This document shows positions 1 to 64,000 of a stretch of DNA of 64,000 bases, one piece after another (within the stretch, counting starts at the first letter, position 1; every line of letters begins with the position of its first letter). The DNA lies in contig NZ_KK073874.1 of the NCBI RefSeq assembly GCF_000585375.1, positions 1,550,001-1,614,000 of the forward strand. Direction: 5' to 3'. The DNA is from Cryptosporangium arvum DSM 44712. GTDB taxonomy: Bacteria; Actinomycetota; Actinomycetes; Mycobacteriales; Cryptosporangiaceae. A model generated the notes under the pieces. The model ran no database searches. It had not been told where the DNA came from and was given only the letters and a program-made list of their open reading frames with translations. A program made the translations under genes and the position numbers.

Positions 1-79
1 CACCTTCTGAACGGGTGCGCATGGTTGTTTCAGGGAACTAAGTCCAGCGCACAGTGTACATTTACCGACACTCTTCGTC

Positions 80-1510
80 CTATCGGCCCACTTGATCGGG
101 GCGATCGTCCGAGCGCGGACGCGACGTACCGTACTCCGCCGACGGGTAGTGGCCACCGGCCCGGGGGTCGGGATTCCGACCCTGCGGTCCGTACTGCTGC
201 GGCGGGTACTGCCGGGGGTCGTACTGCTGCGGAACCTGCTGGCGCGGATCGCCGTACCGCGGGTCGGGGGCGTACCGGGGGTCGCCCCCGTAGGGCTGCT
301 GATTGCCGTACTGGGCCGGGGCCGGGGCCGGGGCGGGGGTCGGCGGCATCGGCGGTGACTGGGGGGCCGCCTCGGCGGCAGCACCCGGCTGGAGCGGCGC
401 GGCCAGCACCTTCACCTTCCCGGGTACCAGCTCGGGCTTCCGCCGCGCGGCGACGTCCTCCACCCACCCGAACGCCAGCACGAAGACGCCGACGAGCACC
501 CAGGTCAGCGGGAACCAGGCGACCCAGATGTCGATCCCGAACTGCTCGAGCACGGTCATCGCGATCAGGATCGCCGCGTTGTGCCAGAGGTAGATCGTCA
601 CCGCGCGGGAGTTGAAGATCGTGATGATCCGGTCGATCACCGCGTGGCGCTGCAGCCACTCCATCCGCGACGAGTAGCGCATCAGGATGAACACGACGCC
701 GAACGAGTAGAGCGCGAGCGTGAGGCTGCTGTTCTCCACCGACCAGGCCTTGCGGCCCTCCTCGAGCGCCTCGGCGTTACCCGGCCCGGCCAGCCAGCCG
801 AGGCCGGCGGCGATCACCACGCCGCCGATCGCGAACAGGGCCGGCAGCGGCAGGCGCTTGATGATGCCTTCGGCGTGCGCGAACCCGATCAGCCAGCAGC
901 CCAGGTACACGAGGACGTCGTTGAACGTGCTGCCCCACCAGTCGTCCAGCGGGAGGATGCCGACCTCGGCCAGGCCGAGCAGAGCGAACGGCAGGGCGAG
1001 AACCAGCCACGGCACCTTGCGGAACGGCTTGAGCAGCAGCGGCGACAGCGCCACGAACCACAGGTACGTCTTCAGGTACCAGAGGACGCCCCACGCGACC
1101 TCGCCCCACTCGCTGCCCGGCGGGTCGCCGACCGGCAGCAGCCAGAACGCCAGCTGCCAGAGTGGGGAGTCGCCGTTGGCGCCGTAGCTCCACTCCCGCG
1201 GTGCGCCGTCGTGCCAGATCATCAGCGGGATCCAGATCGCGCCGAAGGCCCAGACCACCGGGAGCAGGCGGCGGAACCGGCTCTTGATCGCGGCCAGCGC
1301 ACCCTTGTCGATCGAGCGCACCATGAGCGTTCCGGCGAGCGCGAACATGACGCCCATCGCGGGGAACCAGGGGAAAATGGCGAAGCCGAACGCGTGGTAG
1401 GTGACCACTCGGATGATCGCGACCGCGCGCAGCGTGTCGAGATAACGGTCGCGGCCCTTTGCGGGGGTCGCCTTCGGCGCGGGCGCAGGGGCAGTCACGG
1501 ACACGAGCAC
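80..1510 (-). CDS. Membrane acyltransferase, acyltransferase-3 (OafA-like) family, paralogue A
   Basis: This 476-residue integral membrane protein belongs to the acyltransferase-3 family, which moves acyl groups from a cytoplasmic donor to an extracytoplasmic sugar, glycan or lipid. The family signature is near the N-terminus: RYLDTLRAVAIIRV followed by TYH, with the conserved His at about residue 39. About ten hydrophobic helices follow up to about residue 355. The last 110 residues are a proline, glutamine and tyrosine-rich tail (repeats such as QYGNQQPYGG) that looks disordered and cytoplasmic. The start is GTG at 1510 with no strong ribosome binding site; a second in-frame GTG lies two codons downstream. 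The gene is divergent from ndk and homologous to the genes at 2220-3869 and 3934-5421. The acceptor substrate cannot be read from sequence. Confidence 0.88.
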   Translation of the reverse strand: MLVSVTAPAPAPKATPAKGRDRYLDTLRAVAIIRVVTYHAFGFAIFPWFPAMGVMFALAGTLMVRSIDKGALAAIKSRFRRLLPVVWAFGAIWIPLMIWHDGAPREWSYGANGDSPLWQLAFWLLPVGDPPGSEWGEVAWGVLWYLKTYLWFVALSPLLLKPFRKVPWLVLALPFALLGLAEVGILPLDDWWGSTFNDVLVYLGCWLIGFAHAEGIIKRLPLPALFAIGGVVIAAGLGWLAGPGNAEALEEGRKAWSVENSSLTLALYSFGVVFILMRYSSRMEWLQRHAVIDRIITIFNSRAVTIYLWHNAAILIAMTVLEQFGIDIWVAWFPLTWVLVGVFVLAFGWVEDVAARRKPELVPGKVKVLAAPLQPGAAAEAAPQSPPMPPTPAPAPAPAQYGNQQPYGGDPRYAPDPRYGDPRQQVPQQYDPRQYPPQQYGPQGRNPDPRAGGHYPSAEYGTSRPRSDDRPDQVGR

Positions 1511-1738
1511 ATGTTCCGGGAATGAGATGAAGTTTGGATGAGGAGAACAACTTCGGTTTGCTGCGAATGTTCACAGCCGTGCGGACATATCACGTGAGTG
1601 ACCCCAGACCGCCGCCCGATCGGGGGTGTATGAGAGCGGAGTCACGCGGACGGTACGCTGCGGTGACGGGTCGACGCGCCTCCGCTGCCGGTGTTCACAC
1701 CCGGCCTCCGCCCCCCATCTGAACGAGGAGTCATCCCT
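1511..1738. promoter_or_regulatory. Divergent intergenic region between acyltransferase A and ndk
   Basis: These 228 bases separate two divergent genes and must hold promoters in both directions. An exact 8-bp palindrome, TCACGTGA, lies at 1590-1597. A TACGCT at 1654-1659 is a possible -10 box for ndk, but no convincing -35 hexamer accompanies it. The ndk ribosome binding site is GAGGAG at 1725-1730. No open frame here looks coding. Confidence 0.4.
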
Positions 1739-2146
1739 GTGTCCGAGCGCACGCTGGTTCTGATCAAGCCCGACGCGGTCCGCCGCGGCCTGATCGGGGA
1801 GGTGCTCGGGCGATTCGAGCGCAAGGGCCTGAGCATCGACGCGCTGAACCTGCGCACGGTCGACGCCACGCTCGCCGACGAGCACTACGCCGAGCACCTC
1901 GAGCAGCCCTGGTACCCGCCGCTGCGTGAGTTCATCACGTCCGGTCCGCTGGTGGCGCTCATCCTCTCCGGCGACGAGGCGATCTCGGTCGTCCGGACGC
2001 TCATCGGCGCCACCGACGGCCGCAAGGCCGCAGGCGGCACGATCCGCGGTGACTTCTCGCTGTCGAACCGCGAGAACCTCGCGCACGCGTCGGACTCGCC
2101 GGAGTCCGCTGCGCGCGAGATCAAGATCTGGTTCCCGGAGGCCTGA
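1739..2146 (+). CDS. ndk: Nucleoside diphosphate kinase
   Basis: Nucleoside diphosphate kinase moves the gamma phosphate of ATP onto NDPs through a phospho-histidine, balancing the NTP and dNTP pools in the cytoplasm. The protein has 135 residues, the usual bacterial length. It begins SERTLVLIKPDAVRRG, and the active-site His116 sits in NLAHASDS. I chose GTG at 1739 because GAGGAG lies eight bases upstream; an ATG-type frame opening at 1691 would add 16 residues the family does not have. The gene stands alone on its strand between two acyltransferase paralogues and ends just before a strong inverted repeat shared with the convergent gene. Confidence 0.97.
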   Translation: MSERTLVLIKPDAVRRGLIGEVLGRFERKGLSIDALNLRTVDATLADEHYAEHLEQPWYPPLREFITSGPLVALILSGDEAISVVRTLIGATDGRKAAGGTIRGDFSLSNRENLAHASDSPESAAREIKIWFPEA

Positions 2147-2153
2147 GCCTCCC

Positions 2154-2208
2154 ACCGACGAACGAGGCCGCATCACGCTCCGAGCGTGATGCGGCCTCGT
2201 TCGTCGGT
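2154..2208. terminator. Perfect 26-bp inverted repeat between convergent genes
   Basis: Two perfectly complementary 26-base arms (2154-2179 and 2183-2208) are separated by only CCG. The hairpin lies between the ndk stop (2146) and the stop of the convergent acyltransferase (2220), so it probably terminates both. It has no long T-run, as is common in actinobacteria. The perfect stem is much longer than most terminators. Confidence 0.8.
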
Positions 2209-2219
2209 GAAGCCCGGGC

Positions 2220-3869
2220 TCAGTGCCGGCTGCGGCGCGGTTCCTCCGGCTGTCCCTCGGCCGGCGGGCGCTGCGCCGGGTAGCCGTTCCGGCGCGGCGG
2301 CTCGCGACGGGCCTCGCGGTACGCCTCGCTGTAGTCGGCGGTGGGGTGGTTCGCCACGTTGCGGTACTCGGCGTTGTAGTCGGCGGTCGGGTGGTCGTAA
2401 CCCCCGAGCGGTGCGCCGTACTGCCCGGTCTCGTACTGCTGGTACCGGTGCGCGTCCGGCGTTCCGTGGCCGTTCTGCGGGTGCCCGGCCGGCCCGGCGG
2501 GGCGCTGCTGCGGGTACCGGTCGGGCTGGGTGTACTGGCCCTGACCGTACGGGTCGGGCCGTCCGTGCTGCTCCGGGCGGCCGTACCGGTCGTCGGGCCG
2601 GCCGTACCGATCGGGCGCACCGTACTGGTCCGGCCCGCCGTAGGGGCGTTGATCGTCGCCGGGACGGGCGGCGTTCGCGGCCACCGGAGCCGGGGTGTCC
2701 TCCGCCGCCTTGGCGGCCAGCTCGGCGGCGTGCTCCGCGCGCCGTTCCGCCGCCGACGGCCCCACCGGGAACAACCGCGGTTTGCGCCGAGCCGCCAGGT
2801 CCTCCACCCACCCGAACGCCAGCACGCACAGCGCGACGAGCACCCAGACGGTCAGGAAGTCCCAGGCGGGGTTCTCGACCAGCCCTTCCGGGAGCCAGCG
2901 GGTCAGCCAGTCGTCGATCGGGTACGACGCGTCGATCATCACGTTGTGCCAGAGGTAGATCGTCACGGCACGGTTGTTGACGAGCGCCACCAGCCGGCCG
3001 AGGAACGGTGTCCGGCCGATCCAGCTGGCGTCGGGAGCGAAGCGCAGCAGCGGGATGATGACCGCGATCGACCACAGGGCGTTGGCCAGCGGGATGCCGT
3101 TGAGGTCGTAGGCCTCGCCGGCGTCCGCGTCCTGCGCGGGGTGCCCGAGCGCCCAGGCAATACCACCGATCGCGCACGCCGCCACGAGGGCGATCAGCGC
3201 CGGCATCGGGACCTTCTTCAGCTTGCCGGTGCGGTGCGCGAACCCGAGCATCCAGCACGGAGCGAACATGCCGAGCGTCGAGACGAGGTCCCACAGGTTG
3301 CCCTCGTCGGGCGAGGGCAGGACGCCGAAGGCCTGCAGCAGCACGAGGCCGAGCGGCGCGACGAGCGTCGGGACCGGCCACTTGCGGAACGCCTTGAGCA
3401 GCAGCGGGCTGAGCGCGACCAGCCACAGGTAGGTGCGCAGGTACCAGAGCACGACGGTGAAGTTCGTGCCGAACTCGTTGCCGGGCGGGTCGAAGATCGG
3501 CACCACCCAGAAGATCAGCTTCCAGAACGGCACCGGTTCGCCGGTGTTCGGGTCGGTCCAGTTGGAGAAGGCACCACCGCCCCAGATCATGACCGGGATG
3601 ATGATCAGGCCGAACAGCCACAGGGCCGGGAGCAGCCGCCGTGCCCGGTTCTTGATCACGGTGAGCGGAGGCTGTTTGTCCAGCGAGCGCACCATCAGAC
3701 CGCCGGCGAGCGCGAACATCACGCCCATCGCCGGGAAAAGCCAGCTCAGCCAACTGCCGCCGAACGTGTGGTACGTGACCACCCGGATGATCGCCGCCGT
3801 GCGGAGGGCATCCAGGTAGAGCTCACGGTTCGGGCGCTTGGTGGGGCGATCGCTCACACCCGAGATCAT
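2220..3869 (-). CDS. Membrane acyltransferase, acyltransferase-3 (OafA-like) family, paralogue B
   Basis: This 549-residue polytopic acyltransferase is closely related to the gene at 80-1510. It has the signature ELYLDALRTAAIIRVVTYH with the conserved His at about residue 34, and shared helix patterns such as VLWYLRTYLWLVALSPLLLKAFRK. The membrane domain ends near residue 365. The last 180 residues are a long tyrosine, glutamine and glycine-rich tail (PDRYGRP- and YNAEYRNVANHPTADY-like repeats). The start is ATG 3869, preceded by GGAGAG with a 6-base spacer; the frame upstream has no acyltransferase similarity. It lies 64 bases downstream of paralogue C on the same strand and may be co-transcribed with it. 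The likely role is acylation of a cell-envelope glycan or secreted metabolite; the substrate is unknown. Confidence 0.88.
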   Translation of the reverse strand: MISGVSDRPTKRPNRELYLDALRTAAIIRVVTYHTFGGSWLSWLFPAMGVMFALAGGLMVRSLDKQPPLTVIKNRARRLLPALWLFGLIIIPVMIWGGGAFSNWTDPNTGEPVPFWKLIFWVVPIFDPPGNEFGTNFTVVLWYLRTYLWLVALSPLLLKAFRKWPVPTLVAPLGLVLLQAFGVLPSPDEGNLWDLVSTLGMFAPCWMLGFAHRTGKLKKVPMPALIALVAACAIGGIAWALGHPAQDADAGEAYDLNGIPLANALWSIAVIIPLLRFAPDASWIGRTPFLGRLVALVNNRAVTIYLWHNVMIDASYPIDDWLTRWLPEGLVENPAWDFLTVWVLVALCVLAFGWVEDLAARRKPRLFPVGPSAAERRAEHAAELAAKAAEDTPAPVAANAARPGDDQRPYGGPDQYGAPDRYGRPDDRYGRPEQHGRPDPYGQGQYTQPDRYPQQRPAGPAGHPQNGHGTPDAHRYQQYETGQYGAPLGGYDHPTADYNAEYRNVANHPTADYSEAYREARREPPRRNGYPAQRPPAEGQPEEPRRSRH

Positions 3870-3933
3870 TGATGTCTCTCCATGAGGGGATCGTGAGAAG
3901 CCAGGGGCACCTGTGGAGCGATTCAGGTGCAAA

Positions 3934-5421
3934 TCAGGAGCTCGTCCGGACCGGGGCGTCCTGCCCGGGGAACGCCGACCAGGCCACCTCGCGGACGAGC
4001 AGCGTCGTCGGTGCGACACGCACCTCACCACCGGCGATGCCCACCGCGTGCACGATCCGGACCGGACGGCTCTCCTCGGCCGGGAACTGGTCGGCACGCA
4101 GGAGGCGCAGCGCCCACGGATCGGCCGGCTCCGGCGCGCGCGTGGCCGGGTCGTCGCCCCCGACCGCGTCCGGCACGGTCGTCTCGGGGTCGGGAGCGGT
4201 GACGGCGTCGGTGACGCCATCGGTGGCCGCGGGAGGCGCGCCCGTCGGGGGCCTCGTGCGCACCGGTCCGCGGAGGGATGACAGCGGCGGCTCGGCCGGG
4301 AGGCGGGGGAGCAGCGTGGGCCGGCGGTCGGCCGACACGTCCTCGATCCAGCCGAACGCGACCACGCCCAGACCGACGAGCACCAGCGCGAGAACGAAGC
4401 ACGCCGCGGTACCCGCCGCGGTGCCGAGCCCCCAGACGCCGAGCGCGGAGCCGATCGGAAAACTGAGCGCGAGCGCGACGTTGTGCCACAGGTAGATCAC
4501 CATCGCGCGCCGGTTGACGATCATGACCAGCCAGTTCGCCGGTAGGTACGGCCACCACCGCCGCTCCAGACCGGCCCACGCCGGTGCCGGGCGGAGCAGG
4601 AGCAGCACGGTGCCGGCCGAGAACAGCAACTGCGCGAGCGGGATCAGGTTCAGGTCCACCGAACCGGACGCCGGGTGGGTGAACGCCCAGACGACGCCGG
4701 CGACCGCGAGCACCGAACCGGCGACCAGCACGGTCACCCGACGGGCGTGCGCGATCCACTCGTCGCGGTGCGCGAAACCCAACAGCCAGCACGGCAGGTA
4801 GATCGAGGCGTCGCGGACCACCGCACCGAACCGCTCGCCGAGCGTCCACACGTCGAAGAGACCGGTTCCGATCGCGACGGCCACCGTGGCCGGGACCAGC
4901 ACCGTCATCCGCGGGAAGCGCCGAAACAGCGGCAGCAGCAGCGGTGAGAGCAGCAGCAACCACAGGTAGGTCCGCAGGTACCAGAGCGGTTCGGTGAGCG
5001 CGCCGGCCCAGTCCGCGCCCGGTGGGTCGGAGAACGGCACCACCCAGAACAGCAGTTCCCAGCGCGCCTCCGGACGCCAGCCGAAGCCCACCATCACCGG
5101 TACCGCCAGCGCGGCCGTCGCCCACAGCGGCACGAGCAGACGCCGTAGCCGCCGGCCGACCGCGCGGCGGGTGGAGGTGTCGAGCGAGCGGGCGGTCAGC
5201 GACCCCGCGATCGCGAACAGCAGCCCCATCCGCGGCCAGTACGAGAAAACTGCCAGCGGGAACATGTGGTACAGCACGACGTACGCGATGCACGCGGCGC
5301 GCAGGACGTCGAAGTAGCGGTTCCGATCGCGGGGCGGAGCCTTCGAGGGTTGACGGACCGTCACGTGAACGCGCGTGGGGGGAGCGTCGACGACAGGCTT
5401 CGCGGGGGCTAAAGCGGTCAC
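3934..5421 (-). CDS. Membrane acyltransferase, acyltransferase-3 (OafA-like) family, paralogue C
   Basis: This 495-residue polytopic acyltransferase is the first gene of the minus-strand pair C-B. Its signature is RYFDVLRAACIAYVVLYH with the conserved His at about residue 52, followed by about ten hydrophobic helices. It shares with paralogues A and B the segments EPLWYLRTYLWLLLLSPLLL and AMVIYLWHNVAL. Its last 130 residues differ from the other two: there are no tyrosine repeats, and an acidic Pro/Ala linker leads to a more ordered-looking end (RLLRADQFPAEESRPVRIVHAV). The start is GTG 5421 and its ribosome binding site is weak. Tail divergence with a conserved catalytic domain suggests old tandem duplication followed by different targeting or partner choice. 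Confidence 0.87.
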   Translation of the reverse strand: MTALAPAKPVVDAPPTRVHVTVRQPSKAPPRDRNRYFDVLRAACIAYVVLYHMFPLAVFSYWPRMGLLFAIAGSLTARSLDTSTRRAVGRRLRRLLVPLWATAALAVPVMVGFGWRPEARWELLFWVVPFSDPPGADWAGALTEPLWYLRTYLWLLLLSPLLLPLFRRFPRMTVLVPATVAVAIGTGLFDVWTLGERFGAVVRDASIYLPCWLLGFAHRDEWIAHARRVTVLVAGSVLAVAGVVWAFTHPASGSVDLNLIPLAQLLFSAGTVLLLLRPAPAWAGLERRWWPYLPANWLVMIVNRRAMVIYLWHNVALALSFPIGSALGVWGLGTAAGTAACFVLALVLVGLGVVAFGWIEDVSADRRPTLLPRLPAEPPLSSLRGPVRTRPPTGAPPAATDGVTDAVTAPDPETTVPDAVGGDDPATRAPEPADPWALRLLRADQFPAEESRPVRIVHAVGIAGGEVRVAPTTLLVREVAWSAFPGQDAPVRTSS

Positions 5422-5532
5422 TGGCCCATAATTGCCCGATTCGCCGGCGTCATGGGGGACGCCTCTCGGTGATCACTACCAAAAGGGGGTGATCAGGGGA
5501 GCGAAACGGTCCGAAAGGCCAAATGTTCTCGA

Positions 5533-5991
5533 CTAGACGTTTCGGTTGCGCAGAACCTCGAGCGCTTTGTCGGCATGGACCGACATGCGAAGTTCACTGC
5601 GGACGACCGCGAGCACACGCCTGTCGACGTCGATGACGAACGTGTGGCGCTTGACCGCCAGCGGGCCGAGGCGACGCTTGACGCCGTACTCGGCCGCGAC
5701 CGTGCCGTCGAGGTCGGACAGCAGCGGATAGTCGAGGTTGTGGCGGCCGGCGAACTCCGACTGCACCTCGACGCGGTCGTTGCTGATGCCGATGCGCTGG
5801 GCTCCGACGGCCGCGAACTCCTTCGCGAGGTCACGGAAGTGGCAGCTCTCGGCGGTGCAGCCGGGGCTCATCGCGGCCGGGTAGAAAAACAGGACCACCG
5901 GTCCGCCCTCGGCCAGCAGGGTGGTGAGCTTGCGCGGCACACCGTCCTGGTCGGGCAGTTCGAAGTCCGGGGCCAGCTCACCTGTGTCCAT
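5533..5991 (-). CDS. bcp: Thioredoxin-dependent thiol peroxidase (Bcp/PrxQ type)
   Basis: This 152-residue peroxiredoxin of the Bcp/PrxQ class reduces hydrogen peroxide and organic hydroperoxides in the cytoplasm using thioredoxin. The thioredoxin-fold motif LFFYPAAMSPGCTAESC gives the peroxidatic Cys45 and a second Cys50, the same positions and spacing as E. coli Bcp, so an intramolecular disulfide is expected. The usual TPGCT is SPGCT here, a mild change. The length is typical. The next genes on this strand are the DEAD-box helicase upstream and acyltransferase C downstream, with no overlap, so it is probably its own unit. Confidence 0.93.
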   Translation of the reverse strand: MDTGELAPDFELPDQDGVPRKLTTLLAEGGPVVLFFYPAAMSPGCTAESCHFRDLAKEFAAVGAQRIGISNDRVEVQSEFAGRHNLDYPLLSDLDGTVAAEYGVKRRLGPLAVKRHTFVIDVDRRVLAVVRSELRMSVHADKALEVLRNRNV

Positions 5992-6059
5992 CGTCGACCT
6001 TCGTAGCGCGGTTCGTCCGTGGTCACTCTCGCAGCCGCGCTGCGGTCCCGCCAGTCGGT

Positions 6060-6086
6060 GCGGGCAAGGCTGGTGGCCTTGCCCGC
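6060..6086 (-). terminator. Hairpin terminator after the DEAD-box helicase gene
   Basis: An 11-bp perfect stem (6060-6070 with 6076-6086) closes a 5-base TGGTG loop eleven bases past the stop of the minus-strand helicase gene. It lies in the gap before the bcp start (5991). No T-run follows, as is usual for actinobacterial hairpin terminators. Confidence 0.65.
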
Positions 6087-6096
6087 CGTCCGGAGG

Positions 6097-7758
6097 TCAG
6101 GCGACGCGACGCGGGCCAGACCCGCGGCGACGACGGCCGCCGCCGCGCTCGCTGTGCGCCGCAGCGCCGCCGGCCGTGTAACCACTGGCGCCGTTGCTGT
6201 CGGAGGTGTAGACCGACCCACCGGACCGGCCCGCGCCGCTCCGGCTCCGGCCGTTCGCGCCGCCCCGGCCGCCGTTCTCGCCGGTCGCGCCGCGGCCGCC
6301 GTGCGCCGCACCGCCCCGGCCGCCCGCCGACGACCGGCCGGCGGGCGCCGCTCCGTCGCGCTGCGCGGGTGCTGTGCGCCGCTGGCCGGCGGCCACCGGA
6401 GCCTCGTGCGTCGCGCCTCGCCCGGCGCCCCGTCCGCCGCTACCACGCCGCGAACGGCCGGCACCGGCCGGGCTCTCGCCCGCGCGTCCGCCGCGGGAGT
6501 CGGTCGCCGCGCCGCCCCGGCCGCGCCCGGCCGTGGCCGTCTGCGCGGGGGCCTGCGGTGTGACCGGCTCGGCCGGCGGGCCGGTGAGCTCGACGATCTC
6601 GGCCGCGCCGGGCCTCACCGCGACGGTCTTCGGCGCGATGCCCGCGCGGCGAGCCAGGGCGCGGACGTCGGACTGCTGGTCGGGCGTCGCGATCGTGACG
6701 ACCACGCCGCTGGCGCCGGCCCGGGCGGTGCGCCCCGACCGGTGCAGGAACGCCTTGTGCTCCGCCGGCGGGTCGACGTGTACGACGAGCGCGACGTCGT
6801 CCACGTGCACGCCGCGCGCGGCGATGTCGGTGGCGACGAGCACCTTGACCGCACCCGACGTGAACGCGGCGAGGTTACGCTCACGCGCGTTCTGCGCGAG
6901 GTTGCCGTGCAGGTCGACGGCCGGTACCCCGGCCGCGGTCAGCGACCTCGCCAGCCGCCGCGCCCCGCTCTTGGTGCGGGTGAACAGCAGCGACCGGTCC
7001 CGCCCGGAGGCGAGCTGGCGCACGACGTCGGCCTTCGTGTCCGACGCGACCTGGAACACGTGGTGCTCCATCGTCGCGACCGGGGCGACGGCCGGGTCGA
7101 CCGAGTGCGTCACCGGCTGGTGCAGGTACCGGCGCACGAGCACGTCCACGCCGTTGTCGAGCGTGGCCGAGAACAGCAGCCGCTGGCCGTTGGTCGGGGT
7201 GCGGTCGAGCAGACGCTTCACCGAGGGCAGGAAGCCGAGGTCGGCCATGTGGTCGGCCTCGTCGAGCACGGTGATCTCGACGCCGCCGAGGTCGCAGTGC
7301 CCCATCCGGATCAGCTCCTCGAGCCGCCCGGGGCAGGCCACCAGCACGTCGATGCCGCCGGCCAGCACGCTGATCTGCTTGCCCAGGCCGACCCCGCCGA
7401 ACACGGTCGTGGTGGTCAGCCGGGCGGCGTCGGCGAGCGGACGCAGCACGGCGTGCACCTGCGTCGCCAGCTCACGCGTCGGAACGAGGACGAGCCCGCG
7501 CGGGCGACCGGCGCGCCGGGGCGCCTTCGCGGTGGCCAGCCGACTGACCACCGGGAGTACGAACGCCAGCGTCTTGCCGCTGCCGGTGCGGCCGCGCCCG
7601 AGCACGTCCCGGCCGGCGAGCGTGTCGGGCAGCGTGGCGGTCTGGATCGGGAACGGCGTGTGGACGCCGTCCGCGGCCAGCGCGTCGACGACGACAGCCG
7701 GAACACCGAGGTCCAGGAAAGTGCGGGCAGGGGAGTGCGACTGCTCAGCTGAGAGCAA
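6097..7758 (-). CDS. DEAD-box ATP-dependent RNA helicase with RGG-like tail
   Basis: This DEAD-box RNA helicase of about 553 residues probably unwinds structured RNA in ribosome assembly or mRNA decay. Motifs in order are the Q motif region (TPFPIQTATLP), Walker A GRGRTGSGKT at about 54-63, DEAD as VLDEADHM, motif III LLFSAT, and motif VI HRSGRTARAG. After about residue 400 the protein becomes a Gly/Arg/Ser-rich tail of 150 residues (RGGRG and GGRGGA repeats), an RNA-binding feature seen in actinobacterial cold-shock helicases. I chose the TTG start at 7758 because GGAAGGA precedes it; an open frame reaches 7854 but its first 32 residues look unlike the family. It could be called RhlE- or DeaD-like; the subgroup is unclear. 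Confidence 0.9.
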   Translation of the reverse strand: MLSAEQSHSPARTFLDLGVPAVVVDALAADGVHTPFPIQTATLPDTLAGRDVLGRGRTGSGKTLAFVLPVVSRLATAKAPRRAGRPRGLVLVPTRELATQVHAVLRPLADAARLTTTTVFGGVGLGKQISVLAGGIDVLVACPGRLEELIRMGHCDLGGVEITVLDEADHMADLGFLPSVKRLLDRTPTNGQRLLFSATLDNGVDVLVRRYLHQPVTHSVDPAVAPVATMEHHVFQVASDTKADVVRQLASGRDRSLLFTRTKSGARRLARSLTAAGVPAVDLHGNLAQNARERNLAAFTSGAVKVLVATDIAARGVHVDDVALVVHVDPPAEHKAFLHRSGRTARAGASGVVVTIATPDQQSDVRALARRAGIAPKTVAVRPGAAEIVELTGPPAEPVTPQAPAQTATAGRGRGGAATDSRGGRAGESPAGAGRSRRGSGGRGAGRGATHEAPVAAGQRRTAPAQRDGAAPAGRSSAGGRGGAAHGGRGATGENGGRGGANGRSRSGAGRSGGSVYTSDSNGASGYTAGGAAAHSERGGGRRRRGSGPRRVA

Positions 7759-8001
7759 GGAAGTCCTTCCAGATGACGGAACGCCCGGCTCGGGCGGCGG
7801 CTCGCAGTGCCGGCGAGCTCGGTGACGAAACCTCACGTCCAGGGCCCGCCACATTGCGTGCCGCTACACCCAGCCGGCGAGCGCGCCGGCCGATTCCGTC
7901 GTTCCGACGCCACTCTACCGGCACCAACCAGCGCGATCGCCCGCCGATTCCCGCCGCTCCCCTCCCGCACCTGGCCCGACCGTCCGAACGGACCGCCCGC
8001 C

Positions 8002-8047
8002 GGCGCGTTCAGACCTCCAGCGGGGGCGCGTTCAGACCTCCAGCGGG
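8002..8047. repeat. 23-bp tandem duplication at the 3' end of the AhpD-like gene
   Basis: Two exact 23-base copies (8002-8024 and 8025-8047) sit head to tail. The second copy includes the stop codon and last five codons of the minus-strand gene at 8032-8496; the first copy repeats that end just outside the gene. The period is not a multiple of three, so the duplication would shift frame if it entered the gene. It looks like a recent slippage event. Confidence 0.85.
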
Positions 8048-8496
8048 GGCGGAGTGTGCGAGGTGATCGCGAGCCGGTTCCAGAGGTTGATCGTCCCGAT
8101 CGCGAGGATCAGGTCGGCCAGGTCTTTCTCCTCCCAGACGGCGGCGGCCCCGGCGTAGACGTCGTCGGGAACGCCGTGTTCGCCCAGCCGGGTCATCGCG
8201 TCGGTCAACGCGAGCGCCGCCCGCTCCCGCCGGGTGAAGAACGGCGCTTCGCGCCACGCCGCCACCGCGAACAACCGGCGGCTGTCCTCGCCGGCCGCGA
8301 GCGCGTCCTTGGAGTGCATGTCGACGCAGAACGAGCAGCCGTTGAGCATCGACGCGCGTAGCTTGACCAGCTCGAACACGACGGGCTCGACGTTGCTCGC
8401 GACGTACTTCTCCAGTGCCAGTACGGCCCGGTAGCCGTCCGGCGCGAGCTGGGCCGCGGAGATCCGGGGTTCGATGGTCACGGTGTTTTCGGTCAT
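8032..8496 (-). CDS. AhpD-like carboxymuconolactone decarboxylase-family protein
   Basis: This 154-residue protein of the alkylhydroperoxidase AhpD-like family carries the redox motif CSFCVDMH (Cys54, Cys57, His61), which in AhpD relays electrons to peroxiredoxins. The segment FVAAWREAPFF-like plus LALTDAMTRL is typical of the subgroup annotated as carboxymuconolactone decarboxylase family. A thiol-disulfide or peroxidase role is likely; decarboxylase activity is not implied. It is one of several redox genes nearby (bcp at 5533-5991) but in a separate unit. The gene is divergent from ileS and its T-box. Its last codons lie in a 23-bp tandem duplication. Confidence 0.88.
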   Translation of the reverse strand: MTENTVTIEPRISAAQLAPDGYRAVLALEKYVASNVEPVVFELVKLRASMLNGCSFCVDMHSKDALAAGEDSRRLFAVAAWREAPFFTRRERAALALTDAMTRLGEHGVPDDVYAGAAAVWEEKDLADLILAIGTINLWNRLAITSHTPPPLEV

Positions 8497-8540
8497 GACT
8501 CCCAGGACGAGCCGGGAAAAAGAAACGTGACCGGGCGCGG

Positions 8541-8546
8541 TAGGCT
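8541..8546 (+). promoter_or_regulatory. Probable -10 box of the ileS T-box transcript
   Basis: TAGGCT fits the actinobacterial -10 pattern TAnnnT and lies about ten bases before the first T-box helix, which would give a transcript beginning near 8553. No good -35 hexamer is visible, so confidence is modest. Confidence 0.45.
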
Positions 8547-8550
8547 TGAT

Positions 8551-8745
8551 CCACAGGCATCGACCCGGCCATCACCGGTGAGCCTCCGGAAGAACGGTCC
8601 GCCGGACCTAGTAGAACCGGACGGGTAAGGCCCGTCACAGCCGAGACAAGAGCGGGTCTCCCCGGAGACCAAGCGAGGTGGTACCGCGGGCGTTCGTGCC
8701 CGTCCTCGCACACGAGGAAGTCCGAGACCGTGTGCGAAGGGAAGC
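8551..8745 (+). promoter_or_regulatory. Translational T-box riboswitch (isoleucine) before ileS
   Basis: The T-box core GAGGTGGTACCGCGG lies at 8675-8689; its TGGT (8679-8682) can pair with the ACCA end of uncharged tRNA-Ile. Upstream is a short specifier hairpin: outer AGGC/GCCT (8555-8558 with 8582-8585), inner CCGG/CCGG (8565-8568 with 8575-8578), and a loop holding ATC (8571-8573), an isoleucine codon. A later stem, 8706-8713 with 8730-8737, abuts the ribosome binding site GAAGGGAAG (8736-8744). Known actinobacterial ileS T-boxes with ultra-short stem I act on translation, so uncharged tRNA should expose the ribosome binding site here. The class is clear; exact helix ends are my reading. 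Confidence 0.92.
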
Positions 8746-8753
8746 GTCCGATC

Positions 8754-11700
8754 ATGGCGTATCCGCAGAACGACCCGAAGAAGCCGGTACCGGCTGCCGC
8801 GTCGTTCCCCGAGATCGAGCAGCGAGTGCTCGACCACTGGAGCAGCGACGCCACGTTCCAGGCCAGCATCGACGCCCGCCCGGCCGGGGAGAACGGCAGC
8901 AACGAGTACGTCTTCTACGACGGCCCGCCGTTCGCCAACGGTCTGCCGCACTACGGCCACCTGCTCACCGGTTACGTCAAGGACCTGGTCCCGCGTTACC
9001 GGACGATGAAGGGCGAGCACGTCGAGCGCCGCTTCGGCTGGGACACCCACGGGCTGCCCGCCGAGGTCGAGGCCGAGCGTCAGCTGGGCATCTCCACCAA
9101 GGCCGAGGTGCTCGACCTGGGCATCGCGAAGTTCAACGACGCCTGCAAGGCCTCGGTGCTGCGCTACACCCAGGACTGGGAGCGCTACGTCACCCGCCAG
9201 GCCCGCTGGGTCGACTTCGAGAACGACTACAAGACGCTCGACACCGACTACACCGAGAGCGTGCTCTGGGCCTTCAAGACCCTGTTCGACAAGGGCCTGA
9301 TCTACGAGGGCTTCAAGGTGCTGCCGTACTGCTGGCGCTGCGAGACGCCGCTGAGCAACACCGAGACCCGGATGGACGACGTCTACCGGTCGCGGCAGGA
9401 CCCGGCGGTGACGGTCGCGTTCACGCTGGAGACCGGCGAGAAGCTCTGGGTCTGGACGACCACGCCGTGGACGCTGCCGAGCAACCTGGCCGTGGCCGTC
9501 GGACCGACGTTCGAGTACGCGAAGTTCTCGAACGGCACCGAGACGGTCATCCTCGGGGCGGCGCGTACCGGCGCCTACGAGAAGGAGCTCGAGGGCTTCG
9601 AGCAGGTCGGCACCGTGACCGGGGCCGACCTCGTGGGGCTGCGCTACACCCCGCTGTTCGACTTCCTGACCGGCCGCGACGACGTGGACAACGCCTGGCG
9701 CGTGCTCTCCGGTGACTTCGTCACCACCGAGGACGGCACCGGCGTCGTGCACATGGCACCGGCCTTCGGCGAGGACGACCAGAACCTCTGCAACGCCAAC
9801 GGCATCCCGACGATCGTCACGGTCGACGAGCACACCCGCTTCACCGCGCTGGTGCCGCCGTACCAGGGCCTGCAGGTGTTCGAGGCGAACAAGCCGATCA
9901 GCCGTGACCTGCGGGAACAGGACAAAGTCGTCCGTCAGGACTCGTACGAGCACCCGTACCCGCACTGCTGGCGCTGCGACACGCCGCTGGTCTACAAGGC
10001 GGTGTCGAGCTGGTTCGTCGAGGTGACGAAGTTCCGCGACCGCATGGTCGAGCTGAACAAGCAGATCACCTGGGTGCCCGGCCACGTCAAGGAGGGCTCG
10101 TTCGGGAAGTGGATCGCGAACGCGCGTGACTGGTCGATCAGCCGCAACCGGTTCTGGGGTGCGCCGATCCCGGTCTGGAAGTCCGACGACCCGACCTATC
10201 CGCGGGTCGACGTGTACGGCTCGCTGGACGAGATCGAGCGCGACTTCGGGGTGCGCCCGGACGACCTGCACCGGCCCTACGTCGACGACCTGACCCGGCC
10301 GAACCCGGACGACCCGACCGGGCGCTCCACCATGCGGCGGGTGCCCGAGGTGCTCGACTGCTGGTTCGAGTCGGGCTCGATGCCGTTCGCCCAGGTGCAC
10401 TACCCGTTCGAGAACACCGAGTGGTTCGAGAACCACTACCCGGGCGACTTCATCGTCGAGTACATGGGCCAGACCCGGGGCTGGTTCTACACGCTGCACG
10501 TACTGGCCACCGCGCTGTTCGACCGTCCGGCGTTCACCACGTGCGTCTCGCACGGCATCGTGCTGGGCAACGACGGCACCAAGATGAGCAAGTCGCGCCG
10601 CAACTACCCCGACGTCTACGAGATGTTCGACGTCTACGGTGCCGACGCGATGCGCTGGTTCCTGATGTCGTCGCCGATCCTGCGCGGTGGGGACCTCGTC
10701 GTCACCGAGAGCGGCATCCGGGACAGCGTCCGGCAGGTGCTGAACCCGCTGTGGAACGCGTACTACTTCTTCACGCTGTACGCGAACGCGGCGGACTACT
10801 CGGCCGTCCGGCGGACCGACTCGACGAACGTGCTCGACCGGTACGTGCTGGCGAAGCTGCGTGACCTGGTCTCGGACACCACCGAGTCGCTGGACGTCTA
10901 CGACATCTCGGGTGCCTGCGCCGGCGTCCGGAGCTTCTTCGAGACGCTGACGAACTGGTACATCCGGCGGTCGCGGGACCGGTTCTGGGCCGGCGACGCG
11001 GACGCGTTCGACACGCTCTACACCGTGCTCGAGACCGTCACGCGGCTGACCGCTCCGCTGCTGCCGATGCTCACCGAGGAGGTCTGGCAGGGTCTGACCG
11101 GCGGCCGGTCGGTGCACCTGTGCGACTTCCCGGACGCGTCCGAGCTCCCGGCCGACGCCGAGCTGGTGGCCGCGATGGACCGGGTGCGTGACGTCGCGTC
11201 GTCCGCGCTCTCGCTGCGGAAGGCGAAGAAGCTGCGGGTGCGGCTGCCGCTGGCGTCGCTCACCGTGGCGGTTCCGGACGCCGCGGCGCTGGAGCCGTTC
11301 CGCGACCTGCTCGCCGACGAGGTGAACGTCAAGGAAGTGCTGCTCCAGCCGGACGTCGACCTGGCCTGCTCGAACGTGCTGACCGTCGTTCCCAGGGCGC
11401 TGGGGCCGCGTCTGGGCAAGGACGTGCAGCGGGTGATCAAGGCGGTGAAGGCCGGGGACTGGTCGTCGGCGGACGGCACCGTCGTCGCCGGTGGGGTTCC
11501 GCTCCAGGACGGGGAGTACGAGCTGAAGCTCGTGCCGACCGAGCCGGACCGGTCGGCCGCACTGCCCGGCAACGTCGGTGTGGTCGTGCTCGACCCGGAG
11601 CTGACGCCGGCGCTGCTGGCCGAGGGCGTGGCGCGGGACGTCGTCCGGGCCGTGCAGCAGGCGCGCAAGGACGCCGGTCTAGACGTGTCGGACCGGATCA

Positions 11701-11873
11701 CGCTGCGCCTTGAGGCTCCGGACGACGTCGTCTCCGCGGTGCGGGCCCACCAGGACTTCGTCGCGGCCGAGGTGCTGGCGTCGGCGGTCGAGTTCGGTCC
11801 GGTGGCGGACGCGGCGCACGCGGCCGAGGTCGGCGAGGGCGCTCCGATCCGCGTGGGCGTCGCCAAGCGCTGA
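8754..11873 (+). CDS. ileS: Isoleucyl-tRNA synthetase
   Basis: Class I synthetase that charges tRNA-Ile and edits misactivated valine. It has 1,039 residues. The HIGH motif appears as HYGH (about residues 66-69) and KMSKS as [11 protein letters not shown] (about 610). Cys pairs CWRCETPL and CWRCDTPL lie in the editing and insertion region. The length and absence of a C-terminal zinc finger match the eukaryote-like IleS found in mycobacteria, a type often tolerant to mupirocin; tolerance here is inference. The start is ATG 8754, preceded by GAAGGGAAG; an in-frame ATG-type opening at 8730 would fall in the T-box hairpin. It is controlled by the T-box upstream and followed by a hairpin terminator at 11879. 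Confidence 0.97.
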
Positions 11874-11878
11874 GCCGG

Positions 11879-11910
11879 ATGGGCCGTGCACTTTCGGGTG
11901 TACGGCCCAT
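11879..11910 (+). terminator. Hairpin terminator after ileS
   Basis: Arms 11879-11891 and 11898-11910 form a 13-bp stem with one G-U pair around a short loop, five bases after the ileS stop. A T-rich stretch (TTCGGTTGTT) follows. The -10 box of the next gene begins 13 bases later. Confidence 0.8.
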
Positions 11911-11923
11911 TTCGGTTGTTATG

Positions 11924-11929
11924 TAGTAT
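11924..11929 (+). promoter_or_regulatory. Probable -10 box of a leaderless promoter
   Basis: TAGTAT fits TAnnnT and lies seven bases before the GTG start at 11937, so transcription would begin at or next to the start codon. No ribosome binding site is visible. The -35 region is weak. Confidence 0.5.
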
Positions 11930-11936
11930 TAAGGGC

Positions 11937-12746
11937 GTGTGGGGGGAATGGCGACTAGGCGTCGGTAAAAGCACCGGGGGCGGGATCATGCTCGTCGCCG
12001 CCGTGCTGGCGGGCGGCCTCGCGTTCACCGGCTGGCAGATCGGGCAGATGCGTGCCGACGGCGGCCCGGTGCAACTCGCCGAGCGCGGTCCGCTTCCGCA
12101 GGACCCCACCACCTGGCCGACGTCGTCGGGCGATCCGAACGAGCAGTCCCAGCAGGGTGCGATCGCGCCCGGCCCGCCGCCGGAGTCGGTCGAGGCCACC
12201 GGGAGCCCGACCGCGTCGCCCAGCCCGGTCCCGGTGCCCACCGGCCGCTGGGCGGGCATGGCCAGCGTGACGGTCACCGGCGGCGACCAGGGGTGCCGGG
12301 CGAACACGAAGACGTTCCGCACGCCGGCCGTCCTGCGTATCGAGGCCCCGCTGCGCGGCGACGGCAACGCCGTCCGGGTCACGTTCGAGTCCGACGACCC
12401 GGCCGCCGAGGGGTCGTTCCGGGTCGCGTCGAGCGTGCCGTCGACCGGCCGGGCCGCCACCCGGTGGTGGGTGCTGTCCGGCAACGGCGCCGGGGGTTTC
12501 GTCGGGCGGCTGTACCGCCCGGCCGAGGACCCGGTGCGGGACGCCGGTGAGATCGACAACCTGCTGTTCGCGACGCGGAGCCTCGACCAGCAGTGCGGCG
12601 CGCTGCTCTCCGCGCCGCTCAGCTTCCCGCTCGGGTCGGGGTCGTCGCTGCGGCTGACGGGGCAGGGTGCGCAGCGCAGCGTGCTGGTGACCGGGCGCAC
12701 CAGCGACACCACCCGCTCGTTCCAGATCGCGTGGGCGTCAACCTGA
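11937..12746 (+). CDS. Membrane-anchored hypothetical protein
   Basis: I do not recognise this 269-residue protein. It has a short basic N-terminus, one hydrophobic segment at about residues 17-38 (IMLVAAVLAGGLAFTGW) acting as a signal anchor, then a Pro/Ser/Gly-rich linker to about residue 105. The rest is a predicted extracellular beta-rich domain (GRWAGMASVTVTGGD onward) with two cysteines, one in GDQGCRAN and one in DQQCGALL, that could form a disulfide. I chose GTG 11937 because a -10 box sits seven bases before it; an open frame from 11886 would start inside the ileS terminator. It overlaps the convergent XRE gene by nine bases. A surface or secreted role is inferred only from topology. 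Confidence 0.7.
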   Translation: MWGEWRLGVGKSTGGGIMLVAAVLAGGLAFTGWQIGQMRADGGPVQLAERGPLPQDPTTWPTSSGDPNEQSQQGAIAPGPPPESVEATGSPTASPSPVPVPTGRWAGMASVTVTGGDQGCRANTKTFRTPAVLRIEAPLRGDGNAVRVTFESDDPAAEGSFRVASSVPSTGRAATRWWVLSGNGAGGFVGRLYRPAEDPVRDAGEIDNLLFATRSLDQQCGALLSAPLSFPLGSGSSLRLTGQGAQRSVLVTGRTSDTTRSFQIAWAST

Positions 12747-13337
12747 CGCGCGGGGTGAGCGGATCAGCAGTGCGGCCTCGAAGTCGTCGGTTCCGGCGGC
12801 GTAGAAGTGGGGCGTGTCCGCGCGGAAACGGACGTACGCCCCTGCCGTGGCCTGCTGCGGCGCCTCGACCGGACCGACGGTGGCGTCGCCCCGGAACACG
12901 GTGAGGTGCTCGGTGACCCCGGCCCCGTGGGCAGGTGACACCTGGGTCGCGCCGGCCCGGATATGGATCCGGTAGAGCTCGTACGTCGCGTCCGGCTCCT
13001 CGATCACCTCCAGGAGCGTCGCCTCGCCCGCCGCGCCCCGCACGACGGTCGCGGCCGTGTGCGGATCGCCTGCCGCCGGGGGGCTCAGCACGGCGGCGAG
13101 CGGCACGCCGAGCCGGCCGGTCACCGCGTAGAGCGTCTCCAGCGTGGGGTTGCGCACGCCGGTCTCCAGGCCGGAGAGCGTCGCCTTGCCGATCCCCGCC
13201 CGGCGCGCCAGTTCGGAGAGCGAGATCCCACGCTCCTCCCTCAGCGCGCGGATCCGGCGGCCCACCGCGGCCGGGTCGTCGTCCAGCGCCGCCGCTCGGG
13301 GAGCCGGGGCGGTCGGGGTTGGGCGGTCGTCGGACAT
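12738..13337 (-). CDS. XRE-family transcriptional regulator with C-terminal cupin domain
   Basis: This 199-residue regulator has a helix-turn-helix of the XRE/Cro type at about residues 25-85 (ELARRAGIGKATLSGLETGVRNPTL spans the recognition helix) and a single-stranded beta-helix cupin domain at about 105-190 that usually binds a small ligand. It is divergent from a BenE-family transporter, an arrangement also seen for the XRE-cupin/BenE-like pair of E. coli (ydcN/ydcO), so it likely controls that transporter and itself. I chose ATG 13337, with AGGA seven bases upstream; an in-frame ATG at 13355 has no ribosome binding site. The ligand is unknown; benzoate or a related aromatic acid is a guess. 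Confidence 0.9.
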   Translation of the reverse strand: MSDDRPTPTAPAPRAAALDDDPAAVGRRIRALREERGISLSELARRAGIGKATLSGLETGVRNPTLETLYAVTGRLGVPLAAVLSPPAAGDPHTAATVVRGAAGEATLLEVIEEPDATYELYRIHIRAGATQVSPAHGAGVTEHLTVFRGDATVGPVEAPQQATAGAYVRFRADTPHFYAAGTDDFEAALLIRSPRASG

Positions 13338-13362
13338 GTGGTTATCCTGGCGCATCGAGCAT

Positions 13363-13380
13363 CGTTCCGTTTATGGAACG
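13363..13380. promoter_or_regulatory. Probable operator between the XRE-cupin and benE genes
   Basis: A perfect 6-bp inverted repeat, CGTTCC-N6-GGAACG, lies between the divergent start codons at 13337 and 13397. Its place and symmetry suit the dimeric XRE-cupin regulator encoded next to it. Binding is inferred. Confidence 0.6.
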
Positions 13381-13396
13381 GTCGTGAGGAGGACCG

Positions 13397-14608
13397 ATGC
13401 TTCAGCCGGTGTTGGCCGGAGTCGTGACGGCTCTGGTCGGGTTCGCGAGCTCGTTCGCCGTGGTCATCGCCGGCCTGCGCGCGGTCGGCGCGGATCCGGC
13501 CGAGGCGTCGTCCGGCCTGCTGGCGCTCTGCGTCGCGACCGGTGTGACCGCGGTCTGGCTCAGCGTCCGGTACCGGACGCCGATGACGATCGCCTGGTCG
13601 ACGCCCGGCGCGGCGCTGCTCGTCTCCACCGGCGCGGTCGACGGCGGATTCCCGGCCGCGGTCGGCGCGTTCCTGGTGGCGGCGCTGCTCGTCGTCGCAG
13701 CCGGTCTGTTCGGGCCGCTGGCCCGCTGGATCGCCGCGATTCCGGCGCCGGTGGCGAGCGCGATGCTCGCCGGCGTGCTCCTCGACCTGTGTCTCTCGCC
13801 GGTGCGTGCGGTCGTGGAGACGCCGCTGCTCGCGTTGCCGGTGATCGTCGTCTGGGCGCTGCTGACCCGGTTCGCCCGGGCCTGGGCGGTGCCGGCCGCA
13901 CTCGTCGTGGCCGCGGCCGGGGTCGCGATCACGCGGTTCGACGAGGGCCTGGACGCCACGCTGCGGCCGACCGTCGCCCTCACCGCGCCGACGTTCGAGC
14001 TCGGCGCGGTGGTGAGCATCGCGCTGCCGTTGTTCCTGGTGACGATGGCCGCGCAGAACGTGCCGGGGATGGCGGTGATGGCCAGTTACGGGTACCGGCC
14101 GCCGCTGCGCCCGGCGCTGGTGACGACCGGGCTGGGAAGCGCGATCGCCGCGCCGTTCGGCGGGCACGCGATAAACCTCGCGGCGATCAGCGCCGCGTTG
14201 GCCGCCGGGCCCGACGCCCACCCCGATCCGGAGCGGCGGTGGATCGCGTCGGTCTCCGCGGGGGTCGGGATGACGCTGCTCGGGCTCGGCGCCGGGCTGG
14301 CCACCGCGCTGGTCGTCCTGGCGCCGCCGGTGCTGATCGAGGCCGTCGCCGGCCTGGCGCTGCTGGCCGCGCTCGGCGCCGCCTTGACCGCCGCGCTCAC
14401 CTCGGCCGACTCGCTGTCCGGCGGGCGCGAAGCGGCGGTCGTCACGTTCGTCGTCACCGCGTCCGGGGTCACGCTCGCCGGCGTCGGCGCCGCGTTCTGG
14501 GGTCTGCTCGCCGGTGGGGCCATCCTCCTGCTGTTCCGCCGCCGGTCAGACCGGCCGGTGGACGTGGAAGTACTTGGGGCCGATGAAGCAACCGACCGCG
14601 CACAGTAG
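13397..14608 (+). CDS. benE: BenE-family benzoate/H+ symporter-like transporter
   Basis: This 403-residue polytopic membrane protein of the BenE family has about 12 hydrophobic helices. Family-typical segments are TIAWSTPGAALL, APVASAMLAGVLL, AAQNVPGMAVMASYGY and GSAIAAPFGGHAINLAAISAAL. BenE proteins import benzoate with protons in some bacteria, but many members have other or unknown substrates and no benzoate catabolism genes lie nearby. The start is ATG 13397 with GAGGAGGA just before it. Control is probably by the divergent XRE-cupin regulator. The last 63 bases overlap, in antisense, the 3' end of the gene at 14546-15358. Confidence 0.9.
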   Translation: MLQPVLAGVVTALVGFASSFAVVIAGLRAVGADPAEASSGLLALCVATGVTAVWLSVRYRTPMTIAWSTPGAALLVSTGAVDGGFPAAVGAFLVAALLVVAAGLFGPLARWIAAIPAPVASAMLAGVLLDLCLSPVRAVVETPLLALPVIVVWALLTRFARAWAVPAALVVAAAGVAITRFDEGLDATLRPTVALTAPTFELGAVVSIALPLFLVTMAAQNVPGMAVMASYGYRPPLRPALVTTGLGSAIAAPFGGHAINLAAISAALAAGPDAHPDPERRWIASVSAGVGMTLLGLGAGLATALVVLAPPVLIEAVAGLALLAALGAALTAALTSADSLSGGREAAVVTFVVTASGVTLAGVGAAFWGLLAGGAILLLFRRRSDRPVDVEVLGADEATDRAQ

Positions 14609-15358
14609 GTAGCCGAAGATGCTGAGGTAGGCGCCCGGCTCGAGCTCGGCGCCCTCGGGGAGCGACGCGAGCGCGGAGAAGTGCACCGCGGCGAAGCTGA
14701 GCAGGCCCAGCCCGGCCAGGATCCGGTAGCCGGCGCCCTTGAGCTTGAACAACAGGATCGCGACGCCGACGTACACGACGAACGCGACCAGCAGGATCAC
14801 GCCGACCACCCCGACGGCCAACCCGGTGCCCTCGGTGTTGAATTCGCTGCCCATCGCCCCGGCGGCCGCCCCGACCAGCACCAGCGACAGCACGGTCGAC
14901 CCGAAGAACGCCAGCCCGATCAGGACGTAGATGACGCCGTAGGTGATGCGCCAGCCGGCGTTGTCGGTGGTGCCCGCCATCGAGAGGAAGAACGCCCAGA
15001 CCGCGATGACCAGCCACACGTACCCGAAGTACTGGCTGCTCCAGGTCTTCATCGCGTCGCCGCCGACGTCCCAGAGGTTGCCCATCAGGTCCCAGAGGTT
15101 GAACGTCTCCGGACCGGTGTCGACCCAGGGCAGCGACGGGCAGACGATCCCGACGATGAGCAGGCCGACCAGCGGCAGCGCGATCGCCGCCGAGGTGCGT
15201 GACCGCTTGACCGTGCGCAGCCCGGCCGGCGGCGGTGCGTAGGCCAGGTGCGGTGGCAGCGGCTGCCCCGGTAGCGGACCGGCTCCGTACGGTGTCGCCG
15301 GCGGGTAGGCCGGCGGTGGGTAGTAGGACGGAGGGCCGTAGGGCGGGCCTGGCTGCAT
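14546..15358 (-). CDS. Hypothetical membrane protein with proline/tyrosine-rich N-terminus
   Basis: I do not recognise a named family. The 270-residue protein opens with about 45 residues rich in Pro and Tyr (PPSYYPPPAYPPATPYG), then has a membrane domain with five or six hydrophobic segments: IALPLVGLLIVGIVCPSL, YVWLVIAVWAFFLSMAG, YVLIGLAFFGSTVLSLVLVG, AVGVVGVILLVAFVVYVG, ILAGLGLLSFAAVHFSAL and a final IFGYLLCAVGCFIG. ATG 15358 is preceded by GGGGAG at nine bases. The gene runs convergently into benE and overlaps its last 63 bases. Tyr/Pro-rich N-terminal extensions recur in this window (57093-57674, and as tails on two acyltransferases), which may be a general surface-protein habit of this organism. 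Confidence 0.8.
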   Translation of the reverse strand: MQPGPPYGPPSYYPPPAYPPATPYGAGPLPGQPLPPHLAYAPPPAGLRTVKRSRTSAAIALPLVGLLIVGIVCPSLPWVDTGPETFNLWDLMGNLWDVGGDAMKTWSSQYFGYVWLVIAVWAFFLSMAGTTDNAGWRITYGVIYVLIGLAFFGSTVLSLVLVGAAAGAMGSEFNTEGTGLAVGVVGVILLVAFVVYVGVAILLFKLKGAGYRILAGLGLLSFAAVHFSALASLPEGAELEPGAYLSIFGYLLCAVGCFIGPKYFHVHRPV

Positions 15359-15520
15359 GGTTCGGAACTCCCCGTAAGACGAGTGGTCAGCGTACCGAGG
15401 AGAACTCTGGTGCCTTCCGGGCTCGAGCGGATCCTCAGTTCGTGCCAGACGCGGCGAGCGGCCGGCCGTGCGCCGGTGCCGGAGCGCCACCAGGTAAGCG
15501 TGGCCTAACGTGACCGGTCG

Positions 15521-15526
15521 TAGAGT
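15521..15526 (+). promoter_or_regulatory. Probable -10 box of a leaderless promoter
   Basis: TAGAGT fits TAnnnT and ends six bases before the GTG start at 15533. There is no ribosome binding site in the gap, so a leaderless transcript is likely. Confidence 0.5.
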
Positions 15527-15532
15527 GGGCGC

Positions 15533-15970
15533 GTGGCCGCCGACTTCGAATACTTCGTCGCTTCTCCCGACCGGATCGCCTCGCTCGACCTGGGTCGCAG
15601 CCCCGCGAGCCAGTTGCCGTCGGCGACGGCCGCCGACCTGCCCGGCGTCGACCCGGCATTGGTGCTGTTGGCGTTGGTCGAGGTGCTCAGCACCGAGGAG
15701 TACGAGGCGCTGCTGGCGAAGGGGCCCGGCGAGGTCGTGCACGACGGCGGCGACGCGGGGCCCTGGGTCATCGCGATCGACGATTTTGTGGTCGCGGCGA
15801 TCCAAGGTGCCGACGGCGATCCCGAGATGGAGTGGGACGACGCGGTCGCGCTGTGGAGCGGGCTGACCGAGCTCGACGAGGGCACGTTGCTCGAGACCAC
15901 CGACGAGCTGCGCCGACTGTGCGGTCACGTCGACGCGGAGCACCGGCTGTACTGCTGGGCGAAGCATTAA
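15533..15970 (+). CDS. Small acidic hypothetical protein
   Basis: I do not recognise this 145-residue, acidic, soluble protein (no signal or membrane segment). It contains VDPALVLLALVEVLSTEEYEALL and EMEWDDAVALWSGLTELDEG, both likely helical, and ends CGHVDAEHRLYCWAKH with two Cys and two His residues that could bind a metal. GTG 15533 follows a -10-like TAGAGT by six bases, suggesting leaderless expression. Its stop codon lies in a pair of TTAAA-containing direct repeats just upstream of the serine hydrolase gene. It may share that gene's regulatory region; function is unknown. Confidence 0.72.
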   Translation: MAADFEYFVASPDRIASLDLGRSPASQLPSATAADLPGVDPALVLLALVEVLSTEEYEALLAKGPGEVVHDGGDAGPWVIAIDDFVVAAIQGADGDPEMEWDDAVALWSGLTELDEGTLLETTDELRRLCGHVDAEHRLYCWAKH

Positions 15971-15988
15971 AGGTGCCTTAAACGGTGC
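15967..15988. repeat. Pair of 11-base direct repeats upstream of the serine hydrolase
   Basis: TTAAAGGTGCC (15967-15977) is followed directly by TTAAACGGTGC (15978-15988). The 11-base period is close to one helical turn, as in sites for regulators that bind one DNA face. The first copy includes the stop codon of the gene at 15533-15970. Function is inferred. Confidence 0.45.
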
Positions 15989-15999
15989 AACCGACGGCC

Positions 16000-16046
16000 T
16001 TCTCCTCACTTATGTGGACGCTCAACGTCCACATAAGTGAGGAGAA
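16000..16046 (+). promoter_or_regulatory. Perfect 21-bp palindrome that contains the ribosome binding site of the serine hydrolase
   Basis: Arms 16000-16020 and 16026-16046 are exactly complementary around the loop CTCAA. The ribosome binding site GAGGAG (16039-16044) is wholly inside the right arm, and the start ATG is at 16050. Any transcript begun upstream would fold the site into a 21-bp duplex and block translation; a transcript begun inside the palindrome would not. It could be a translation switch, an RNase III target, a terminator of the upstream gene, or a DNA operator. Confidence 0.75.
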
Positions 16047-16049
16047 CCA

Positions 16050-17462
16050 ATGCGAGGTCGCCAATGGGGCGTCGCCGTCTTGCTCGGCGCGCTGGTGATC
16101 AACGGGGGAGGTGTTGCAGTCGCCGCCGAGGAAAGTAGCGGAGGGCGTTCCCCGGCCGCCGACGCACGACTTGCCGCCGCACTCCAGAAAGCCGTCGACG
16201 GACAGAAGTTCGCCGAGGTGCTCGACACGGTGCCGCCGTCGACGTCCGCGGCCAAGGAGCTCTACCGCACCGAACTCGCGCCGGACGACAAGGGCCGGTC
16301 GGCGGCGTCCGCCAAGCTCGCCGCCGCCGCGGCCCCGATCCACCAGACACCGCAGCTCGACGCGACGGTCATCAAGCTCGACCGGGCCGGACGGCCGATC
16401 GCCGCGGCGGACGTCATCCTGAGCCCGCAGTACCCGAACGGCAAGATCATCCCGCTCGACGCGAACCTGACGACCGACCAGGTGCGCTGGCGCCAGTGGG
16501 ACGACGCGACCTGGGACAACGGTGCCCGGGGCACCGTCGACATCGTTCCCGGCCGGGAGAACGCCCCGGTCGACTTCATGTCGCCGTACCCGGCGTCGGT
16601 GCTGAAGCTGATGGTCGGCTTCGGCATCCTCCGGATGGTGGACGCCGGCGAGCTGAGCCTCGACGACACGTACACCTACACGCCGGTCGGGACGCCGAGC
16701 TCGCTGTGCGGTGGCGCGCGGGCGGCCACGTCGATCACCCAGCTGTTCGACGAGATGATCACGGTGTCGTCGAACCCGTCGACGTGCGCGCTGATCAAGC
16801 TGATGCACGAGCGGGGCAAGATCGACGGGCTCAACCAGCAGTTCGTCGACCTCGGCCTGCCGACGCTGCGGGTGAAGGGCACCAACCCCAACACCGGGGG
16901 CACGTGGGCGAACGCGGTGACGATGAGCTCGATCGACACCGCCAAACTGCTCCTGCTCTTCAACGGCTCCCCGGGGACGCTCTGGAAGACGCCGTCGGGG
17001 ACGCCGGTGAACGCGTCGGTGCTCAGTGCTTCCTCGCGTTCGTACCTGCTCGGGAAACTGGGCGAGCAGGGGCTCAACCAGGTGCTCTCGACCACGAACT
17101 ACTGTGGGCGCGCCTACCCGCCGCCGGGGATTCCGCAGGTGACGCCGTCGCGCTGGATCGACCCCGCGACCGGGGTCGTGTCGGTGGCCGGACGCAACTA
17201 CGGGCAGGACGTGCGGCCGTGCAACGCGGCGGCGACCGTGACGTTCGCGCACAAGACCGGGCTCGCCGACACGTCGGGTAACGACGCGGGCATCGTGAAG
17301 TCGCTGCCGGGCAAGCCGTTCCGCTCCTACATCGTGTCCGTGCACTCGAACCTCGGGTACCGGTACGTCGACGCGGACCGGCCCGCGGATCCGGCCGGGG
17401 TGTACCCGGTCCAGTACACCGAGAAGCTGGCCCTCCTGGGCCGGGCGATCAACGCGCTGTAA
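16050..17462 (+). CDS. Secreted serine hydrolase, class A beta-lactamase-like fold
   Basis: This 470-residue exported protein of the penicillin-recognising serine hydrolase family carries an N-terminal signal peptide (about 1-26: basic start, VAVLLGALVINGGGVAVAA, likely cut after AVAA). Catalytic motifs are SVLK (Ser183, Lys186), an SDN-like SSNPSTC at about 241-247, and KTG in HKTGLADTSG at about 401. This set fits beta-lactamase-type or D,D-peptidase-type enzymes of the envelope; the long N-terminal region and four cysteines suggest a housekeeping hydrolase more than a dedicated resistance enzyme, but activity cannot be told from sequence. ATG 16050 has GAGGAG five bases before it, buried in a perfect palindrome, so translation is probably controlled. 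Confidence 0.88.
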   Translation: MRGRQWGVAVLLGALVINGGGVAVAAEESSGGRSPAADARLAAALQKAVDGQKFAEVLDTVPPSTSAAKELYRTELAPDDKGRSAASAKLAAAAAPIHQTPQLDATVIKLDRAGRPIAAADVILSPQYPNGKIIPLDANLTTDQVRWRQWDDATWDNGARGTVDIVPGRENAPVDFMSPYPASVLKLMVGFGILRMVDAGELSLDDTYTYTPVGTPSSLCGGARAATSITQLFDEMITVSSNPSTCALIKLMHERGKIDGLNQQFVDLGLPTLRVKGTNPNTGGTWANAVTMSSIDTAKLLLLFNGSPGTLWKTPSGTPVNASVLSASSRSYLLGKLGEQGLNQVLSTTNYCGRAYPPPGIPQVTPSRWIDPATGVVSVAGRNYGQDVRPCNAAATVTFAHKTGLADTSGNDAGIVKSLPGKPFRSYIVSVHSNLGYRYVDADRPADPAGVYPVQYTEKLALLGRAINAL

Positions 17463-17469
17463 CCGGACG

Positions 17470-17497
17470 GGGTGCGGGGTTCACGCCCCGCACCCCG
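17470..17497. terminator. Hairpin terminator between convergent genes
   Basis: An 11-bp GC-rich stem (17470-17480 with 17487-17497) lies between the stop codons of the serine hydrolase (17462) and the convergent DUF885 gene (17503). It can serve both strands. Confidence 0.8.
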
Positions 17498-17502
17498 ATT
17501 CG

Positions 17503-19188
17503 CTAGGCGGCTTTCGACGCCGCGATCCACCGGTCGACGACGTCGGCCAGGACGGCCAGGGGGAGCGAACCCCCGGCCAGGACCACGTCGTGGAAGGCCG
17601 AGAGCTCGAAGGAATCACCGAGCTCCTTCGTGGCTCGGGCCCGCAGCGACTGGATCTCCAGCCGGCCGACCATGTACGACAGCGCCTGCCCGGGATACGC
17701 GATGTACCGATCGATCTCGGTCGCGCACTCCTTCTCCGACACCGGCGTGTGCGTGAGCATCCAATCCAGCGCCTGCTGCCGCGACCACCCCATCGCGTGG
17801 ATCCCGGTGTCCACGACCAGCCGTCCGGCCCGCCACGAATCGGTCGCGAGTACCCCGAGACGCGCCACGTCGTCGGAGTACAACCCCATCTCGTCGGCCA
17901 GACGCTCGCAGTACAGCCCCCACCCCTCGGCGTAGGCGGTGTCGTTGAGCAGCCGCCGCGCCAGCGGCAGCGCGGTGAGCTCCTGGGCCAGCGAGATCTG
18001 GAAGTGGTGCCCCGGCACGGCCTCGTGGAACGCCACGACCTCGGCCATGTGCCGGTTGCGCTCGGTCGGCGCCGACGTGTTCAGGAAGTAGGTGCCCTTC
18101 CGCGACCCGTCGATCGCCCCCGGCAGGTAGTACGCCGGCGGCGCACCCGGTGCCGCGGCCGCCGGAACCGGTTCCACGACGCACTCGGTCGAGGGGAGAC
18201 GCCCGAACCAGCCCGGTGCGGCCGCCCACGCCCGGTCGACGGCGGACCGCGCCTGCGCGAGCATCTCCTCGCTGTCGGAGTAGCGCAGCGCGGGGTCGGT
18301 ACGCAGACGCCGGAAGATCTCGGTCTGGTCGCTGGTGCCGAAGACCCGGCTGCCGGTCTCGGCGTACTCCGCCTCCAGCGCGCTGATGATCTGCAGGCCG
18401 ACCTGGTGCAGCTCCTCCGGCGTGCGGTTCGTGGAGGTGTGCTTGCGCGCCAGCGTCGCGTAGATCCGCTCACCGCCGGGTAGGTAGGTGAGCCCCACCC
18501 GGTCGTCGGGGCGGCCGGCCGGCAGCATCTCGTCGCGCAGCAGATCGCGGTAGGTGGTGAGGGCGGGAACCACCGCCTCGGCGAGCAACCGATCGCGTTC
18601 GGTGGCGAACGCCTCCTGGTCGGCGACGCCGGGGCCACCGGCCACCCGCAGGCCCGAGAGGTCCTCGTCGGCGAGCACCCGGTCGAGGTGGTCGATCGCG
18701 GCCCGCACCAGCGACGCGATCGGCACCCGACCGGCCGCGACGCCTTCCCGGTGCCGCTCGCCGACCGCGGCGAAGTACGACGGGAACTGCCCGAGCCGGG
18801 CCAGGAAGCCGGCCGCCTTCTCCGGCGTGACCAGCGGCACGCGGGGCAGCAGGTCGATCAGCGTGGCCGCGGGGGCCACGAAGAAGTCGGTGATCGTCCA
18901 CTCGACCGTGCGCAGCTCGGAAACCTCTCTCGTGGTGCCCGCGACGTGCGCCACGAAGTCCCGGGTCTGCCGGTCGGTCTCGCTCGTGACCTCGAGCGCG
19001 GCGGCGCGATCGGCCAGGTCACCGAAGAGGGCGCCGTAGCGCTCCTCGGCCGCCAGCGTCATGTCGGCCAGGCCGTCGTCGTAGCCGGGCAGGCCCAGGA
19101 GCGACGCGCCGAGGGGATCGGACTGACATACCAGCTCGAGCAGCTCATCAGCGAGTGAGGAAGCCGTTACGGAGGGATCGAGAGTCAC
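17503..19188 (-). CDS. DUF885 family protein, probable zinc-dependent hydrolase
   Basis: This 561-residue soluble protein of the DUF885 family is mostly helical. A metallopeptidase-like signature HEAVPGHHFQ (about 387-396) is followed by YAEGWGLYCE (about 417-426), which together look like the HExxH-plus-Glu zinc site of gluzincin peptidases. A peptidase or dipeptidase role is the usual inference for the family, though few members are studied. The start is GTG 19188; no clear ribosome binding site is seen, but it begins only 15 bases after the PlsC-like gene, so translation may be coupled. It is third in the minus-strand set patatin, PlsC-like, DUF885. Confidence 0.88.
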   Translation of the reverse strand: MTLDPSVTASSLADELLELVCQSDPLGASLLGLPGYDDGLADMTLAAEERYGALFGDLADRAAALEVTSETDRQTRDFVAHVAGTTREVSELRTVEWTITDFFVAPAATLIDLLPRVPLVTPEKAAGFLARLGQFPSYFAAVGERHREGVAAGRVPIASLVRAAIDHLDRVLADEDLSGLRVAGGPGVADQEAFATERDRLLAEAVVPALTTYRDLLRDEMLPAGRPDDRVGLTYLPGGERIYATLARKHTSTNRTPEELHQVGLQIISALEAEYAETGSRVFGTSDQTEIFRRLRTDPALRYSDSEEMLAQARSAVDRAWAAAPGWFGRLPSTECVVEPVPAAAAPGAPPAYYLPGAIDGSRKGTYFLNTSAPTERNRHMAEVVAFHEAVPGHHFQISLAQELTALPLARRLLNDTAYAEGWGLYCERLADEMGLYSDDVARLGVLATDSWRAGRLVVDTGIHAMGWSRQQALDWMLTHTPVSEKECATEIDRYIAYPGQALSYMVGRLEIQSLRARATKELGDSFELSAFHDVVLAGGSLPLAVLADVVDRWIAASKAA

Positions 19189-19203
19189 GAGGAAAACCGT
19201 ACG

Positions 19204-20223
19204 TCAACCGGACGGACGATGTTCCTCGATCCAGTCGTCGATGCGCTCCCACCATCCGTAGAGCCATTCGACCTGTTGGTCGGCGTCGTCGCGGGGGACC
19301 TCGGCCGCGGGCACGAGCCAGAACCGCATCGTGATCGTCTTGTCCATCGGCAGCTCACGCCACACGTCGGCGACCGTGAGCATGTGGTCGAGTCCGGTGT
19401 GGGCGACGAGCAACACGTCGGCGTCCTCCGGCGCGGCCGTCAGCGCGGCCACCACGCCACCGGGGCGCGGCGCCAGCACGTGGATCATTTCCTCGGCGCG
19501 CTGGGCGGCCCGGTGCAGACCACGTTTCTTGAGGCTCGCGATGATCTTCGCGCGGCGCTTCGGGGTGAAGTTGCCGCCCTCCGGGAAGATCACGAACGCG
19601 TCGTTCTCGTCCAGGCCGGTGGCCAGCGCCGCGATCTGGGCCTCGACCGCGTCGCCGCTGGCACCGGGGTTCGGCGAGATGAACCGGCTCGGCAGCCGGT
19701 TGAGCAGCACGTCGACCGCCGGATCCCACTGCATCGTGTCTTTGAGGACGATCCGGGGCTCGCGCGCGTACTTGTTGATGAGCGCGTTCGTCAGCAGGAA
19801 CGAGTCGCCGGGACCGGCGTGCCGGCAGAGCACCAGCAGCGGCCGCCCGGGATGGGCGTCGGGGTCGGGCCCGTCGGTCGTGATCTTCAGCTTGAGCACG
19901 CGCCCGGCCTGCTTCGAGGCGATCTTCAGCACCCACCCGACCAGCTGGTAGTGCCGGACCTGGAATTTCGGGCTGCGCACCCGGGTGGCGCTGCACCCCG
20001 CGGCCAGCCACAACCCGAACAGCTCGATCAGGACGACGAGCTCCATGACCAGGTAGACGGCCACGAGCCAGACGACCCGGAGCAGCCGGCGGCGGCCCTT
20101 TAAGCCGATCGAGACCAGGCCCACCCCCAGCAGCCAGATCGGCATCGTGAGCAGCAGCCCGAACAGGATGCCGGCGAACGCCGGAGCCACGACGACGCGG
20201 CGGAACCACCGGGGGATCGGCAT
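19204..20223 (-). CDS. PlsC-like 1-acyl-glycerol-3-phosphate acyltransferase family protein
   Basis: This 339-residue membrane-associated acyltransferase has two strongly hydrophobic N-terminal stretches (about 12-35 and 45-75). The catalytic HX4D motif appears as RHAGPGDSF (about 130-138) and the substrate-binding motif as FPEGGNF (about 212-218). Such enzymes add an acyl chain to lysophosphatidic acid or related lipids on the cytoplasmic face. ATG 20223 begins three bases after the patatin stop, so the two are almost certainly co-transcribed: a phospholipase that releases acyl chains followed by an acyltransferase that adds them fits lipid remodelling. The exact lipid is unknown. Confidence 0.88.
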   Translation of the reverse strand: MPIPRWFRRVVVAPAFAGILFGLLLTMPIWLLGVGLVSIGLKGRRRLLRVVWLVAVYLVMELVVLIELFGLWLAAGCSATRVRSPKFQVRHYQLVGWVLKIASKQAGRVLKLKITTDGPDPDAHPGRPLLVLCRHAGPGDSFLLTNALINKYAREPRIVLKDTMQWDPAVDVLLNRLPSRFISPNPGASGDAVEAQIAALATGLDENDAFVIFPEGGNFTPKRRAKIIASLKKRGLHRAAQRAEEMIHVLAPRPGGVVAALTAAPEDADVLLVAHTGLDHMLTVADVWRELPMDKTITMRFWLVPAAEVPRDDADQQVEWLYGWWERIDDWIEEHRPSG

Positions 20224-20226
20224 TCG

Positions 20227-21051
20227 TCAGACCAATCCGCTCTCGACCAGGTAGGCGGCACTGGCGCGGTAGGCGCTCTCGATCCGCGGTTCGATCCGGT
20301 TGAACGACCGGTAGGCGAGCGGACCGGACGTGTCCGACGACAGGCCGGTGGGTAGCACGTGCACCTCGATGTTCGTCGGCAGCGACGCCATGTCACGGGC
20401 GAACCGGTGCCGCCGGGCGATCTCGAACGAGACCATCGCCACCTCCCAGGGTCTGGTCGGCACCTGCAGCGGGCGCTCGATGCGGCCGACCTGGAGGACG
20501 AACACCTGGTCGGCTCCGAGTTCGATCGCGCGGCTGACCGGGATGCTGTTGACCAATCCGCCGTCGAGATAGTGCTCGCCGTCGATTTTCACCGGCGGCA
20601 GCAAACCGGGCACCGCGCAGGAGGCGAGTACCGCGTCGATGAGAGGGCCCTCGCTGAACCACCGCTCGGCGGCACGCTCGATCGAGGCGGCGCAGCACTG
20701 GAACGTCGTCGGGAGATCTTCGAAGGTCAGGTCTTTGAGCGGAGCGAGCAGCGCACGCAGCGGCTGGGCCGTGTGGGCGTGGGTGCCGCTGCGGACGAGC
20801 TGGCCGACCTGGCGGGCGACGTTCGCGCGGAAGACGTCCTTGGCGGCGGTGGAGGACCAGAGCTCGGTGAGCCGTTCCTCGGCCTCCTGCGGCGGCACCG
20901 CGGCGATGACGACGCCGTTCAGCGCGCCGATCGACGTGCCGACCACGAGATCGGGGTGGATGCCGGCCTCGTAGAGCGCGCGGACCATGCCGACCTCGAC
21001 AGCGCCGAGGACGCCACCCCCTCCGAGGACGAATCCGACGGTACGGCCCAT
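20227..21051 (-). CDS. Patatin-like phospholipase
   Basis: This 274-residue serine lipase of the patatin family uses a Ser-Asp dyad. The oxyanion-hole motif GGGGVLGA is at about 10-17, the nucleophile elbow GTSIG has Ser40, and the catalytic Asp is in LDGGLVNS (about 162). It has no signal peptide, so it probably acts on membrane lipids from the cytoplasmic side. I chose ATG 21051, with GAGGA seven bases upstream, over a longer opening at 21108. It heads the minus-strand set with the PlsC-like and DUF885 genes and is divergent from the giant repetitive protein. Confidence 0.9.
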   Translation of the reverse strand: MGRTVGFVLGGGGVLGAVEVGMVRALYEAGIHPDLVVGTSIGALNGVVIAAVPPQEAEERLTELWSSTAAKDVFRANVARQVGQLVRSGTHAHTAQPLRALLAPLKDLTFEDLPTTFQCCAASIERAAERWFSEGPLIDAVLASCAVPGLLPPVKIDGEHYLDGGLVNSIPVSRAIELGADQVFVLQVGRIERPLQVPTRPWEVAMVSFEIARRHRFARDMASLPTNIEVHVLPTGLSSDTSGPLAYRSFNRIEPRIESAYRASAAYLVESGLV

Positions 21052-21241
21052 GCTGCGATCCTCACACGCCGGTACGACAGGACCGGGCGCGGCCCGGAGT
21101 GTCGACATCGGATCCCGTGTTTACTCTTGGTGGTTTTCGGTTGGGTCTTCGGTCTACTACTGGGTTTTCCGTCGGCTACGTTGGCGCAGGGGGTTAACAC
21201 GGACGCTGAGGTCCTTCCCGTACCTGATAGCAAGGATGGTC

Positions 21242-24200
21242 ATGACCGGCGACTACCCACCCTCGGACGGATCGCCTCACCCGCGTTCGGTGGGGTGGGC
21301 GGCCGGGGCCCCGGCGCGACCAGGGGCGTCGCCGGACCGTGCGGAGTCTCCGGAGGGCCCCGAGGACGAGTCGGGGGGCTTGTCGCGGACCGGCTTGATC
21401 CAGCGGATCGAGCAGCGCCGGAACCGTCCGGACGAGCGGGGACGACACCCGGACGACGGCGACTACTACCTGGACTATCTGCAAACGGCGGGGCATCGGG
21501 TATTAGGGCCGGCCGACGGGGGAGATGCGTGGTCGGACGACGGCCGGCCTCCGGGGCGGGACGATTCGGACGCCGGCCGGGGGTGGGGTGAGGACGCTCC
21601 GGAGCCGGATTCGGGTCGTTCTCCGGTGCCGCGGTTCGAGGAGCCTCGGTACGAGGAGCCTCTGTACGACGACGAGTCGTCGTATCCCGAGCGGGGGCGT
21701 TCGCGGCGGCGGGGTGCGGAGGACGTGGAGTCGCGGTACGAGGACGAGCCGTATCCCGAGTCGGGCCGGTCGCGGCGCCGGGAAGCGGAGCCGCCCTACG
21801 ACGAGGAACGCGGGCCTTCGCGACGCGGCGGGGAGCCGTATCCCGCTGGTGAGGGGCGTTCGTCCCGACGCGGTGCCGACGATTCGACCCGCCCGATCGA
21901 GGGCGGCCGGGCCGCCGCCCGCCGGGCTCGGGAGGCCGCGGAGGCGCGGGGTCACGACGCGGTCGCGGAGGCGCGAGGTTACGACGCGGCCGTGGAGGCG
22001 CGAGGTTACGACGCGGCCGTGGAGGCGCGGGGGTACGACCCGGTGTCGGAGGGGTATGACCCGGCGGCGGCGCGGGGGTATGACCCGGCCGCGGGCGAGC
22101 GGGGGTACGAATCCGAGGGCCGTTCGAGGCGAGATCCGGACGACTCGGGCGGCTGGTCGACCGGTGACTTGGACCCGGCGTGGGAGAACCGGGAGTCGGG
22201 CCGCTCCGGGCGGGCGAGCGCTTCGGTCCCTCGCCAGCGTGGGAGCCGCGACTTCACTGACCGCGACTTCACTGACCGCGACTTCACTGACCGCGGTGGC
22301 GCCGACCGCGATGGCGCCGACCGCGATGGCGCTGGCCGTGATGCGATCCGCGGCGTTACCGACCGTGACGCGATCCGAGGCCGCGATGCCGATCGGGATG
22401 CGCTCCGCGACCCGGGTGACCGCCGCCATGGCACCCACGAGCCTGCTTCCCGCGAATCCCGGGGCCGCGAGTCCGGGGGTCGTGAGTCCGGGAGTCGTAA
22501 CCCCGAAAGCCGTGAGCCCGGGAGTCGTGAGCCCGGGAGTCGTGAGCCCGGGAGTCGTGAGTCCGGGGGTCGTGAGTCCGGGGGGCGTGAACCGGGGAGC
22601 CGTGAGCCCGGGAGTCGCGAGGCTGGTGGCCGTGAGCCCGGGAGCCGTGGGCGCGCCGGTCGGGAGCCGGGTAGTCGCGAGTCCGGTCGCCGGGACCCGG
22701 ACGGTCGCGAGCGCCGAGCCCGTGAGCCTCGTGAGCCCGGTGGCCGGGATCCGGTTCGGGACACCGGCGATCGGGGTCGCGGCGCTCGGGAGCCCGGCGG
22801 CCGGGATGCCGGCGATCGGAAGTACGGCGGCCGCGAACCCGCTGATCGGGACGCGGTTCGCGACACCGGCGGGCGGGGCCGCGACACCGGCGGGCGGGGC
22901 CGCGACACCGGCGGGCGGGGCCGCGGCTCCGGCGGGCGTGACCGCGACACCGGCGACCGCGACACCGGCGAGCGAGGCATCGGCGGGCGGGCCTCCGGCG
23001 CTCCGGTGAGCGGCGCTGCCCAGGTGAGCGTCGCTGCCCCGGTGAGCGGCGCTGCCCCGGTCTACGGCGCGGTGTCCGTGAACGGGGTGGCCCCGGTCAG
23101 CGGCTCGGCCCCCACCCGCGGCGCCGCCTCGGTAGGCGGCGTGGCCCCCGTGAGCGGCGCGGCCCACGACTACGACGCCTACTACGACCACGACGCACCC
23201 CCTAGGTACGGCGGACCTCACGGGCACGGCGAACCCCTCGAGCACGGCGAACCCCACAGGCACGGCGGACCCCATGCGCACGGCGGACCCCACGGGCAGG
23301 GCGCGTCGCACGGTCGTGGAAGCTCGCCCGGCCGAGGTGCAGCACCCGTGGGTGCCGTGGCCCCGGTGAGCGGCTCGGCTCCCCGCCGGGGTGCAGCTGC
23401 CGTAGCCCCGGTGAGCGGCTCCGCGCCTCGCCGAGGTGCGGCGTCCGTCGGTGGCGTGGCCCCGGTGAGCGGCTCGGCTCCCGGCCGAGGTGCGGCATCG
23501 GTGGGCGGCGTGGCCTCGGTGGGTGGTGTCGCCCCGGTGAGCGGCACCGCGCCGGGGCGGGGCGCCGCTGCGGTGGGTGGCGTGGCTCCGGTCAGCGGAT
23601 CTGCGCCCGGTCGGGGCGCCGCCGCCGTCGGGGGAGTGGCCCCGGTGAGCGGCTCCGCTCCAGGACGAGGCGCGGCCCCGGTGTACGGCGCCGGACCCGC
23701 GAGCGGCGCGGCCTCGGTGGGCGCCAACCCGGCCGGCTCGTTCGGCGGGCCAGCACCGGCGAACGCGCCCGGCACCGCGCCCCCGATCTACAACGGCGCC
23801 CCAGCGGTCGGCGGAGCAGCGGTCGGCGGAGTAGCAGCCGTCGGAGGCGCCGCCCCCGCCGTACCGATGGGCGGAGTCGCCCCGGTCAGCGGCGCGGCCT
23901 CCGGCCCGACCGCCCCGGTCGGCTGGAACGTCACCGGCGACATTCCCTCCGCCTGGTCCGAGGACCGCCCCCGCGGAGCCTCGCTCGAACCGCCGGACTT
24001 GGGTCCCAGCGCGACCCAGCCGATCTTCACCAAGATGATGCTGCTCGGCCTCACCGGCGCCGGCCTCGTGATCGCGATCGTGTCGTGCCTGCTCGGCTCG
24101 GTCGTCGGCATCCCGCTGCGCGGCGAATCGGCCCCCGAGGTCAACGTGAAGGTGTCGGTCTCGCCGTCGCCCGTCTACGTCACGGTCACGCCGAGCGCCC

Positions 24201-24277
24201 CCGACGGAGCCGCCCCCAGCGACGGCACCCCTAGCGACGGCACCCCCGACCCCGGCGACGGCGCCCCCACCCCCTGA
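21242..24277 (+). CDS. Giant low-complexity protein with one C-terminal membrane segment
   Basis: This protein has about 1,011 residues and no family I recognise. After a first part that may be ordered around GLSRTGLIQRIEQRRN and DYYLDYLQTAGHRVLG, it is almost all repeats: charged Arg/Asp/Glu/Tyr segments, RGYDAAVEA units, FTDRD units, a long EPGSR/ESGGR array, RDTGGRG units, a His-rich patch (HGEPHRHGGPHAHGG), then APVSGSAPGRGAA-type repeats to about residue 880. One hydrophobic helix, LLGLTGAGLVIAIVSCLLG, lies near residue 940, followed by a Pro/Asp/Ser-rich tail. Topology suggests a large disordered cytoplasmic region tethered to the membrane. ATG 21242 is preceded by AGGA at five bases. 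The reverse strand is also open for 2.8 kb, but only this frame ends in a membrane segment and terminator. Confidence 0.75.
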   Translation: MTGDYPPSDGSPHPRSVGWAAGAPARPGASPDRAESPEGPEDESGGLSRTGLIQRIEQRRNRPDERGRHPDDGDYYLDYLQTAGHRVLGPADGGDAWSDDGRPPGRDDSDAGRGWGEDAPEPDSGRSPVPRFEEPRYEEPLYDDESSYPERGRSRRRGAEDVESRYEDEPYPESGRSRRREAEPPYDEERGPSRRGGEPYPAGEGRSSRRGADDSTRPIEGGRAAARRAREAAEARGHDAVAEARGYDAAVEARGYDAAVEARGYDPVSEGYDPAAARGYDPAAGERGYESEGRSRRDPDDSGGWSTGDLDPAWENRESGRSGRASASVPRQRGSRDFTDRDFTDRDFTDRGGADRDGADRDGAGRDAIRGVTDRDAIRGRDADRDALRDPGDRRHGTHEPASRESRGRESGGRESGSRNPESREPGSREPGSREPGSRESGGRESGGREPGSREPGSREAGGREPGSRGRAGREPGSRESGRRDPDGRERRAREPREPGGRDPVRDTGDRGRGAREPGGRDAGDRKYGGREPADRDAVRDTGGRGRDTGGRGRDTGGRGRGSGGRDRDTGDRDTGERGIGGRASGAPVSGAAQVSVAAPVSGAAPVYGAVSVNGVAPVSGSAPTRGAASVGGVAPVSGAAHDYDAYYDHDAPPRYGGPHGHGEPLEHGEPHRHGGPHAHGGPHGQGASHGRGSSPGRGAAPVGAVAPVSGSAPRRGAAAVAPVSGSAPRRGAASVGGVAPVSGSAPGRGAASVGGVASVGGVAPVSGTAPGRGAAAVGGVAPVSGSAPGRGAAAVGGVAPVSGSAPGRGAAPVYGAGPASGAASVGANPAGSFGGPAPANAPGTAPPIYNGAPAVGGAAVGGVAAVGGAAPAVPMGGVAPVSGAASGPTAPVGWNVTGDIPSAWSEDRPRGASLEPPDLGPSATQPIFTKMMLLGLTGAGLVIAIVSCLLGSVVGIPLRGESAPEVNVKVSVSPSPVYVTVTPSAPDGAAPSDGTPSDGTPDPGDGAPTP
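21941..22048. repeat. 27-bp tandem repeat, four copies
   Basis: Four 27-base units, the middle two identical, encode variants of RGYDAAVEA inside the giant low-complexity protein. Confidence 0.85.
22247..22291. repeat. 15-bp tandem repeat, three exact copies
   Basis: CGCGACTTCACTGAC occurs three times without a break and encodes RDFTD units of the giant protein. Exact identity suggests recent expansion. Confidence 0.9.
22460..22700. repeat. Degenerate 15-bp repeat array
   Basis: About sixteen 15-base units of the form GTGAGCCCGGGAGTC and close variants encode alternating EPGSR and ESGGR pentapeptides. Units in the centre are nearly identical and those at the ends are more diverged. Confidence 0.85.
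22861..22923. repeat. 21-bp tandem repeat, three exact copies
   Basis: Three identical 21-base units (22861-22881, 22882-22902, 22903-22923) encode the heptapeptide DTGGRGR of the giant protein. Confidence 0.88.
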
Positions 24278-24299
24278 CGACCGACCCAGGAACACCAAA

Positions 24300-24329
24300 A
24301 AGGCCCATAGCTACTCCGCTATGGGCCTT
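24300..24329. terminator. Hairpin terminator after the giant repetitive protein
   Basis: A perfect 12-bp stem (24300-24311 with 24318-24329) has a TACTCC loop and an upstream A-run. It lies 23 bases after the giant gene and also faces the small minus-strand gene at 24438-24632, so it may serve both strands. Confidence 0.85.
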
Positions 24330-24437
24330 CGCTGTCTACTGTGGCGCCCCACCTACGATGGCGAGGGGAGCATCGTCGCCGTCACCTGATTCGACAGCTC
24401 ATTGGTGCGTACGGTCTCGGGGAGGTCCCGGCCGGCG

Positions 24438-24632
24438 TCAGTCGAGGTCGGTCTCGATGCCGTGCCGGGTGAGGGTGTGCACGGCGGCGTCAGAACCGCC
24501 GGCGTGTGAAGCCAGCTCCGCGAAAGCGCGGCGCTCGCCCTTCTCATCGACGAGACGGGCCCAGGCGTCCCGGGCGTGCCGGGCCGACCGTGCACGCACC
24601 AGGGCGTTCGCGTCGGTTCCGGAGAAAAACAT
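24438..24632 (-). CDS. Small hypothetical protein
   Basis: This 64-residue protein has no family I recognise. It starts MFFSGTDANALVRARSARHARD and is rich in Arg, Ala and His, probably helical, with no membrane segment. ATG 24632 has AGGAG at six bases, which is good evidence that it is translated. It stands alone between the terminator at 24300-24329 and the divergent TIGR03960 gene, and its codon pattern looks like that of the neighbours. It could be a small regulator or unannotated conserved protein; a database search would settle that. Confidence 0.6.
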   Translation of the reverse strand: MFFSGTDANALVRARSARHARDAWARLVDEKGERRAFAELASHAGGSDAAVHTLTRHGIETDLD

Positions 24633-24771
24633 GTCGCACTCCTACTCTTCCGGGCGCTCCTTGCGCCCACGTCAACTGTAACGATCCAGAAGGCGGTCGT
24701 CATCCGCTGGAGGACGTGATCGTGGTCATGGCTCCGACGCTTCCCGGCCGACCAGTACCCTGGGGATCACT

Positions 24772-26700
24772 ATGAGCGTCCAGTCGGTCTTCCCTCGCCT
24801 CGAAAACCTGCTCCCCAAGGTGCAGAAGCCGATCCAGTACGTCGGTGGCGAGCTGAACTCCACGATCAAGGACTGGGACGCCCACCCGGTGCGGTGGGCG
24901 CTCATGTACCCCGACGCCTACGAGGTGGGCCTGCCCAACCAGGGCATCCAGATCCTCTACGAGATCCTCAACGAGCGCCCCGACGCGCTCGCCGAGCGCA
25001 CCTACGCGGTCTGGCCCGACCTCGAGAAGCTCATGCGTGAGAACGACGTCCCGCAGTTCACCGTCGACGCGCACCGTCCGGTGAGGGCTTTCGACGTGCT
25101 TGGCGTCTCCTTCGCCACCGAGCTCGGCTACACCAACCTGCTCACCGCGCTGGATCTCGCCGGCATCCCGATGAACAGCGCGGACCGCACCGAGGACCAC
25201 CCGATCGTGCTCGCCGGCGGTCACGCCGCGTTCAACCCCGAGCCGATCGCCGACTTCATCGACGCCGCGGTGCTCGGCGACGGCGAAGAGGCCGTCAACG
25301 AGATGACCGACGTCATCCGCGACTGGAAGGCCGAGGGTCGCCCGGGCGGCCGCGACGAGGTGCTGCTGCGCCTGGCCCGCACCGAGGCCGTCTACGTCCC
25401 GCGCTTCTACGACGTCGACTACCTGCCTGACGGCCGCATCCAGCGGGTCGTGCCCAACCGGGCCGACGTGCCGTTCCGCATCCGCAAGCGCACGACGATG
25501 GACCTCGACGCCTGGCCGTACCCGAAGCAGCCGCTGGTGCCGCTGGCCGAGACCGTGCACGAGCGCGCCAGCGTCGAGATCTTCCGGGGCTGCACCCGGG
25601 GCTGCCGCTTCTGCCAGGCGGGCATGATCACCCGGCCGGTCCGTGAGCGGTCGATCACCGGCATCGGCGAGATGGTCGACGCGTCGCTCAAGGCGACCGG
25701 CTTCCAGGAGGTCGGGCTGCTGAGCCTGAGCAGCGCCGACCACTCCGAGATCGCCGAGGTCACGAAAGACCTGGCCGACCGCTACGAAGGCACGAGCACG
25801 TCGCTGAGCCTGCCCTCCACCCGCGTCGACGCGTTCAACATCGACCTCGCGAACGAGCTGTCGCGCAACGGCCGCCGCTCGGGCCTCACGTTCGCCCCCG
25901 AGGGCGGCAGCGAGCGCCTGCGTCGCGTCATCAACAAGATGGTGAGCAAGGACGACTTGATCCGCACGGTCACGGCGGCCTACTCCGCGGGCTGGACGCA
26001 GGTCAAGCTCTACTTCATGTGCGGGCTCCCGACCGAGACCGACGAGGACGTCCTCGAGATCGCCGAGATGGCGCACGACGTCATCCGGGCCGGTCGCCAG
26101 GCCGCCGGTCGTAAAGACATCCGCTGCACGGTCAGCATCGGTGGATTCGTCCCGAAGCCGCACACTCCGTTCCAGTGGGCGGCCCAGGAGGACCCCGACG
26201 TCGTCGACGACCGGCTGCGCAAGTTGCGCCAGGCCATCAACGCCGACCGCGGCCTCGGCAAGGCGATCGGCTACCGCTACCACGACGGCAAGCCGAGCCT
26301 GATCGAAGGCCTGCTCAGCCGCGGAGACCGCCGGGTCGGCCGGGTCATCCGGAAGGTCTGGGAAGAGGGCGGCCGGTTCGACGGCTGGCACGAGCACTTC
26401 TCCTACGAGCGCTGGATCGACGCCGCCAAGACGGAGTTGGAGCCACTCGGTGTGAGCCTCGCCTGGTTCACCACCCGGGAGCGCGAGGAGCTGGAGGTCC
26501 TGCCCTGGGACCACCTCGACTCCGGTCTGGACAAGGAGTGGCTCTGGGACGACTGGCAGGACGCGCTCGACTCGGTCGAGCAGGACGACTGCCGCTGGAC
26601 GCCGTGCTTCGACTGCGGCGTTTGTCCCACGATGGACACCGAGATCCAGATCGGCCCCACCGGTAAGCGGCTTCTGCCGCTAACGGTAGTTAACAGCTGA
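24772..26700 (+). CDS. TIGR03960-type radical SAM protein with B12-binding-like domain
   Basis: This 642-residue protein of the TIGR03960 family has an N-terminal cobalamin-binding-like domain (about 30-200; VLAGGHAAFNPEPIADFIDAA) and a radical SAM domain with the Fe-S motif CTRGCRFC (Cys274, Cys278, Cys281). A C-terminal CFDCGVC (Cys612, 615, 618) may hold a second cluster. The family sits next to DUF2344 proteins, as here, and its reaction is not firmly known; tRNA or other RNA modification is a common suggestion. The start ATG 24772 follows GGGGA. It begins the run that leads to rne, rplU and rpmA in many actinobacteria. Confidence 0.92.
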   Translation: MSVQSVFPRLENLLPKVQKPIQYVGGELNSTIKDWDAHPVRWALMYPDAYEVGLPNQGIQILYEILNERPDALAERTYAVWPDLEKLMRENDVPQFTVDAHRPVRAFDVLGVSFATELGYTNLLTALDLAGIPMNSADRTEDHPIVLAGGHAAFNPEPIADFIDAAVLGDGEEAVNEMTDVIRDWKAEGRPGGRDEVLLRLARTEAVYVPRFYDVDYLPDGRIQRVVPNRADVPFRIRKRTTMDLDAWPYPKQPLVPLAETVHERASVEIFRGCTRGCRFCQAGMITRPVRERSITGIGEMVDASLKATGFQEVGLLSLSSADHSEIAEVTKDLADRYEGTSTSLSLPSTRVDAFNIDLANELSRNGRRSGLTFAPEGGSERLRRVINKMVSKDDLIRTVTAAYSAGWTQVKLYFMCGLPTETDEDVLEIAEMAHDVIRAGRQAAGRKDIRCTVSIGGFVPKPHTPFQWAAQEDPDVVDDRLRKLRQAINADRGLGKAIGYRYHDGKPSLIEGLLSRGDRRVGRVIRKVWEEGGRFDGWHEHFSYERWIDAAKTELEPLGVSLAWFTTREREELEVLPWDHLDSGLDKEWLWDDWQDALDSVEQDDCRWTPCFDCGVCPTMDTEIQIGPTGKRLLPLTVVNS

Positions 26701-26720
26701 AGGAGCCCGCCCTGTCTCGA

Positions 26721-27542
26721 ATGCCCGACGGTCCGCCGCCGCCACCAGTCGTCCAGCGAGTCCGGCTCCGGTACACCAAACGTGCCCGGCTCCGCTTCAC
26801 CTCGCACCGCGACTTCGCCCGCGCGTTCGAGCGGGCACTCCGCCGTGGCGGCGTACCGATCGCGTATTCGGCCGGGTTCAGCCCGCACCCGAAGGTCTCC
26901 TACGTCGGTGCGGCGCCGACCGGTGTGGCCAGCGAGGCGGAGTACCTGGAGATCGGCCTCGCCAAGGTCGTCGACGTCGAGCAGGTCCGGCAGATGCTCG
27001 ACCGGGCGCTGCCGCCGGGTATCGACATCCTGGAGGCGGTGGAGGCCACCGGCGGGTCGCTGCCGGATCGAATCGACGCTTCCGAGTGGCGAATCGAGCT
27101 TCCCGGGGTAAGCACCGTTCGGGCGCAGTCGGCCGTGGCTGCGTTGCTGGCGGCCGGGACCGTGCCCGTCGAGCGTCGGACAAAAAGCGGTCAGCGGACG
27201 ATCGATGTGCGATCTGCGCTGGTCAGCGTGGTTGTAGTGGAGGAGGTGGGGCCGGCCGGAACGACAGGTACCGCCTCCACCGAGGCCGAGCCGGGAGTGT
27301 CCACGGCTGACGCGGACGTTCCCTGTGCGATAATGATTTGCGTTGTACGGCATACGACACCCGCTGTACGACCCGATGACATCCTGACCGGTCTGCGCCA
27401 CGTGGTTGCCAGCGCCGATCTGGACCCGGCGGAGCCACCCCGCGCCACACGTCTGGCGCAGGGAGCCCTCACCGCCGAAGGCCGGATCGACGACCCGCTC
27501 GAGGCCGACCGCGGCGGGCTCGCCATCGGTGCGTCGACCTAA
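26721..27542 (+). CDS. TIGR03936 / DUF2344 family protein, partner of the radical SAM protein
   Basis: This 273-residue protein of the DUF2344 (TIGR03936) family has the typical opening RLRYTKRARLRFTSHRDFARAFERALRR and the GFSPHPKVSYVGAAPTGVASEAEYLEI segment. In some bacteria the domain is fused to the radical SAM protein, which supports a joint function. It starts 21 bases after that gene. ATG 26721 is 15 bases from AAGGAG (26700-26705); an in-frame CTG at 26712 is better spaced, so the true start is uncertain by three codons. The C-terminal 100 residues are less conserved and partly low complexity. Confidence 0.9.
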   Translation: MPDGPPPPPVVQRVRLRYTKRARLRFTSHRDFARAFERALRRGGVPIAYSAGFSPHPKVSYVGAAPTGVASEAEYLEIGLAKVVDVEQVRQMLDRALPPGIDILEAVEATGGSLPDRIDASEWRIELPGVSTVRAQSAVAALLAAGTVPVERRTKSGQRTIDVRSALVSVVVVEEVGPAGTTGTASTEAEPGVSTADADVPCAIMICVVRHTTPAVRPDDILTGLRHVVASADLDPAEPPRATRLAQGALTAEGRIDDPLEADRGGLAIGAST

Positions 27543-27664
27543 CCGGCGCGAATAAGAGACTCGGCGGTCGTCGGATTCTCCGGCTTCCGCTTGACAGCAC
27601 CGATACGACACGCCCCTGAGTGGCCGCGGACACGCGCCCGGGGGCGGACGGGAGACTTGCCCGG

Positions 27665-30600
27665 ATGCTCGACAACGAGCTGACCGGGGCCGGTTCGGCG
27701 GGGGAGATCCCCACCGGACAGACCACCGGTAGCACCACTAGTGACAGTTCCGCCGCCTCGACCGGCGCCGGCGCTCCGACGACCCCGGAACCGGCCGCGC
27801 GCCCCGCACGGCGACGTGCGGCCCGCCGACCGGCCGGGCCGCCGGCCGACCCGCCGTCGAACGGCCCCGATCTACCGGCCGACGCCGTGCCGGCGGCGGT
27901 GATCGCGCCGTCACCCGCGCCCGCTGACGACACGAACGCCGCTGACCTCGCCGACCCGGCGTGGCCCGTCGTGCCCGCTCCGGTGGCCGACGAGCCCGCT
28001 GCGGCCGAGCCGGCCCCGCGCCGCCGAGCCACCCGCTCGCGCCGCCGCGCGGCCGAGCCCGAGGCCGTCCCCGACGCGCCCTCGACCAGCGAGACCCCTG
28101 GCGTGCCCGCGGCGAGCGCCGAGGCCCCAGCCGGGCCCGCCCTGGCCGAGCCAGCCACGGCCGAGCCCGCCACGACGGAGGCCCCGGCCGACCCGACGCC
28201 GCCCGACGTGGCCGTCGAGGTCACCCCACCCCGTGCCCGCCGTCGCCGCCGCGCGGCCGGCGCCGAGCCCGAGGCCACCGAGCCACCGGTCGCGGCCAGC
28301 ACGGTGACCAGCGGGGTCGCCGACCAGCCTCCGGCCGCGACCGAGGCCGCGGTCGTCGAGGAGACGCCCGCGCCGACCTCACGCCGTCGTCGGCGGTCCG
28401 CCGGCGCTCCCGCGGCGACCACCGGGGCCGACGCGCCCGAACCGATCGCTGCGGGCGACGGCGCCTCCGTGACGTCGGCACCGAAGACGGACGTGCCCGA
28501 CGCCGGTGCCGCGGAAGCGGCCACCGGCGAGCCGGGCCTGCGCACCGCCGACACCCCGTTCGCCGGCACGGAAGCGGCGGAGCAGCCGTCCACGCACCGC
28601 ACCCGCGTCCGCCGGGCTCCGATGGTCACGTTCATGGCGCCCGACCCGGCCGCGGTGCCGTTCCGGGCCCCCGAGCCCGAACCCGAGCCGGTCGAGGACG
28701 AGATCGAGCCGGCCGACGAGCTCGAAGACACCGAAGACACCACGAACGACGAGACCACCGCCGACGCCGACGCGGACGCGGACGCCGACAGCGACGAGGA
28801 CGGCAGCGACGAGAGCCGCCGCCGTCGCCGCCGGGGTCGCCGGGGCCGGGGCCGCGGCCGGGGCGAGAACGGCGGGGAGGCCGGCGACGCCGACTCCGAC
28901 GAGCAGTCCGCGGACGACGAGTCCGACCCGACCGCCTCCGACGAAACCGACGAAGCGGACGACGAGTCCGCCGACGGTGCCGCCGACGGTGACGAGGACG
29001 GCGGCACCAGCCGTCGTCGCCGCCGTCGTCGCCGCCGGGGAGCCGGTGACGCCGAGGTCTCCAGCGACGACCCGCCGAACACCGTGGTCAAGGTGCGGCA
29101 GCCGGCTCCGGCCGCGCCGCCCCGCTCGATCGAGGACGAGGTCCAGGGCGTCAAGGGCTCGACCCGCCTGGAGGCGAAGCGTCAGCGTCGCCGCGAAGGC
29201 CGGGAGAGCAACCGCCGGCGTCCGCCGGTGTTGTCCGAGGCCGAGTTCCTGGCCCGCCGGGAGGCCGTCGAGCGGGTGATGGTCGTCCGCCAGGTCGGTG
29301 ACCGCACCCAGATCGCGGTGCTCGAGGACGACGTCCTGGTCGAGCACTACGTGACGAAGGCCAGTTCCGCCGCGTACGCGGGCAACGTGTACCTCGGCCG
29401 GGTGCAGAACGTGCTGCCGAGCATGGAAGCGGCGTTCGTCGACATCGGCAAGGGCCGCAACGCGGTGCTCTACGCCGGTGAGGTGAACTGGGACGCCGCT
29501 GGGCTGGAGGGTCGCCCGCGCAAGATCGAGGCCGCGCTCCGGAGCGGCGACTCGGTGCTCGTGCAGGTCACTAAGGACCCGATCGGACACAAGGGCGCCC
29601 GCCTGACCAGCCAGGTCAGCCTGCCGGGCCGCTTCCTGGTCTACGTCCCCGAGGGGCAGATGACCGGCATCAGCCGGAAGCTGCCCGACACCGAGCGCAA
29701 GCGCCTCAAAGACATCCTCAAGAAGATCGTGCCCGAGAACGCCGGTGTGATCATCCGCACCGCGGCCGAGGGCGCCAGCGAGGCCGAGCTGACGCACGAC
29801 GTCGAGCGGCTCGAGGCGCAGTGGCAGGCGATCAAGGAGAAGTCGACGAAGGGCAGCGCGCCTTCGCTGCTGAACGCCGAGCCCGACCTGGTCATCCGGG
29901 TCATCCGGGACGTCTTCAACGAGGACTTCTCCAAGCTCGTCGTGTCCGGCACCGAGGCCTGGCCGGAGGTGGAGGAGTACGTGCGTGACATGTCTCCCGA
30001 CCTGGCCGAGCGGCTCGTGCACCACACCGCCGAGACCGACGTCTTCGCGGCCTACCGCATCGACGAGCAGCTCATGAAGGCGCTCGACCGCAAGGTGTGG
30101 CTGCCGAGCGGCGGTTCGCTGGTGATCGACCGCACCGAGGCCATGACGGTCGTCGACGTCAACACCGGCAAGTTCACCGGGCAGGGCGGGAACCTCGAGG
30201 AGACGGTCACCCGCAACAACCTGGAGGCCGCCGAGGAGATCGTCCGCCAGCTCCGGCTGCGCGACATCGGCGGCATCATCGTCATCGACTTCATCGACAT
30301 GGTGCTCGAGGGCAACCGCGAGCTCGTCCTCCGCCGCCTGACCGAGTGCCTCGGCCGGGACCGGACGAAGCACCAGGTCGCCGAGGTGACGTCGCTGGGG
30401 CTGGTGCAGATGACCCGCAAGCGGGTCGGCCAGGGCCTGCTGGAGGCGTTCAGCGAGACCTGCGAGACGTGCCGCGGCCGGGGCGTCATCATCCACAGCG
30501 AGCCGTTGATCGGTCGCCAGACCGGCGGGAACGGCTCCAACGGGGGCAACGGCGGGAACGGCCATCAGCACGCCGAACCGGCCGTGGCCGAGGTCAAGGA

Positions 30601-31066
30601 GGGCCGTCGCAGCCGCCGGAAGCGCGGTGGTGGCGGCGGGGGCGAGCCGGTCGGGCCGACGGCGGCTCCGGCGGTGGCCGCGGCCGCGGCGGCGATCCAC
30701 GCCGCGAGCGCCCGTGCGGTCGCCGTGCCGGCCGACGATGACGACGACGACGCGCTCGTCGTCGACGAGATCGTCGAGGCCGAGGGTGACCTCGCGTACG
30801 ACGTTCCCGACGCGGAGATCGAGCCGGTCGTGACGAGTGGCGCCGCCACGGCGCACATCGCCGCGGCTGCCACGGTCGAGGACACCGACCCGCTGAAGCC
30901 CGCGGACCAGATGGTCGTCAACGGTGTCGCAACTGTTCCGGCGATCGCCGAGCCCGCACCGGACGAGGTGCTCGTCGGTGAGCCGGCGCCGGTGAAACGG
31001 CCTCGGCGAGCCCGCCGGGCCGCGTCGCGTCCGGCCGGGCCACCGGAGGGGGCAGAGGCCGACTGA
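27665..31066 (+). CDS. rne: Ribonuclease E/G family endoribonuclease
   Basis: Single-strand endoribonuclease for rRNA and tRNA maturation and mRNA decay. It has about 1,133 residues. The first 550 are a disordered Ala/Pro/Glu/Arg-rich region with acidic tracts ([17 protein letters not shown]) and Arg clusters, typical of actinobacterial RNase E. The catalytic core follows: S1 domain around 560-650 ([21 protein letters not shown]), metal-binding Asp in VVDVNTGKF (about 829) and IVIDFIDM (about 872), and the Zn-link CETCRGRG (about 932). The last 190 residues are again low complexity. I prefer ATG 27665, with GGGAG ten bases before; GTG at 27620 is an alternative without a ribosome binding site. 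Confidence 0.95.
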
Positions 31067-31110
31067 CCTGGGCCGAGACCCTCGGTTCGTCGTTCGCGCA
31101 CCCGGTACGG

Positions 31111-31116
31111 TAGTCT
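31111..31116 (+). promoter_or_regulatory. Possible -10 box of the rplU-rpmA-obgE transcript
   Basis: TAGTCT at 31111-31116 fits TAnnnT. It would start a leader of about 100 bases before rplU that includes a small GC hairpin (31124-31140). The -35 is weak. Confidence 0.35.
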
Positions 31117-31222
31117 TTCCGTTGGCGCGTTCGCCGCGCCCCCGCTGTCTGCGCGCTAGTAGGCCAGGCAAGCACGCACGTCAGTTCATTGTCTTCCAGA
31201 GCAGGTAGGAGACCCGCGTCTC

Positions 31223-31549
31223 ATGTACGCCATCGTCAAGACCGGCGGCAAGCAGTACAAGGTGGCGGTCGGCGACGTCGTCGAGGTCGAGAAGATCTCG
31301 GGCGCGCCCGGTGACGCGATTACGCTGCCGGCTCTGCTCGTCGTCGACGGTGAGGGTGACAAGGTGGACGTCACCCACGAGGCGGCCAAGCTTGCGGCCT
31401 TCACCATCTCCGGTGAGGTCGTGGCCCACACCAAGGGCCCCAAGATCAAGATCCACAAGTACAAGAACAAGACCGGCTACCACAAGCGTCAGGGTCACCG
31501 TCAGCCGCTGACCCAGATCAAGGTCACCGGGATCGAGAGCGGGAAGTAG
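31223..31549 (+). CDS. rplU: 50S ribosomal protein bL21
   Basis: 108 residues, the normal length. It begins [18 protein letters not shown], the family signature, and ends with the conserved [17 protein letters not shown]. It binds 23S rRNA in the large subunit. Next downstream is rpmA, twelve bases away, in the usual order rplU-rpmA-obgE. A leader of about 100 bases lies upstream; it holds a probable promoter and a small hairpin. Confidence 0.98.
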
Positions 31550-31560
31550 GTCTTAGCGAC

Positions 31561-31818
31561 ATGGCACACAAGAAGGGCGCATCGTCCTCCCGTAACGGGC
31601 GTGACTCCGCCGCCCAGCGGCTGGGTGTGAAGCGCTTCGGCGGTCAGGTCGTGAAGGCCGGCGAGATCATCGTCCGCCAGCGCGGCACCCACTTCCACCC
31701 GGGCGACCTCGTCGGCCGCGGTGGCGACGACACGCTGTTCGCGCTGGCTCCGGGCGCGGTGACGTTCGGCAACAAGCGTGGTCGCAAGACGATCAGCATC
31801 GTCCCGGCGGAGGCCTGA
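31561..31818 (+). CDS. rpmA: 50S ribosomal protein bL27
   Basis: 85 residues starting [27 protein letters not shown] in the deduced protein, the conserved N-terminal arm that reaches the peptidyl-transferase centre. There is no N-terminal extension of the type cleaved by Prp in Firmicutes. It is followed by an intrinsic terminator at 31840-31874, so obgE is at least partly separately expressed. Confidence 0.98.
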
Positions 31819-31839
31819 GCCCGCCGGGTAGCGCAGTAA

Positions 31840-31874
31840 ACAAAGGCGGGTCGGGCATACCGACCCGCCTTTGT
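31840..31874 (+). terminator. Intrinsic terminator after rpmA
   Basis: A perfect 15-bp stem (31840-31854 with 31860-31874) has a GCATA loop and ends in TTTGT. It separates rplU-rpmA from obgE. Confidence 0.9.
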
Positions 31875-31911
31875 CGTGTTCACCTTCTGACATCAAGATT
31901 GAGGAGTCACC

Positions 31912-33363
31912 GTGGCGACGTTCGTCGACCGAGTGGTGCTGCACGTCACCGCCGGTGATGGCGGCCACGGATGTGCCTCCGTGCACCGCGAGAAGTTCAA
32001 GCCGCTCGGCGGCCCCGACGGTGGCAACGGCGGCAAGGGTGGTGACGTCGTACTCGTCGTGGACCCGCAGGTGCACACGCTGCTCGACTTCCACTACCGG
32101 CCCCACGCCAAGGCGACGAACGGCCGCCCCGGGATGGGCGCGAACCGTTACGGAGCGAACGGCACCGATCTGGAACTGCGCGTCCCTGACGGCACCGTGG
32201 TGCAGGCCGAGGACGGCGAGATCCTCGCCGACCTGACCGGCGTCGGCACCCGGTACGTGGTGGCGCAGGGCGGTCACGGTGGTCTGGGCAACGCGGCGCT
32301 GGCCACGGCCAAGCGCAAGGCGCCCGGGTTCGCGCTGCTCGGCGAGCCCGGCGAGAGCCACGACGTCGTCCTCGAACTCAAGAGCGTCGCCGACGCCGGG
32401 CTCGTCGGTTTCCCGAGCGCCGGGAAGTCCTCGCTGATCGCGGTCGTGTCGGCGGCACGGCCGAAGATCGCCGACTACCCGTTCACGACGCTGGTGCCGA
32501 ACCTGGGTGTCGTGACCGCGGGCGAGACCGTCTTCACGATCGCTGACGTGCCGGGACTGATCCCGGGCGCGGCCACCGGGCGCGGCCTCGGGCTGGACTT
32601 CCTGCGCCACATCGAGCGCACCGCCGTGCTGGTGCACGTCGTCGACACCGCCACCGAGGAGCCGGGGCGTGACCCGGTCGCCGACATCGACGCGCTCGAG
32701 GCCGAGCTCGCCGCCTACGGTGGCCTGGAGGACCGGCCGCGGCTGGTCGTGCTCAACAAGGTCGACGTGCCGCACGGCCGGGAGATGGCCGAGATCATCC
32801 GGCCCGACCTGGAGGCGCGCGGCTACCGGGTGTTCGACGTCTCGACCGTGACCCGGGAAGGGCTCAAGCCGCTGCTGTTCGCGCTCGCGGCGATCGTCGA
32901 GGAGGAGCGGGAGCGGCGTGGTGCGCCGGACCCGACCCGGATCGTGCTGCGGCCGGCCGCCGTGGACGAGACGCCGTTCACCGTGGAGCCCGACGACGAG
33001 GGCGGCTTCCTCGTGCGGGGCACCAAACCCGAGCGCTGGGTGCGCCAGACCGACTTCCAGAACGACGAGGCCGTGGGTTACCTCGCGGACCGGCTGGCGA
33101 AGCTGGGCGTCGAGGAGGAGCTGGCGAAGTCCGGTGCGCACGCGGGCGACGCGGTGACGATCGGCGGCGTGACGTTCGACTGGGAGCCGACGCTCGGCGG
33201 AGCGGCCGAGGTGCTGCTGACCCGTCGTGGCGAGGACCCCCGCCTCGCGCTCACCGACCGGGCCGGTGCGTCCGATCGGCTGCTCGCACGTCGTCGGCGC
33301 CGGGGGCAGAACCCGGAGAAGGGCGGCGAGCGCGGCATCCACGACTACGGCGACGATCTATGA
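31912..33363 (+). CDS. obgE: GTPase Obg (CgtA), ribosome assembly
   Basis: GTP-binding protein that checks 50S assembly and links growth to (p)ppGpp. It has 483 residues: N-terminal glycine-rich Obg fold (1-158, [14 protein letters not shown]), GTPase domain with G1 GFPSAGKSS (about 165-173), G3 [10 protein letters not shown]4 NKVD, then a C-terminal OCT domain (about 345-430) and a short basic tail typical of actinobacteria. GTG 31912 is preceded by GAGGAG. Its last codons overlap the proB start by four bases (ATGA), so translation is coupled. Confidence 0.98.
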
Positions 33364-34457
33364 GGTCGGCCGTCGCGGGCGCGCAGCGGATCGTCGTGAA
33401 GATCGGTTCGTCGTCGTTGACCGTCCGCGGGGGCCGGCTGGCCACCGAGCGGATCGACGCGCTCGTCGACGTGCTGGCCGAGCGGCGGAAAGCCGGCGCG
33501 CAGATCGTGCTGGTGTCGTCGGGGGCGATCGCGGCCGGGATCGCGCCGCTGGGGCTCTCCCGGCGCCCGCGTGATCTGGCCACCCAGCAGGCCAGCGCTT
33601 CGGTGGGGCAGATGCTGCTGGTGGCACGCTACGCGGCCTCGTTCGAGCGGTACGGCCTGACCGTGGGCCAGGTCCTGCTGACCGCGGACGACATGATCCG
33701 CCGGGCGCACTACCGCAACGCGAGCCGCAACTTCGAGCGGCTGCTGGAGCTCGGCGTGGTGCCGATCGTCAACGAGAACGACGCGGTGGCCACGGACGAG
33801 ATCCGGTTCGGTGACAACGACCGGCTGGCCGCGCTGGTGGCGCACCTGCTCCGAGCGGACGCGCTGGTGCTGCTCTCGGACGTCGACGGGCTGTACTCGG
33901 GGGACCCTCGTCAGCCCGGGGCACGTCTCGTTTCCACAGTTCTGTCCGCTGCTGATCTGAACGATGTCGTGGCCGGCTCGGTGGGCGCTTCCGGGGTCGG
34001 TACCGGAGGCATGGCGAGCAAGGTCGCGGCGGCGCAGGTCGCGACGTCGGCCGGTGTGCACGTGGTGTTGACATCGGCGCCGAGAGCGGCCGACGCGCTG
34101 GCCGGGGCCGACGTGGGTACGTACTTCGCGCCGACCGGCCGTCGGCTGCCGACGCGGCTGCTCTGGCTGCGGCACGCCACCACGCCGCGCGGGCACCTGG
34201 TGCTCGACGACGGTGCGGTGGAGGCGGTCGTCTCGCGGCGGGCGTCGCTGCTCTCGGCCGGGATCACCGCGGTGTCGGGGGACTTCGTGGCGGGGGACCC
34301 GGTGGATCTGGTCTCGTCCGCGGGAATGTCGGTGGCTCGTGGTTTGGTCGCCTACGACGCTTCGGAGCTGCCGCCGCTGCTCGGGAAATCCACGCACGCG
34401 GTCGGGCCGAAGTACCGACGCGAAGTCGTTCACCGGGACGACCTCGCGTTGCTCTAA
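33360..34457 (+). CDS. proB: Glutamate 5-kinase
   Basis: First step of proline synthesis: ATP plus glutamate to gamma-glutamyl phosphate. It has 365 residues: amino acid kinase domain 1-260 ([44 protein letters not shown]) and C-terminal PUA domain (about 275-350). Feedback inhibition by proline is expected for this family. It starts inside the obgE stop and is followed after 33 bases by proA; a palindromic operator lies in that gap and overlaps the proB stop codon. Confidence 0.97.
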
Positions 34458-34473
34458 GATTGTTGAACAATCT
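34457..34473. promoter_or_regulatory. Palindromic operator of GntR/FadR type between proB and proA
   Basis: AGATTGTT-G-AACAATCT is a perfect 8-bp inverted repeat with one central base. Its core, TTGTTGAACAA (34460-34470), fits TNGTNNNACNA, the consensus reported for FadR-subfamily GntR regulators. It begins at the last base of the proB stop and ends 17 bases before the proA start. The bound regulator is not known and no GntR gene is in the window. Confidence 0.6.
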
Positions 34474-34490
34474 AGGCGAAGGAGCAGGCG

Positions 34491-35753
34491 ATGACGACCG
34501 AGCAGGAGGTCCGCGCCGTCGCGGCCCGGTCCAAGGAGGCCGCCGCCGAGCTCGCGCCGCTCTCCCGGGCCGAGAAGGACGCGGCGCTGCTGGCGATGGC
34601 CGACGCGCTGGTCGCGGCGTCCGCGTCGGTGCTCGCCGCCAACGAGCGCGACCTGTCCGCGGGCCGGGAGGCCGGGCTCGCCGAGGGCTTGCTCGACCGG
34701 CTGGCGCTCTCCGAGGAGCGCATTGCCGGGATGGCGCAGGGCCTGCGCGACGTCGCCGGCCTGCCCGACCCGATCGGCGAGGTCGTGCGCGGGTACACGC
34801 TGCCCAACGGCCTGGAGGTGCGCCAGATCCGGGTGCCGCTCGGTGTCGTCGGGATCATTTACGAGGCGCGTCCGAACGTGACCGTCGATGCCGCGGGGCT
34901 GTGTCTGAAGAGCGGTAACGCCGCTCTGCTGCGGGGGTCGGCGTCGGCGCACCACTCGAACACCGCGCTCGTCGGGGTGCTGTCGGAGGCAGCCGCGAAG
35001 GCCGGTCTGCCGGCCGACGCGGTGCAGCTGGTGCCGGGGGTCGACCGGGAGTCGGTCACCCATCTGATGCGGGCCCGCGGCCTGGTCGACGTGATCATTC
35101 CGCGCGGTGGCGCCGGGCTGATCAAGAACGTCGTCGAGAACTCGATCGTGCCGGTGATCGAGACCGGCGTCGGCAACTGCCACGTCTACGTCGACGCGGC
35201 GGCCGACCTGGAGATGGCCGCGTCGATCACGATGAACTCGAAGGTGCAGCGGCCGAGCGTGTGCAACGCGGCCGAGACGCTGCTCGTGCATTCGTCGGTG
35301 GCGGCCACCTTCCTGCCGGTGGTCGGGGCGCAGTTGCACGAGGCCGGCGTCACGCTGCACGTGGACTCCAGGGCTGCGGCCTCGGTGCCGTCGGGGCCGC
35401 TGACCGTGCCGGCCACGGACGCCGACTGGGAGACCGAGTACAACTCGCTTGACCTCGCGGTCCGGGTCGTCGACTCAGTAGACGAGGCCGTCGCGCACAT
35501 CCGGCGCTGGGGGAGTGGGCACACCGAGGCGATCGTCTCGTCCGACACCCGGGCGATCCGGCGCTTCAGCTCGCGCCTGGACAGCGCGGCCGTGATGGTG
35601 AACGCGTCCACCCGGTTCACCGACGGTGGCGAGTTCGGCTTCGGGGCCGAGATCGGCATTTCGACGCAGAAGCTGCACGCGCGCGGTCCGATGGGCCTGC
35701 CGGAGATGACGAGCACCTCCTACCTGGTGACCGGCGACGGACACGTGCGGTGA
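34491..35753 (+). CDS. proA: Gamma-glutamyl phosphate reductase
   Basis: Second step of proline synthesis: NADPH-dependent reduction of gamma-glutamyl phosphate to glutamate semialdehyde. It has 420 residues of the aldehyde dehydrogenase fold. The conserved segments [23 protein letters not shown] and the active-site Cys258 in [12 protein letters not shown] are present, as is [19 protein letters not shown] near the C-terminus. ATG 34491 has GGAGCAGG before it. It may be controlled apart from proB by the operator at 34457-34473. Confidence 0.97.
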
Positions 35754-35836
35754 GGCGTTCGGTTCGATGACGTGACGAGGCTCCCAATCCGGTTGGGCTT
35801 CCGGGGTCTTCGCGGCCGAGATGCGAAGATTTTCGG

Positions 35837-36439
35837 ATGAGTGAAGGGCGTCCGCCCCGGCGGGTCGGGATCATGGGCGGCACGTTCGACCCGATCCATC
35901 ACGGCCACCTCGTCGCGGCCAGCGAGGTCGCGAACATCTTCGCGCTCGACGAGGTCGTCTTCGTCCCCACCGGCAACCCGTGGCAGAAGGACGACGCCAA
36001 GGTCAGCCCGGCCGAGGACCGCTACCTGATGACGGTGATCGCCACCGCGTCGAACCCGCGGTTCTCGGTCAGCCGGGTCGACGTCGACCGCCCCGGTCCG
36101 ACCTACACGATCGACACGCTGCGTGATCTGCGGCGCCTGCGCGGGCCCGACGTCGAGTTGTTCTTCATCACCGGTGCGGACGCGTTGTCGGCGATCCTCT
36201 CCTGGAAGGACGTCGACGAGCTCTTCGGCCTGGCCCACTTCATCGGGGTCACGCGGCCCGGCTACACGCTCTCCGACGACCACCTCCCGCAGGACGCGGT
36301 GACGCTCGTCGACGTCCCGGCGATGGCGATCTCGTCCAGCGGGTGTCGTGACCGGGTTCGAGCGGGTTTGCCGGTTTGGTACCTGGTGCCGGACGGGGTC
36401 GTCCAATACATCGAGAAGCGGCGCCTGTACCGGCCGTAA
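35837..36439 (+). CDS. nadD: Nicotinate-nucleotide adenylyltransferase
   Basis: Joins nicotinate mononucleotide and ATP to deamido-NAD, an essential step of NAD synthesis. 200 residues with the nucleotidyl-transferase motif [12 protein letters not shown] (14-25) and the second motif as [11 protein letters not shown] near the C-terminus (usual ISST.IR). Between proA and this gene are 83 bases with a small CCCAA/TTGGG hairpin. I see no clear ribosome binding site before ATG 35837, so its initiation may be leaderless or weak. Confidence 0.96.
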
Positions 36440-36453
36440 TCGCTTCTGTCGTC

Positions 36454-36529
36454 TCTGGACGGATGTTTCGCCGATAGCGGCCCACGGGCATTCATGCCGT
36501 GAGCTTCGTCAGCAGCTTATCTGTCCAGA
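36454..36529 (+). ncRNA. Candidate structured leader RNA (junction-like) before a small membrane protein
   Basis: Sequence between nadD and the next gene folds on paper into a closed junction. P1 is an 11-bp helix with one G-U pair (36454-36464 with 36519-36529). Inside are P2, a 4-bp hairpin GCCG-ATAG-CGGC (36470-36481), P3, about seven base pairs with one bulge (36483-36490 with 36495-36501), and a weak AGCT/AGCT pair. P1 ends directly before the G-rich ribosome binding site AAGGGGG (36529-36535). It is not a tRNA: no D-loop GG or T-loop TTCRA is in place, and P1 is too long. Whether it is a riboswitch, protein-binding leader or chance fold is not known. Confidence 0.35.
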
Positions 36530-36545
36530 AGGGGGCAGTGTCGAA

Positions 36546-36815
36546 ATGAGGAACGCAGGCCGCGCGGTGATGGCGATCACCGTCACGTTGGTTTTAGTCA
36601 TCTGTTTGGGGATCTTCTTCGTGCTGGCGAACGCCAACCAGACGAACATGATCGTGGACTTCGTGACTGACATCGGCCGATGGCTGACCACGCCGTTCCA
36701 GAACCTGTTCTGGATGGACAACCGTGACCAGGCGGTTCTCGTCAACTGGGGAATCGCGGCCGTGGTCTACCTGTTCGTCGGGTCGGCGCTGGCCCGGCTG
36801 GCGCGACGCGGCTGA
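36546..36815 (+). CDS. Small two-helix membrane protein
   Basis: 89 residues with two hydrophobic segments, AVMAITVTLVLVICLGIFFVLA (about 7-28) and VLVNWGIAAVVYLFVGSALARL (about 64-85), joined by a loop with DNRDQ. I do not recognise a family; similar small membrane proteins occur beside nadD in related actinobacteria only as far as I recall. ATG 36546 has AAGGGGG about ten bases upstream. The gene is flanked by a folded leader candidate (36454-36529) and a strong terminator (36828), so it looks like its own transcription unit. Confidence 0.78.
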   Translation: MRNAGRAVMAITVTLVLVICLGIFFVLANANQTNMIVDFVTDIGRWLTTPFQNLFWMDNRDQAVLVNWGIAAVVYLFVGSALARLARRG

Positions 36816-36827
36816 GCTTTAACACCG

Positions 36828-36866
36828 AAGGACGCCCGGGTTCGCCCGGGCGTCCTTTTATTTTTC
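36828..36866 (+). terminator. Canonical intrinsic terminator
   Basis: A 13-bp stem (36828-36840 with 36845-36857) closed by TTCG is followed by TTATTTTT. It is the most classical terminator in the window and follows the small membrane protein gene. Confidence 0.95.
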
Positions 36867-36992
36867 GACGTTTGTTACCTCGTGGGCTACGTTTCTGCTG
36901 CTGTTTCGACGTCGAGCGGCCGCACGCCGACGATCGGCGTCGGAACGTGAGACGCTTGATCCTGGAATTGTCAGTTACAGGAAGGGGCCGCC

Positions 36993-37379
36993 GTGGCCGT
37001 CTCCGCCCGAGCAAACGAGCTGGCGCTCGCCGCCGCCCAAGCCGCCTCCGACAAGCTCGCCACCGACATCGTCGTTCTCGACGTCAGCGAGCAGCTCGTC
37101 ATCACCGACGCGTTCGTCATCGCCTCGGCGCCGAACGAGCGCCAAGTGTCGGCGATCGTCGACTCGGTCGAGGAGCGGCTGCTGGGGATGGGTGCCAAGC
37201 CGGTACGCCGCGAGGGCGAGCGCGAGGGCCGCTGGGTGCTGCTGGACTTCGTCGACATCGTCGTCCACGTCCAGCACGCCGAGGAGCGGTCGTTCTACGC
37301 CCTGGAGCGGCTCTGGAAGGACTGCCCGGTCATCCCGTTCGTGGACGCCGCACTGGCCGACACCGGTAACCAGCAGTGA
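36993..37379 (+). CDS. rsfS: Ribosome silencing factor RsfS
   Basis: 128 residues of the RsfS/YbeB/Iojap family. It binds ribosomal protein uL14 and blocks subunit joining when nutrients run low. Family core: DIVVLDVSEQLVITDAFVIASAPNERQVSAI. GTG 36993 is preceded by AGGAAGGGG. It overlaps the downstream phosphatase start by four bases (GTGA), as in mycobacteria where nadD, rsfS and the gpgP homologue are neighbours. Confidence 0.96.
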   Translation: MAVSARANELALAAAQAASDKLATDIVVLDVSEQLVITDAFVIASAPNERQVSAIVDSVEERLLGMGAKPVRREGEREGRWVLLDFVDIVVHVQHAEERSFYALERLWKDCPVIPFVDAALADTGNQQ

Positions 37380-38071
37380 CCGCTCGCCGGGTCCTGATCT
37401 GGCGACACGGACGAACCGAATGGAACGCCGCCGGCCGGATCCAGGGCCAGACCGACGTCCCGCTCGACGAGACCGGAGTGCAGCAGGCACTCCAGGCCGC
37501 GCCGTACCTGGCGGCCGAGGAGCCGGACGCGATCGTCAGCAGTGACCTGCAGCGGGCGTTCCGGACGGCCGAGGCGCTGGCCGCGCTGACCGGGCTTCCG
37601 ATTAGCGTCGACCCGCGGCTGCGCGAGACCGGTTTCGGCCCGTGGCAGGGGCTCTCGCACGCCGAGCTCGCCGAGCGCTGGCCGGCCGAGTACGCCGAGT
37701 GGAAGCGCGGCGAGACGCCGGAGGTGCCGGGGATCGAGCGTCCGGCCGAGGTCGTGGCCCGGATGCGCGACGCGCTCGCCGACGCGCTGGGCGCGGTCGA
37801 CGGCACGCTCGTCGTCGTGTGCCACGGCGGCGCGGCCCGTCGTGCGGTGCAGGCGCTGACCGGCTGGAGCGACGAGGTGGCCGCGCAGCTCGCGGCGCTG
37901 GGCAACTGCCGGTGGACGGAGCTGCGCCTCTCGTCGACGCGGGGTTGGCGGCTGCACGCGCACAACGTCGGCCCGCTGACCGGGGCCGCGTCCAACGACG
38001 AGCCGTCGACGGCCGCCGATGCCGAGCCGGCCGCTGACGACGAGCTGATCAAGGCCTCGGAACGGGGCTAA
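37376..38071 (+). CDS. Histidine-type phosphatase, GpgP-like
   Basis: This 231-residue histidine phosphatase (phosphoglycerate mutase-like) has the RHGRTEWN motif with catalytic His11, a phosphate pocket GRIQGQTDVPLD, and a second His in VVCHGGAARR. In mycobacteria the gene after rsfS is GpgP, a glucosyl-3-phosphoglycerate phosphatase for methylglucose polysaccharide synthesis, so by position this is the best guess; the sequence alone shows only the superfamily. The C-terminal 25 residues are an acidic, Ala-rich extension. GTG overlaps the rsfS stop (GTGA). Next is a DegV gene, nine bases later. Confidence 0.9.
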   Translation: MTARRVLIWRHGRTEWNAAGRIQGQTDVPLDETGVQQALQAAPYLAAEEPDAIVSSDLQRAFRTAEALAALTGLPISVDPRLRETGFGPWQGLSHAELAERWPAEYAEWKRGETPEVPGIERPAEVVARMRDALADALGAVDGTLVVVCHGGAARRAVQALTGWSDEVAAQLAALGNCRWTELRLSSTRGWRLHAHNVGPLTGAASNDEPSTAADAEPAADDELIKASERG

Positions 38072-38080
38072 TGTTCGTGC

Positions 38081-38932
38081 ATGGCACCGCACGTCGCCGT
38101 CGTCACGGACTCCACCTCCGACATCCCGCGTGACCTGGTGGCCCGGTACGACCTGACCGTGGTGCCGACGTTCGTCACGATCGGCGAGGTGACCGGGCGC
38201 GAGGGCGTCGACATCAGCTCGGCCGACGTCGCGGCCGCGTTGAAGCAGGGGCGTGGCCCGGTGACGACGTCCCGGGCCACACCGCATTCGCTCGGTGAGG
38301 CGTACCGGCTGGCGTTCGCGCGCGGGTACTCCTCGGTGGTTTCGATCCATTTGTCGGCCGGGCTGTCGGGGACGTACGAGGCGGCGATGCTGGCCTCGGC
38401 GTCGGCTCCCGGCCCGGTGACCGTGGTCGACTCGCGGTCGATCGCGATGGGGCTCGGCGCGGCCGTGCTCGAGGCCGCAGGTGTCGCGCAGGCGGGCGGA
38501 TCCTCGTCCCAGGTGGCGTCGGCGGCCGTCGACGCGGTCGAGCGCAGCACCGTCTTGTTCTACGTGGACACTCTGGAGCACCTGCGTCGGGGCGGGCGGA
38601 TCAGTGCCGCGGCCGCGTTGATCGGCACGACGCTGTCGGTGAAGCCGATCCTGCGCGTGGAGGACGGGCAGATCGTCGTGGCGGAGCGGGTGCGCACCTC
38701 GGCTCGGGCGTTGGCGAAGCTCGAAGCGCTGGCGGTCACGGCGGCGGGCGTCGACGGAGCGGACGTGGTGGTGCAGCACCTGGCCGCACCGGAGCAAGCG
38801 GAGGCGCTGCGGGAGCGGCTGTTCGAGCGGGTGCCCCGGCTGGGACGGGTGTTGATCGGCGAGGTCGGGCCGACGGTGGGGACCCATGTGGGCCCGGGCT
38901 TGGTCGGCGTGGCGGTGACCCGCCACAAGTAG
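38081..38932 (+). CDS. DegV family protein
   Basis: 283 residues of the DegV/FakB-like fold, which binds fatty acids in characterised members. Conserved TDSTSDIP (9-16), TSRATP and SIHLSAGLSGTYEAA are present, and GGRISAAAALIG in the C-terminal lobe. In Firmicutes such proteins (FakB) deliver fatty acids to a kinase; I see no FakA-like partner in this window, so only lipid binding can be inferred. It is the last gene of the nadD-rsfS-phosphatase block. Confidence 0.93.
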   Translation: MAPHVAVVTDSTSDIPRDLVARYDLTVVPTFVTIGEVTGREGVDISSADVAAALKQGRGPVTTSRATPHSLGEAYRLAFARGYSSVVSIHLSAGLSGTYEAAMLASASAPGPVTVVDSRSIAMGLGAAVLEAAGVAQAGGSSSQVASAAVDAVERSTVLFYVDTLEHLRRGGRISAAAALIGTTLSVKPILRVEDGQIVVAERVRTSARALAKLEALAVTAAGVDGADVVVQHLAAPEQAEALRERLFERVPRLGRVLIGEVGPTVGTHVGPGLVGVAVTRHK

Positions 38933-38954
38933 CACACCGAGGGCCCGTGGGCGG

Positions 38955-38990
38955 CTGTCCACAGCGCGCCGGGTTGTGCACAGCCCGGGT
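38955..38990. promoter_or_regulatory. Two DnaA-box-like sites in the DegV-comEA gap
   Basis: CTGTCCACA (38955-38963) and TTGTGCACA (38974-38982) each differ by one base from the actinobacterial DnaA box TTGTCCACA and are 19 bases apart. The second lies in a nearly symmetric CCGGG...CCCGG hairpin (38969-38990). They sit just before the comEA promoter. A match of 8/9 can occur by chance. Confidence 0.4.
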
Positions 38991-39022
38991 TCTCGCGGCT
39001 CTCGGGGGCCGGCGAACGAGCC

Positions 39023-39028
39023 TAGGTT
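39023..39028 (+). promoter_or_regulatory. Probable -10 box of a leaderless comEA promoter
   Basis: TAGGTT fits TAnnnT and ends eight bases before ATG 39037. There is no ribosome binding site in between. Confidence 0.48.
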
Positions 39029-39036
39029 CGGCCGAC

Positions 39037-39774
39037 ATGGGACGCCGAGAGGTGGTACGAGACGCGTCGATCGCGCGGTCGCGCGTCGAGGTGCTGTTCG
39101 ATGACCCGGTTTCCGCGGTGCCGCTGCCGGGGGAGGAGCTCGGGTCGGCGGGTGGGTGGCGCCGGTGGATGCCGGAGAGCGTGCGGGGCGCGGCCTTCGG
39201 GCCGGGGCGGCGTGGAGTGTGGACGCTCGCGGTGGTGGCGCTCGTCGTCGCGCTGGTGGCCGGAATCGCGGCCTGGCGGGCGCGGCCGGACGCCGAGCCG
39301 GTCGACACGGCCACGATCGTGGATGCGCCGTCGCGGTCCGGGGTCGCGTCGGCGTCTCCGTCGACGGCGGTGGTGGCGGTCTCCGGCCGGGTACGGCGGC
39401 CGGGCCTGGTGCGGTTGCCGGCCGGTGCCCGGGTCGCGGACGCCGTGAACGCGGCGGGCGGCGCGTTGCCCGGCACCGATCTCAGCGCCCTGAACCTGGC
39501 CCGCAAGGTGCTCGACGGTGAGCTGATCGCGGTCGGGGTGCCCGGCGCCGCCCCCGATGCGCCCACCGCGGGCGGCTCCGGCTCACCGCTCGATCTGAAC
39601 GCCGCCACCGTCGAGGACTTCGACGGCCTGCCGGGCGTCGGTCCCGTGCTCGCCGAGCGGATCGTCGCCTACCGCACCGAGCACGGCGGCTTCCGCTCGG
39701 TCGACCAGCTGCGCGAGGTCGACGGCATCGGCGACAGCCGCTTCGAGAAACTCCGTTCCCTGGTCCGGGTGTGA
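39037..39774 (+). CDS. comEA: ComEA-like DNA-binding competence protein
   Basis: Membrane-anchored DNA receptor for transformation. 245 residues: one transmembrane helix (about 68-89, VWTLAVVALVVALVAGIAAW), an SLBB domain (about 105-165, VSGRVRRPGLVRLPAGARVADAV), and a C-terminal helix-hairpin-helix pair (about 180-245, LDLNAATVEDFDGLPGVGPVLA). I chose ATG 39037, which follows a -10-like box, over a GTG-type opening at 38947 that has no homology. The stop overlaps comEC by four bases (GTGA). Confidence 0.93.
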   Translation: MGRREVVRDASIARSRVEVLFDDPVSAVPLPGEELGSAGGWRRWMPESVRGAAFGPGRRGVWTLAVVALVVALVAGIAAWRARPDAEPVDTATIVDAPSRSGVASASPSTAVVAVSGRVRRPGLVRLPAGARVADAVNAAGGALPGTDLSALNLARKVLDGELIAVGVPGAAPDAPTAGGSGSPLDLNAATVEDFDGLPGVGPVLAERIVAYRTEHGGFRSVDQLREVDGIGDSRFEKLRSLVRV

Positions 39775-42143
39775 CCGGCCACGATCGCCGGCCGGCCGCG
39801 GGGGCGGTGGCGCGGGCGCCGCTGGATCTACGCCTCGCCGGGGTGGCGCTGGGTGCGTGGGCGGCGACGTGGTGGTGTCTCGGTCACGGGCCCGGTGCCG
39901 CCGCGGTGGTGGCCGGCGGCGCGGCCCTGGTGGCGATCGCGGCGGGTCTCCGGGCCCGGGCTTCGGCGCGGCGATGGGGCGGGGTCGCGTTGGGGGTGGT
40001 GGGCGTGGCGTTGGGGGTGGGCATGGGGGCCGTGGCGGCGGCGCCGCGGTTGGTGGAGCGGGATTCCGGAGCGCTGGCCCGGGCGGTGGAGCGTTCCGGT
40101 CCGGTCGGGATGCGGCTCGTGGTGCGTGACGACCCGCGTCCGGCCGCGTCGCGGCGCGGCGGCGCGCCGCTCTGGGTGGTCGCCGCGTCGGCCGAGGAGA
40201 TCACGGCCGACGGGGTCCGGCACATGACCTCCGGACGAGTGCTCGTGCTCGGCGAACACCCGGACTGGGCCGGACTGCTGCCCGGCCAGCGCGTCACCGT
40301 CGACCGCGGCCGTCTCCTCGCCCCGCACCGCCGTGACCTGACGGCGGCGGTCCTGCGCACCGCGGCCCGGCCGTGGAGGCTCGGGTCCCCACCCTGGTTG
40401 CAACGCGTGGCCGGGTCGCTGCGAACCGGCCTCCAGGAGGCCTGCGCACCGCTCCCCGGCAAACCTGGCGGCCTCCTCCCAGGCCTGGTGGTCGGTGACA
40501 CCTCGAAGCTCGACCCGAGCGTCGACGACGCGTTCCAGCAGACCGGCATGACCCACCTGACCGCGGTCAGCGGAGCGAACCTCGCGATCCTGGCGGGGCT
40601 GGTGCTCGCCGCGCTCCGTGGCGTCCGCGCCGGCCCCGGCTGGTCCGCCGCACTGGCGGCGCTCGCCATCGCCGGCTTCGTGATCCTGGCCCGGCCGTCG
40701 CCGAGCGTCGTCCGCGCGGCGGCGATGTGCGGGCTCGGCCTGCTCGCGCTGGCCCTGGGGCGTCCCCGCGCCGCCGTCCCCGCGCTGTGCGTCTCGGTCG
40801 TGTTCCTCGTGCTCCTCGATCCGGCGCTCGCCGCCGCGCCGGGCTTCGCGCTCTCGGTCGCGGCCACCGCCGGTCTGCTGCTCGTCGCACCGGCCTGGTC
40901 CGGTGCGCTGAAGCGGCGGGGCGTGCCCGCCGTCGCCGCCGACGCCCTCGCGGTGCCCGCCGCGGCGCAGGCCGCCTGCTCGCCGCTGATCGCGGCCTTC
41001 ACCGGCACGGTCAGCCTCACCGCGATCCCCGCGAACCTGCTCGCGGCACCGGCCGTCGCTCCGGCCACCGTACTCGGCCTGCTCGCCGCGGTCACCGCGC
41101 CGGTCGCGATGCCGCTCGCCACCGCACTGGCCTGGCTCGGGCAGTGGCCGGCCTGGTGGCTGGTGGAGGTGGCCGAGCGCGGCGGCCGCGTGCCCGACGG
41201 TCTGCTGCCCTGGCCCGGCGGCGCCGCCGGGGGCTGGTTGCTCGCGGCGCTGCTGGTCGCGGCCGCCTTCGCGGCCCGGTGGCGTCTGCCCCGCCGACTG
41301 ATCGCGGTCGTCGGTGCCACGGTGGTCGTGGTCGCGCTGCCTATCCGGGTGGCGGCGCCGGGCTGGCCACCGCCGGGCTGGGTGGTGGTCGGGTGCGACG
41401 TCGGCCAGGGCGACGCGGTGGTGCTCCGGGCCGGGGCCGCGTCCGCGGTGGTCGTCGACGCCGGCCCCGACCCGGCGCCGGTCGACGCCTGCCTGCGGCG
41501 GCTGGGCGTCGAGCACGTCCCGATCCTGTTCCTGAGCCACCTGCACCTCGACCACATCGGCGGCCTCGACGGGGTGCTCCGCGGCCGGAGCGTCGGGGCG
41601 ATCGCGATCGGGCCGTACCGGGAACCGCCCGAAGGCGCGGCGGCGGTGAGCCGGGAGGCGCGCCGGCACGGCGTCCGCATCGTGTCGTTGACCGCGGGTG
41701 GGCGGCTGACCGCCGGAGCGGTCGGCATCCGGGTACTGGGGCCGCTGCGCGTGCTGCGCGGCACCCGGTCGGACCCGAACAACAACAGCCTGATCCTCCG
41801 CGCCGACGTGCGATCGGTCTCCGTCCTGCTGCCGGGCGACGCCGAGCACGACGCCGAGCGGGCGGTGCTCTCCGCCGGTGAACCGCTGGACGTGGACGTG
41901 CTCAAGGTTCCGCACCACGGCTCGGCCTGGTCGGATCCGGCGTTCCTGGACGCCGCGCACGCCCGGGTGGCGCTGGTGGAGGTCGGCGCCGACAACGACT
42001 ACGGGCACCCGGCTCCGGCCGTCCTCGCGCACCTGGCCCGGCAGGGCGCCCGGGTGCTGCGTACCGATCGGAGCGGAGATCTGGCCGTGGTCGCGCTCGC
42101 CGACGGCACGCTGTCCACCGCGGTTCGAGGGCGTCAGGGGTGA
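39771..42143 (+). CDS. comEC: ComEC/Rec2 DNA uptake channel protein
   Basis: Polytopic membrane protein thought to pass single-stranded DNA through the membrane. 790 residues: N-terminal DUF4131-like region with membrane helices (1-230), Competence domain with the signature TGMTHLTAVSGANLAILAGL (about 263) and several helices, and a C-terminal metallo-beta-lactamase-like domain with SHLHLDHIGG (about 589) and PHHGS later on. The last has the metal ligands of an active nuclease. The actinobacterial family often lacks proof of natural transformation. It is followed by holA. Confidence 0.94.
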   Translation: MTGHDRRPAAGAVARAPLDLRLAGVALGAWAATWWCLGHGPGAAAVVAGGAALVAIAAGLRARASARRWGGVALGVVGVALGVGMGAVAAAPRLVERDSGALARAVERSGPVGMRLVVRDDPRPAASRRGGAPLWVVAASAEEITADGVRHMTSGRVLVLGEHPDWAGLLPGQRVTVDRGRLLAPHRRDLTAAVLRTAARPWRLGSPPWLQRVAGSLRTGLQEACAPLPGKPGGLLPGLVVGDTSKLDPSVDDAFQQTGMTHLTAVSGANLAILAGLVLAALRGVRAGPGWSAALAALAIAGFVILARPSPSVVRAAAMCGLGLLALALGRPRAAVPALCVSVVFLVLLDPALAAAPGFALSVAATAGLLLVAPAWSGALKRRGVPAVAADALAVPAAAQAACSPLIAAFTGTVSLTAIPANLLAAPAVAPATVLGLLAAVTAPVAMPLATALAWLGQWPAWWLVEVAERGGRVPDGLLPWPGGAAGGWLLAALLVAAAFAARWRLPRRLIAVVGATVVVVALPIRVAAPGWPPPGWVVVGCDVGQGDAVVLRAGAASAVVVDAGPDPAPVDACLRRLGVEHVPILFLSHLHLDHIGGLDGVLRGRSVGAIAIGPYREPPEGAAAVSREARRHGVRIVSLTAGGRLTAGAVGIRVLGPLRVLRGTRSDPNNNSLILRADVRSVSVLLPGDAEHDAERAVLSAGEPLDVDVLKVPHHGSAWSDPAFLDAAHARVALVEVGADNDYGHPAPAVLAHLARQGARVLRTDRSGDLAVVALADGTLSTAVRGRQG

Positions 42144-42197
42144 CATATGGTGCACAGTGCGAGCGCGGGACCGCACCGTTGCGCGCACCGTGCAACG

Positions 42198-43193
42198 ATG
42201 TTCGTCATGCCTGGCTCGGCTGCCCCCTCCACACTCGCGCCGCTGCACCTCGTCCTCGGGGACGAAAGTTTCCTCGCTGGACGCGTGGTCGCCGACGTGG
42301 TCGCCGCCGCCCGCGCGGCCGACCCGGAATGTGACGTCCGCGAACTCGACTACACCCAGCTGACGCCCGGCGCGCTGCCGGAGCTGTTCAGCCCGTCGCT
42401 GTTCGCCGAAGCGCGGGTACTCATCGCCCGCGACGCCCACACCGTGGGCAAAGACCTCGCGGCCGCGCTGCTGCAGCACGCCACCGCGCTCGCGAAGGAC
42501 CCCAGCAGCGGCATCATCCTGGTCGTCACCCACCTCGGGCAGGCCCGCGGCAAGGCCCTGAGCGACGGGCTGAAGAAGGCCGGCGCGGAGACCACCACGG
42601 TCGCCAAGATCACCAAGCATCGCGAGAAGGTCGGGTTCATCCGGGACGAGATCCGCCGGGCCGGCGGGAAGGCGAGCGAGGAGGTCGCATCGCTGATCCT
42701 CGACGCCGTGGGGCCCGACCTGCGCGAACTCGCGTCGGTGTGCAGCCAGTTGGTGGCCGACACCGGTGGTCGCGTCGACCTCGATGCCGTGCGTCAGTAC
42801 CACCGCGGGCGCGCGGACGTGACCGGCTACACCGTCGCCGACGCCGCGATGATCGGGGACACCGCCGGTGCTCTCGAGGCGCTGCGCTGGGCGCTGGCGA
42901 TCGGCGTCGACCCGGTGCCGATCGCGGACGCGCTCGCCGACGGCGTCCGGAGCGTGGCGCGGGTAGCCGGCGCGCGGGGGAGCGGCTATCAGTTGGCGAG
43001 CACGCTGGGGATGCCGCCGTGGAAGGTCGAGCGGGCGCAACGCCAGGGCCGGGGTTGGTCCCCGGCCGGGCTGGCCACCGCCGCCCGGGTCGCCGCCACG
43101 GCCAACGCCGACGTCAAAGGCGGCGCCGACGATCGCAACTATGCGCTCGAGCGGGCGGTGCTCGCGATCGTCTCGGCCCGGGAAGTCCGGTGA
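42198..43193 (+). CDS. holA: DNA polymerase III delta subunit
   Basis: Delta subunit of the clamp loader that opens the beta clamp. About 331 residues. The N-terminal AAA-like domain starts at PLHLVLGDESFLAGRVV, and later segments such as ITKHREKVGFIRDEIRRAGGK and LADGVRSVARVAG fit the family. The start is uncertain: ATG 42147, 42198 and 42207 are all in frame and none has a clear ribosome binding site. A CGTTGC-N9-GCAACG inverted repeat lies just before 42198. The gene ends in a four-base overlap with the next one. In mycobacteria it follows comEC the same way. Confidence 0.92.
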   Translation: MFVMPGSAAPSTLAPLHLVLGDESFLAGRVVADVVAAARAADPECDVRELDYTQLTPGALPELFSPSLFAEARVLIARDAHTVGKDLAAALLQHATALAKDPSSGIILVVTHLGQARGKALSDGLKKAGAETTTVAKITKHREKVGFIRDEIRRAGGKASEEVASLILDAVGPDLRELASVCSQLVADTGGRVDLDAVRQYHRGRADVTGYTVADAAMIGDTAGALEALRWALAIGVDPVPIADALADGVRSVARVAGARGSGYQLASTLGMPPWKVERAQRQGRGWSPAGLATAARVAATANADVKGGADDRNYALERAVLAIVSAREVR

Positions 43194-43789
43194 CGGGGCG
43201 GTTACTCACGGCTTTCCGGTCAGCACCAGCGCACAACCAGCAGCGCCCGCTGTACGCGCGGATCCTGCGTCTGCGCCACGTCGAGCCGGGCAAGGTGCTG
43301 TGCGCGCTGTTCTTCGAGGGCTCGATCGTGCTGGCGATGCTGCTGGCGTTCGCTGACCTGGTGAGCTGGTGGGGAGTGCTGGCCACGCCGGCGGTGGTGG
43401 CGGCGATGGTGAAGCTGAACGACGTGGTGGTGGGACGGCTACCGGATCCCCATGCCGCGCGGAGGCCTCGGGTGCGCCCAGAGGCACCGTTGTCTGAAGC
43501 CGCTGCGGCGGGTTCGGCTGGTGGGGTGGGTTTGGCGGGCGGGGTGGGTTCGGCTGGCGGGGCGGGTTTGGCGGGCGGGGCGGGTTTGGCGGGCGGGGCG
43601 GGTTCGGCGGGCGGGGCGGGTTCGGCGGGCGGGGTGGGTTCGGCTGGCGGGGCAGGCGGGATGGCTGGGGAGCCGGATACGGCGGCGGCGCTCGGGATCG
43701 TTCGGGTTGGGTCGGAGGATGCCGACGTGACCGTGCCGTTGCCACCGTTGCGGGCCAGCGATCCTGGCGCTGCACCGGATCGGCGCTGA
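43190..43789 (+). CDS. Small membrane protein with glycine-rich repeat tail
   Basis: 199 residues, no family I recognise. The N-terminal 90 residues include LRHVEPGKVLCALFFEGSIV and two hydrophobic segments (VLAMLLAFADLVSWWGVL and ATPAVVAAMVKLND region). Then follows a stretch of about 50 residues of GGAGLAGGAGSAGGVGSA repeats and a variable end. The GTG at 43190 overlaps the holA stop (GTGA), so expression is coupled to holA. The repeats are an in-frame minisatellite of about 18 bases and may vary in copy number between strains. A role in DNA replication or envelope is only a guess from context. Confidence 0.75.
   Translation: MTGRLLTAFRSAPAHNQQRPLYARILRLRHVEPGKVLCALFFEGSIVLAMLLAFADLVSWWGVLATPAVVAAMVKLNDVVVGRLPDPHAARRPRVRPEAPLSEAAAAGSAGGVGLAGGVGSAGGAGLAGGAGLAGGAGSAGGAGSAGGVGSAGGAGGMAGEPDTAAALGIVRVGSEDADVTVPLPPLRASDPGAAPDRR
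43513..43663. repeat. In-frame 18-bp-type glycine-rich repeat tract
   Basis: About eight imperfect units of the type GGCGGGGCGGGTTTGGCG and GGCGGGGCGGGTTCGGCG encode GGAGLA and GGAGSA in the gene at 43190-43789. Confidence 0.8.
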
Positions 43790-44296
43790 CGCTTTCTGGT
43801 GTTGTTTCGGCCGGCGCTTCGTCGCCGGGTCTGCGGGCTTGTGCCTGGGCCTGCGTCTGCGCTCATATGTGGGTCCGCGCTCGGGCCTGGGTCTGAGCCG
43901 CGCTCGTGTCTTGGTCTGTGCGTGTCTGGGTCTGAGCCTGGGTCTGCGCGCTCGTGCTCGGCGTGCGGGCTTGTGCTCGGCCTGTGGGCTTGTGCTCGGG
44001 CTGTGGGCTCGTGGTCAGCTTGTGCGCTCATGCCCGCCTGCGCGCTCACGCGTGGTTTGCCGGCTGAGGACTGGCCCGCGCTGGTGTCTGGCCTGCACCC
44101 CAGTGCGATCTCTGTGCCCGGCCGGCCGGCTTTCGCGCTTACGCCGATTCGAGCCATCTGCCGTTAGCGGACTGGAGCTTGCAGTGGTTGCGGCCAGTTC
44201 GAGCGATCAAGTATCGGTGGAAGGATTCGTGCTCTTGATCCCGCTTCGGGCGGTATAGGAGGTTCCGACTTCGCCGCTGGAATTGGGCTGGACGGT
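43790..44296. other. Non-coding, GT- and CTGCG-rich degenerate repeats between 43789 and rpsT
   Basis: About 500 bases with no believable gene. From 43800 to about 44060 the sequence repeats words such as GCTTGTGCTCGG, GTGGGCTTGTGCTCG and CTGGGTCTG without a fixed period. Open frames on both strands exist but their translations are simple repeats with no ribosome binding site. The rest to 44296 is unremarkable. Confidence 0.6.
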
Positions 44297-44370
44297 CGGC
44301 CCGAGCCGGGGGCCGACGACGGTCGGCCCGAGCCGGGGGCCGACGACGGTCGGCCCGAGCCGGGGGCCGA
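44297..44370. repeat. 27-bp hairpin repeat, nearly three copies, downstream of rpsT
   Basis: Two exact 27-base units (44297-44323, 44324-44350) and a partial third (44351-44370). Each contains CGGCCC-N7-GGGCCG, so the RNA or single-stranded DNA could form three successive hairpins. The array lies just past the rpsT terminator. Confidence 0.85.
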
Positions 44371-44377
44371 AAATGAC

Positions 44378-44410
44378 GAAGGCACCGACCCTGTACGGGC
44401 CGGTGCCTTC
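44378..44410 (-). terminator. Terminator of rpsT
   Basis: A 10-bp stem (44378-44387 with 44401-44410) with an inner CCC/GGG pair lies 13 bases past the rpsT stop. Read on the minus strand it is followed by CATTTTC. Confidence 0.8.
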
Positions 44411-44423
44411 GGTGCGTGCGGGC

Positions 44424-44684
44424 TCAGAGAGCGGCGGCGCGCTTCGCCATGGCCGACTTCTTGTTGGCAGCCTGGTTGGCGTGGATGACGCCCTTGCTGG
44501 TCGCCTTGTCGAGCGCGCGGGACGCGTTGCGGAGCTCGGTGAGCGCCACCTCGCGGTCGCCGGCGTCGGCAGCGGTGCGGAACTTCCGGATCGCCGTCTT
44601 GAGCGACGACTTGACGGCCTTGTTCCGCAGGCGCGCCTTCTCGTTGGTCTTGATGCGCTTGATCTGGGACTTGATGTTCGCCAC
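44424..44684 (-). CDS. rpsT: 30S ribosomal protein bS20
   Basis: 86 residues, the expected size, starting [20 protein letters not shown] in the deduced protein and ending in the conserved [11 protein letters not shown]. It binds 16S rRNA early in 30S assembly. GTG 44684 has GAGG at seven bases. The gene faces the holA block across a repeat-rich gap and lies divergent from lepA, 1.1 kb away. In mycobacteria rpsT is also in this position after holA. Confidence 0.97.
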
Positions 44685-45816
44685 GCGTAAGCCTCGGGTC
44701 TGGTCGTATTGTGCTGGCAGGTTCCGGCGATGGCGGGATGCTCTCGTGCGAAACACTCTCGTCGAGCAGCGCACATCGCGCGCCCACCGCGCGAATAGCC
44801 AGGCTACCAGCTACGCCACGATGGGTTCAAAACGCCCGCTCGCCTCGTGCACCAACCGGCAACATTTCTGGGCCTCCATCGCCCCACTCCGTGCCGCCAC
44901 GAATGTCTCCCCAGCTCGGAGTTCTCCCAGCCCCGGCACTTCTCCGGCCCCGCGACACCCCGGCGCGTCCCCAAGGCCGGCGTCTCCCTAGGCCCGGCAC
45001 CACCCCAAGGCCGGCATCTCCCCGGGCCCGCCACCTTTCGGCCCGGCACGTCCTCAGGCCTGGCACCTGGCGGGCCGCACATCCCGAGGCCCGGTACATC
45101 CGAGCGCCTCGGATGTACCGGGCCTCTCCGGGCGCCGGGCACCTCCGGGCCCGGCCTACGGCACTGCGGCGCCTCCTCCGGATCCCGTCACCTCCCCAAG
45201 CGGCCGGGCCCCGGCACATCTCCGGCCTACGGCACCTCCCCGAGCTCTCGGATCCCGGCACCTCTTCGGGTCTCGGCACCCTCCTCGGGTTCCGGCACCT
45301 CTTGGGCTCGGGCACCTCACCCTGCTCGGGCACCTCACCCTGCTCGGGCACCTCACCCTGCTCGGGCACCTCACCCTGCTCGGGCACCTCACCCAGTCCC
45401 CTGCACCTCACCCAGTCTCCGGCACCTCTTGGGTCCCGGGCATCTCTTCAGGCTCCGGTGCCCCTCCCACCCCTGCGCGAACTATCGCCGCCCTCTGGGT
45501 CCCGCCCCCTCATCGCGCCCCGTTCCTGCGCCCGTCCTCGCCGCCCCGTTCCTGCGCCCGTCCGCGCGTCCCGTGCCTGCGCCCATCCCAACGCGGGCCG
45601 TCACCACCCTTTACGCCCCGCCCTGCCCGAGCTGTCACCGCATCTGCCGACCCGATTCGTCTCGGGTGGCCGCTGCGGTAGGGCGCGGGAGACGACTACC
45701 TCCGGCCCGTGGGAGAATTGGGGTGGTGCCGACTCATGCGTCGGTGAACCGGTGCGCCGGGCAGCACGAACAGCCCCGCACCACTCAACGTCTTATAGGA
45801 AGAGAGGGACACCCGC
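44685..45816. other. Long C-rich repeat region between rpsT and lepA
   Basis: 1.1 kb with no believable gene. From about 44890 to 45440 the top strand is built of degenerate words such as CCCGGCACCTC, GGCACCTC and GCCCGGC, ending in an exact 18-bp tandem array (45309-45398). Open frames of several hundred codons cross it on both strands, but their translations are repeats (GTSPCSG, RHLP) without family signatures. The final 300 bases before lepA are less repetitive and hold no clear feature except the lepA ribosome binding site. Confidence 0.65.
45309..45398. repeat. 18-bp tandem repeat, about five copies, intergenic
   Basis: CGGGCACCTCACCCTGCT occurs four times exactly (45309-45380) and a fifth time with changes. 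It is the most regular part of the C-rich region between rpsT and lepA and does not encode protein with a start signal. Confidence 0.88.
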
Positions 45817-47661
45817 GTGCCCCCGACGCCGCGCCCGGGATCCACCGACCCGAGCCTGATCCGCAACTTCTGCATCATCGCGCACATCGACCACGGCAAG
45901 TCGACCCTGGCCGACCGCATGCTGCAGATGACCGGCGTCGTCAACGAGCGTCAGATGCGAGCCCAGTACCTGGATCGCATGGACATCGAGCGCGAGCGCG
46001 GGATCACGATCAAGTCCCAGGCCGTCCGCCTGCCCTGGGAACTCGATGGAACCACTCACATCCTGAACATGATCGACACCCCGGGCCATGTCGACTTCAC
46101 GTACGAGGTCTCCCGGTCGCTCGCGGCCTGTGAGGGCGCGGTCCTGCTCGTCGACGCCGCTCAGGGCATCGAGGCGCAGACGCTCGCCAACCTCTACCTG
46201 GCGCTCGAGAACGACCTGCACGTCATCCCGGTGCTCAACAAGATCGACCTGCCGGCCGCGCAGCCCGAGAAGTACGCCGAGGAGCTCGCGAAGCTGATCG
46301 GCTGCGAGCCCGAAGACTGCCTCAAGGTCTCCGGCAAGACCGGCGTCGGTGTCCAGCCGTTGCTCGACGAGATCGTCCGCCAGTTCCCGGCCCCGAAGGG
46401 TGACGCGAACGCCCCGGCTCGGGCGATGATCTTCGACTCGGTCTACGACACCTATCGCGGCGTCGTCACCTACGTCCGGGTCATCGACGGCCAGCTCAAC
46501 TCCCGCGAGCGCATCAAGATGATGTCCACCGCGGCCACCCACGAGCTGCTCGAGCTCGGCGTCATCTCCCCGGAGCCGGTGCCCTCCGACGCGCTCGGCG
46601 TCGGCGAGGTGGGGTACCTGATCACCGGTGTGAAGGATGTCCGCCAGTCCAAGGTCGGTGACACGGTCACCAACAACGCCAAGCCGGCGCAGCAGAGCCT
46701 TCCCGGGTACGCCGAGGCCAAGCCGATGGTGTTCTCCGGCCTCTACCCGATCGACGGCTCGGACTACCCGATCCTCCGCGAGGCGCTGGACAAGCTCCAG
46801 CTCAACGACGCTGCGCTCGCGTACGAGCCGGAGACCTCGGCCGCGCTCGGTTTTGGCTTCCGCGTCGGTTTCCTCGGCCTGCTCCACCTGGAGATCATCC
46901 GGGAGCGGCTCGAGCGCGAGTTCGGCCTCGACCTGATCGCGACCGCGCCGAACGTCGTCTACCGCGTGATCATGGACGACACGACCGAGCACATCGTCAC
47001 GAACCCGAGCGAGTTCCCACACGGGAAGATCGAGTCGGTCTTCGAGCCGGTGGTGCGGGCCACGGTGCTGGCGCCCAGCGAGTACATCGGCGCGATCATG
47101 GAGCTCTGCCAGTCCCGGCGCGGCACCCTCCAGGGCATGGACTACCTGTCCGAGGACCGGGTCGAGCTGCGGTACTCGCTGCCGCTGGCCGAGATCATCT
47201 TCGACTTCTTCGACCAGCTGAAGTCGCGCACCAAGGGCTACGCGAGCCTCGACTACGAGACCACCGGCGAGCAGGCCGCCGACCTGGTGAAGGTCGACAT
47301 CCTGCTCCAGGGCGAGCAGGTCGACGCGTTCAGCGCGATCGTGCACAAGGACAAGGCCTACAACTACGGCACGACGATGGCCCAGAAGCTCCGCGAACTC
47401 ATCCCGCGGCAGCAGTTCGAGGTGCCGATCCAGGCCGCGATCGGTGCTCGGGTCATCGCCCGCGAGAACATCCGCGCGATCCGCAAGGACGTCCTCGCCA
47501 AGTGCTACGGCGGTGACATCTCCCGGAAGCGCAAGCTGCTCGAGAAGCAGAAGGAAGGCAAGAAGCGCATGAAGATGGTGGGCCGCGTCGAGGTTCCCCA
47601 GGAGGCCTTCATCGCCGCGCTCTCCACCGGGGACGCCAAGGAGTCCGGCAAGAAGAGCTGA
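45817..47661 (+). CDS. lepA: Elongation factor 4 (LepA)
   Basis: Translational GTPase that acts on stalled or back-translocated ribosomes. 614 residues: G domain ([40 protein letters not shown]), EF-G-like domains and the family C-terminal domain ([21 protein letters not shown]). The GTG 45817 start is preceded by AGAGAGGGA. No stop or frameshift. It ends before a bidirectional terminator at 47672. Confidence 0.98.
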
Positions 47662-47671
47662 CGTCGTCCGA

Positions 47672-47707
47672 GCGCTGCCCGTGCCAGGACTTCCGAACGG
47701 GCAGCGC
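47672..47707. terminator. Bidirectional hairpin between lepA and the convergent permease gene
   Basis: An 11-bp stem (47672-47682 with 47697-47707) with a 14-base loop, ten bases past the lepA stop and twelve before the stop of the minus-strand permease gene. Confidence 0.78.
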
Positions 47708-47718
47708 ATCTCTCGGCC

Positions 47719-50150
47719 TCAGACCTCGAGCGGCGGACGACGCAGCAGCGACCACGCCGGCGCCGCGGCGGCCACCACCGCCAGCACCAGGCAGACCGCG
47801 ATGGACACCCCCAGCGGGATCCACGGAATGGACGGGGACGCCTCGCCCACGACCCGGGACAGCGCGCTCGTCAGGCCCAGCAGGCTGAGCACGGTCGCGG
47901 CGATCGCCAGCCCGCTGCCGACCAGCACCACCAGCGCCGCCTCGGCGACCACCACACGCAGCCCCTGGCGGGGCGTCGCGCCGGACAGCCGCAGCAGCGC
48001 CAGTTCCCGGCGTCGATCGAACGTCGCCATCAGCAGCGTGTTGACGATCGCCAACCCGGTGTAGAGCAGTGCGACCCCGAGCAACGCGGTCAGCGCGAGA
48101 GTGTTGCCTTCGTCGGCCTCGGCGCTACGTAGGTCGGCGTAGGCGGTGCGGTCGATCGCCTGCCCGCCGAGCGGCGTCACCGCCGAGCGGACCGCGTCGG
48201 GCGAGCCGCCACGCACGTACACCGCGTCGGCGAGCGCCGAGGGGTCGTGTTCCCGGACGGTCTCGATCGGCAGCAGCACGCTCGTCGACTGGATCGACGC
48301 CACGACGGCGGCCACCCGCAGCTTCGACGTCACCCCGTCGGCGAACGTCACCCGCACCGAGTCGCCCACGTCCAGCCCGGAGATCTCCGAGGCCGTGATC
48401 GTGCCCGGCCGCAGGTCGGCCAGCGAGCCCTCGACGACGGCGACGTCGAGCGTGCGACGCAAGGTGGCCGGGTCGACGCCGAGCGCGGAGCCACTCAGGT
48501 CGTGGCCCTCGTACACACCGTCGGCGTTCTTCGGGACGACCTCCCACACGGTCGTCGCGAGCGTCGCCGACACGGTGGCGTCGGGTACGGCGGCGCGGAC
48601 CGCAGCCGGAACGTCGGCGTTCAACCCGGGACCGTCGCCGGGCACCACGATCACGTCCGCGGTGAGCCGCGCCCGCAGGTCGGCGTCGGTGGTGTCGGCG
48701 AGCGTCGCGATCGCTCCGATCATCGACCCGGCGACGCCGACCGTGACCAGCACCGGCGCCGCCGTCGACGCGACCCGCCGGACCGCGGTGAGCGCTCCCT
48801 GCCGCACCAGCATGGGCCCGGCACCGCCTGCCCTCGCGAGCGGTGCGGTCACCAGCCGGATGACCGGCGGTATCACCACCGGCGCCAGCAGCGCGAACGC
48901 CACCACGAACAGCTCCCCGACGAAGACGGTGAGCGCGATCGCGCCCTCACCGTCGACCCCCACGGCCGCGACGATCGACGCGATCGCGCCGGCCAGGAAC
49001 AACAACCCGAAGACCCACCGGCCGACGGTCATCGTGCGACGCTCCACAGTCGCGTCACGGAGGGCATCGATCGCCGGGACGCGACCGGCTCGCCGGGCGG
49101 CGGCCCACGACCCGATCATCGAGACGACCAGCCCGACGCCGAAGCCGATCGTGAGCGGCCAGAACCGGGCTCGCGGCGCGAACGCCTCCGGCACCAGGTC
49201 GGCGTTCTCCAGCAGCACGGCGTACACCGTCGAGAGCGGGACCCCGAGCAGCGACCCGACCGCCGCGGCCAGGCCGCCGACAACCAGCGCCTCGACGTGG
49301 ACCGAGCGGCGTACCTGCCGTGGCTGCGCCCCGACCAGCCGGAGCAGCGCGAACTCCCGGCGCCGCTGCGACACCGCGAACGCGAACGTCGAACCGACCA
49401 CGAAGATCGCCACGAAGCCCGCCAGTCCGGCGGAAATGCCGAGCAGGGCGGTGGCGTCGTCCAGCTGCTGCCGCCCCGGATCGGGCTCGGCGAACCAGCG
49501 GTCGGCCCCCGTGCGCACGGTCGTTCCCGCGCCGGCGACGCGACGCACGGCCACCGCGACCGCGTCGACATCGTGCGAATCGGTGAGGACGCCGACGGCG
49601 CGCACCGTTCCCCACCGCGCCGCGGCAGCGTCCGAGACGTAGACGGCCGGCCCGTCGACCAGACCGGACACCCGCAGCCGATGGTCGCCGTCGGCCAGGC
49701 GCGCGGTGACCGTGCCGCCGGGCGCGACCCCCGCCTCGCGCCCGAGCACCACCTCGCCGTCGCCCGGCGCCGAGCCCGACACCAGGCGGACCCCGGCCAG
49801 CCGGCTGCTGGCCCAGCCACGACCCTCCTGGACGCCGACGGCAGCGACCCGGACCGAGAACGCGCGGTCGGCGATCGCGGCCGTGACGCCCGGGACGGAG
49901 GCGAGCCGCTTCTCGACGCCGGGCGGAGGCGGCGGGGGAGCCGCGACGATCGAACCGTCGTCCTGCCGAGTGCCCTGCACGACGATCGGCGCCTCGGGGT
50001 AGAGCGTCAGCGCGGTGGACAGCCCGTCGCGCGCGCCCACGCCGGCGAGCAGCTCCGCGGCACCGCTGATCAGCGCGGCGCCGAGCGCGACCGCGACGAT
50101 CGTGCCGAGCAGCCCGGTCCAGCGGGCCTTCAGAGTCGTCAGCGTGAACA

Positions 50151-50151
<1 letters not shown>
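47719..50151 (-). CDS. FtsX-type ABC transporter permease
   Basis: 810-residue permease with two FtsX-like halves. An N-terminal membrane helix (about 15-37) is followed by an extracytoplasmic domain, then three helices (about 240-360), a middle segment with helices near 385-430, a second extracytoplasmic domain, and three C-terminal helices. This layout is that of actinobacterial permeases working with a LolD-like ATPase, which may export or remove lipids, peptides or antibiotics. It overlaps the ATPase gene by one base (TGATG), so they form one complex. The substrate is unknown. Confidence 0.92.
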
Positions 50152-50897
<746 letters not shown>

Positions 50898-51005
50898 GAC
50901 TCCAGCGAACCGTCCGGGGCGCCCGGGGTCACGGCGGGAGAATGGTGTCCTCGAGGTAGAGCCAGGTCTACTTCGGGCGGTCGGCGAATTGTCGTAGGGG
51001 TGCCC

Positions 51006-51011
51006 TAGGTT
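51006..51011 (+). promoter_or_regulatory. Probable -10 box of a leaderless ung promoter
   Basis: TAGGTT ends seven bases before ATG 51019, with no ribosome binding site between. Confidence 0.5.
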
Positions 51012-51018
51012 GCTGGGC

Positions 51019-51702
51019 ATGGCACTCGACCTCATCGCGCTGCTGCCCGAGCCGTGGCAGGCCGTCCTCACGCCGTTCCTCGACCGCGACCGGGTCGCTG
51101 AGCTCGGGCGGTTCGTCGAGCGGGAGTACGCGGAACAGACCGTCTATCCGCCGGTCGACGACCTGTTCGCCGCGTACCGGCTGTGCGCGCCCGACGACGT
51201 CCGGGTACTGCTGCTCGGGCAGGACCCGTACCACGGCCCGAACCAGGCGCACGGGCTGTGCTTCAGCGTCCGCGAGGGCAACCGGGTGCCGCCGTCGCTG
51301 CGCAACGTCTTCAAAGAAATGGCTGCTGACGTCGGCACGGAGATGCCGAAGAGCGGTGAGCTGACGGCGTGGGGTCAGCAGGGCATCTTGCTGCTCAACT
51401 CGGTGCTCACGGTACGTGGCGGCAAGCCCGGCTCGCATGCCAACAAGGGCTGGGAGGAGTTCACCGACGCCACGATCCGGGCCGTCAACACGCTCGATCA
51501 CCGCGTGGTGTACCTGCTCTGGGGTAGCTATGCCCGCAAGAAGGCCGCGCTGGTCACGAATCCGGAGCACGTCGTGCTCGAGGCGGGCCACCCGAGCCCG
51601 ATGAATCCCCGTGGGTTCCTCGGTAGCCGGCCGTTCAGTGCCACGAACAAAGCGCTCACCGACGCCGGTCTGCCGGAGATCACCTGGGAGCTCACCGCCT
51701 GA
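51019..51702 (+). CDS. ung: Uracil-DNA glycosylase, family 1
   Basis: Removes uracil from DNA at the start of base excision repair. 227 residues with the catalytic motif GQDPYHGPNQAHGLCFSV (Asp69) and the second motif HPSPMNPRGF (about 191). I chose ATG 51019, which follows a -10-like TAGGTT by seven bases; an in-frame TTG three codons upstream would be inside the promoter. It is probably its own unit, divergent from the ABC transporter. Confidence 0.96.
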   Translation: MALDLIALLPEPWQAVLTPFLDRDRVAELGRFVEREYAEQTVYPPVDDLFAAYRLCAPDDVRVLLLGQDPYHGPNQAHGLCFSVREGNRVPPSLRNVFKEMAADVGTEMPKSGELTAWGQQGILLLNSVLTVRGGKPGSHANKGWEEFTDATIRAVNTLDHRVVYLLWGSYARKKAALVTNPEHVVLEAGHPSPMNPRGFLGSRPFSATNKALTDAGLPEITWELTA

Positions 51703-51760
51703 AGCAGGCTCGACCCTGAGAAGTATGTCCAGCTCTACCGACACCGGGGCGGAGGCCACC

Positions 51761-51766
51761 TACGGT
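51761..51766 (+). promoter_or_regulatory. Probable leaderless promoter of the sensor kinase gene
   Basis: TACGGT (-10) has CCGACA (51738-51743, -35-like) 17 bases upstream and ends seven bases before ATG 51774. This is the best-formed of the leaderless promoters seen here. Confidence 0.55.
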
Positions 51767-51773
51767 CGATCGT

Positions 51774-53621
51774 ATGACTGGCACCCGCCCCATCCCGACG
51801 CTTCCCGGTGACCCGGCCGGCTCGGGGGCCACGTCCAGTGCGATGGCTCCCGCCGACGCGGCCGACTCGAGAACCGCAGCCAGCGGTCTCGGCTCGGCGG
51901 GCGCGCTCGGCTCGGCCGCCAGCACGCTCGGCTCCGCGGGCCAGCTCGGCTCGGCAGCCAGCCCCCTCGGCTCCGCGGGCCAGCTCGGCTCCGCAGGCCT
52001 AGTCGGCGCCGCGGGCTTGGCGGCCACCGGCGATCAGTCCGGCCCGCCCGCTGCGGCTACTGGTCACGCGGGAGCCCACGGCCCAGCGGACGTCGGCCAC
52101 TCGGGCGGCCCCAGCGGCTCGGGCGACCCCAGCGGCTCGGGCGGCCCCAGCGGCTCGGGCGGCCCCAGCGGCTCGGGCGACCCCAGCGGCTCGGGCGACC
52201 CCAGCGGCTCGGGCGACCCCAGCGGCTCGGGCGACCCCAGCGGCTCGGGCGACCCCAGCGGTCCCCACCCCACCGAACCCTTCAACACACCCGGCCCAGG
52301 CCCCGGCGGCCTCACCGCCCCCACCCCCACCCCCACCGAAAACCAGCGCCCCCGCACCGCCTGGCAAGCGCTCACCCGTCCCCCGAAGAACTTTCTGCTC
52401 TCCTCCTGGCCCTGGCGCTCTCTGATCTATCTCGCCTCCGGGAGCGTCTTCGGCCTCGCCGTCGCCATCGGGCTCGTGGTCGTCGCGATGACCGGCGCGG
52501 TCCTTTCGCTCTTCGCGATCGGGCTCGCCGTTCTCGCGCTCCTGCCGCTCGTCGGGCTGATCATCGCTCCGATCGAGCGCCGGCGGCTGCGCCTCGTCGA
52601 CGCCGAGCCGATCGGCAACCCGCATCGGCCGCCGCCGGGGCCGGGGCCCTGGGCCTGGTTCAAGCACCGGTACCGCGAGGCCGCCACCTGGCGCGAGCTG
52701 GCCGCCACGATCCTGCTCTCGGTGCTCGGCATCGCCGATATGGTCGGGCTGTCGGTCGCGGTCACCAGCGTCGGTCTGCTCCTCGGGGCCCCGGTGGTCG
52801 TCGCGGTCGACAACTCGGCCGAAGGCGCGATCATGTTCGGCGGCTGGCACATCGAGTCGGTCGCCGAGTCGCTGCCGCTCGTCCCGATCGGCGCGCTCCT
52901 GGCGGTCCTGATCGCGTACTTCGTCACCGCGTGGGCCGCCGGCCGGGCGCAGCTCACCCGCATCCTGCTGGCGCCCCGCGAGGCCGAGCAGGGCGAACGG
53001 GTCGTGGCGCTGACCCGCTCCCGGGCCCGCCTGGTCGACGCGTTCCAGGCCGAGCGTCGCCGCATCGAACGTGACCTGCACGACGGGGCGCAGCAGCGGC
53101 TCGTCGCCCTCACCGTCGAACTGGGGCTCGCCCGGCTCGACCTGCCGGCCGGGTCCGACGTGTCCCGGCGGGTGGGGCACGCGCACGAGCAGGCCAAGCT
53201 CGCGCTGGCCGAGCTGCGTGAGCTGATCCGCGGCATCCACCCGCAGGTGCTCACCGACCGTGGCCTCGCCCCGGCGATCACCGACGTGGCGGGGCGGACG
53301 GCGGTGCCGGTGAAGGTCGACGTGAAGGTGCCCCGGCGGCTCGCGTCGGAGATCGAGGCCGCCGCCTACTTCGTCGTCACCGAGGCATTGGCGAACGTGG
53401 ACCGCCACAGCCGGGCCACCAGCGCCGAGGTCCGCGGGTCGATCGCCGACGGGCGCCTGAGCGTCGAGGTCATCGACGACGGCGTCGGCGGCGCGAACCC
53501 CACCGCGGGCAGTGGTCTGGTCGGTCTCGCGGACCGGGTCGCGGTCGTCGACGGCGTACTCACTCTCGTCAGCCCGGTCGGGGGCCCTACTCTGCTGCGT
53601 GTGGAGATCCCCGTCAGGTGA
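51774..53621 (+). CDS. Sensor histidine kinase (HisKA_3 type) with repeat N-terminus
   Basis: 615 residues. The first 200 are low complexity: Ser/Gly/Ala repeats then nine PSGSG-type hexapeptides encoded by an 18-bp minisatellite. A membrane sensor domain follows with four helices (about 220-390). The kinase part has the HisKA_3 motif [15 protein letters not shown] with phospho-His at about 436 and an HATPase domain (about 520-615; GLVGLADR). It pairs with the response regulator downstream by a four-base overlap (GTGA). The signal is unknown; cell-envelope or antibiotic stress is likely given the nearby ABC transporter. The disordered N-terminus is unusual for a sensor kinase. Confidence 0.92.
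52109..52260. repeat. 18-bp minisatellite in the sensor kinase gene, about 8.5 copies
   Basis: Units of CCCCAGCGGCTCGGGCGA (with GC variants) start at 52109 and recur every 18 bases to 52260, encoding [12 protein letters not shown]. The last unit is broken by a change to CCCCAGCGGTCC. Near identity suggests recent slippage; copy number may vary between strains. Confidence 0.92.
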
Positions 53622-54268
53622 GGATCGTTCTCGCCGAAGACAGCGTCCTGCTCCGAGAAGGCCTCGTCGGCCTGCTCACCCGCTACGGCCACGAGGTGGT
53701 GGCCGCGGTCGGTGACGCCCCCGGCCTGGCCGAGGCGGTGAGAACCAAAGATCCCGACCTGGTGGTCACCGACGTCCGCATGCCGCCGACCCACACCGAC
53801 GACGGGCTGCGCGTCGCGGTGCTTCTCCGCTCCGAGCGGCCGAACCTGCCGATCCTCGTGCTCAGCCAGTACGTCGAGCAGACCTACGCCGCCGAGCTGC
53901 TCGACACCGCCGACGGCGCCGGCGTCGGCTACCTGCTCAAGGACCGGGTCGGCGACGTCGACGACTTCGCCGACGCGGTGACCAGGGTGGCGAGCGGCGG
54001 CACGGTCGTCGATCAGGAGGTCATCCGGCAGCTGCTGCGCCGGCGCTCCAATCCGCTCGACCGGCTGACCGGGCGGGAGGAGGAGGTGCTGGGGCTGATG
54101 GCGGAGGGCCGCTCGAACGCCGCGATCGCCCGCAAGCTCGTCGTCACCGAGGCCGCGGTCACCAAGCACATCGGCAACATCCTGGCCAAGCTCGACCTGC
54201 CGATCGACGCCGACGACCACCGTCGTGTACTGGCAGTTCTCGCCTATCTTCGTAGGCTTGCCCTATGA
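53618..54268 (+). CDS. Response regulator, NarL/LuxR family
   Basis: 216 residues: receiver domain with phospho-Asp52 (VVTDVRMP) and Lys in YLLKDR, then a LuxR-type DNA-binding domain (about 148-210; [25 protein letters not shown]). It is the partner of the sensor kinase upstream, with start GTG overlapping that gene's stop. Its own stop overlaps the MOSC start (ATGA). Confidence 0.95.
54253..54258 (+). promoter_or_regulatory. Possible internal leaderless promoter of the MOSC gene
   Basis: TAGGCT, with CTGGCA (54230-54235, -35-like) 17 bases upstream, ends six bases before ATG 54265. It lies inside the end of the response regulator gene, so the MOSC gene may be expressed both with the operon and alone. 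Confidence 0.45.
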
Positions 54269-54906
54269 GCGAGGTCGTCTCCGTCAACATCGGCGTCCAC
54301 CGGGTGGTGCCGTGGACGCAGAGCATGGGCAGCACCGGGATCGACAAGCGCCCACAACCGGGCCGCGTCCGCGCGGTCGGCGTCGGGCTCGAAGCCGACG
54401 TCATCGTCGACACGAAGAACCACGGCGGGTACGACCAGGCCGTGTACGCCTACGCGAGCGAGGACGCCGACTGGTGGGAGCAGGAGCTGGACAAACAGCT
54501 CTGGCCCGGCGCGTTCGGGGAGAACCTCACCACTCGCGGCGTCGACTGCACCGGCGCGGTGATCGGGGAGCGCTGGCGGGTCGGGAGCACCGTGCTGGAG
54601 GTCAGCTGCCCGCGCATCCCGTGTCGGACGTTCGCCGGTTTCTGGGACGTCCCGCACCTGGTCAAACGCTTCACCGAGCAGGGTCGGCCCGGCGCCTACC
54701 TGCGGATCGTCGACGAGGGGGACCTCGGTGCCGGTGATGCCGTCGAGATCACCCACCGGCCCGGCCACGGCGTCACGATCGGCGAGGTCTTCCGCGCCCT
54801 CACCGGGGAGCGGTCGCTGGCCGCGAGAATCCTCGAAGCCCCCGAGCTGCCGGAGTCGATCCAGCACCGGGCGCAGCGGATGCTCAGCTTGACGCAGCCA
54901 TCCTGA
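54265..54906 (+). CDS. MOSC domain protein (YiiM-like)
   Basis: 213 residues of the MOSC family, which binds molybdenum cofactor sulfur. The conserved Cys is in [11 protein letters not shown] (about 113-120), and [14 protein letters not shown] is the typical core. YiiM-type proteins reduce N-hydroxylated bases in some bacteria; function here is inference. It overlaps the response regulator stop by four bases and the convergent gene at 54884 by 23 bases. Confidence 0.92.
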
Positions 54907-55744
54907 CCTCGACGAACGCCTCGTCGGGTGCGGTCGTGTCGGGCACCCACTTGCCGCTGTCCGCAGTCCAGACGTCACCGTCGAACGCCACCCGCCGGAC
55001 GCCGAACTCGTGGGCTTTGGCGACGAACCAGTGCGCCGACTGCCAGCCCAGGCGGGATTTCGCGCCGCCGCCCACCGCGACGGTGAGGATCGGTGTGTCG
55101 CCGTCGACGCTCGGGTTCACGGTCAGTTTCCCCAGGTCGGCGGCGAGCTCGGCGACCAGGGCCGTGCTCGCCGGCTGGCCCGACATGTCGGGCGGGCGCC
55201 GCAGCTGACAGGTGACCGCGCCGGCCTCGTCGCCGAGCAGCGCGGCGGCCAGCGTCGTCGCGTCGGACTCCCACTTCTGGTACAGCTCCGGGTGCGCGCT
55301 GCGCTGGACGGCCTGGGCGGCGTCGGTGAGGCGCATCTTCTGCCAGCCCCGCACCCGGACCAGGTGGTCGTAGAACTCGCCGGCGGCGTAGCGGGGGTCG
55401 GACAGCTCCTCGGGCGTTCCCCAGCCCTGCGACGGACGCTGCTGGAACAGCCCGATCGAGTCGCGGTCCCCGGCGTCGAGGTTGCGGAGCTTGGACTCCT
55501 GGAGCGCGGTGGCGAGCGCGATCGCGGCGGCCCGTTCGGGCAGGTCCCGGCGTGCCGCGGCCGCCACGATCGTCGCCGCGTGCGTCAGCTGGTCGGGCGC
55601 CAGGCGGACGACGTCGTTCGAGGCGTAGCTGCGGCAGGTGTCGGACAGGAAGGGCACATGCAGCTTGGTGAGCCTGGAGACGCTGACGATCGTCACCGTG
55701 ACCAGGGCTACCAACACGACCGCCAGCACGGCCGCTTTGCGCAT
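54884..55744 (-). CDS. Secreted lysozyme-like (transglycosylase-like) protein
   Basis: 286 residues with an N-terminal membrane anchor or signal (about 2-24, KAAVLAVVLVALVTVTIVSV). The middle holds LATALQESKLRNLDAGDRD and SIGLFQQRPSQGWG, which resemble the catalytic Glu and the GLFQ motif of lytic transglycosylases, so a cell-wall lytic activity is a reasonable inference. Related genes are often mislabelled as heavy-metal transporters. ATG 55744 has GGAGGAAGG before it. It overlaps MOSC by 23 bases at the 3' end. Confidence 0.75.
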   Translation of the reverse strand: MRKAAVLAVVLVALVTVTIVSVSRLTKLHVPFLSDTCRSYASNDVVRLAPDQLTHAATIVAAAARRDLPERAAAIALATALQESKLRNLDAGDRDSIGLFQQRPSQGWGTPEELSDPRYAAGEFYDHLVRVRGWQKMRLTDAAQAVQRSAHPELYQKWESDATTLAAALLGDEAGAVTCQLRRPPDMSGQPASTALVAELAADLGKLTVNPSVDGDTPILTVAVGGGAKSRLGWQSAHWFVAKAHEFGVRRVAFDGDVWTADSGKWVPDTTAPDEAFVEVRMAASS

Positions 55745-55876
55745 CTGACCTTCCTCCGTCCCGCAAACATATTCAGCGTTTGTGAACAACGATCAGGGGG
55801 TAACTCGGGTGCCCGCTGCCTGAGCCTACGACGTCCAGGTCCGCCCTAGGTGAGACGGCACTGGCACACTGGGGTG

Positions 55877-57100
55877 ATGGCTGGACCTCCGCCCGACGGG
55901 CAACCCGCCCCGGACGACGGTCACCTCCCCGAGAGTGCGCTCAACCGGCTCGGCGAGCGTGGCTTCGGAATCTACGTGCACGTGCCGTTCTGTGCTGCCC
56001 GTTGCGGGTACTGCGACTTCAACACGTACACACCCAGCGAGAACGCCGGTAGCGCGGAGACCTGGCTCGCCGCCGCGCTCGCCGAGATCGACCTCGCAGG
56101 CACCGTGCTCGCGCCGGCCCCCGGCGGTCTGCCCAGGGTGGACACGATCTTCGTCGGCGGTGGCACCCCGTCGCTGCTGCCCGTCGACTACCTCGCGCGC
56201 GTCGTCGAGCGGGTCGGCGACGTGTTCGGCCTCACGTCGGGCGCCGAGATCACCACCGAGGCGAATCCCGAGTCGGTCGACGCGGGCGTGTTCAGCAGCC
56301 TGCGCTCCGCCGGTTTCACCCGGGTCTCGCTCGGCATGCAGTCCGCCCGCTCGCACGTGCTCGCCGTCCTCGACCGCCGCCACACGCCCGGCCGGGCCGT
56401 GCAGGCCGCTCAGGAGGCCAGGGCGGCCGGCTTCGCGCACGTCAACCTCGACCTCATCTACGGCACGCCCGGCGAGACCGACGAGGACTGGGCGGCGTCG
56501 CTGGCGGCGGTGGTCGCCGCGGGGGTCGACCACGTCAGCGCGTACTCGCTGATCGTGGAGGACGGCACCCGGCTGGCCCGGCAGATCGGCCGTGGCGTGC
56601 TGCCGATGCCCGACGACGACGTGCTCGCCGACCGGTACCTGATGGCCGACGAAGCGCTGACCGGCGCCGGCCTGCACTGGTACGAGGTGTCGAACTGGGC
56701 CGCGGACGAGGCGGCCCGCTGCCGGCACAACGAGCTCTACTGGCGCAGCGGCGACTGGTGGGGCGTCGGTCCCGGCGCGCACAGCCACGTCGGCGGCGTC
56801 CGCTGGTGGAACGTGCGCCATCCGGCGCGCTACGCCGACCGGCTGGCGGCCAAGACCTCGCCGGCCCAGGCCCGCGAGGTGCTCGAGCCCGACGACCGCC
56901 GGGTCGAGGACGTGCTGCTGCGTCTGCGTCTGGCCGAGGGCTTGCCGCTGTCAGCTCTGGACGCCACGGGGCGAACCGCCGCTGTGCGGGCGACGAACGA
57001 CGGCCTGCTCGACGGGGGAGCGCACCGTCAGGGCCGGGCCGTGCTCACGCTTCGCGGCCGCCTGCTGGCCGACGCGGTCGTGCGCGCGCTGCTTACTTGA
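55877..57100 (+). CDS. hemW: HemW-type radical SAM heme chaperone
   Basis: 407 residues. Radical SAM motif CAARCGYC (Cys39, Cys43, Cys46), then GGGTPSLL, and SLGMQSARSHVLAVLDRRH typical of HemW. These proteins were once annotated as oxygen-independent coproporphyrinogen III oxidase but bind heme and lack the extra oxidase Cys; that is the likely role. I chose ATG 55877; an opening at 55850 is unsupported. The gene ends by overlapping the convergent DUF4870 gene by eight bases. Confidence 0.94.
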   Translation: MAGPPPDGQPAPDDGHLPESALNRLGERGFGIYVHVPFCAARCGYCDFNTYTPSENAGSAETWLAAALAEIDLAGTVLAPAPGGLPRVDTIFVGGGTPSLLPVDYLARVVERVGDVFGLTSGAEITTEANPESVDAGVFSSLRSAGFTRVSLGMQSARSHVLAVLDRRHTPGRAVQAAQEARAAGFAHVNLDLIYGTPGETDEDWAASLAAVVAAGVDHVSAYSLIVEDGTRLARQIGRGVLPMPDDDVLADRYLMADEALTGAGLHWYEVSNWAADEAARCRHNELYWRSGDWWGVGPGAHSHVGGVRWWNVRHPARYADRLAAKTSPAQAREVLEPDDRRVEDVLLRLRLAEGLPLSALDATGRTAAVRATNDGLLDGGAHRQGRAVLTLRGRLLADAVVRALLT

Positions 57101-57674
57101 TCAGCTTCATCGACAGGGGATACGGGTAGAACTCGTTGTTCGACGCCTTGACCCCGGCGATGATCCCGAACGCCACCGAGATCACGAACGTGGCCAGCGG
57201 CAACACCCAGAGGACGATCGCGCCGAACCCGAGCGTCACCGCCGAGCCGCAGAAGAAGACGACGAGCGCGACGACGTTCGCGATCGCCCAGGTGATGTGG
57301 AAGTTCAGTGCCTCCACCGAGTGCGCTCGCACGGTGGGGTTCGTCGGGCCCTTGCTGGTGTAGGCGATCAGCGGCGCGACCCAGCCGGCCACGGTGCCGC
57401 CGACGACCACACCGGCCACTCCACCGAAGTGGGCGACCATCAGCCACGTCTTCGTGTCGTCGACCGGCTTCGGCGGGTAGCCGTAGCCGGGCTGCGGCTG
57501 CCCGTACGGCGTTCCGTACGGAGGCTGCTGCCCGTAGGGCGCCCCGTACGGCCCCTGGGTCCCGTACGCCCCACCCGAGGTCGGCGACCCGCCGGACGAG
57601 GTCGGATAGGACGGCCCGGAGGCGGGATAGGGCTGCTCTGACCCGTAGGGGCCGGGAGCGTTCGGATCGGTCAC
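57093..57674 (-). CDS. DUF4870 membrane protein with PYG-rich N-terminus
   Basis: 193 residues. The first 70 are rich in Pro, Tyr, Gly and Gln (repeats of PYGQ and PYGAP). The rest has three or four hydrophobic segments (TWLMVAHFGGVAGVVVGGTVAG, HITWAIANVVALVVFFCG, IVLWVLPLATFVISVAFGII) and matches the DUF4870 (Tic20-like) family of unknown function. Start GTG 57674. It overlaps hemW by eight bases at the 3' end and faces a MarR gene. Confidence 0.88.
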   Translation of the reverse strand: MTDPNAPGPYGSEQPYPASGPSYPTSSGGSPTSGGAYGTQGPYGAPYGQQPPYGTPYGQPQPGYGYPPKPVDDTKTWLMVAHFGGVAGVVVGGTVAGWVAPLIAYTSKGPTNPTVRAHSVEALNFHITWAIANVVALVVFFCGSAVTLGFGAIVLWVLPLATFVISVAFGIIAGVKASNNEFYPYPLSMKLIK

Positions 57675-57791
57675 GCACGCAGAGTACGGCCGTCAACCGA
57701 GGGGAACCCCATACTTCGGTAACCGATCCGACACAGCGAGCGGGTTAGGCTGGTGCCCGCGTGACGAAGGCGAGAGGGCAAAGGTGGACCA

Positions 57792-58259
57792 GTGGAGGAG
57801 ACGCGGTGGCTCAGCCCGGATGAGCAGCGAACCTGGCGCTCGTACATCGAGGCGAACCGGCTCCTGAACGAGGCGCTGGACCGGCAGTTGCAACGAGACG
57901 CCGGCATGCCCCACACGTATTACGAAATCCTCGTCCGGCTCGCCGACGTGCCGGGGCACAGCCTGCGGATGAGCGAGCTGGCGCACTCGTCCCTGTCGTC
58001 CAGGAGCCGGCTGTCGCACGCGGTCTCCCGTCTGGAGGAACGCGGTTGGGTGCGGCGGGAGAGCTGTCCCACCGACGGACGCGGGGCGCTCGCCGTCCTG
58101 ACCGACGAGGGCTTCGCGGTGCTCGAAGCGGCCGCGCCCGCCCACGTCGCCGAGGTACGCAAGCGCCTGATCGACCTGTTGACCCCGGAGCAGGTCGATC
58201 AGCTCGGCGAGATCGCCAGGGCGATCTGTGCCGGAATGAACGAGACGGTGCGCGCGTAA
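57792..58259 (+). CDS. MarR-family transcriptional regulator
   Basis: 155 residues, one winged helix-turn-helix: recognition region [29 protein letters not shown] and wing [13 protein letters not shown]. MarR proteins act as dimers that release DNA on binding phenolic compounds or on oxidation. The start is GTG 57792. A promoter box TAGGCT (57746-57751) would give a 34-base leader. No obvious target operon is divergent except DUF4870, so it may regulate a distant gene or itself. Confidence 0.92.
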
Positions 58260-58340
58260 TCGCGTCGTCACGGGAAGTGATTTCTCTGCGCGGAGGTGAT
58301 TCTCCCCGCACGAAGGAAGCGGATGACCCGCTCCGCCCCG

Positions 58341-58346
58341 TATGCT
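58341..58346 (+). promoter_or_regulatory. Probable -10 box of the hrcA promoter, overlapping CIRCE
   Basis: TATGCT fits TAnnnT and shares its last base with the first base of the CIRCE element at 58346. A repressor on CIRCE would cover the transcription start. Confidence 0.55.
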
Positions 58347-58372
58347 TGGCACTCTCAGTACTGGAGTGCCAG
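58346..58372. promoter_or_regulatory. CIRCE element, HrcA operator
   Basis: TTGGCACTC-N9-GAGTGCCAG is the inverted repeat of the CIRCE operator (consensus TTAGCACTC-N9-GAGTGCTAA); it differs from the consensus by a symmetric A-to-G/T-to-C change and one further base. It lies 24 bases before the hrcA start, so HrcA should repress its own operon and release it on heat shock. Confidence 0.94.
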
Positions 58373-58396
58373 CAGTGCGGTCGGGGAGGTGACGGC

Positions 58397-59419
58397 GTGA
58401 CGCTCGACGAGCGCAAGCTGTCCGTTCTCCGCGCGATCGTCCAGGACTACGTCAACACCGAGGAGCCGGTCGGCAGCAAGTCGCTGGCCGAGCGTCACCA
58501 GTTGGGCGTGTCCCCGGCGACGATCCGCAACGACATGGCGGTGCTGGAGGAAGAGGGCTACATCGCCCAGCCGCACACCAGCGCCGGCCGCATCCCCACC
58601 GACAAGGGCTACCGCCTCTTCGTCGACCGGCTGGCCGGGATCAAGCCGCTGTCGGCGGCCGAGCGGCGCGCGATCCAGACGCTCCTCAACGGCGCGATCG
58701 ATCTCGACGACGTCGTCACCCGCACCGTGCGGCTGCTGGCGCAGCTCACCCGGCAGGTCGCCGTGGTGCAGTACCCGAGCCTCACCCGCAGCTCGGTCCG
58801 CCACGTGGAGCTGGTGCAGCTGAGCGTCAACCGGCTGCTGCTGGTGCTCATCACCGACACCGGCCGGGTCGACCAGCGCACCGTCGAGTTCCCGTCCGGC
58901 ATCAGCGACGACGACGTCAACGTCCTGCGCAGTGCGGTGAACAACGCGCTCGTCGGCCAGCGGCTCTCGGACGCGCCGACCCGCGTCGAAGAACTGCTCG
59001 ACACGATCGCGCCCGCCCTCCGCCCCGCGCTGACCACTGTCGCGAGCGTTCTGCTGGAGACGCTCGTCGAGCGGCGCGAGGAACGGGTCGTCCTGGCGGG
59101 CACGGCCAACCTCACCCGCAGTACGGTGGACTTCCGGGGCTCGGTGTTCCCGATCCTCGAGGCGTTGGAGGAGCAGGTGGTGCTCCTCAAGCTCGTCGGC
59201 GAGGTCGACTCGCCGAGTATGTTGCGGGTCCGGATCGGCGACGAGAACCAGGTTGAAGAGTTGCGGGGCATATCAGTGGTGACAACGGCCTACGGTGCTG
59301 GTGACACCGCATTGGCAGGCCTCGGGGTGGTCGGTCCGACTCGGATGGACTACCCCGGCACGATCAGCGCAGTCCGCGCCGTGGCGCGGTACGTCGGTGA
59401 AATTCTCGCAGGGAACTGA
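58397..59419 (+). CDS. hrcA: Heat-inducible transcription repressor HrcA
   Basis: 340 residues. N-terminal winged-helix DNA-binding domain (1-75; [56 protein letters not shown]) and a GAF-like C-terminal domain. Its operator CIRCE is just upstream. I chose GTG 58397, with GGGAGGT at six bases; the same frame continues upstream into the MarR gene but without family homology. The dnaJ gene follows after 46 bases, likely the same operon. Confidence 0.96.
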
Positions 59420-59465
59420 AGCGGGGCTGGGCAGGGATATGCCTTCCGGAGTTGGGGACACACAC

Positions 59466-60596
59466 GTGGCGAAGGACTACTACGGCATCCTCGGGGTGGC
59501 GCGGGACGCGACGCCCGAGGAGATCAAACGGGCCTACCGCCGGCTCGCGCGCGAGCTGCATCCGGACGTGAACCCTGACGCCGAGGCGCAGGAGAAGTTC
59601 AAGGACGTCTCGGTGGCGTACGAGGTGCTCTCCGACCCGGCCAAGCGCGAGCTGGTCGACCTCGGTGGGGACCCGATGGCGCCCGGCGGCGGCGGCGCGA
59701 GCGGCCCCGGTGGTCCGTTCACGATGGGCTTCCAGGACATCATGGACGCCTTCTTCGGCGGCGCCACCACCCGCGGCCCACGCCCCCGTACCCGCCCGGG
59801 TTCCGACGCGCTGATCCGCCTCGACCTCGATCTGGTCGACATGGCGTTCGGCGTGAACCAGGAGCTCACCGTCGACACCGCGGTGCGGTGCACGACGTGT
59901 TCGGGCGCCGGGACCGCGCCCGGCACCCACCCGGCCACGTGTGAGGTCTGCGGTGGCCGCGGCGAGGTGCAGACCGTCCAGCGCTCGTTCCTCGGCCAGG
60001 TCATGACGTCCCGCCCGTGCGCGGCCTGCCAGGGCTTCGGCACGGTCATCCCGCACCCCTGCCCGGGGTGTGCCGGTGACGGCCGGGTGCGCAGCCGCCG
60101 CACGCTCACCGTCAAGGTGCCCGCGGGCGTCGAGGACGGCATGCGGATCCGGCTGGCCGGCGAGGGCGAGGTCGGCCCCGGCGGCGGCCCGCCCGGAGAC
60201 CTCTACGTCGAGGTGCACGAGCGCCCGCACGACGTCTTCACCCGTCAGGGCGACGACCTGCACTGCCGGGTCTCGCTGCCGATGACCGCCGCGTCGCTCG
60301 GCACGAACATCAACCTCAAGACGCTCGACGGCGAAGAGCAGATCGAGGTCAAGGCAGGCACCCAGCCCGGCACGGTCGTGCGGGTCCGCGGCCGCGGAGT
60401 GCCGCACCTGCGCGGCAGCGGCCGCGGTGATCTGCACGTGCACCTCGAGGTGCGTACCCCCACTCGGCTCGATGCCGAGCAGGAGCGTCTGCTGCGCGAA
60501 CTGGCCAAGCTGCGGGGTGAGGAGCGCCCGGAGCCGATGCGGCAGCAGGGCGGTTTTTTTTCCAAAGTCCGTGACGCGTTCAACGGACACGCCTAG
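59466..60596 (+). CDS. dnaJ: Chaperone DnaJ (DnaJ2 type)
   Basis: 376 residues: J domain (1-65) with HPD at 32-34, short Gly-rich linker ([12 protein letters not shown]), zinc finger domain with four CxxCxGxG motifs ([32 protein letters not shown]; about 142-206), and C-terminal substrate domains. It stimulates DnaK and presents clients. This HrcA-linked copy is the DnaJ2 type of actinobacteria; the dnaK-linked dnaJ1 would be elsewhere. I chose GTG 59466 since the family starts [13 protein letters not shown] 59439 (27 bases upstream) is possible. Confidence 0.96.
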
Positions 60597-60629
60597 ACGG
60601 AGCGCTCGTCCGACGTCCGACGAGCAGAG

Positions 60630-61364
60630 ATGACTGATCCCGTCTTTCTCGTGGATGAGTTGCCGCCGGTCGGCCCGGCGGTGCTCGACGGGCCCGAGGG
60701 CAGGCACGCCGCGACGGTGCGCCGCCTCGGCCCCGGCGAAACGCTGCTGCTCGCGGACGGCGTCGGCGGCCGCGCCTCGTGCGTCGTCGTGGCCGCCGAC
60801 CGCGACTCACTGCGGCTGGACGTCCGGACCGCCGAACGGGTGCCCCGGCCGACGCCGACGGTGACCGTCGTGCAGGCGCTGCCGAAGGGTGATCGCGGCG
60901 AAGCCGCGGTCGAGATGATGACCGAGGCCGGGGCCGACACGATCGTGCCCTGGTCGGCGTCGCGGTCGGTCACGCGCTGGAAGGAAGCCCGCGGCGACAA
61001 GGCGCTCGCGCGCTGGCGCAGCACCGCGCGGGAGGCCGCGAAGCAGTCCCGGCGGCTCTGGCTGCCCGAGGTCGCGGACCTCGCGTCCACTGCGGACGTC
61101 CGGAAACTGCTGTCCGTGCACGACGCCGCGTTCGTGCTCCACGAGGACGCGACCGCGCCGCTGGCCGGGACGTCGCCGGCCGCGGAGATCGGGACGATCG
61201 CGCTGGTCGTGGGGCCGGAGGGTGGCATCGCCCCGGATGAGCTGGAGTCCTTCGTGCAGGTCGGCGCGGTGCCGGTGCGCCTGGGCCCCACCGTGCTGCG
61301 CACGTCCACCGCGGGCGTGGCGGCACTCGCTGTCGTCAACGCGCTCACGTCACGTTGGCGTTAA
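60630..61364 (+). CDS. rsmE: 16S rRNA (uracil-1498-N3) methyltransferase
   Basis: 244 residues of the RsmE family (SPOUT fold). N-terminal PUA-like part (1-70) and C-terminal methyltransferase domain with EMMTEAGADTIVPW, LVVGPEGGIAPDEL and LGPTVLRTSTAG, the SAM-binding knot. It methylates U1498 at the decoding site. It follows dnaJ after 33 bases, the usual bacterial order. Confidence 0.97.
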   Translation: MTDPVFLVDELPPVGPAVLDGPEGRHAATVRRLGPGETLLLADGVGGRASCVVVAADRDSLRLDVRTAERVPRPTPTVTVVQALPKGDRGEAAVEMMTEAGADTIVPWSASRSVTRWKEARGDKALARWRSTAREAAKQSRRLWLPEVADLASTADVRKLLSVHDAAFVLHEDATAPLAGTSPAAEIGTIALVVGPEGGIAPDELESFVQVGAVPVRLGPTVLRTSTAGVAALAVVNALTSRWR

Positions 61365-61424
61365 CGCGCATAACAGTACGTCTGGCCGGTTACTCTCGAG
61401 TTGCGGCGGTGAGAGGAGACCGGG

Positions 61425-62759
61425 ATGCCACCGACCGGCGAGGCGACGGCTGCCTGTGAGCGTGTGATCCGCACGCTGCAGGCCGAGGAACGAGTTCCCG
61501 CCGTGGCGGCCGCGGTGGTCAGATCCGACCGTCCCGGGTGGAGCTTCGCGCTCGGCGACGCCGGCGCCGGCACACCGGCCGGGCCCGCGACGCAGTTCCG
61601 GATCGGCTCGGTCACCAAGACGTTCACCGCGGTCCTCGTCCTGCAGCTGCGCGACTCCGGAATGCTGGACCTCGACGACCAGATCGACGCCCACCTGGCG
61701 CTGCCCGCGCACGGCCAGCTGACGATCCGCAGCATCCTCAACCACACCTCCGGTCTCCAGCGCGAGCCATGGGGCAATCTCTGGGACACCCTCGACGTCC
61801 CGGACGACACCCGGCTGCTGGAGGAGGTCGCGAAGGCCGAGGCCGTGCTGAGCCCGCGGCGCCGGTGGCACTACTCGAACCTCGGTTTCGCGCTGCTCGG
61901 GCACCTGGTCAGCGCCAAGACCGGCGCGGCGTGGGCCGAGGTGCTGCAGGACCGCCTGCTCGACCCGCTGGGGCTCTCCGACACGACCGTGCTGCCCCGG
62001 GGTGACGCCGCTCAGGGCTACCTCGTCGACGCCTACTCCGACCACGCCCGCCCGGAGCCGCACTTCGACCTGCGGGGCGCCGCGGCTGCCGCGCAGCTCT
62101 GGAGCACCGCGGGTGACATGGCCCGCTGGGCGCTGTTCCTGGCCAAGCCGGACCCCGCCGTGGTGGCCCGGTCGACGCTCGAGGAGATGTACGAGCCGGT
62201 CGTGGTCACCGACCCGGTGAACTGGCACACCGGCTGGGGGCTGGGGCTGCAGGTCGCGCCGCAGGGCAGCGGCTCCGATCGGGCGGTGGACATCGGGCAC
62301 AACGGCGCGATGCCCGGCTTCCTGGCCGGGGTGTGGTGCCGTCGCGGGGTGGAGATCGGGGCCGCCGTGCTCGGCTCGTCGGGCACCGCCGCCGGGATCA
62401 CGTCGGCGCCGCACAAGCTGATCGCGGAGTCGCTGCGGCTCGATCCGGTCCGGGTCGAGCCGTGGACGATCGGCGGTCCGGCGCCGCGGGAGTACGCCGG
62501 CATCCTCGGCCGCTGGTGGTCGGAGGGCAGCGAGTTCGTGTTCCGCTGGACGAAAGGCCACCTGGAGGCGCGGTCGGCGTCGGCGGTGGCCGCGGCTCCG
62601 CCGGCGATCTTCGCGTTCGAGGCGCCCGACCTGTTCCGCACCGTGTCCGGGCGTGAGGCGGGCGAGCGGCTGGAGGTCTTCCGCGGCCCCGACGGCGCGG
62701 TCGACTACATGCGCTGGGCCACCTACCGGTTCACCCGCGACCAACAGACTTACGCCTGA
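61425..62759 (+). CDS. Serine hydrolase, class C beta-lactamase/D,D-peptidase-like
   Basis: 444 residues. SxxK motif SVTK (Ser62, Lys65), YSN in HYSNLGF (about 150) and an HxG-type motif in GHNGAMPG (about 291), as in the beta-lactamase/esterase EstB family. There is no signal peptide, so it may be cytoplasmic or use a non-classical route; an esterase or peptidase role is more likely than antibiotic resistance. GAGAGGAG lies before ATG 61425. It lies between rsmE and phoH, which are normally neighbours, so it may be an insertion into this block. Confidence 0.88.
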   Translation: MPPTGEATAACERVIRTLQAEERVPAVAAAVVRSDRPGWSFALGDAGAGTPAGPATQFRIGSVTKTFTAVLVLQLRDSGMLDLDDQIDAHLALPAHGQLTIRSILNHTSGLQREPWGNLWDTLDVPDDTRLLEEVAKAEAVLSPRRRWHYSNLGFALLGHLVSAKTGAAWAEVLQDRLLDPLGLSDTTVLPRGDAAQGYLVDAYSDHARPEPHFDLRGAAAAAQLWSTAGDMARWALFLAKPDPAVVARSTLEEMYEPVVVTDPVNWHTGWGLGLQVAPQGSGSDRAVDIGHNGAMPGFLAGVWCRRGVEIGAAVLGSSGTAAGITSAPHKLIAESLRLDPVRVEPWTIGGPAPREYAGILGRWWSEGSEFVFRWTKGHLEARSASAVAAAPPAIFAFEAPDLFRTVSGREAGERLEVFRGPDGAVDYMRWATYRFTRDQQTYA

Positions 62760-62790
62760 TTCTCAGGAGCCACACCCCGACCCTGCCCGG

Positions 62791-62796
62791 TAGGAT
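62791..62796 (+). promoter_or_regulatory. Possible -10 box of the phoH-ybeY transcript
   Basis: TAGGAT fits TAnnnT, about 60 bases before the phoH ATG. It would give a leader of about 54 bases. The -35 is weak. Confidence 0.38.
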
Positions 62797-62856
62797 TGGA
62801 AGGCAGAACAAGTCCCGAGAACGGAAGCAGGCGGAAGCGGCCACCCCGGCCGGCCC

Positions 62857-63897
62857 ATGGCAGAAATCAAAGCGCCCACCACGGCGCAAACCCGCATCGT
62901 CGTCCCCGACGCCCACGCGATGGTCTCCCTGCTGGGCTCCGGTGACGCCATTCTGACCCTCATCGAGCGCTCGGTCGCCGCTGACGTGCACGTGCGCGGC
63001 AACGAGATCACGCTCACCGGTACCCCCGCCGACAACGCCTTCGCCGAGCGGCTCTTCGCCGAGCTGCTGACGCTCGTCGAGCGCGGCGAGGTGCTGACGT
63101 CGGACGCGGTGAGCCGCACGATCGCGATGCTCAAGTCGAACAGCGACGAGCGTCCGGCCGAGGTTCTCACCCTCAACATCATCTCGAGGCGTGGACGGAC
63201 GATTCGTCCGAAAACGCTCAACCAGAAGCGCTACGTCGACGCGATCGACGAGCACACGATCATCTTCGGCATCGGCCCGGCCGGCACCGGCAAGACGTAC
63301 CTGGCCATGGCCAAGGCCGTCCAGTCGCTGCAGGCCAAGCAGGTCAACCGCATCATCCTGACCCGGCCGGCGGTCGAGGCGGGGGAGCGGCTGGGCTTCC
63401 TGCCGGGCACGCTCCACGAGAAGATCGACCCGTACCTGCGTCCGCTCTACGACGCGCTGCACGACATGGTCGACCCGGAGTCGATCCCGCGCCTGATGCA
63501 GGCCGGGACGATCGAGGTCGCCCCGCTGGCTTACATGCGCGGCCGCACGCTCAACGACGCGTTCATCATTCTCGACGAGGCCCAGAACACCACGGCCGAG
63601 CAGATGAAGATGTTCCTCACCCGGCTCGGGTTCGGCTCGAAGATCGTCGTCACCGGCGACGTGACCCAGGTCGACCTGCCCGGCGGCGCCACCAGCGGCC
63701 TCCGGGTGGTCCGGGAGATCCTGGACGGCGTCGAGGACGTGCACTTCGCCGAGCTCTCCAGCAGCGACGTCGTGCGTCACCGCCTGGTCGGCGACATCGT
63801 CGACGCGTACGCGCGGTACGACTCCGACCACGCGCCGGCACCTCGCGACGGCGGTGGCCGCCGTGCCGCCGGCGGTCGCTCCGCCCGGCGCAGCTGA
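62857..63897 (+). CDS. phoH: PhoH-like ATPase
   Basis: 346 residues of the PhoH/YbeZ family, an NTPase linked to RNA processing with YbeY. N-terminal KH-like region, Walker A GPAGTGKT (about 138-145) and Walker [10 protein letters not shown]; the C-terminal 20 residues are basic ([14 protein letters not shown]). It is followed by ybeY after 19 bases, the pair that acts in 16S rRNA maturation and ribosome quality control. Confidence 0.96.
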
Positions 63898-63916
63898 CGC
63901 GGTGTTGGATAGGACC

Positions 63917-64000
63917 ATGTCGATCGAGATCTCGAACGAATCGGGCCACGAGGTGGACGAGGCAGCGCTGCTGTCCGTCGCCAGGAGCACCCTGGACGAG
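63917..64000 (+). CDS. ybeY: Endoribonuclease YbeY, N-terminal part (runs off the window)
   Basis: The first 28 codons are present, reading SIEISNESGHEVDEAALL after the start, which matches the opening of YbeY. YbeY is a metal-dependent endoribonuclease for 16S 3'-end maturation; its metal-binding HGxLHLxGYDH motif would lie beyond the window. ATG 63917 follows phoH by 19 bases, so the two are co-transcribed. Confidence 0.85.
   Translation, partial: MSIEISNESGHEVDEAALLSVARSTLDE

Follow-up and report, generated by a model that had tools for sequence, protein, structure and literature searches.

Which role can be assigned to an inverted repeat that is exact along its whole length and that lies directly over the ribosome binding site of a gene? 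This question is raised by a locus of Cryptosporangium arvum DSM 44712 located in the 64,000-nt stretch of DNA analysed here (the window), where such a repeat precedes the gene of a putative secreted hydrolase.

The inverted repeat and the genes around it

The arms of the repeat occupy positions 16000-16020 and 16026-16046 of the + strand. Each has 21 nt, they are 100% complementary, and the 5 nt that keep them apart form the loop CTCAA (16021-16025). The Shine-Dalgarno (SD) sequence GAGGAG (16039-16044) lies inside the right arm, and the left arm would mask it in RNA. It is followed by AACCA and then by the ATG at 16050, a spacing of 5 nt. The arms and the coordinates given in the initial annotation, which had described an exact 21-bp palindrome with the whole GAGGAG in its right arm five bases before the ATG, were confirmed.

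The predicted RNA fold of 15990-16070 had an energy of -44.7 kcal/mol, compared with -21.8 (sd 2.97) in 200 dinucleotide shuffles, none of which was as good (0/200; z = -7.7). By our own arithmetic, at the 71% GC of this genome, a perfect 21-bp arm with a loop of 3-12 nt is expected about 5e-5 times per 744 kb. Furthermore, when up to 3 mismatches were allowed, no copy of the arm sequence was found in the 9,195,993-bp genome beyond the two present here. Given the shuffled folds, the expected count and the single occurrence, the 21-bp hairpin is not due to chance.

Perfect hairpins are frequent in this genome: a sample of 744 kb (the window together with 34 further stretches of 20 kb each; arms of at least 14 nt, loops of 3-12 nt) contained 31 of them, two others having arms of at least 21 nt. 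The combination of an SD-like motif in an arm with a correctly spaced start codon of a GC3-rich frame was observed solely at 16000-16046 (1/31). It should be mentioned that in 21 of the 31 cases (a raw count), the present one included, a GC3-rich frame ends no more than 40 nt upstream of the hairpin. Here the hairpin lies 29 nt behind the stop of an ORF of 145 aa (15533-15970, + strand), which is the usual spot of perfect hairpins in this genome and speaks against a function in the leader of the hydrolase gene. Because of this proportion, a real rival is that we are dealing with the 3'-end hairpin of the 145-aa gene, which would end or protect its transcript and would cover the next SD merely through the proximity of the genes. 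However, no T run follows the repeat (the search for intrinsic terminators, that is, a GC-rich hairpin plus a T run, gave 0 sites in 15400-17600), the stem reaches the SD and ends near the ATG at 16050, and the hairpin of a related genome (G002, described below), though shorter, still lies on the SD. We consider this origin unlikely.

In the whole window, Rfam 15 at the gathering score gave 0 matches to riboswitches, thermometers or other families. An RNA thermometer is unlikely, since the 21-bp stem is perfect and its predicted energy is -37.4 kcal/mol at 37 C. Two other perfect inverted repeats with a 3-nt loop were observed in the window. One of them (2153-2209), with 27 bp the longest of the 31 sampled hairpins, is flanked by two convergent frames, whose stops are 6 and 10 nt away, and has no T run after it; around the other (45086-45126; 19 bp), no GC3-rich frame was found to end at a distance of up to 40 nt.

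The gene covered by the repeat (16050-17462, + strand) encodes a serine hydrolase of 470 aa that belongs to the Pfam family Beta-lactamase2 (PF13354; 58.1 bits, cut-off 22) and, judged by eye, has a signal-peptide-like N-terminus. Its score against NCBIfam NF033103 (class A beta-lactamase), 24.7 bits, was far from the cut-off of 200. The stretches S183-K186, S240-N242 and 402-404, which we take to be the SxxK, SxN and KTG motifs, respectively, are invariant across the four aligned hydrolase sequences. The start codon is well placed, because the frame stays open for just about 3 codons upstream of the ATG at 16050 (473 versus 470 codons). A PDB sequence search with the hydrolase gave no match, and the structure predicted from a four-row alignment (mean pLDDT 37) was too poor for use. 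The potentially harmful cell-wall activity that the initial annotation attributed to this Beta-lactamase2-family protein is a conjecture.

Four genomes of the genus were compared: the present one (G000), G001, G002 and G003. Orthologues of the hydrolase with 85% identity are found in G002 and G003, which share 91% with each other, and G001 carries just a relative with 45% identity. The 145-aa ORF, which has no Pfam or NCBIfam match, precedes the hydrolase gene in the same order in two of the three other genomes (G002 and G003); G001 has no match to it. Two paralogues of the hydrolase, with 62% and 51% identity, are present in the C. arvum genome.

Accessibility of the SD sequence in the predicted leader RNA

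Transcripts arriving from upstream had been proposed to have a closed SD, and the predicted folds agree: in the full leader, with both arms, all six SD bases were paired with a probability of 1.0. When the 5' end was placed at about 16003, the mean SD pairing was 0.83, and from about 16007 onwards the SD became freer, with a mean of 0.38-0.64. This decrease is in line with the further proposal that transcripts begun inside the palindrome are free, but neither a TANNNT hexamer nor a sigma-70-type match was found for a start at such a position.

Opening of the SD was predicted to cost 12.5-14.6 kcal/mol, which ranked 1-2 among 112 scorable genes (364 kb) over seven leader lengths; the single gene placed above the hydrolase, at 85 nt, is a repetitive and doubtful ORF. 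Over the SD of the other genes of this set, perfect helices (loop 3-12) did not exceed 6 bp. These ranks depend on a crude gene caller and SD picker, which left as scorable 112 of 283 ORFs in this genome, 99 of 226 in G002 and 78 of 162 in G003.

We propose that the palindrome acts in the leader RNA, as a hairpin by which the translation of the hydrolase is damped on transcripts begun upstream, and we assign to this reading a probability of about 0.55. Any transcript starting upstream of about 16003 would carry both arms, and their pairing would enclose the SD within a helix of 21 bp (about -37 kcal/mol). The loading of ribosomes would then take place only if the hairpin were cut, if it were opened by a factor, or if the left arm were missing from an RNA begun inside the repeat; as for the cutting, a perfect helix this long would suit RNase III. 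The main effect would be to damp the read-through from the 145-aa gene, a possible source of such transcripts, and from any promoter present in the TTAA block described below. A guard against read-through expression, as the initial annotation suggested, is a possible function; it could also be compatible with a 3'-end hairpin and with the DNA-level element considered in the next section. Against the leader lock, it has to be considered that the hairpin would never form if the 5' end of the RNA fell within the left arm.

The idea of a translational lock is already known, since sigG of Bacillus subtilis and gene e of phage T4 are precedents for it. The feature that characterizes both, an SD inside a stable helix with the leader upstream, is found here by prediction. 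In the case of sigG, the report (PMC5942855) describes a large hairpin on the read-through transcript coming from spoIIGA-sigE, plus a smaller hairpin at the ribosome binding site, which provides a precedent for SD sequestering. According to the same report, sigG has its own promoter, and the transcript made from it forms no large hairpin, whereas at the present locus the -10 and sigma-70 scans found no such promoter; in addition, the gene controlled here would be that of a secreted hydrolase in a high-GC bacterium. For gene e, it is reported (PMC3014915) that the SD is sequestered in the long early transcripts, which yield about 100-fold less lysozyme, and that late transcripts, whose start falls in the region encoding the 5' strand of the stem, lack that 5' part and are well translated. 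A further likeness is that the T4 product acts on the cell wall. The late promoters and the 100-fold effect are reported for T4; in C. arvum the lock is a fold prediction and the enzyme is beta-lactamase-like. The RNA switch in the 5'-UTR of mycobacterial rpfB (PMC6009663) resembles the present case in that a secreted cell-wall enzyme of a high-GC Gram-positive bacterium is under leader-RNA control, and differs from it in being a candidate transcriptional attenuator or riboswitch rather than a perfect hairpin covering the SD. We found no published description of the hairpin studied here in the open-licence literature on SD-covering repeats, read-through hairpins, terminators, RNase III and leaders. 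If the stem truly shuts the SD, it would represent a high-GC Gram-positive counterpart of the read-through locks of sigG and gene e, placed on a secreted beta-lactamase-like hydrolase. It would also suggest that perfect hairpins behind genes can silence the next gene once they reach its ribosome site.

The TTAA block and the search for a promoter

Tandem TTAAA repeats just upstream of the palindrome had been put forward as a possible site for a regulator. The copies are present at 15967-15971 and 15978-15982, and they form part of a block of tandem TTAA repeats (15967-15992, + strand; TTAAAGGTGCCTTAAACGGTGCAACC) that has here a period of 11 (TTAAAGGTGCC / TTAAACGGTGCA) and that could be an operator or a promoter part. 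G002 and G003 carry a counterpart of the block at the corresponding position, and its gapped pattern occurs once per genome in three of the four genus genomes, G001 being the one that lacks it. This conservation is not explained by coding, since the block lies downstream of the preceding stop codon in both G002 and G003. Its maintenance in place, as seen in the sequence comparison, supports a role for the block, the regulator itself being putative. With the strict patterns used, no further site that would indicate a wider regulon was found in the genome of C. arvum or in the four genus genomes.

On the + strand of this genome, no TANNNT hexamer is present within 520 nt upstream of the hydrolase start, and a promoter scan, which covers the sigma-70 type alone, gave no match. 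The sole TANNNT within the same 520 nt in G002 and G003 is TAAAGT, inside the TTAA block, with a best -35 match of 2/6. Since this hexamer lies upstream of the hairpin, a promoter there would put the whole hairpin in the leader.

The conserved block also suggests a different reading, in which the repeat works at the DNA level as an operator or as part of a promoter. Transcription would then initiate within the loop or directly downstream of it, possibly aided by an activator bound to the TTAA repeats, and the mRNA would lack the left arm and have a free SD. Apart from the position of the block, this is favoured by the motif GTGGA...TCC(A/G)C, recognized by eye in all three leaders, by the left-arm sequence CCTCACTTA, which is common to G002, and by a TTAAC palindrome of G002 and G003 (by eye), which suggests that a palindrome covering an SD may serve as an operator. 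Nevertheless, neither a -10-like hexamer nor a sigma-70 match was found, and the distance between GTGGA and TCCRC, measured by eye in the three leaders (9, 1 and 9 nt), would be odd for a single protein site. The outer stem of G002, moreover, is asymmetric as DNA, with two bulges on one side. We regard an operator or promoter element as a doubtful alternative.

In G003 and G002 (L063, about 338-423, + strand; L069, near 13554, - strand), the TTAAC-rich palindrome just cited overlaps, by eye, the SD of an ABC-transporter-like gene, and it looks like a repressor operator.

Leaders of related genomes and origin of the symmetry

The perfect 21-bp repeat is missing from the leaders of G002 and G003, the two close orthologues. 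In G002 the SD is covered by a different stem, CCTC-A-CTTA-C-ACAGTGG / CCGCTGT-TGAG-GAGG, with 15 pairs and two bulged bases; by eye, it differs from the stem of C. arvum in changes to G-U pairs and in the addition of ACA/UGU on both sides. Its local fold has an energy of -18.1 kcal/mol (2/500 mononucleotide shuffles were as good), and the SD opening energy, 9.6-10.9 kcal/mol, ranks 2-7 of 99. G003 has a longer leader, of 122 nt; its local fold places the SD in a helix (3/500 shuffles as good), and the SD bases are paired at 0.54-1.0 in the full leader. The opening energy is ordinary there (1.6-4.8 kcal/mol, rank 32-67 of 78), and the structure is truncated when the leader length taken is below about 135 nt. 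When the lower of the two opening energies was taken, the hydrolase was first among 43 G000-G002 orthologue pairs; with the lowest of three, it was merely ninth among 24 orthologue triples. An extra stretch in the G003 leader (L005, 1371-1440) contains two strong hairpins. It was considered as a mobile repeat and rejected, since a single copy was found in G003 and no copy in the three remaining genomes of the genus.

The conserved pairing that the initial annotation recommended looking for in homologues is thus present as a strong but different hairpin in G002 and is unremarkable in G003. It had also named, as an argument against its proposal, that close relatives might lack the repeat while their start codon is unchanged; this holds for the exact repeat and does not hold for the SD pairing of G002. 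That G003, the sister of G002, is devoid of strong SD coverage weighs against the leader lock, as does the restriction of the exact repeat to one species in a comparison of three leaders. Since the corresponding SD of G002 is covered by a stem of its own, the pairing of the SD probably predates the perfect repeat.

How the arms became exact can be approached through the same leaders. The left arm aligned with the G002 leader over its whole length (1/500 shuffles as good) and weakly with that of G003 (54/500), and the right arm aligned with the G003 leader by its outer 10 nt alone (GTGAGGAGAA; 4/500) and weakly with that of G002 (148/500). This pattern is compatible with a CCTCA/TGAGG stem that was at first imperfect and in which the inner half of the right arm would have been copied anew from the left arm via template switching, and the exact symmetry probably arose by replication template switching between imperfect arms. 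The direction of the copying is uncertain, because the alignments of the left arm to G003 and of the right arm to G002 are weak. Template switching has been reported to create and repair RNA stems, perfect ones included, by reverse-complement copying of one arm (PMC8794818); the cases described there are RNA genes, whereas ours is an mRNA leader judged from two relatives.

From these alignments it could be argued that the repeat is a mutational by-product, perfected by a template switch and of little effect on expression. The perfect repeat is confined to one species, each arm finds its good match in a different relative, and perfect hairpins are common in this genome. The uncertain direction of copying weakens the argument, though, and G002 retains strong SD coverage through a different stem; besides, a fold of -37 kcal/mol over the SD should matter if it is transcribed. 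We find this explanation quite improbable. A broader view would join both lines: selection would maintain the pairing that locks the SD, and replication template switching would renew its sequence again and again (a perfect 21-bp stem in C. arvum, 15 pairs and two bulges in G002, an enlarged leader with several hairpins in G003), the lock being released by RNase III or by an internal transcription start. As a whole we hold this combination to be speculative and unlikely. If the leader lock proposed above is true, the locus would offer a compact test case for template switching that makes and maintains regulatory hairpins.

More distant homologues show no similar structure, which is a further point against the lock. 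L006 has no arm of at least 10 nt upstream of the start among the repeats listed, and in L026 a 10-bp repeat includes the start codon but pairs with coding sequence. The only named protein relatives found in genome contigs, L026 (Microlunatus) and L027 (Fodinicola), are by their sequences too distant to share the leader. In L027, from Fodinicola feengrottensis, apparent frame breaks, which may be sequencing errors, affect some members of a tandem array of Beta-lactamase2-like genes at positions 599-4797.
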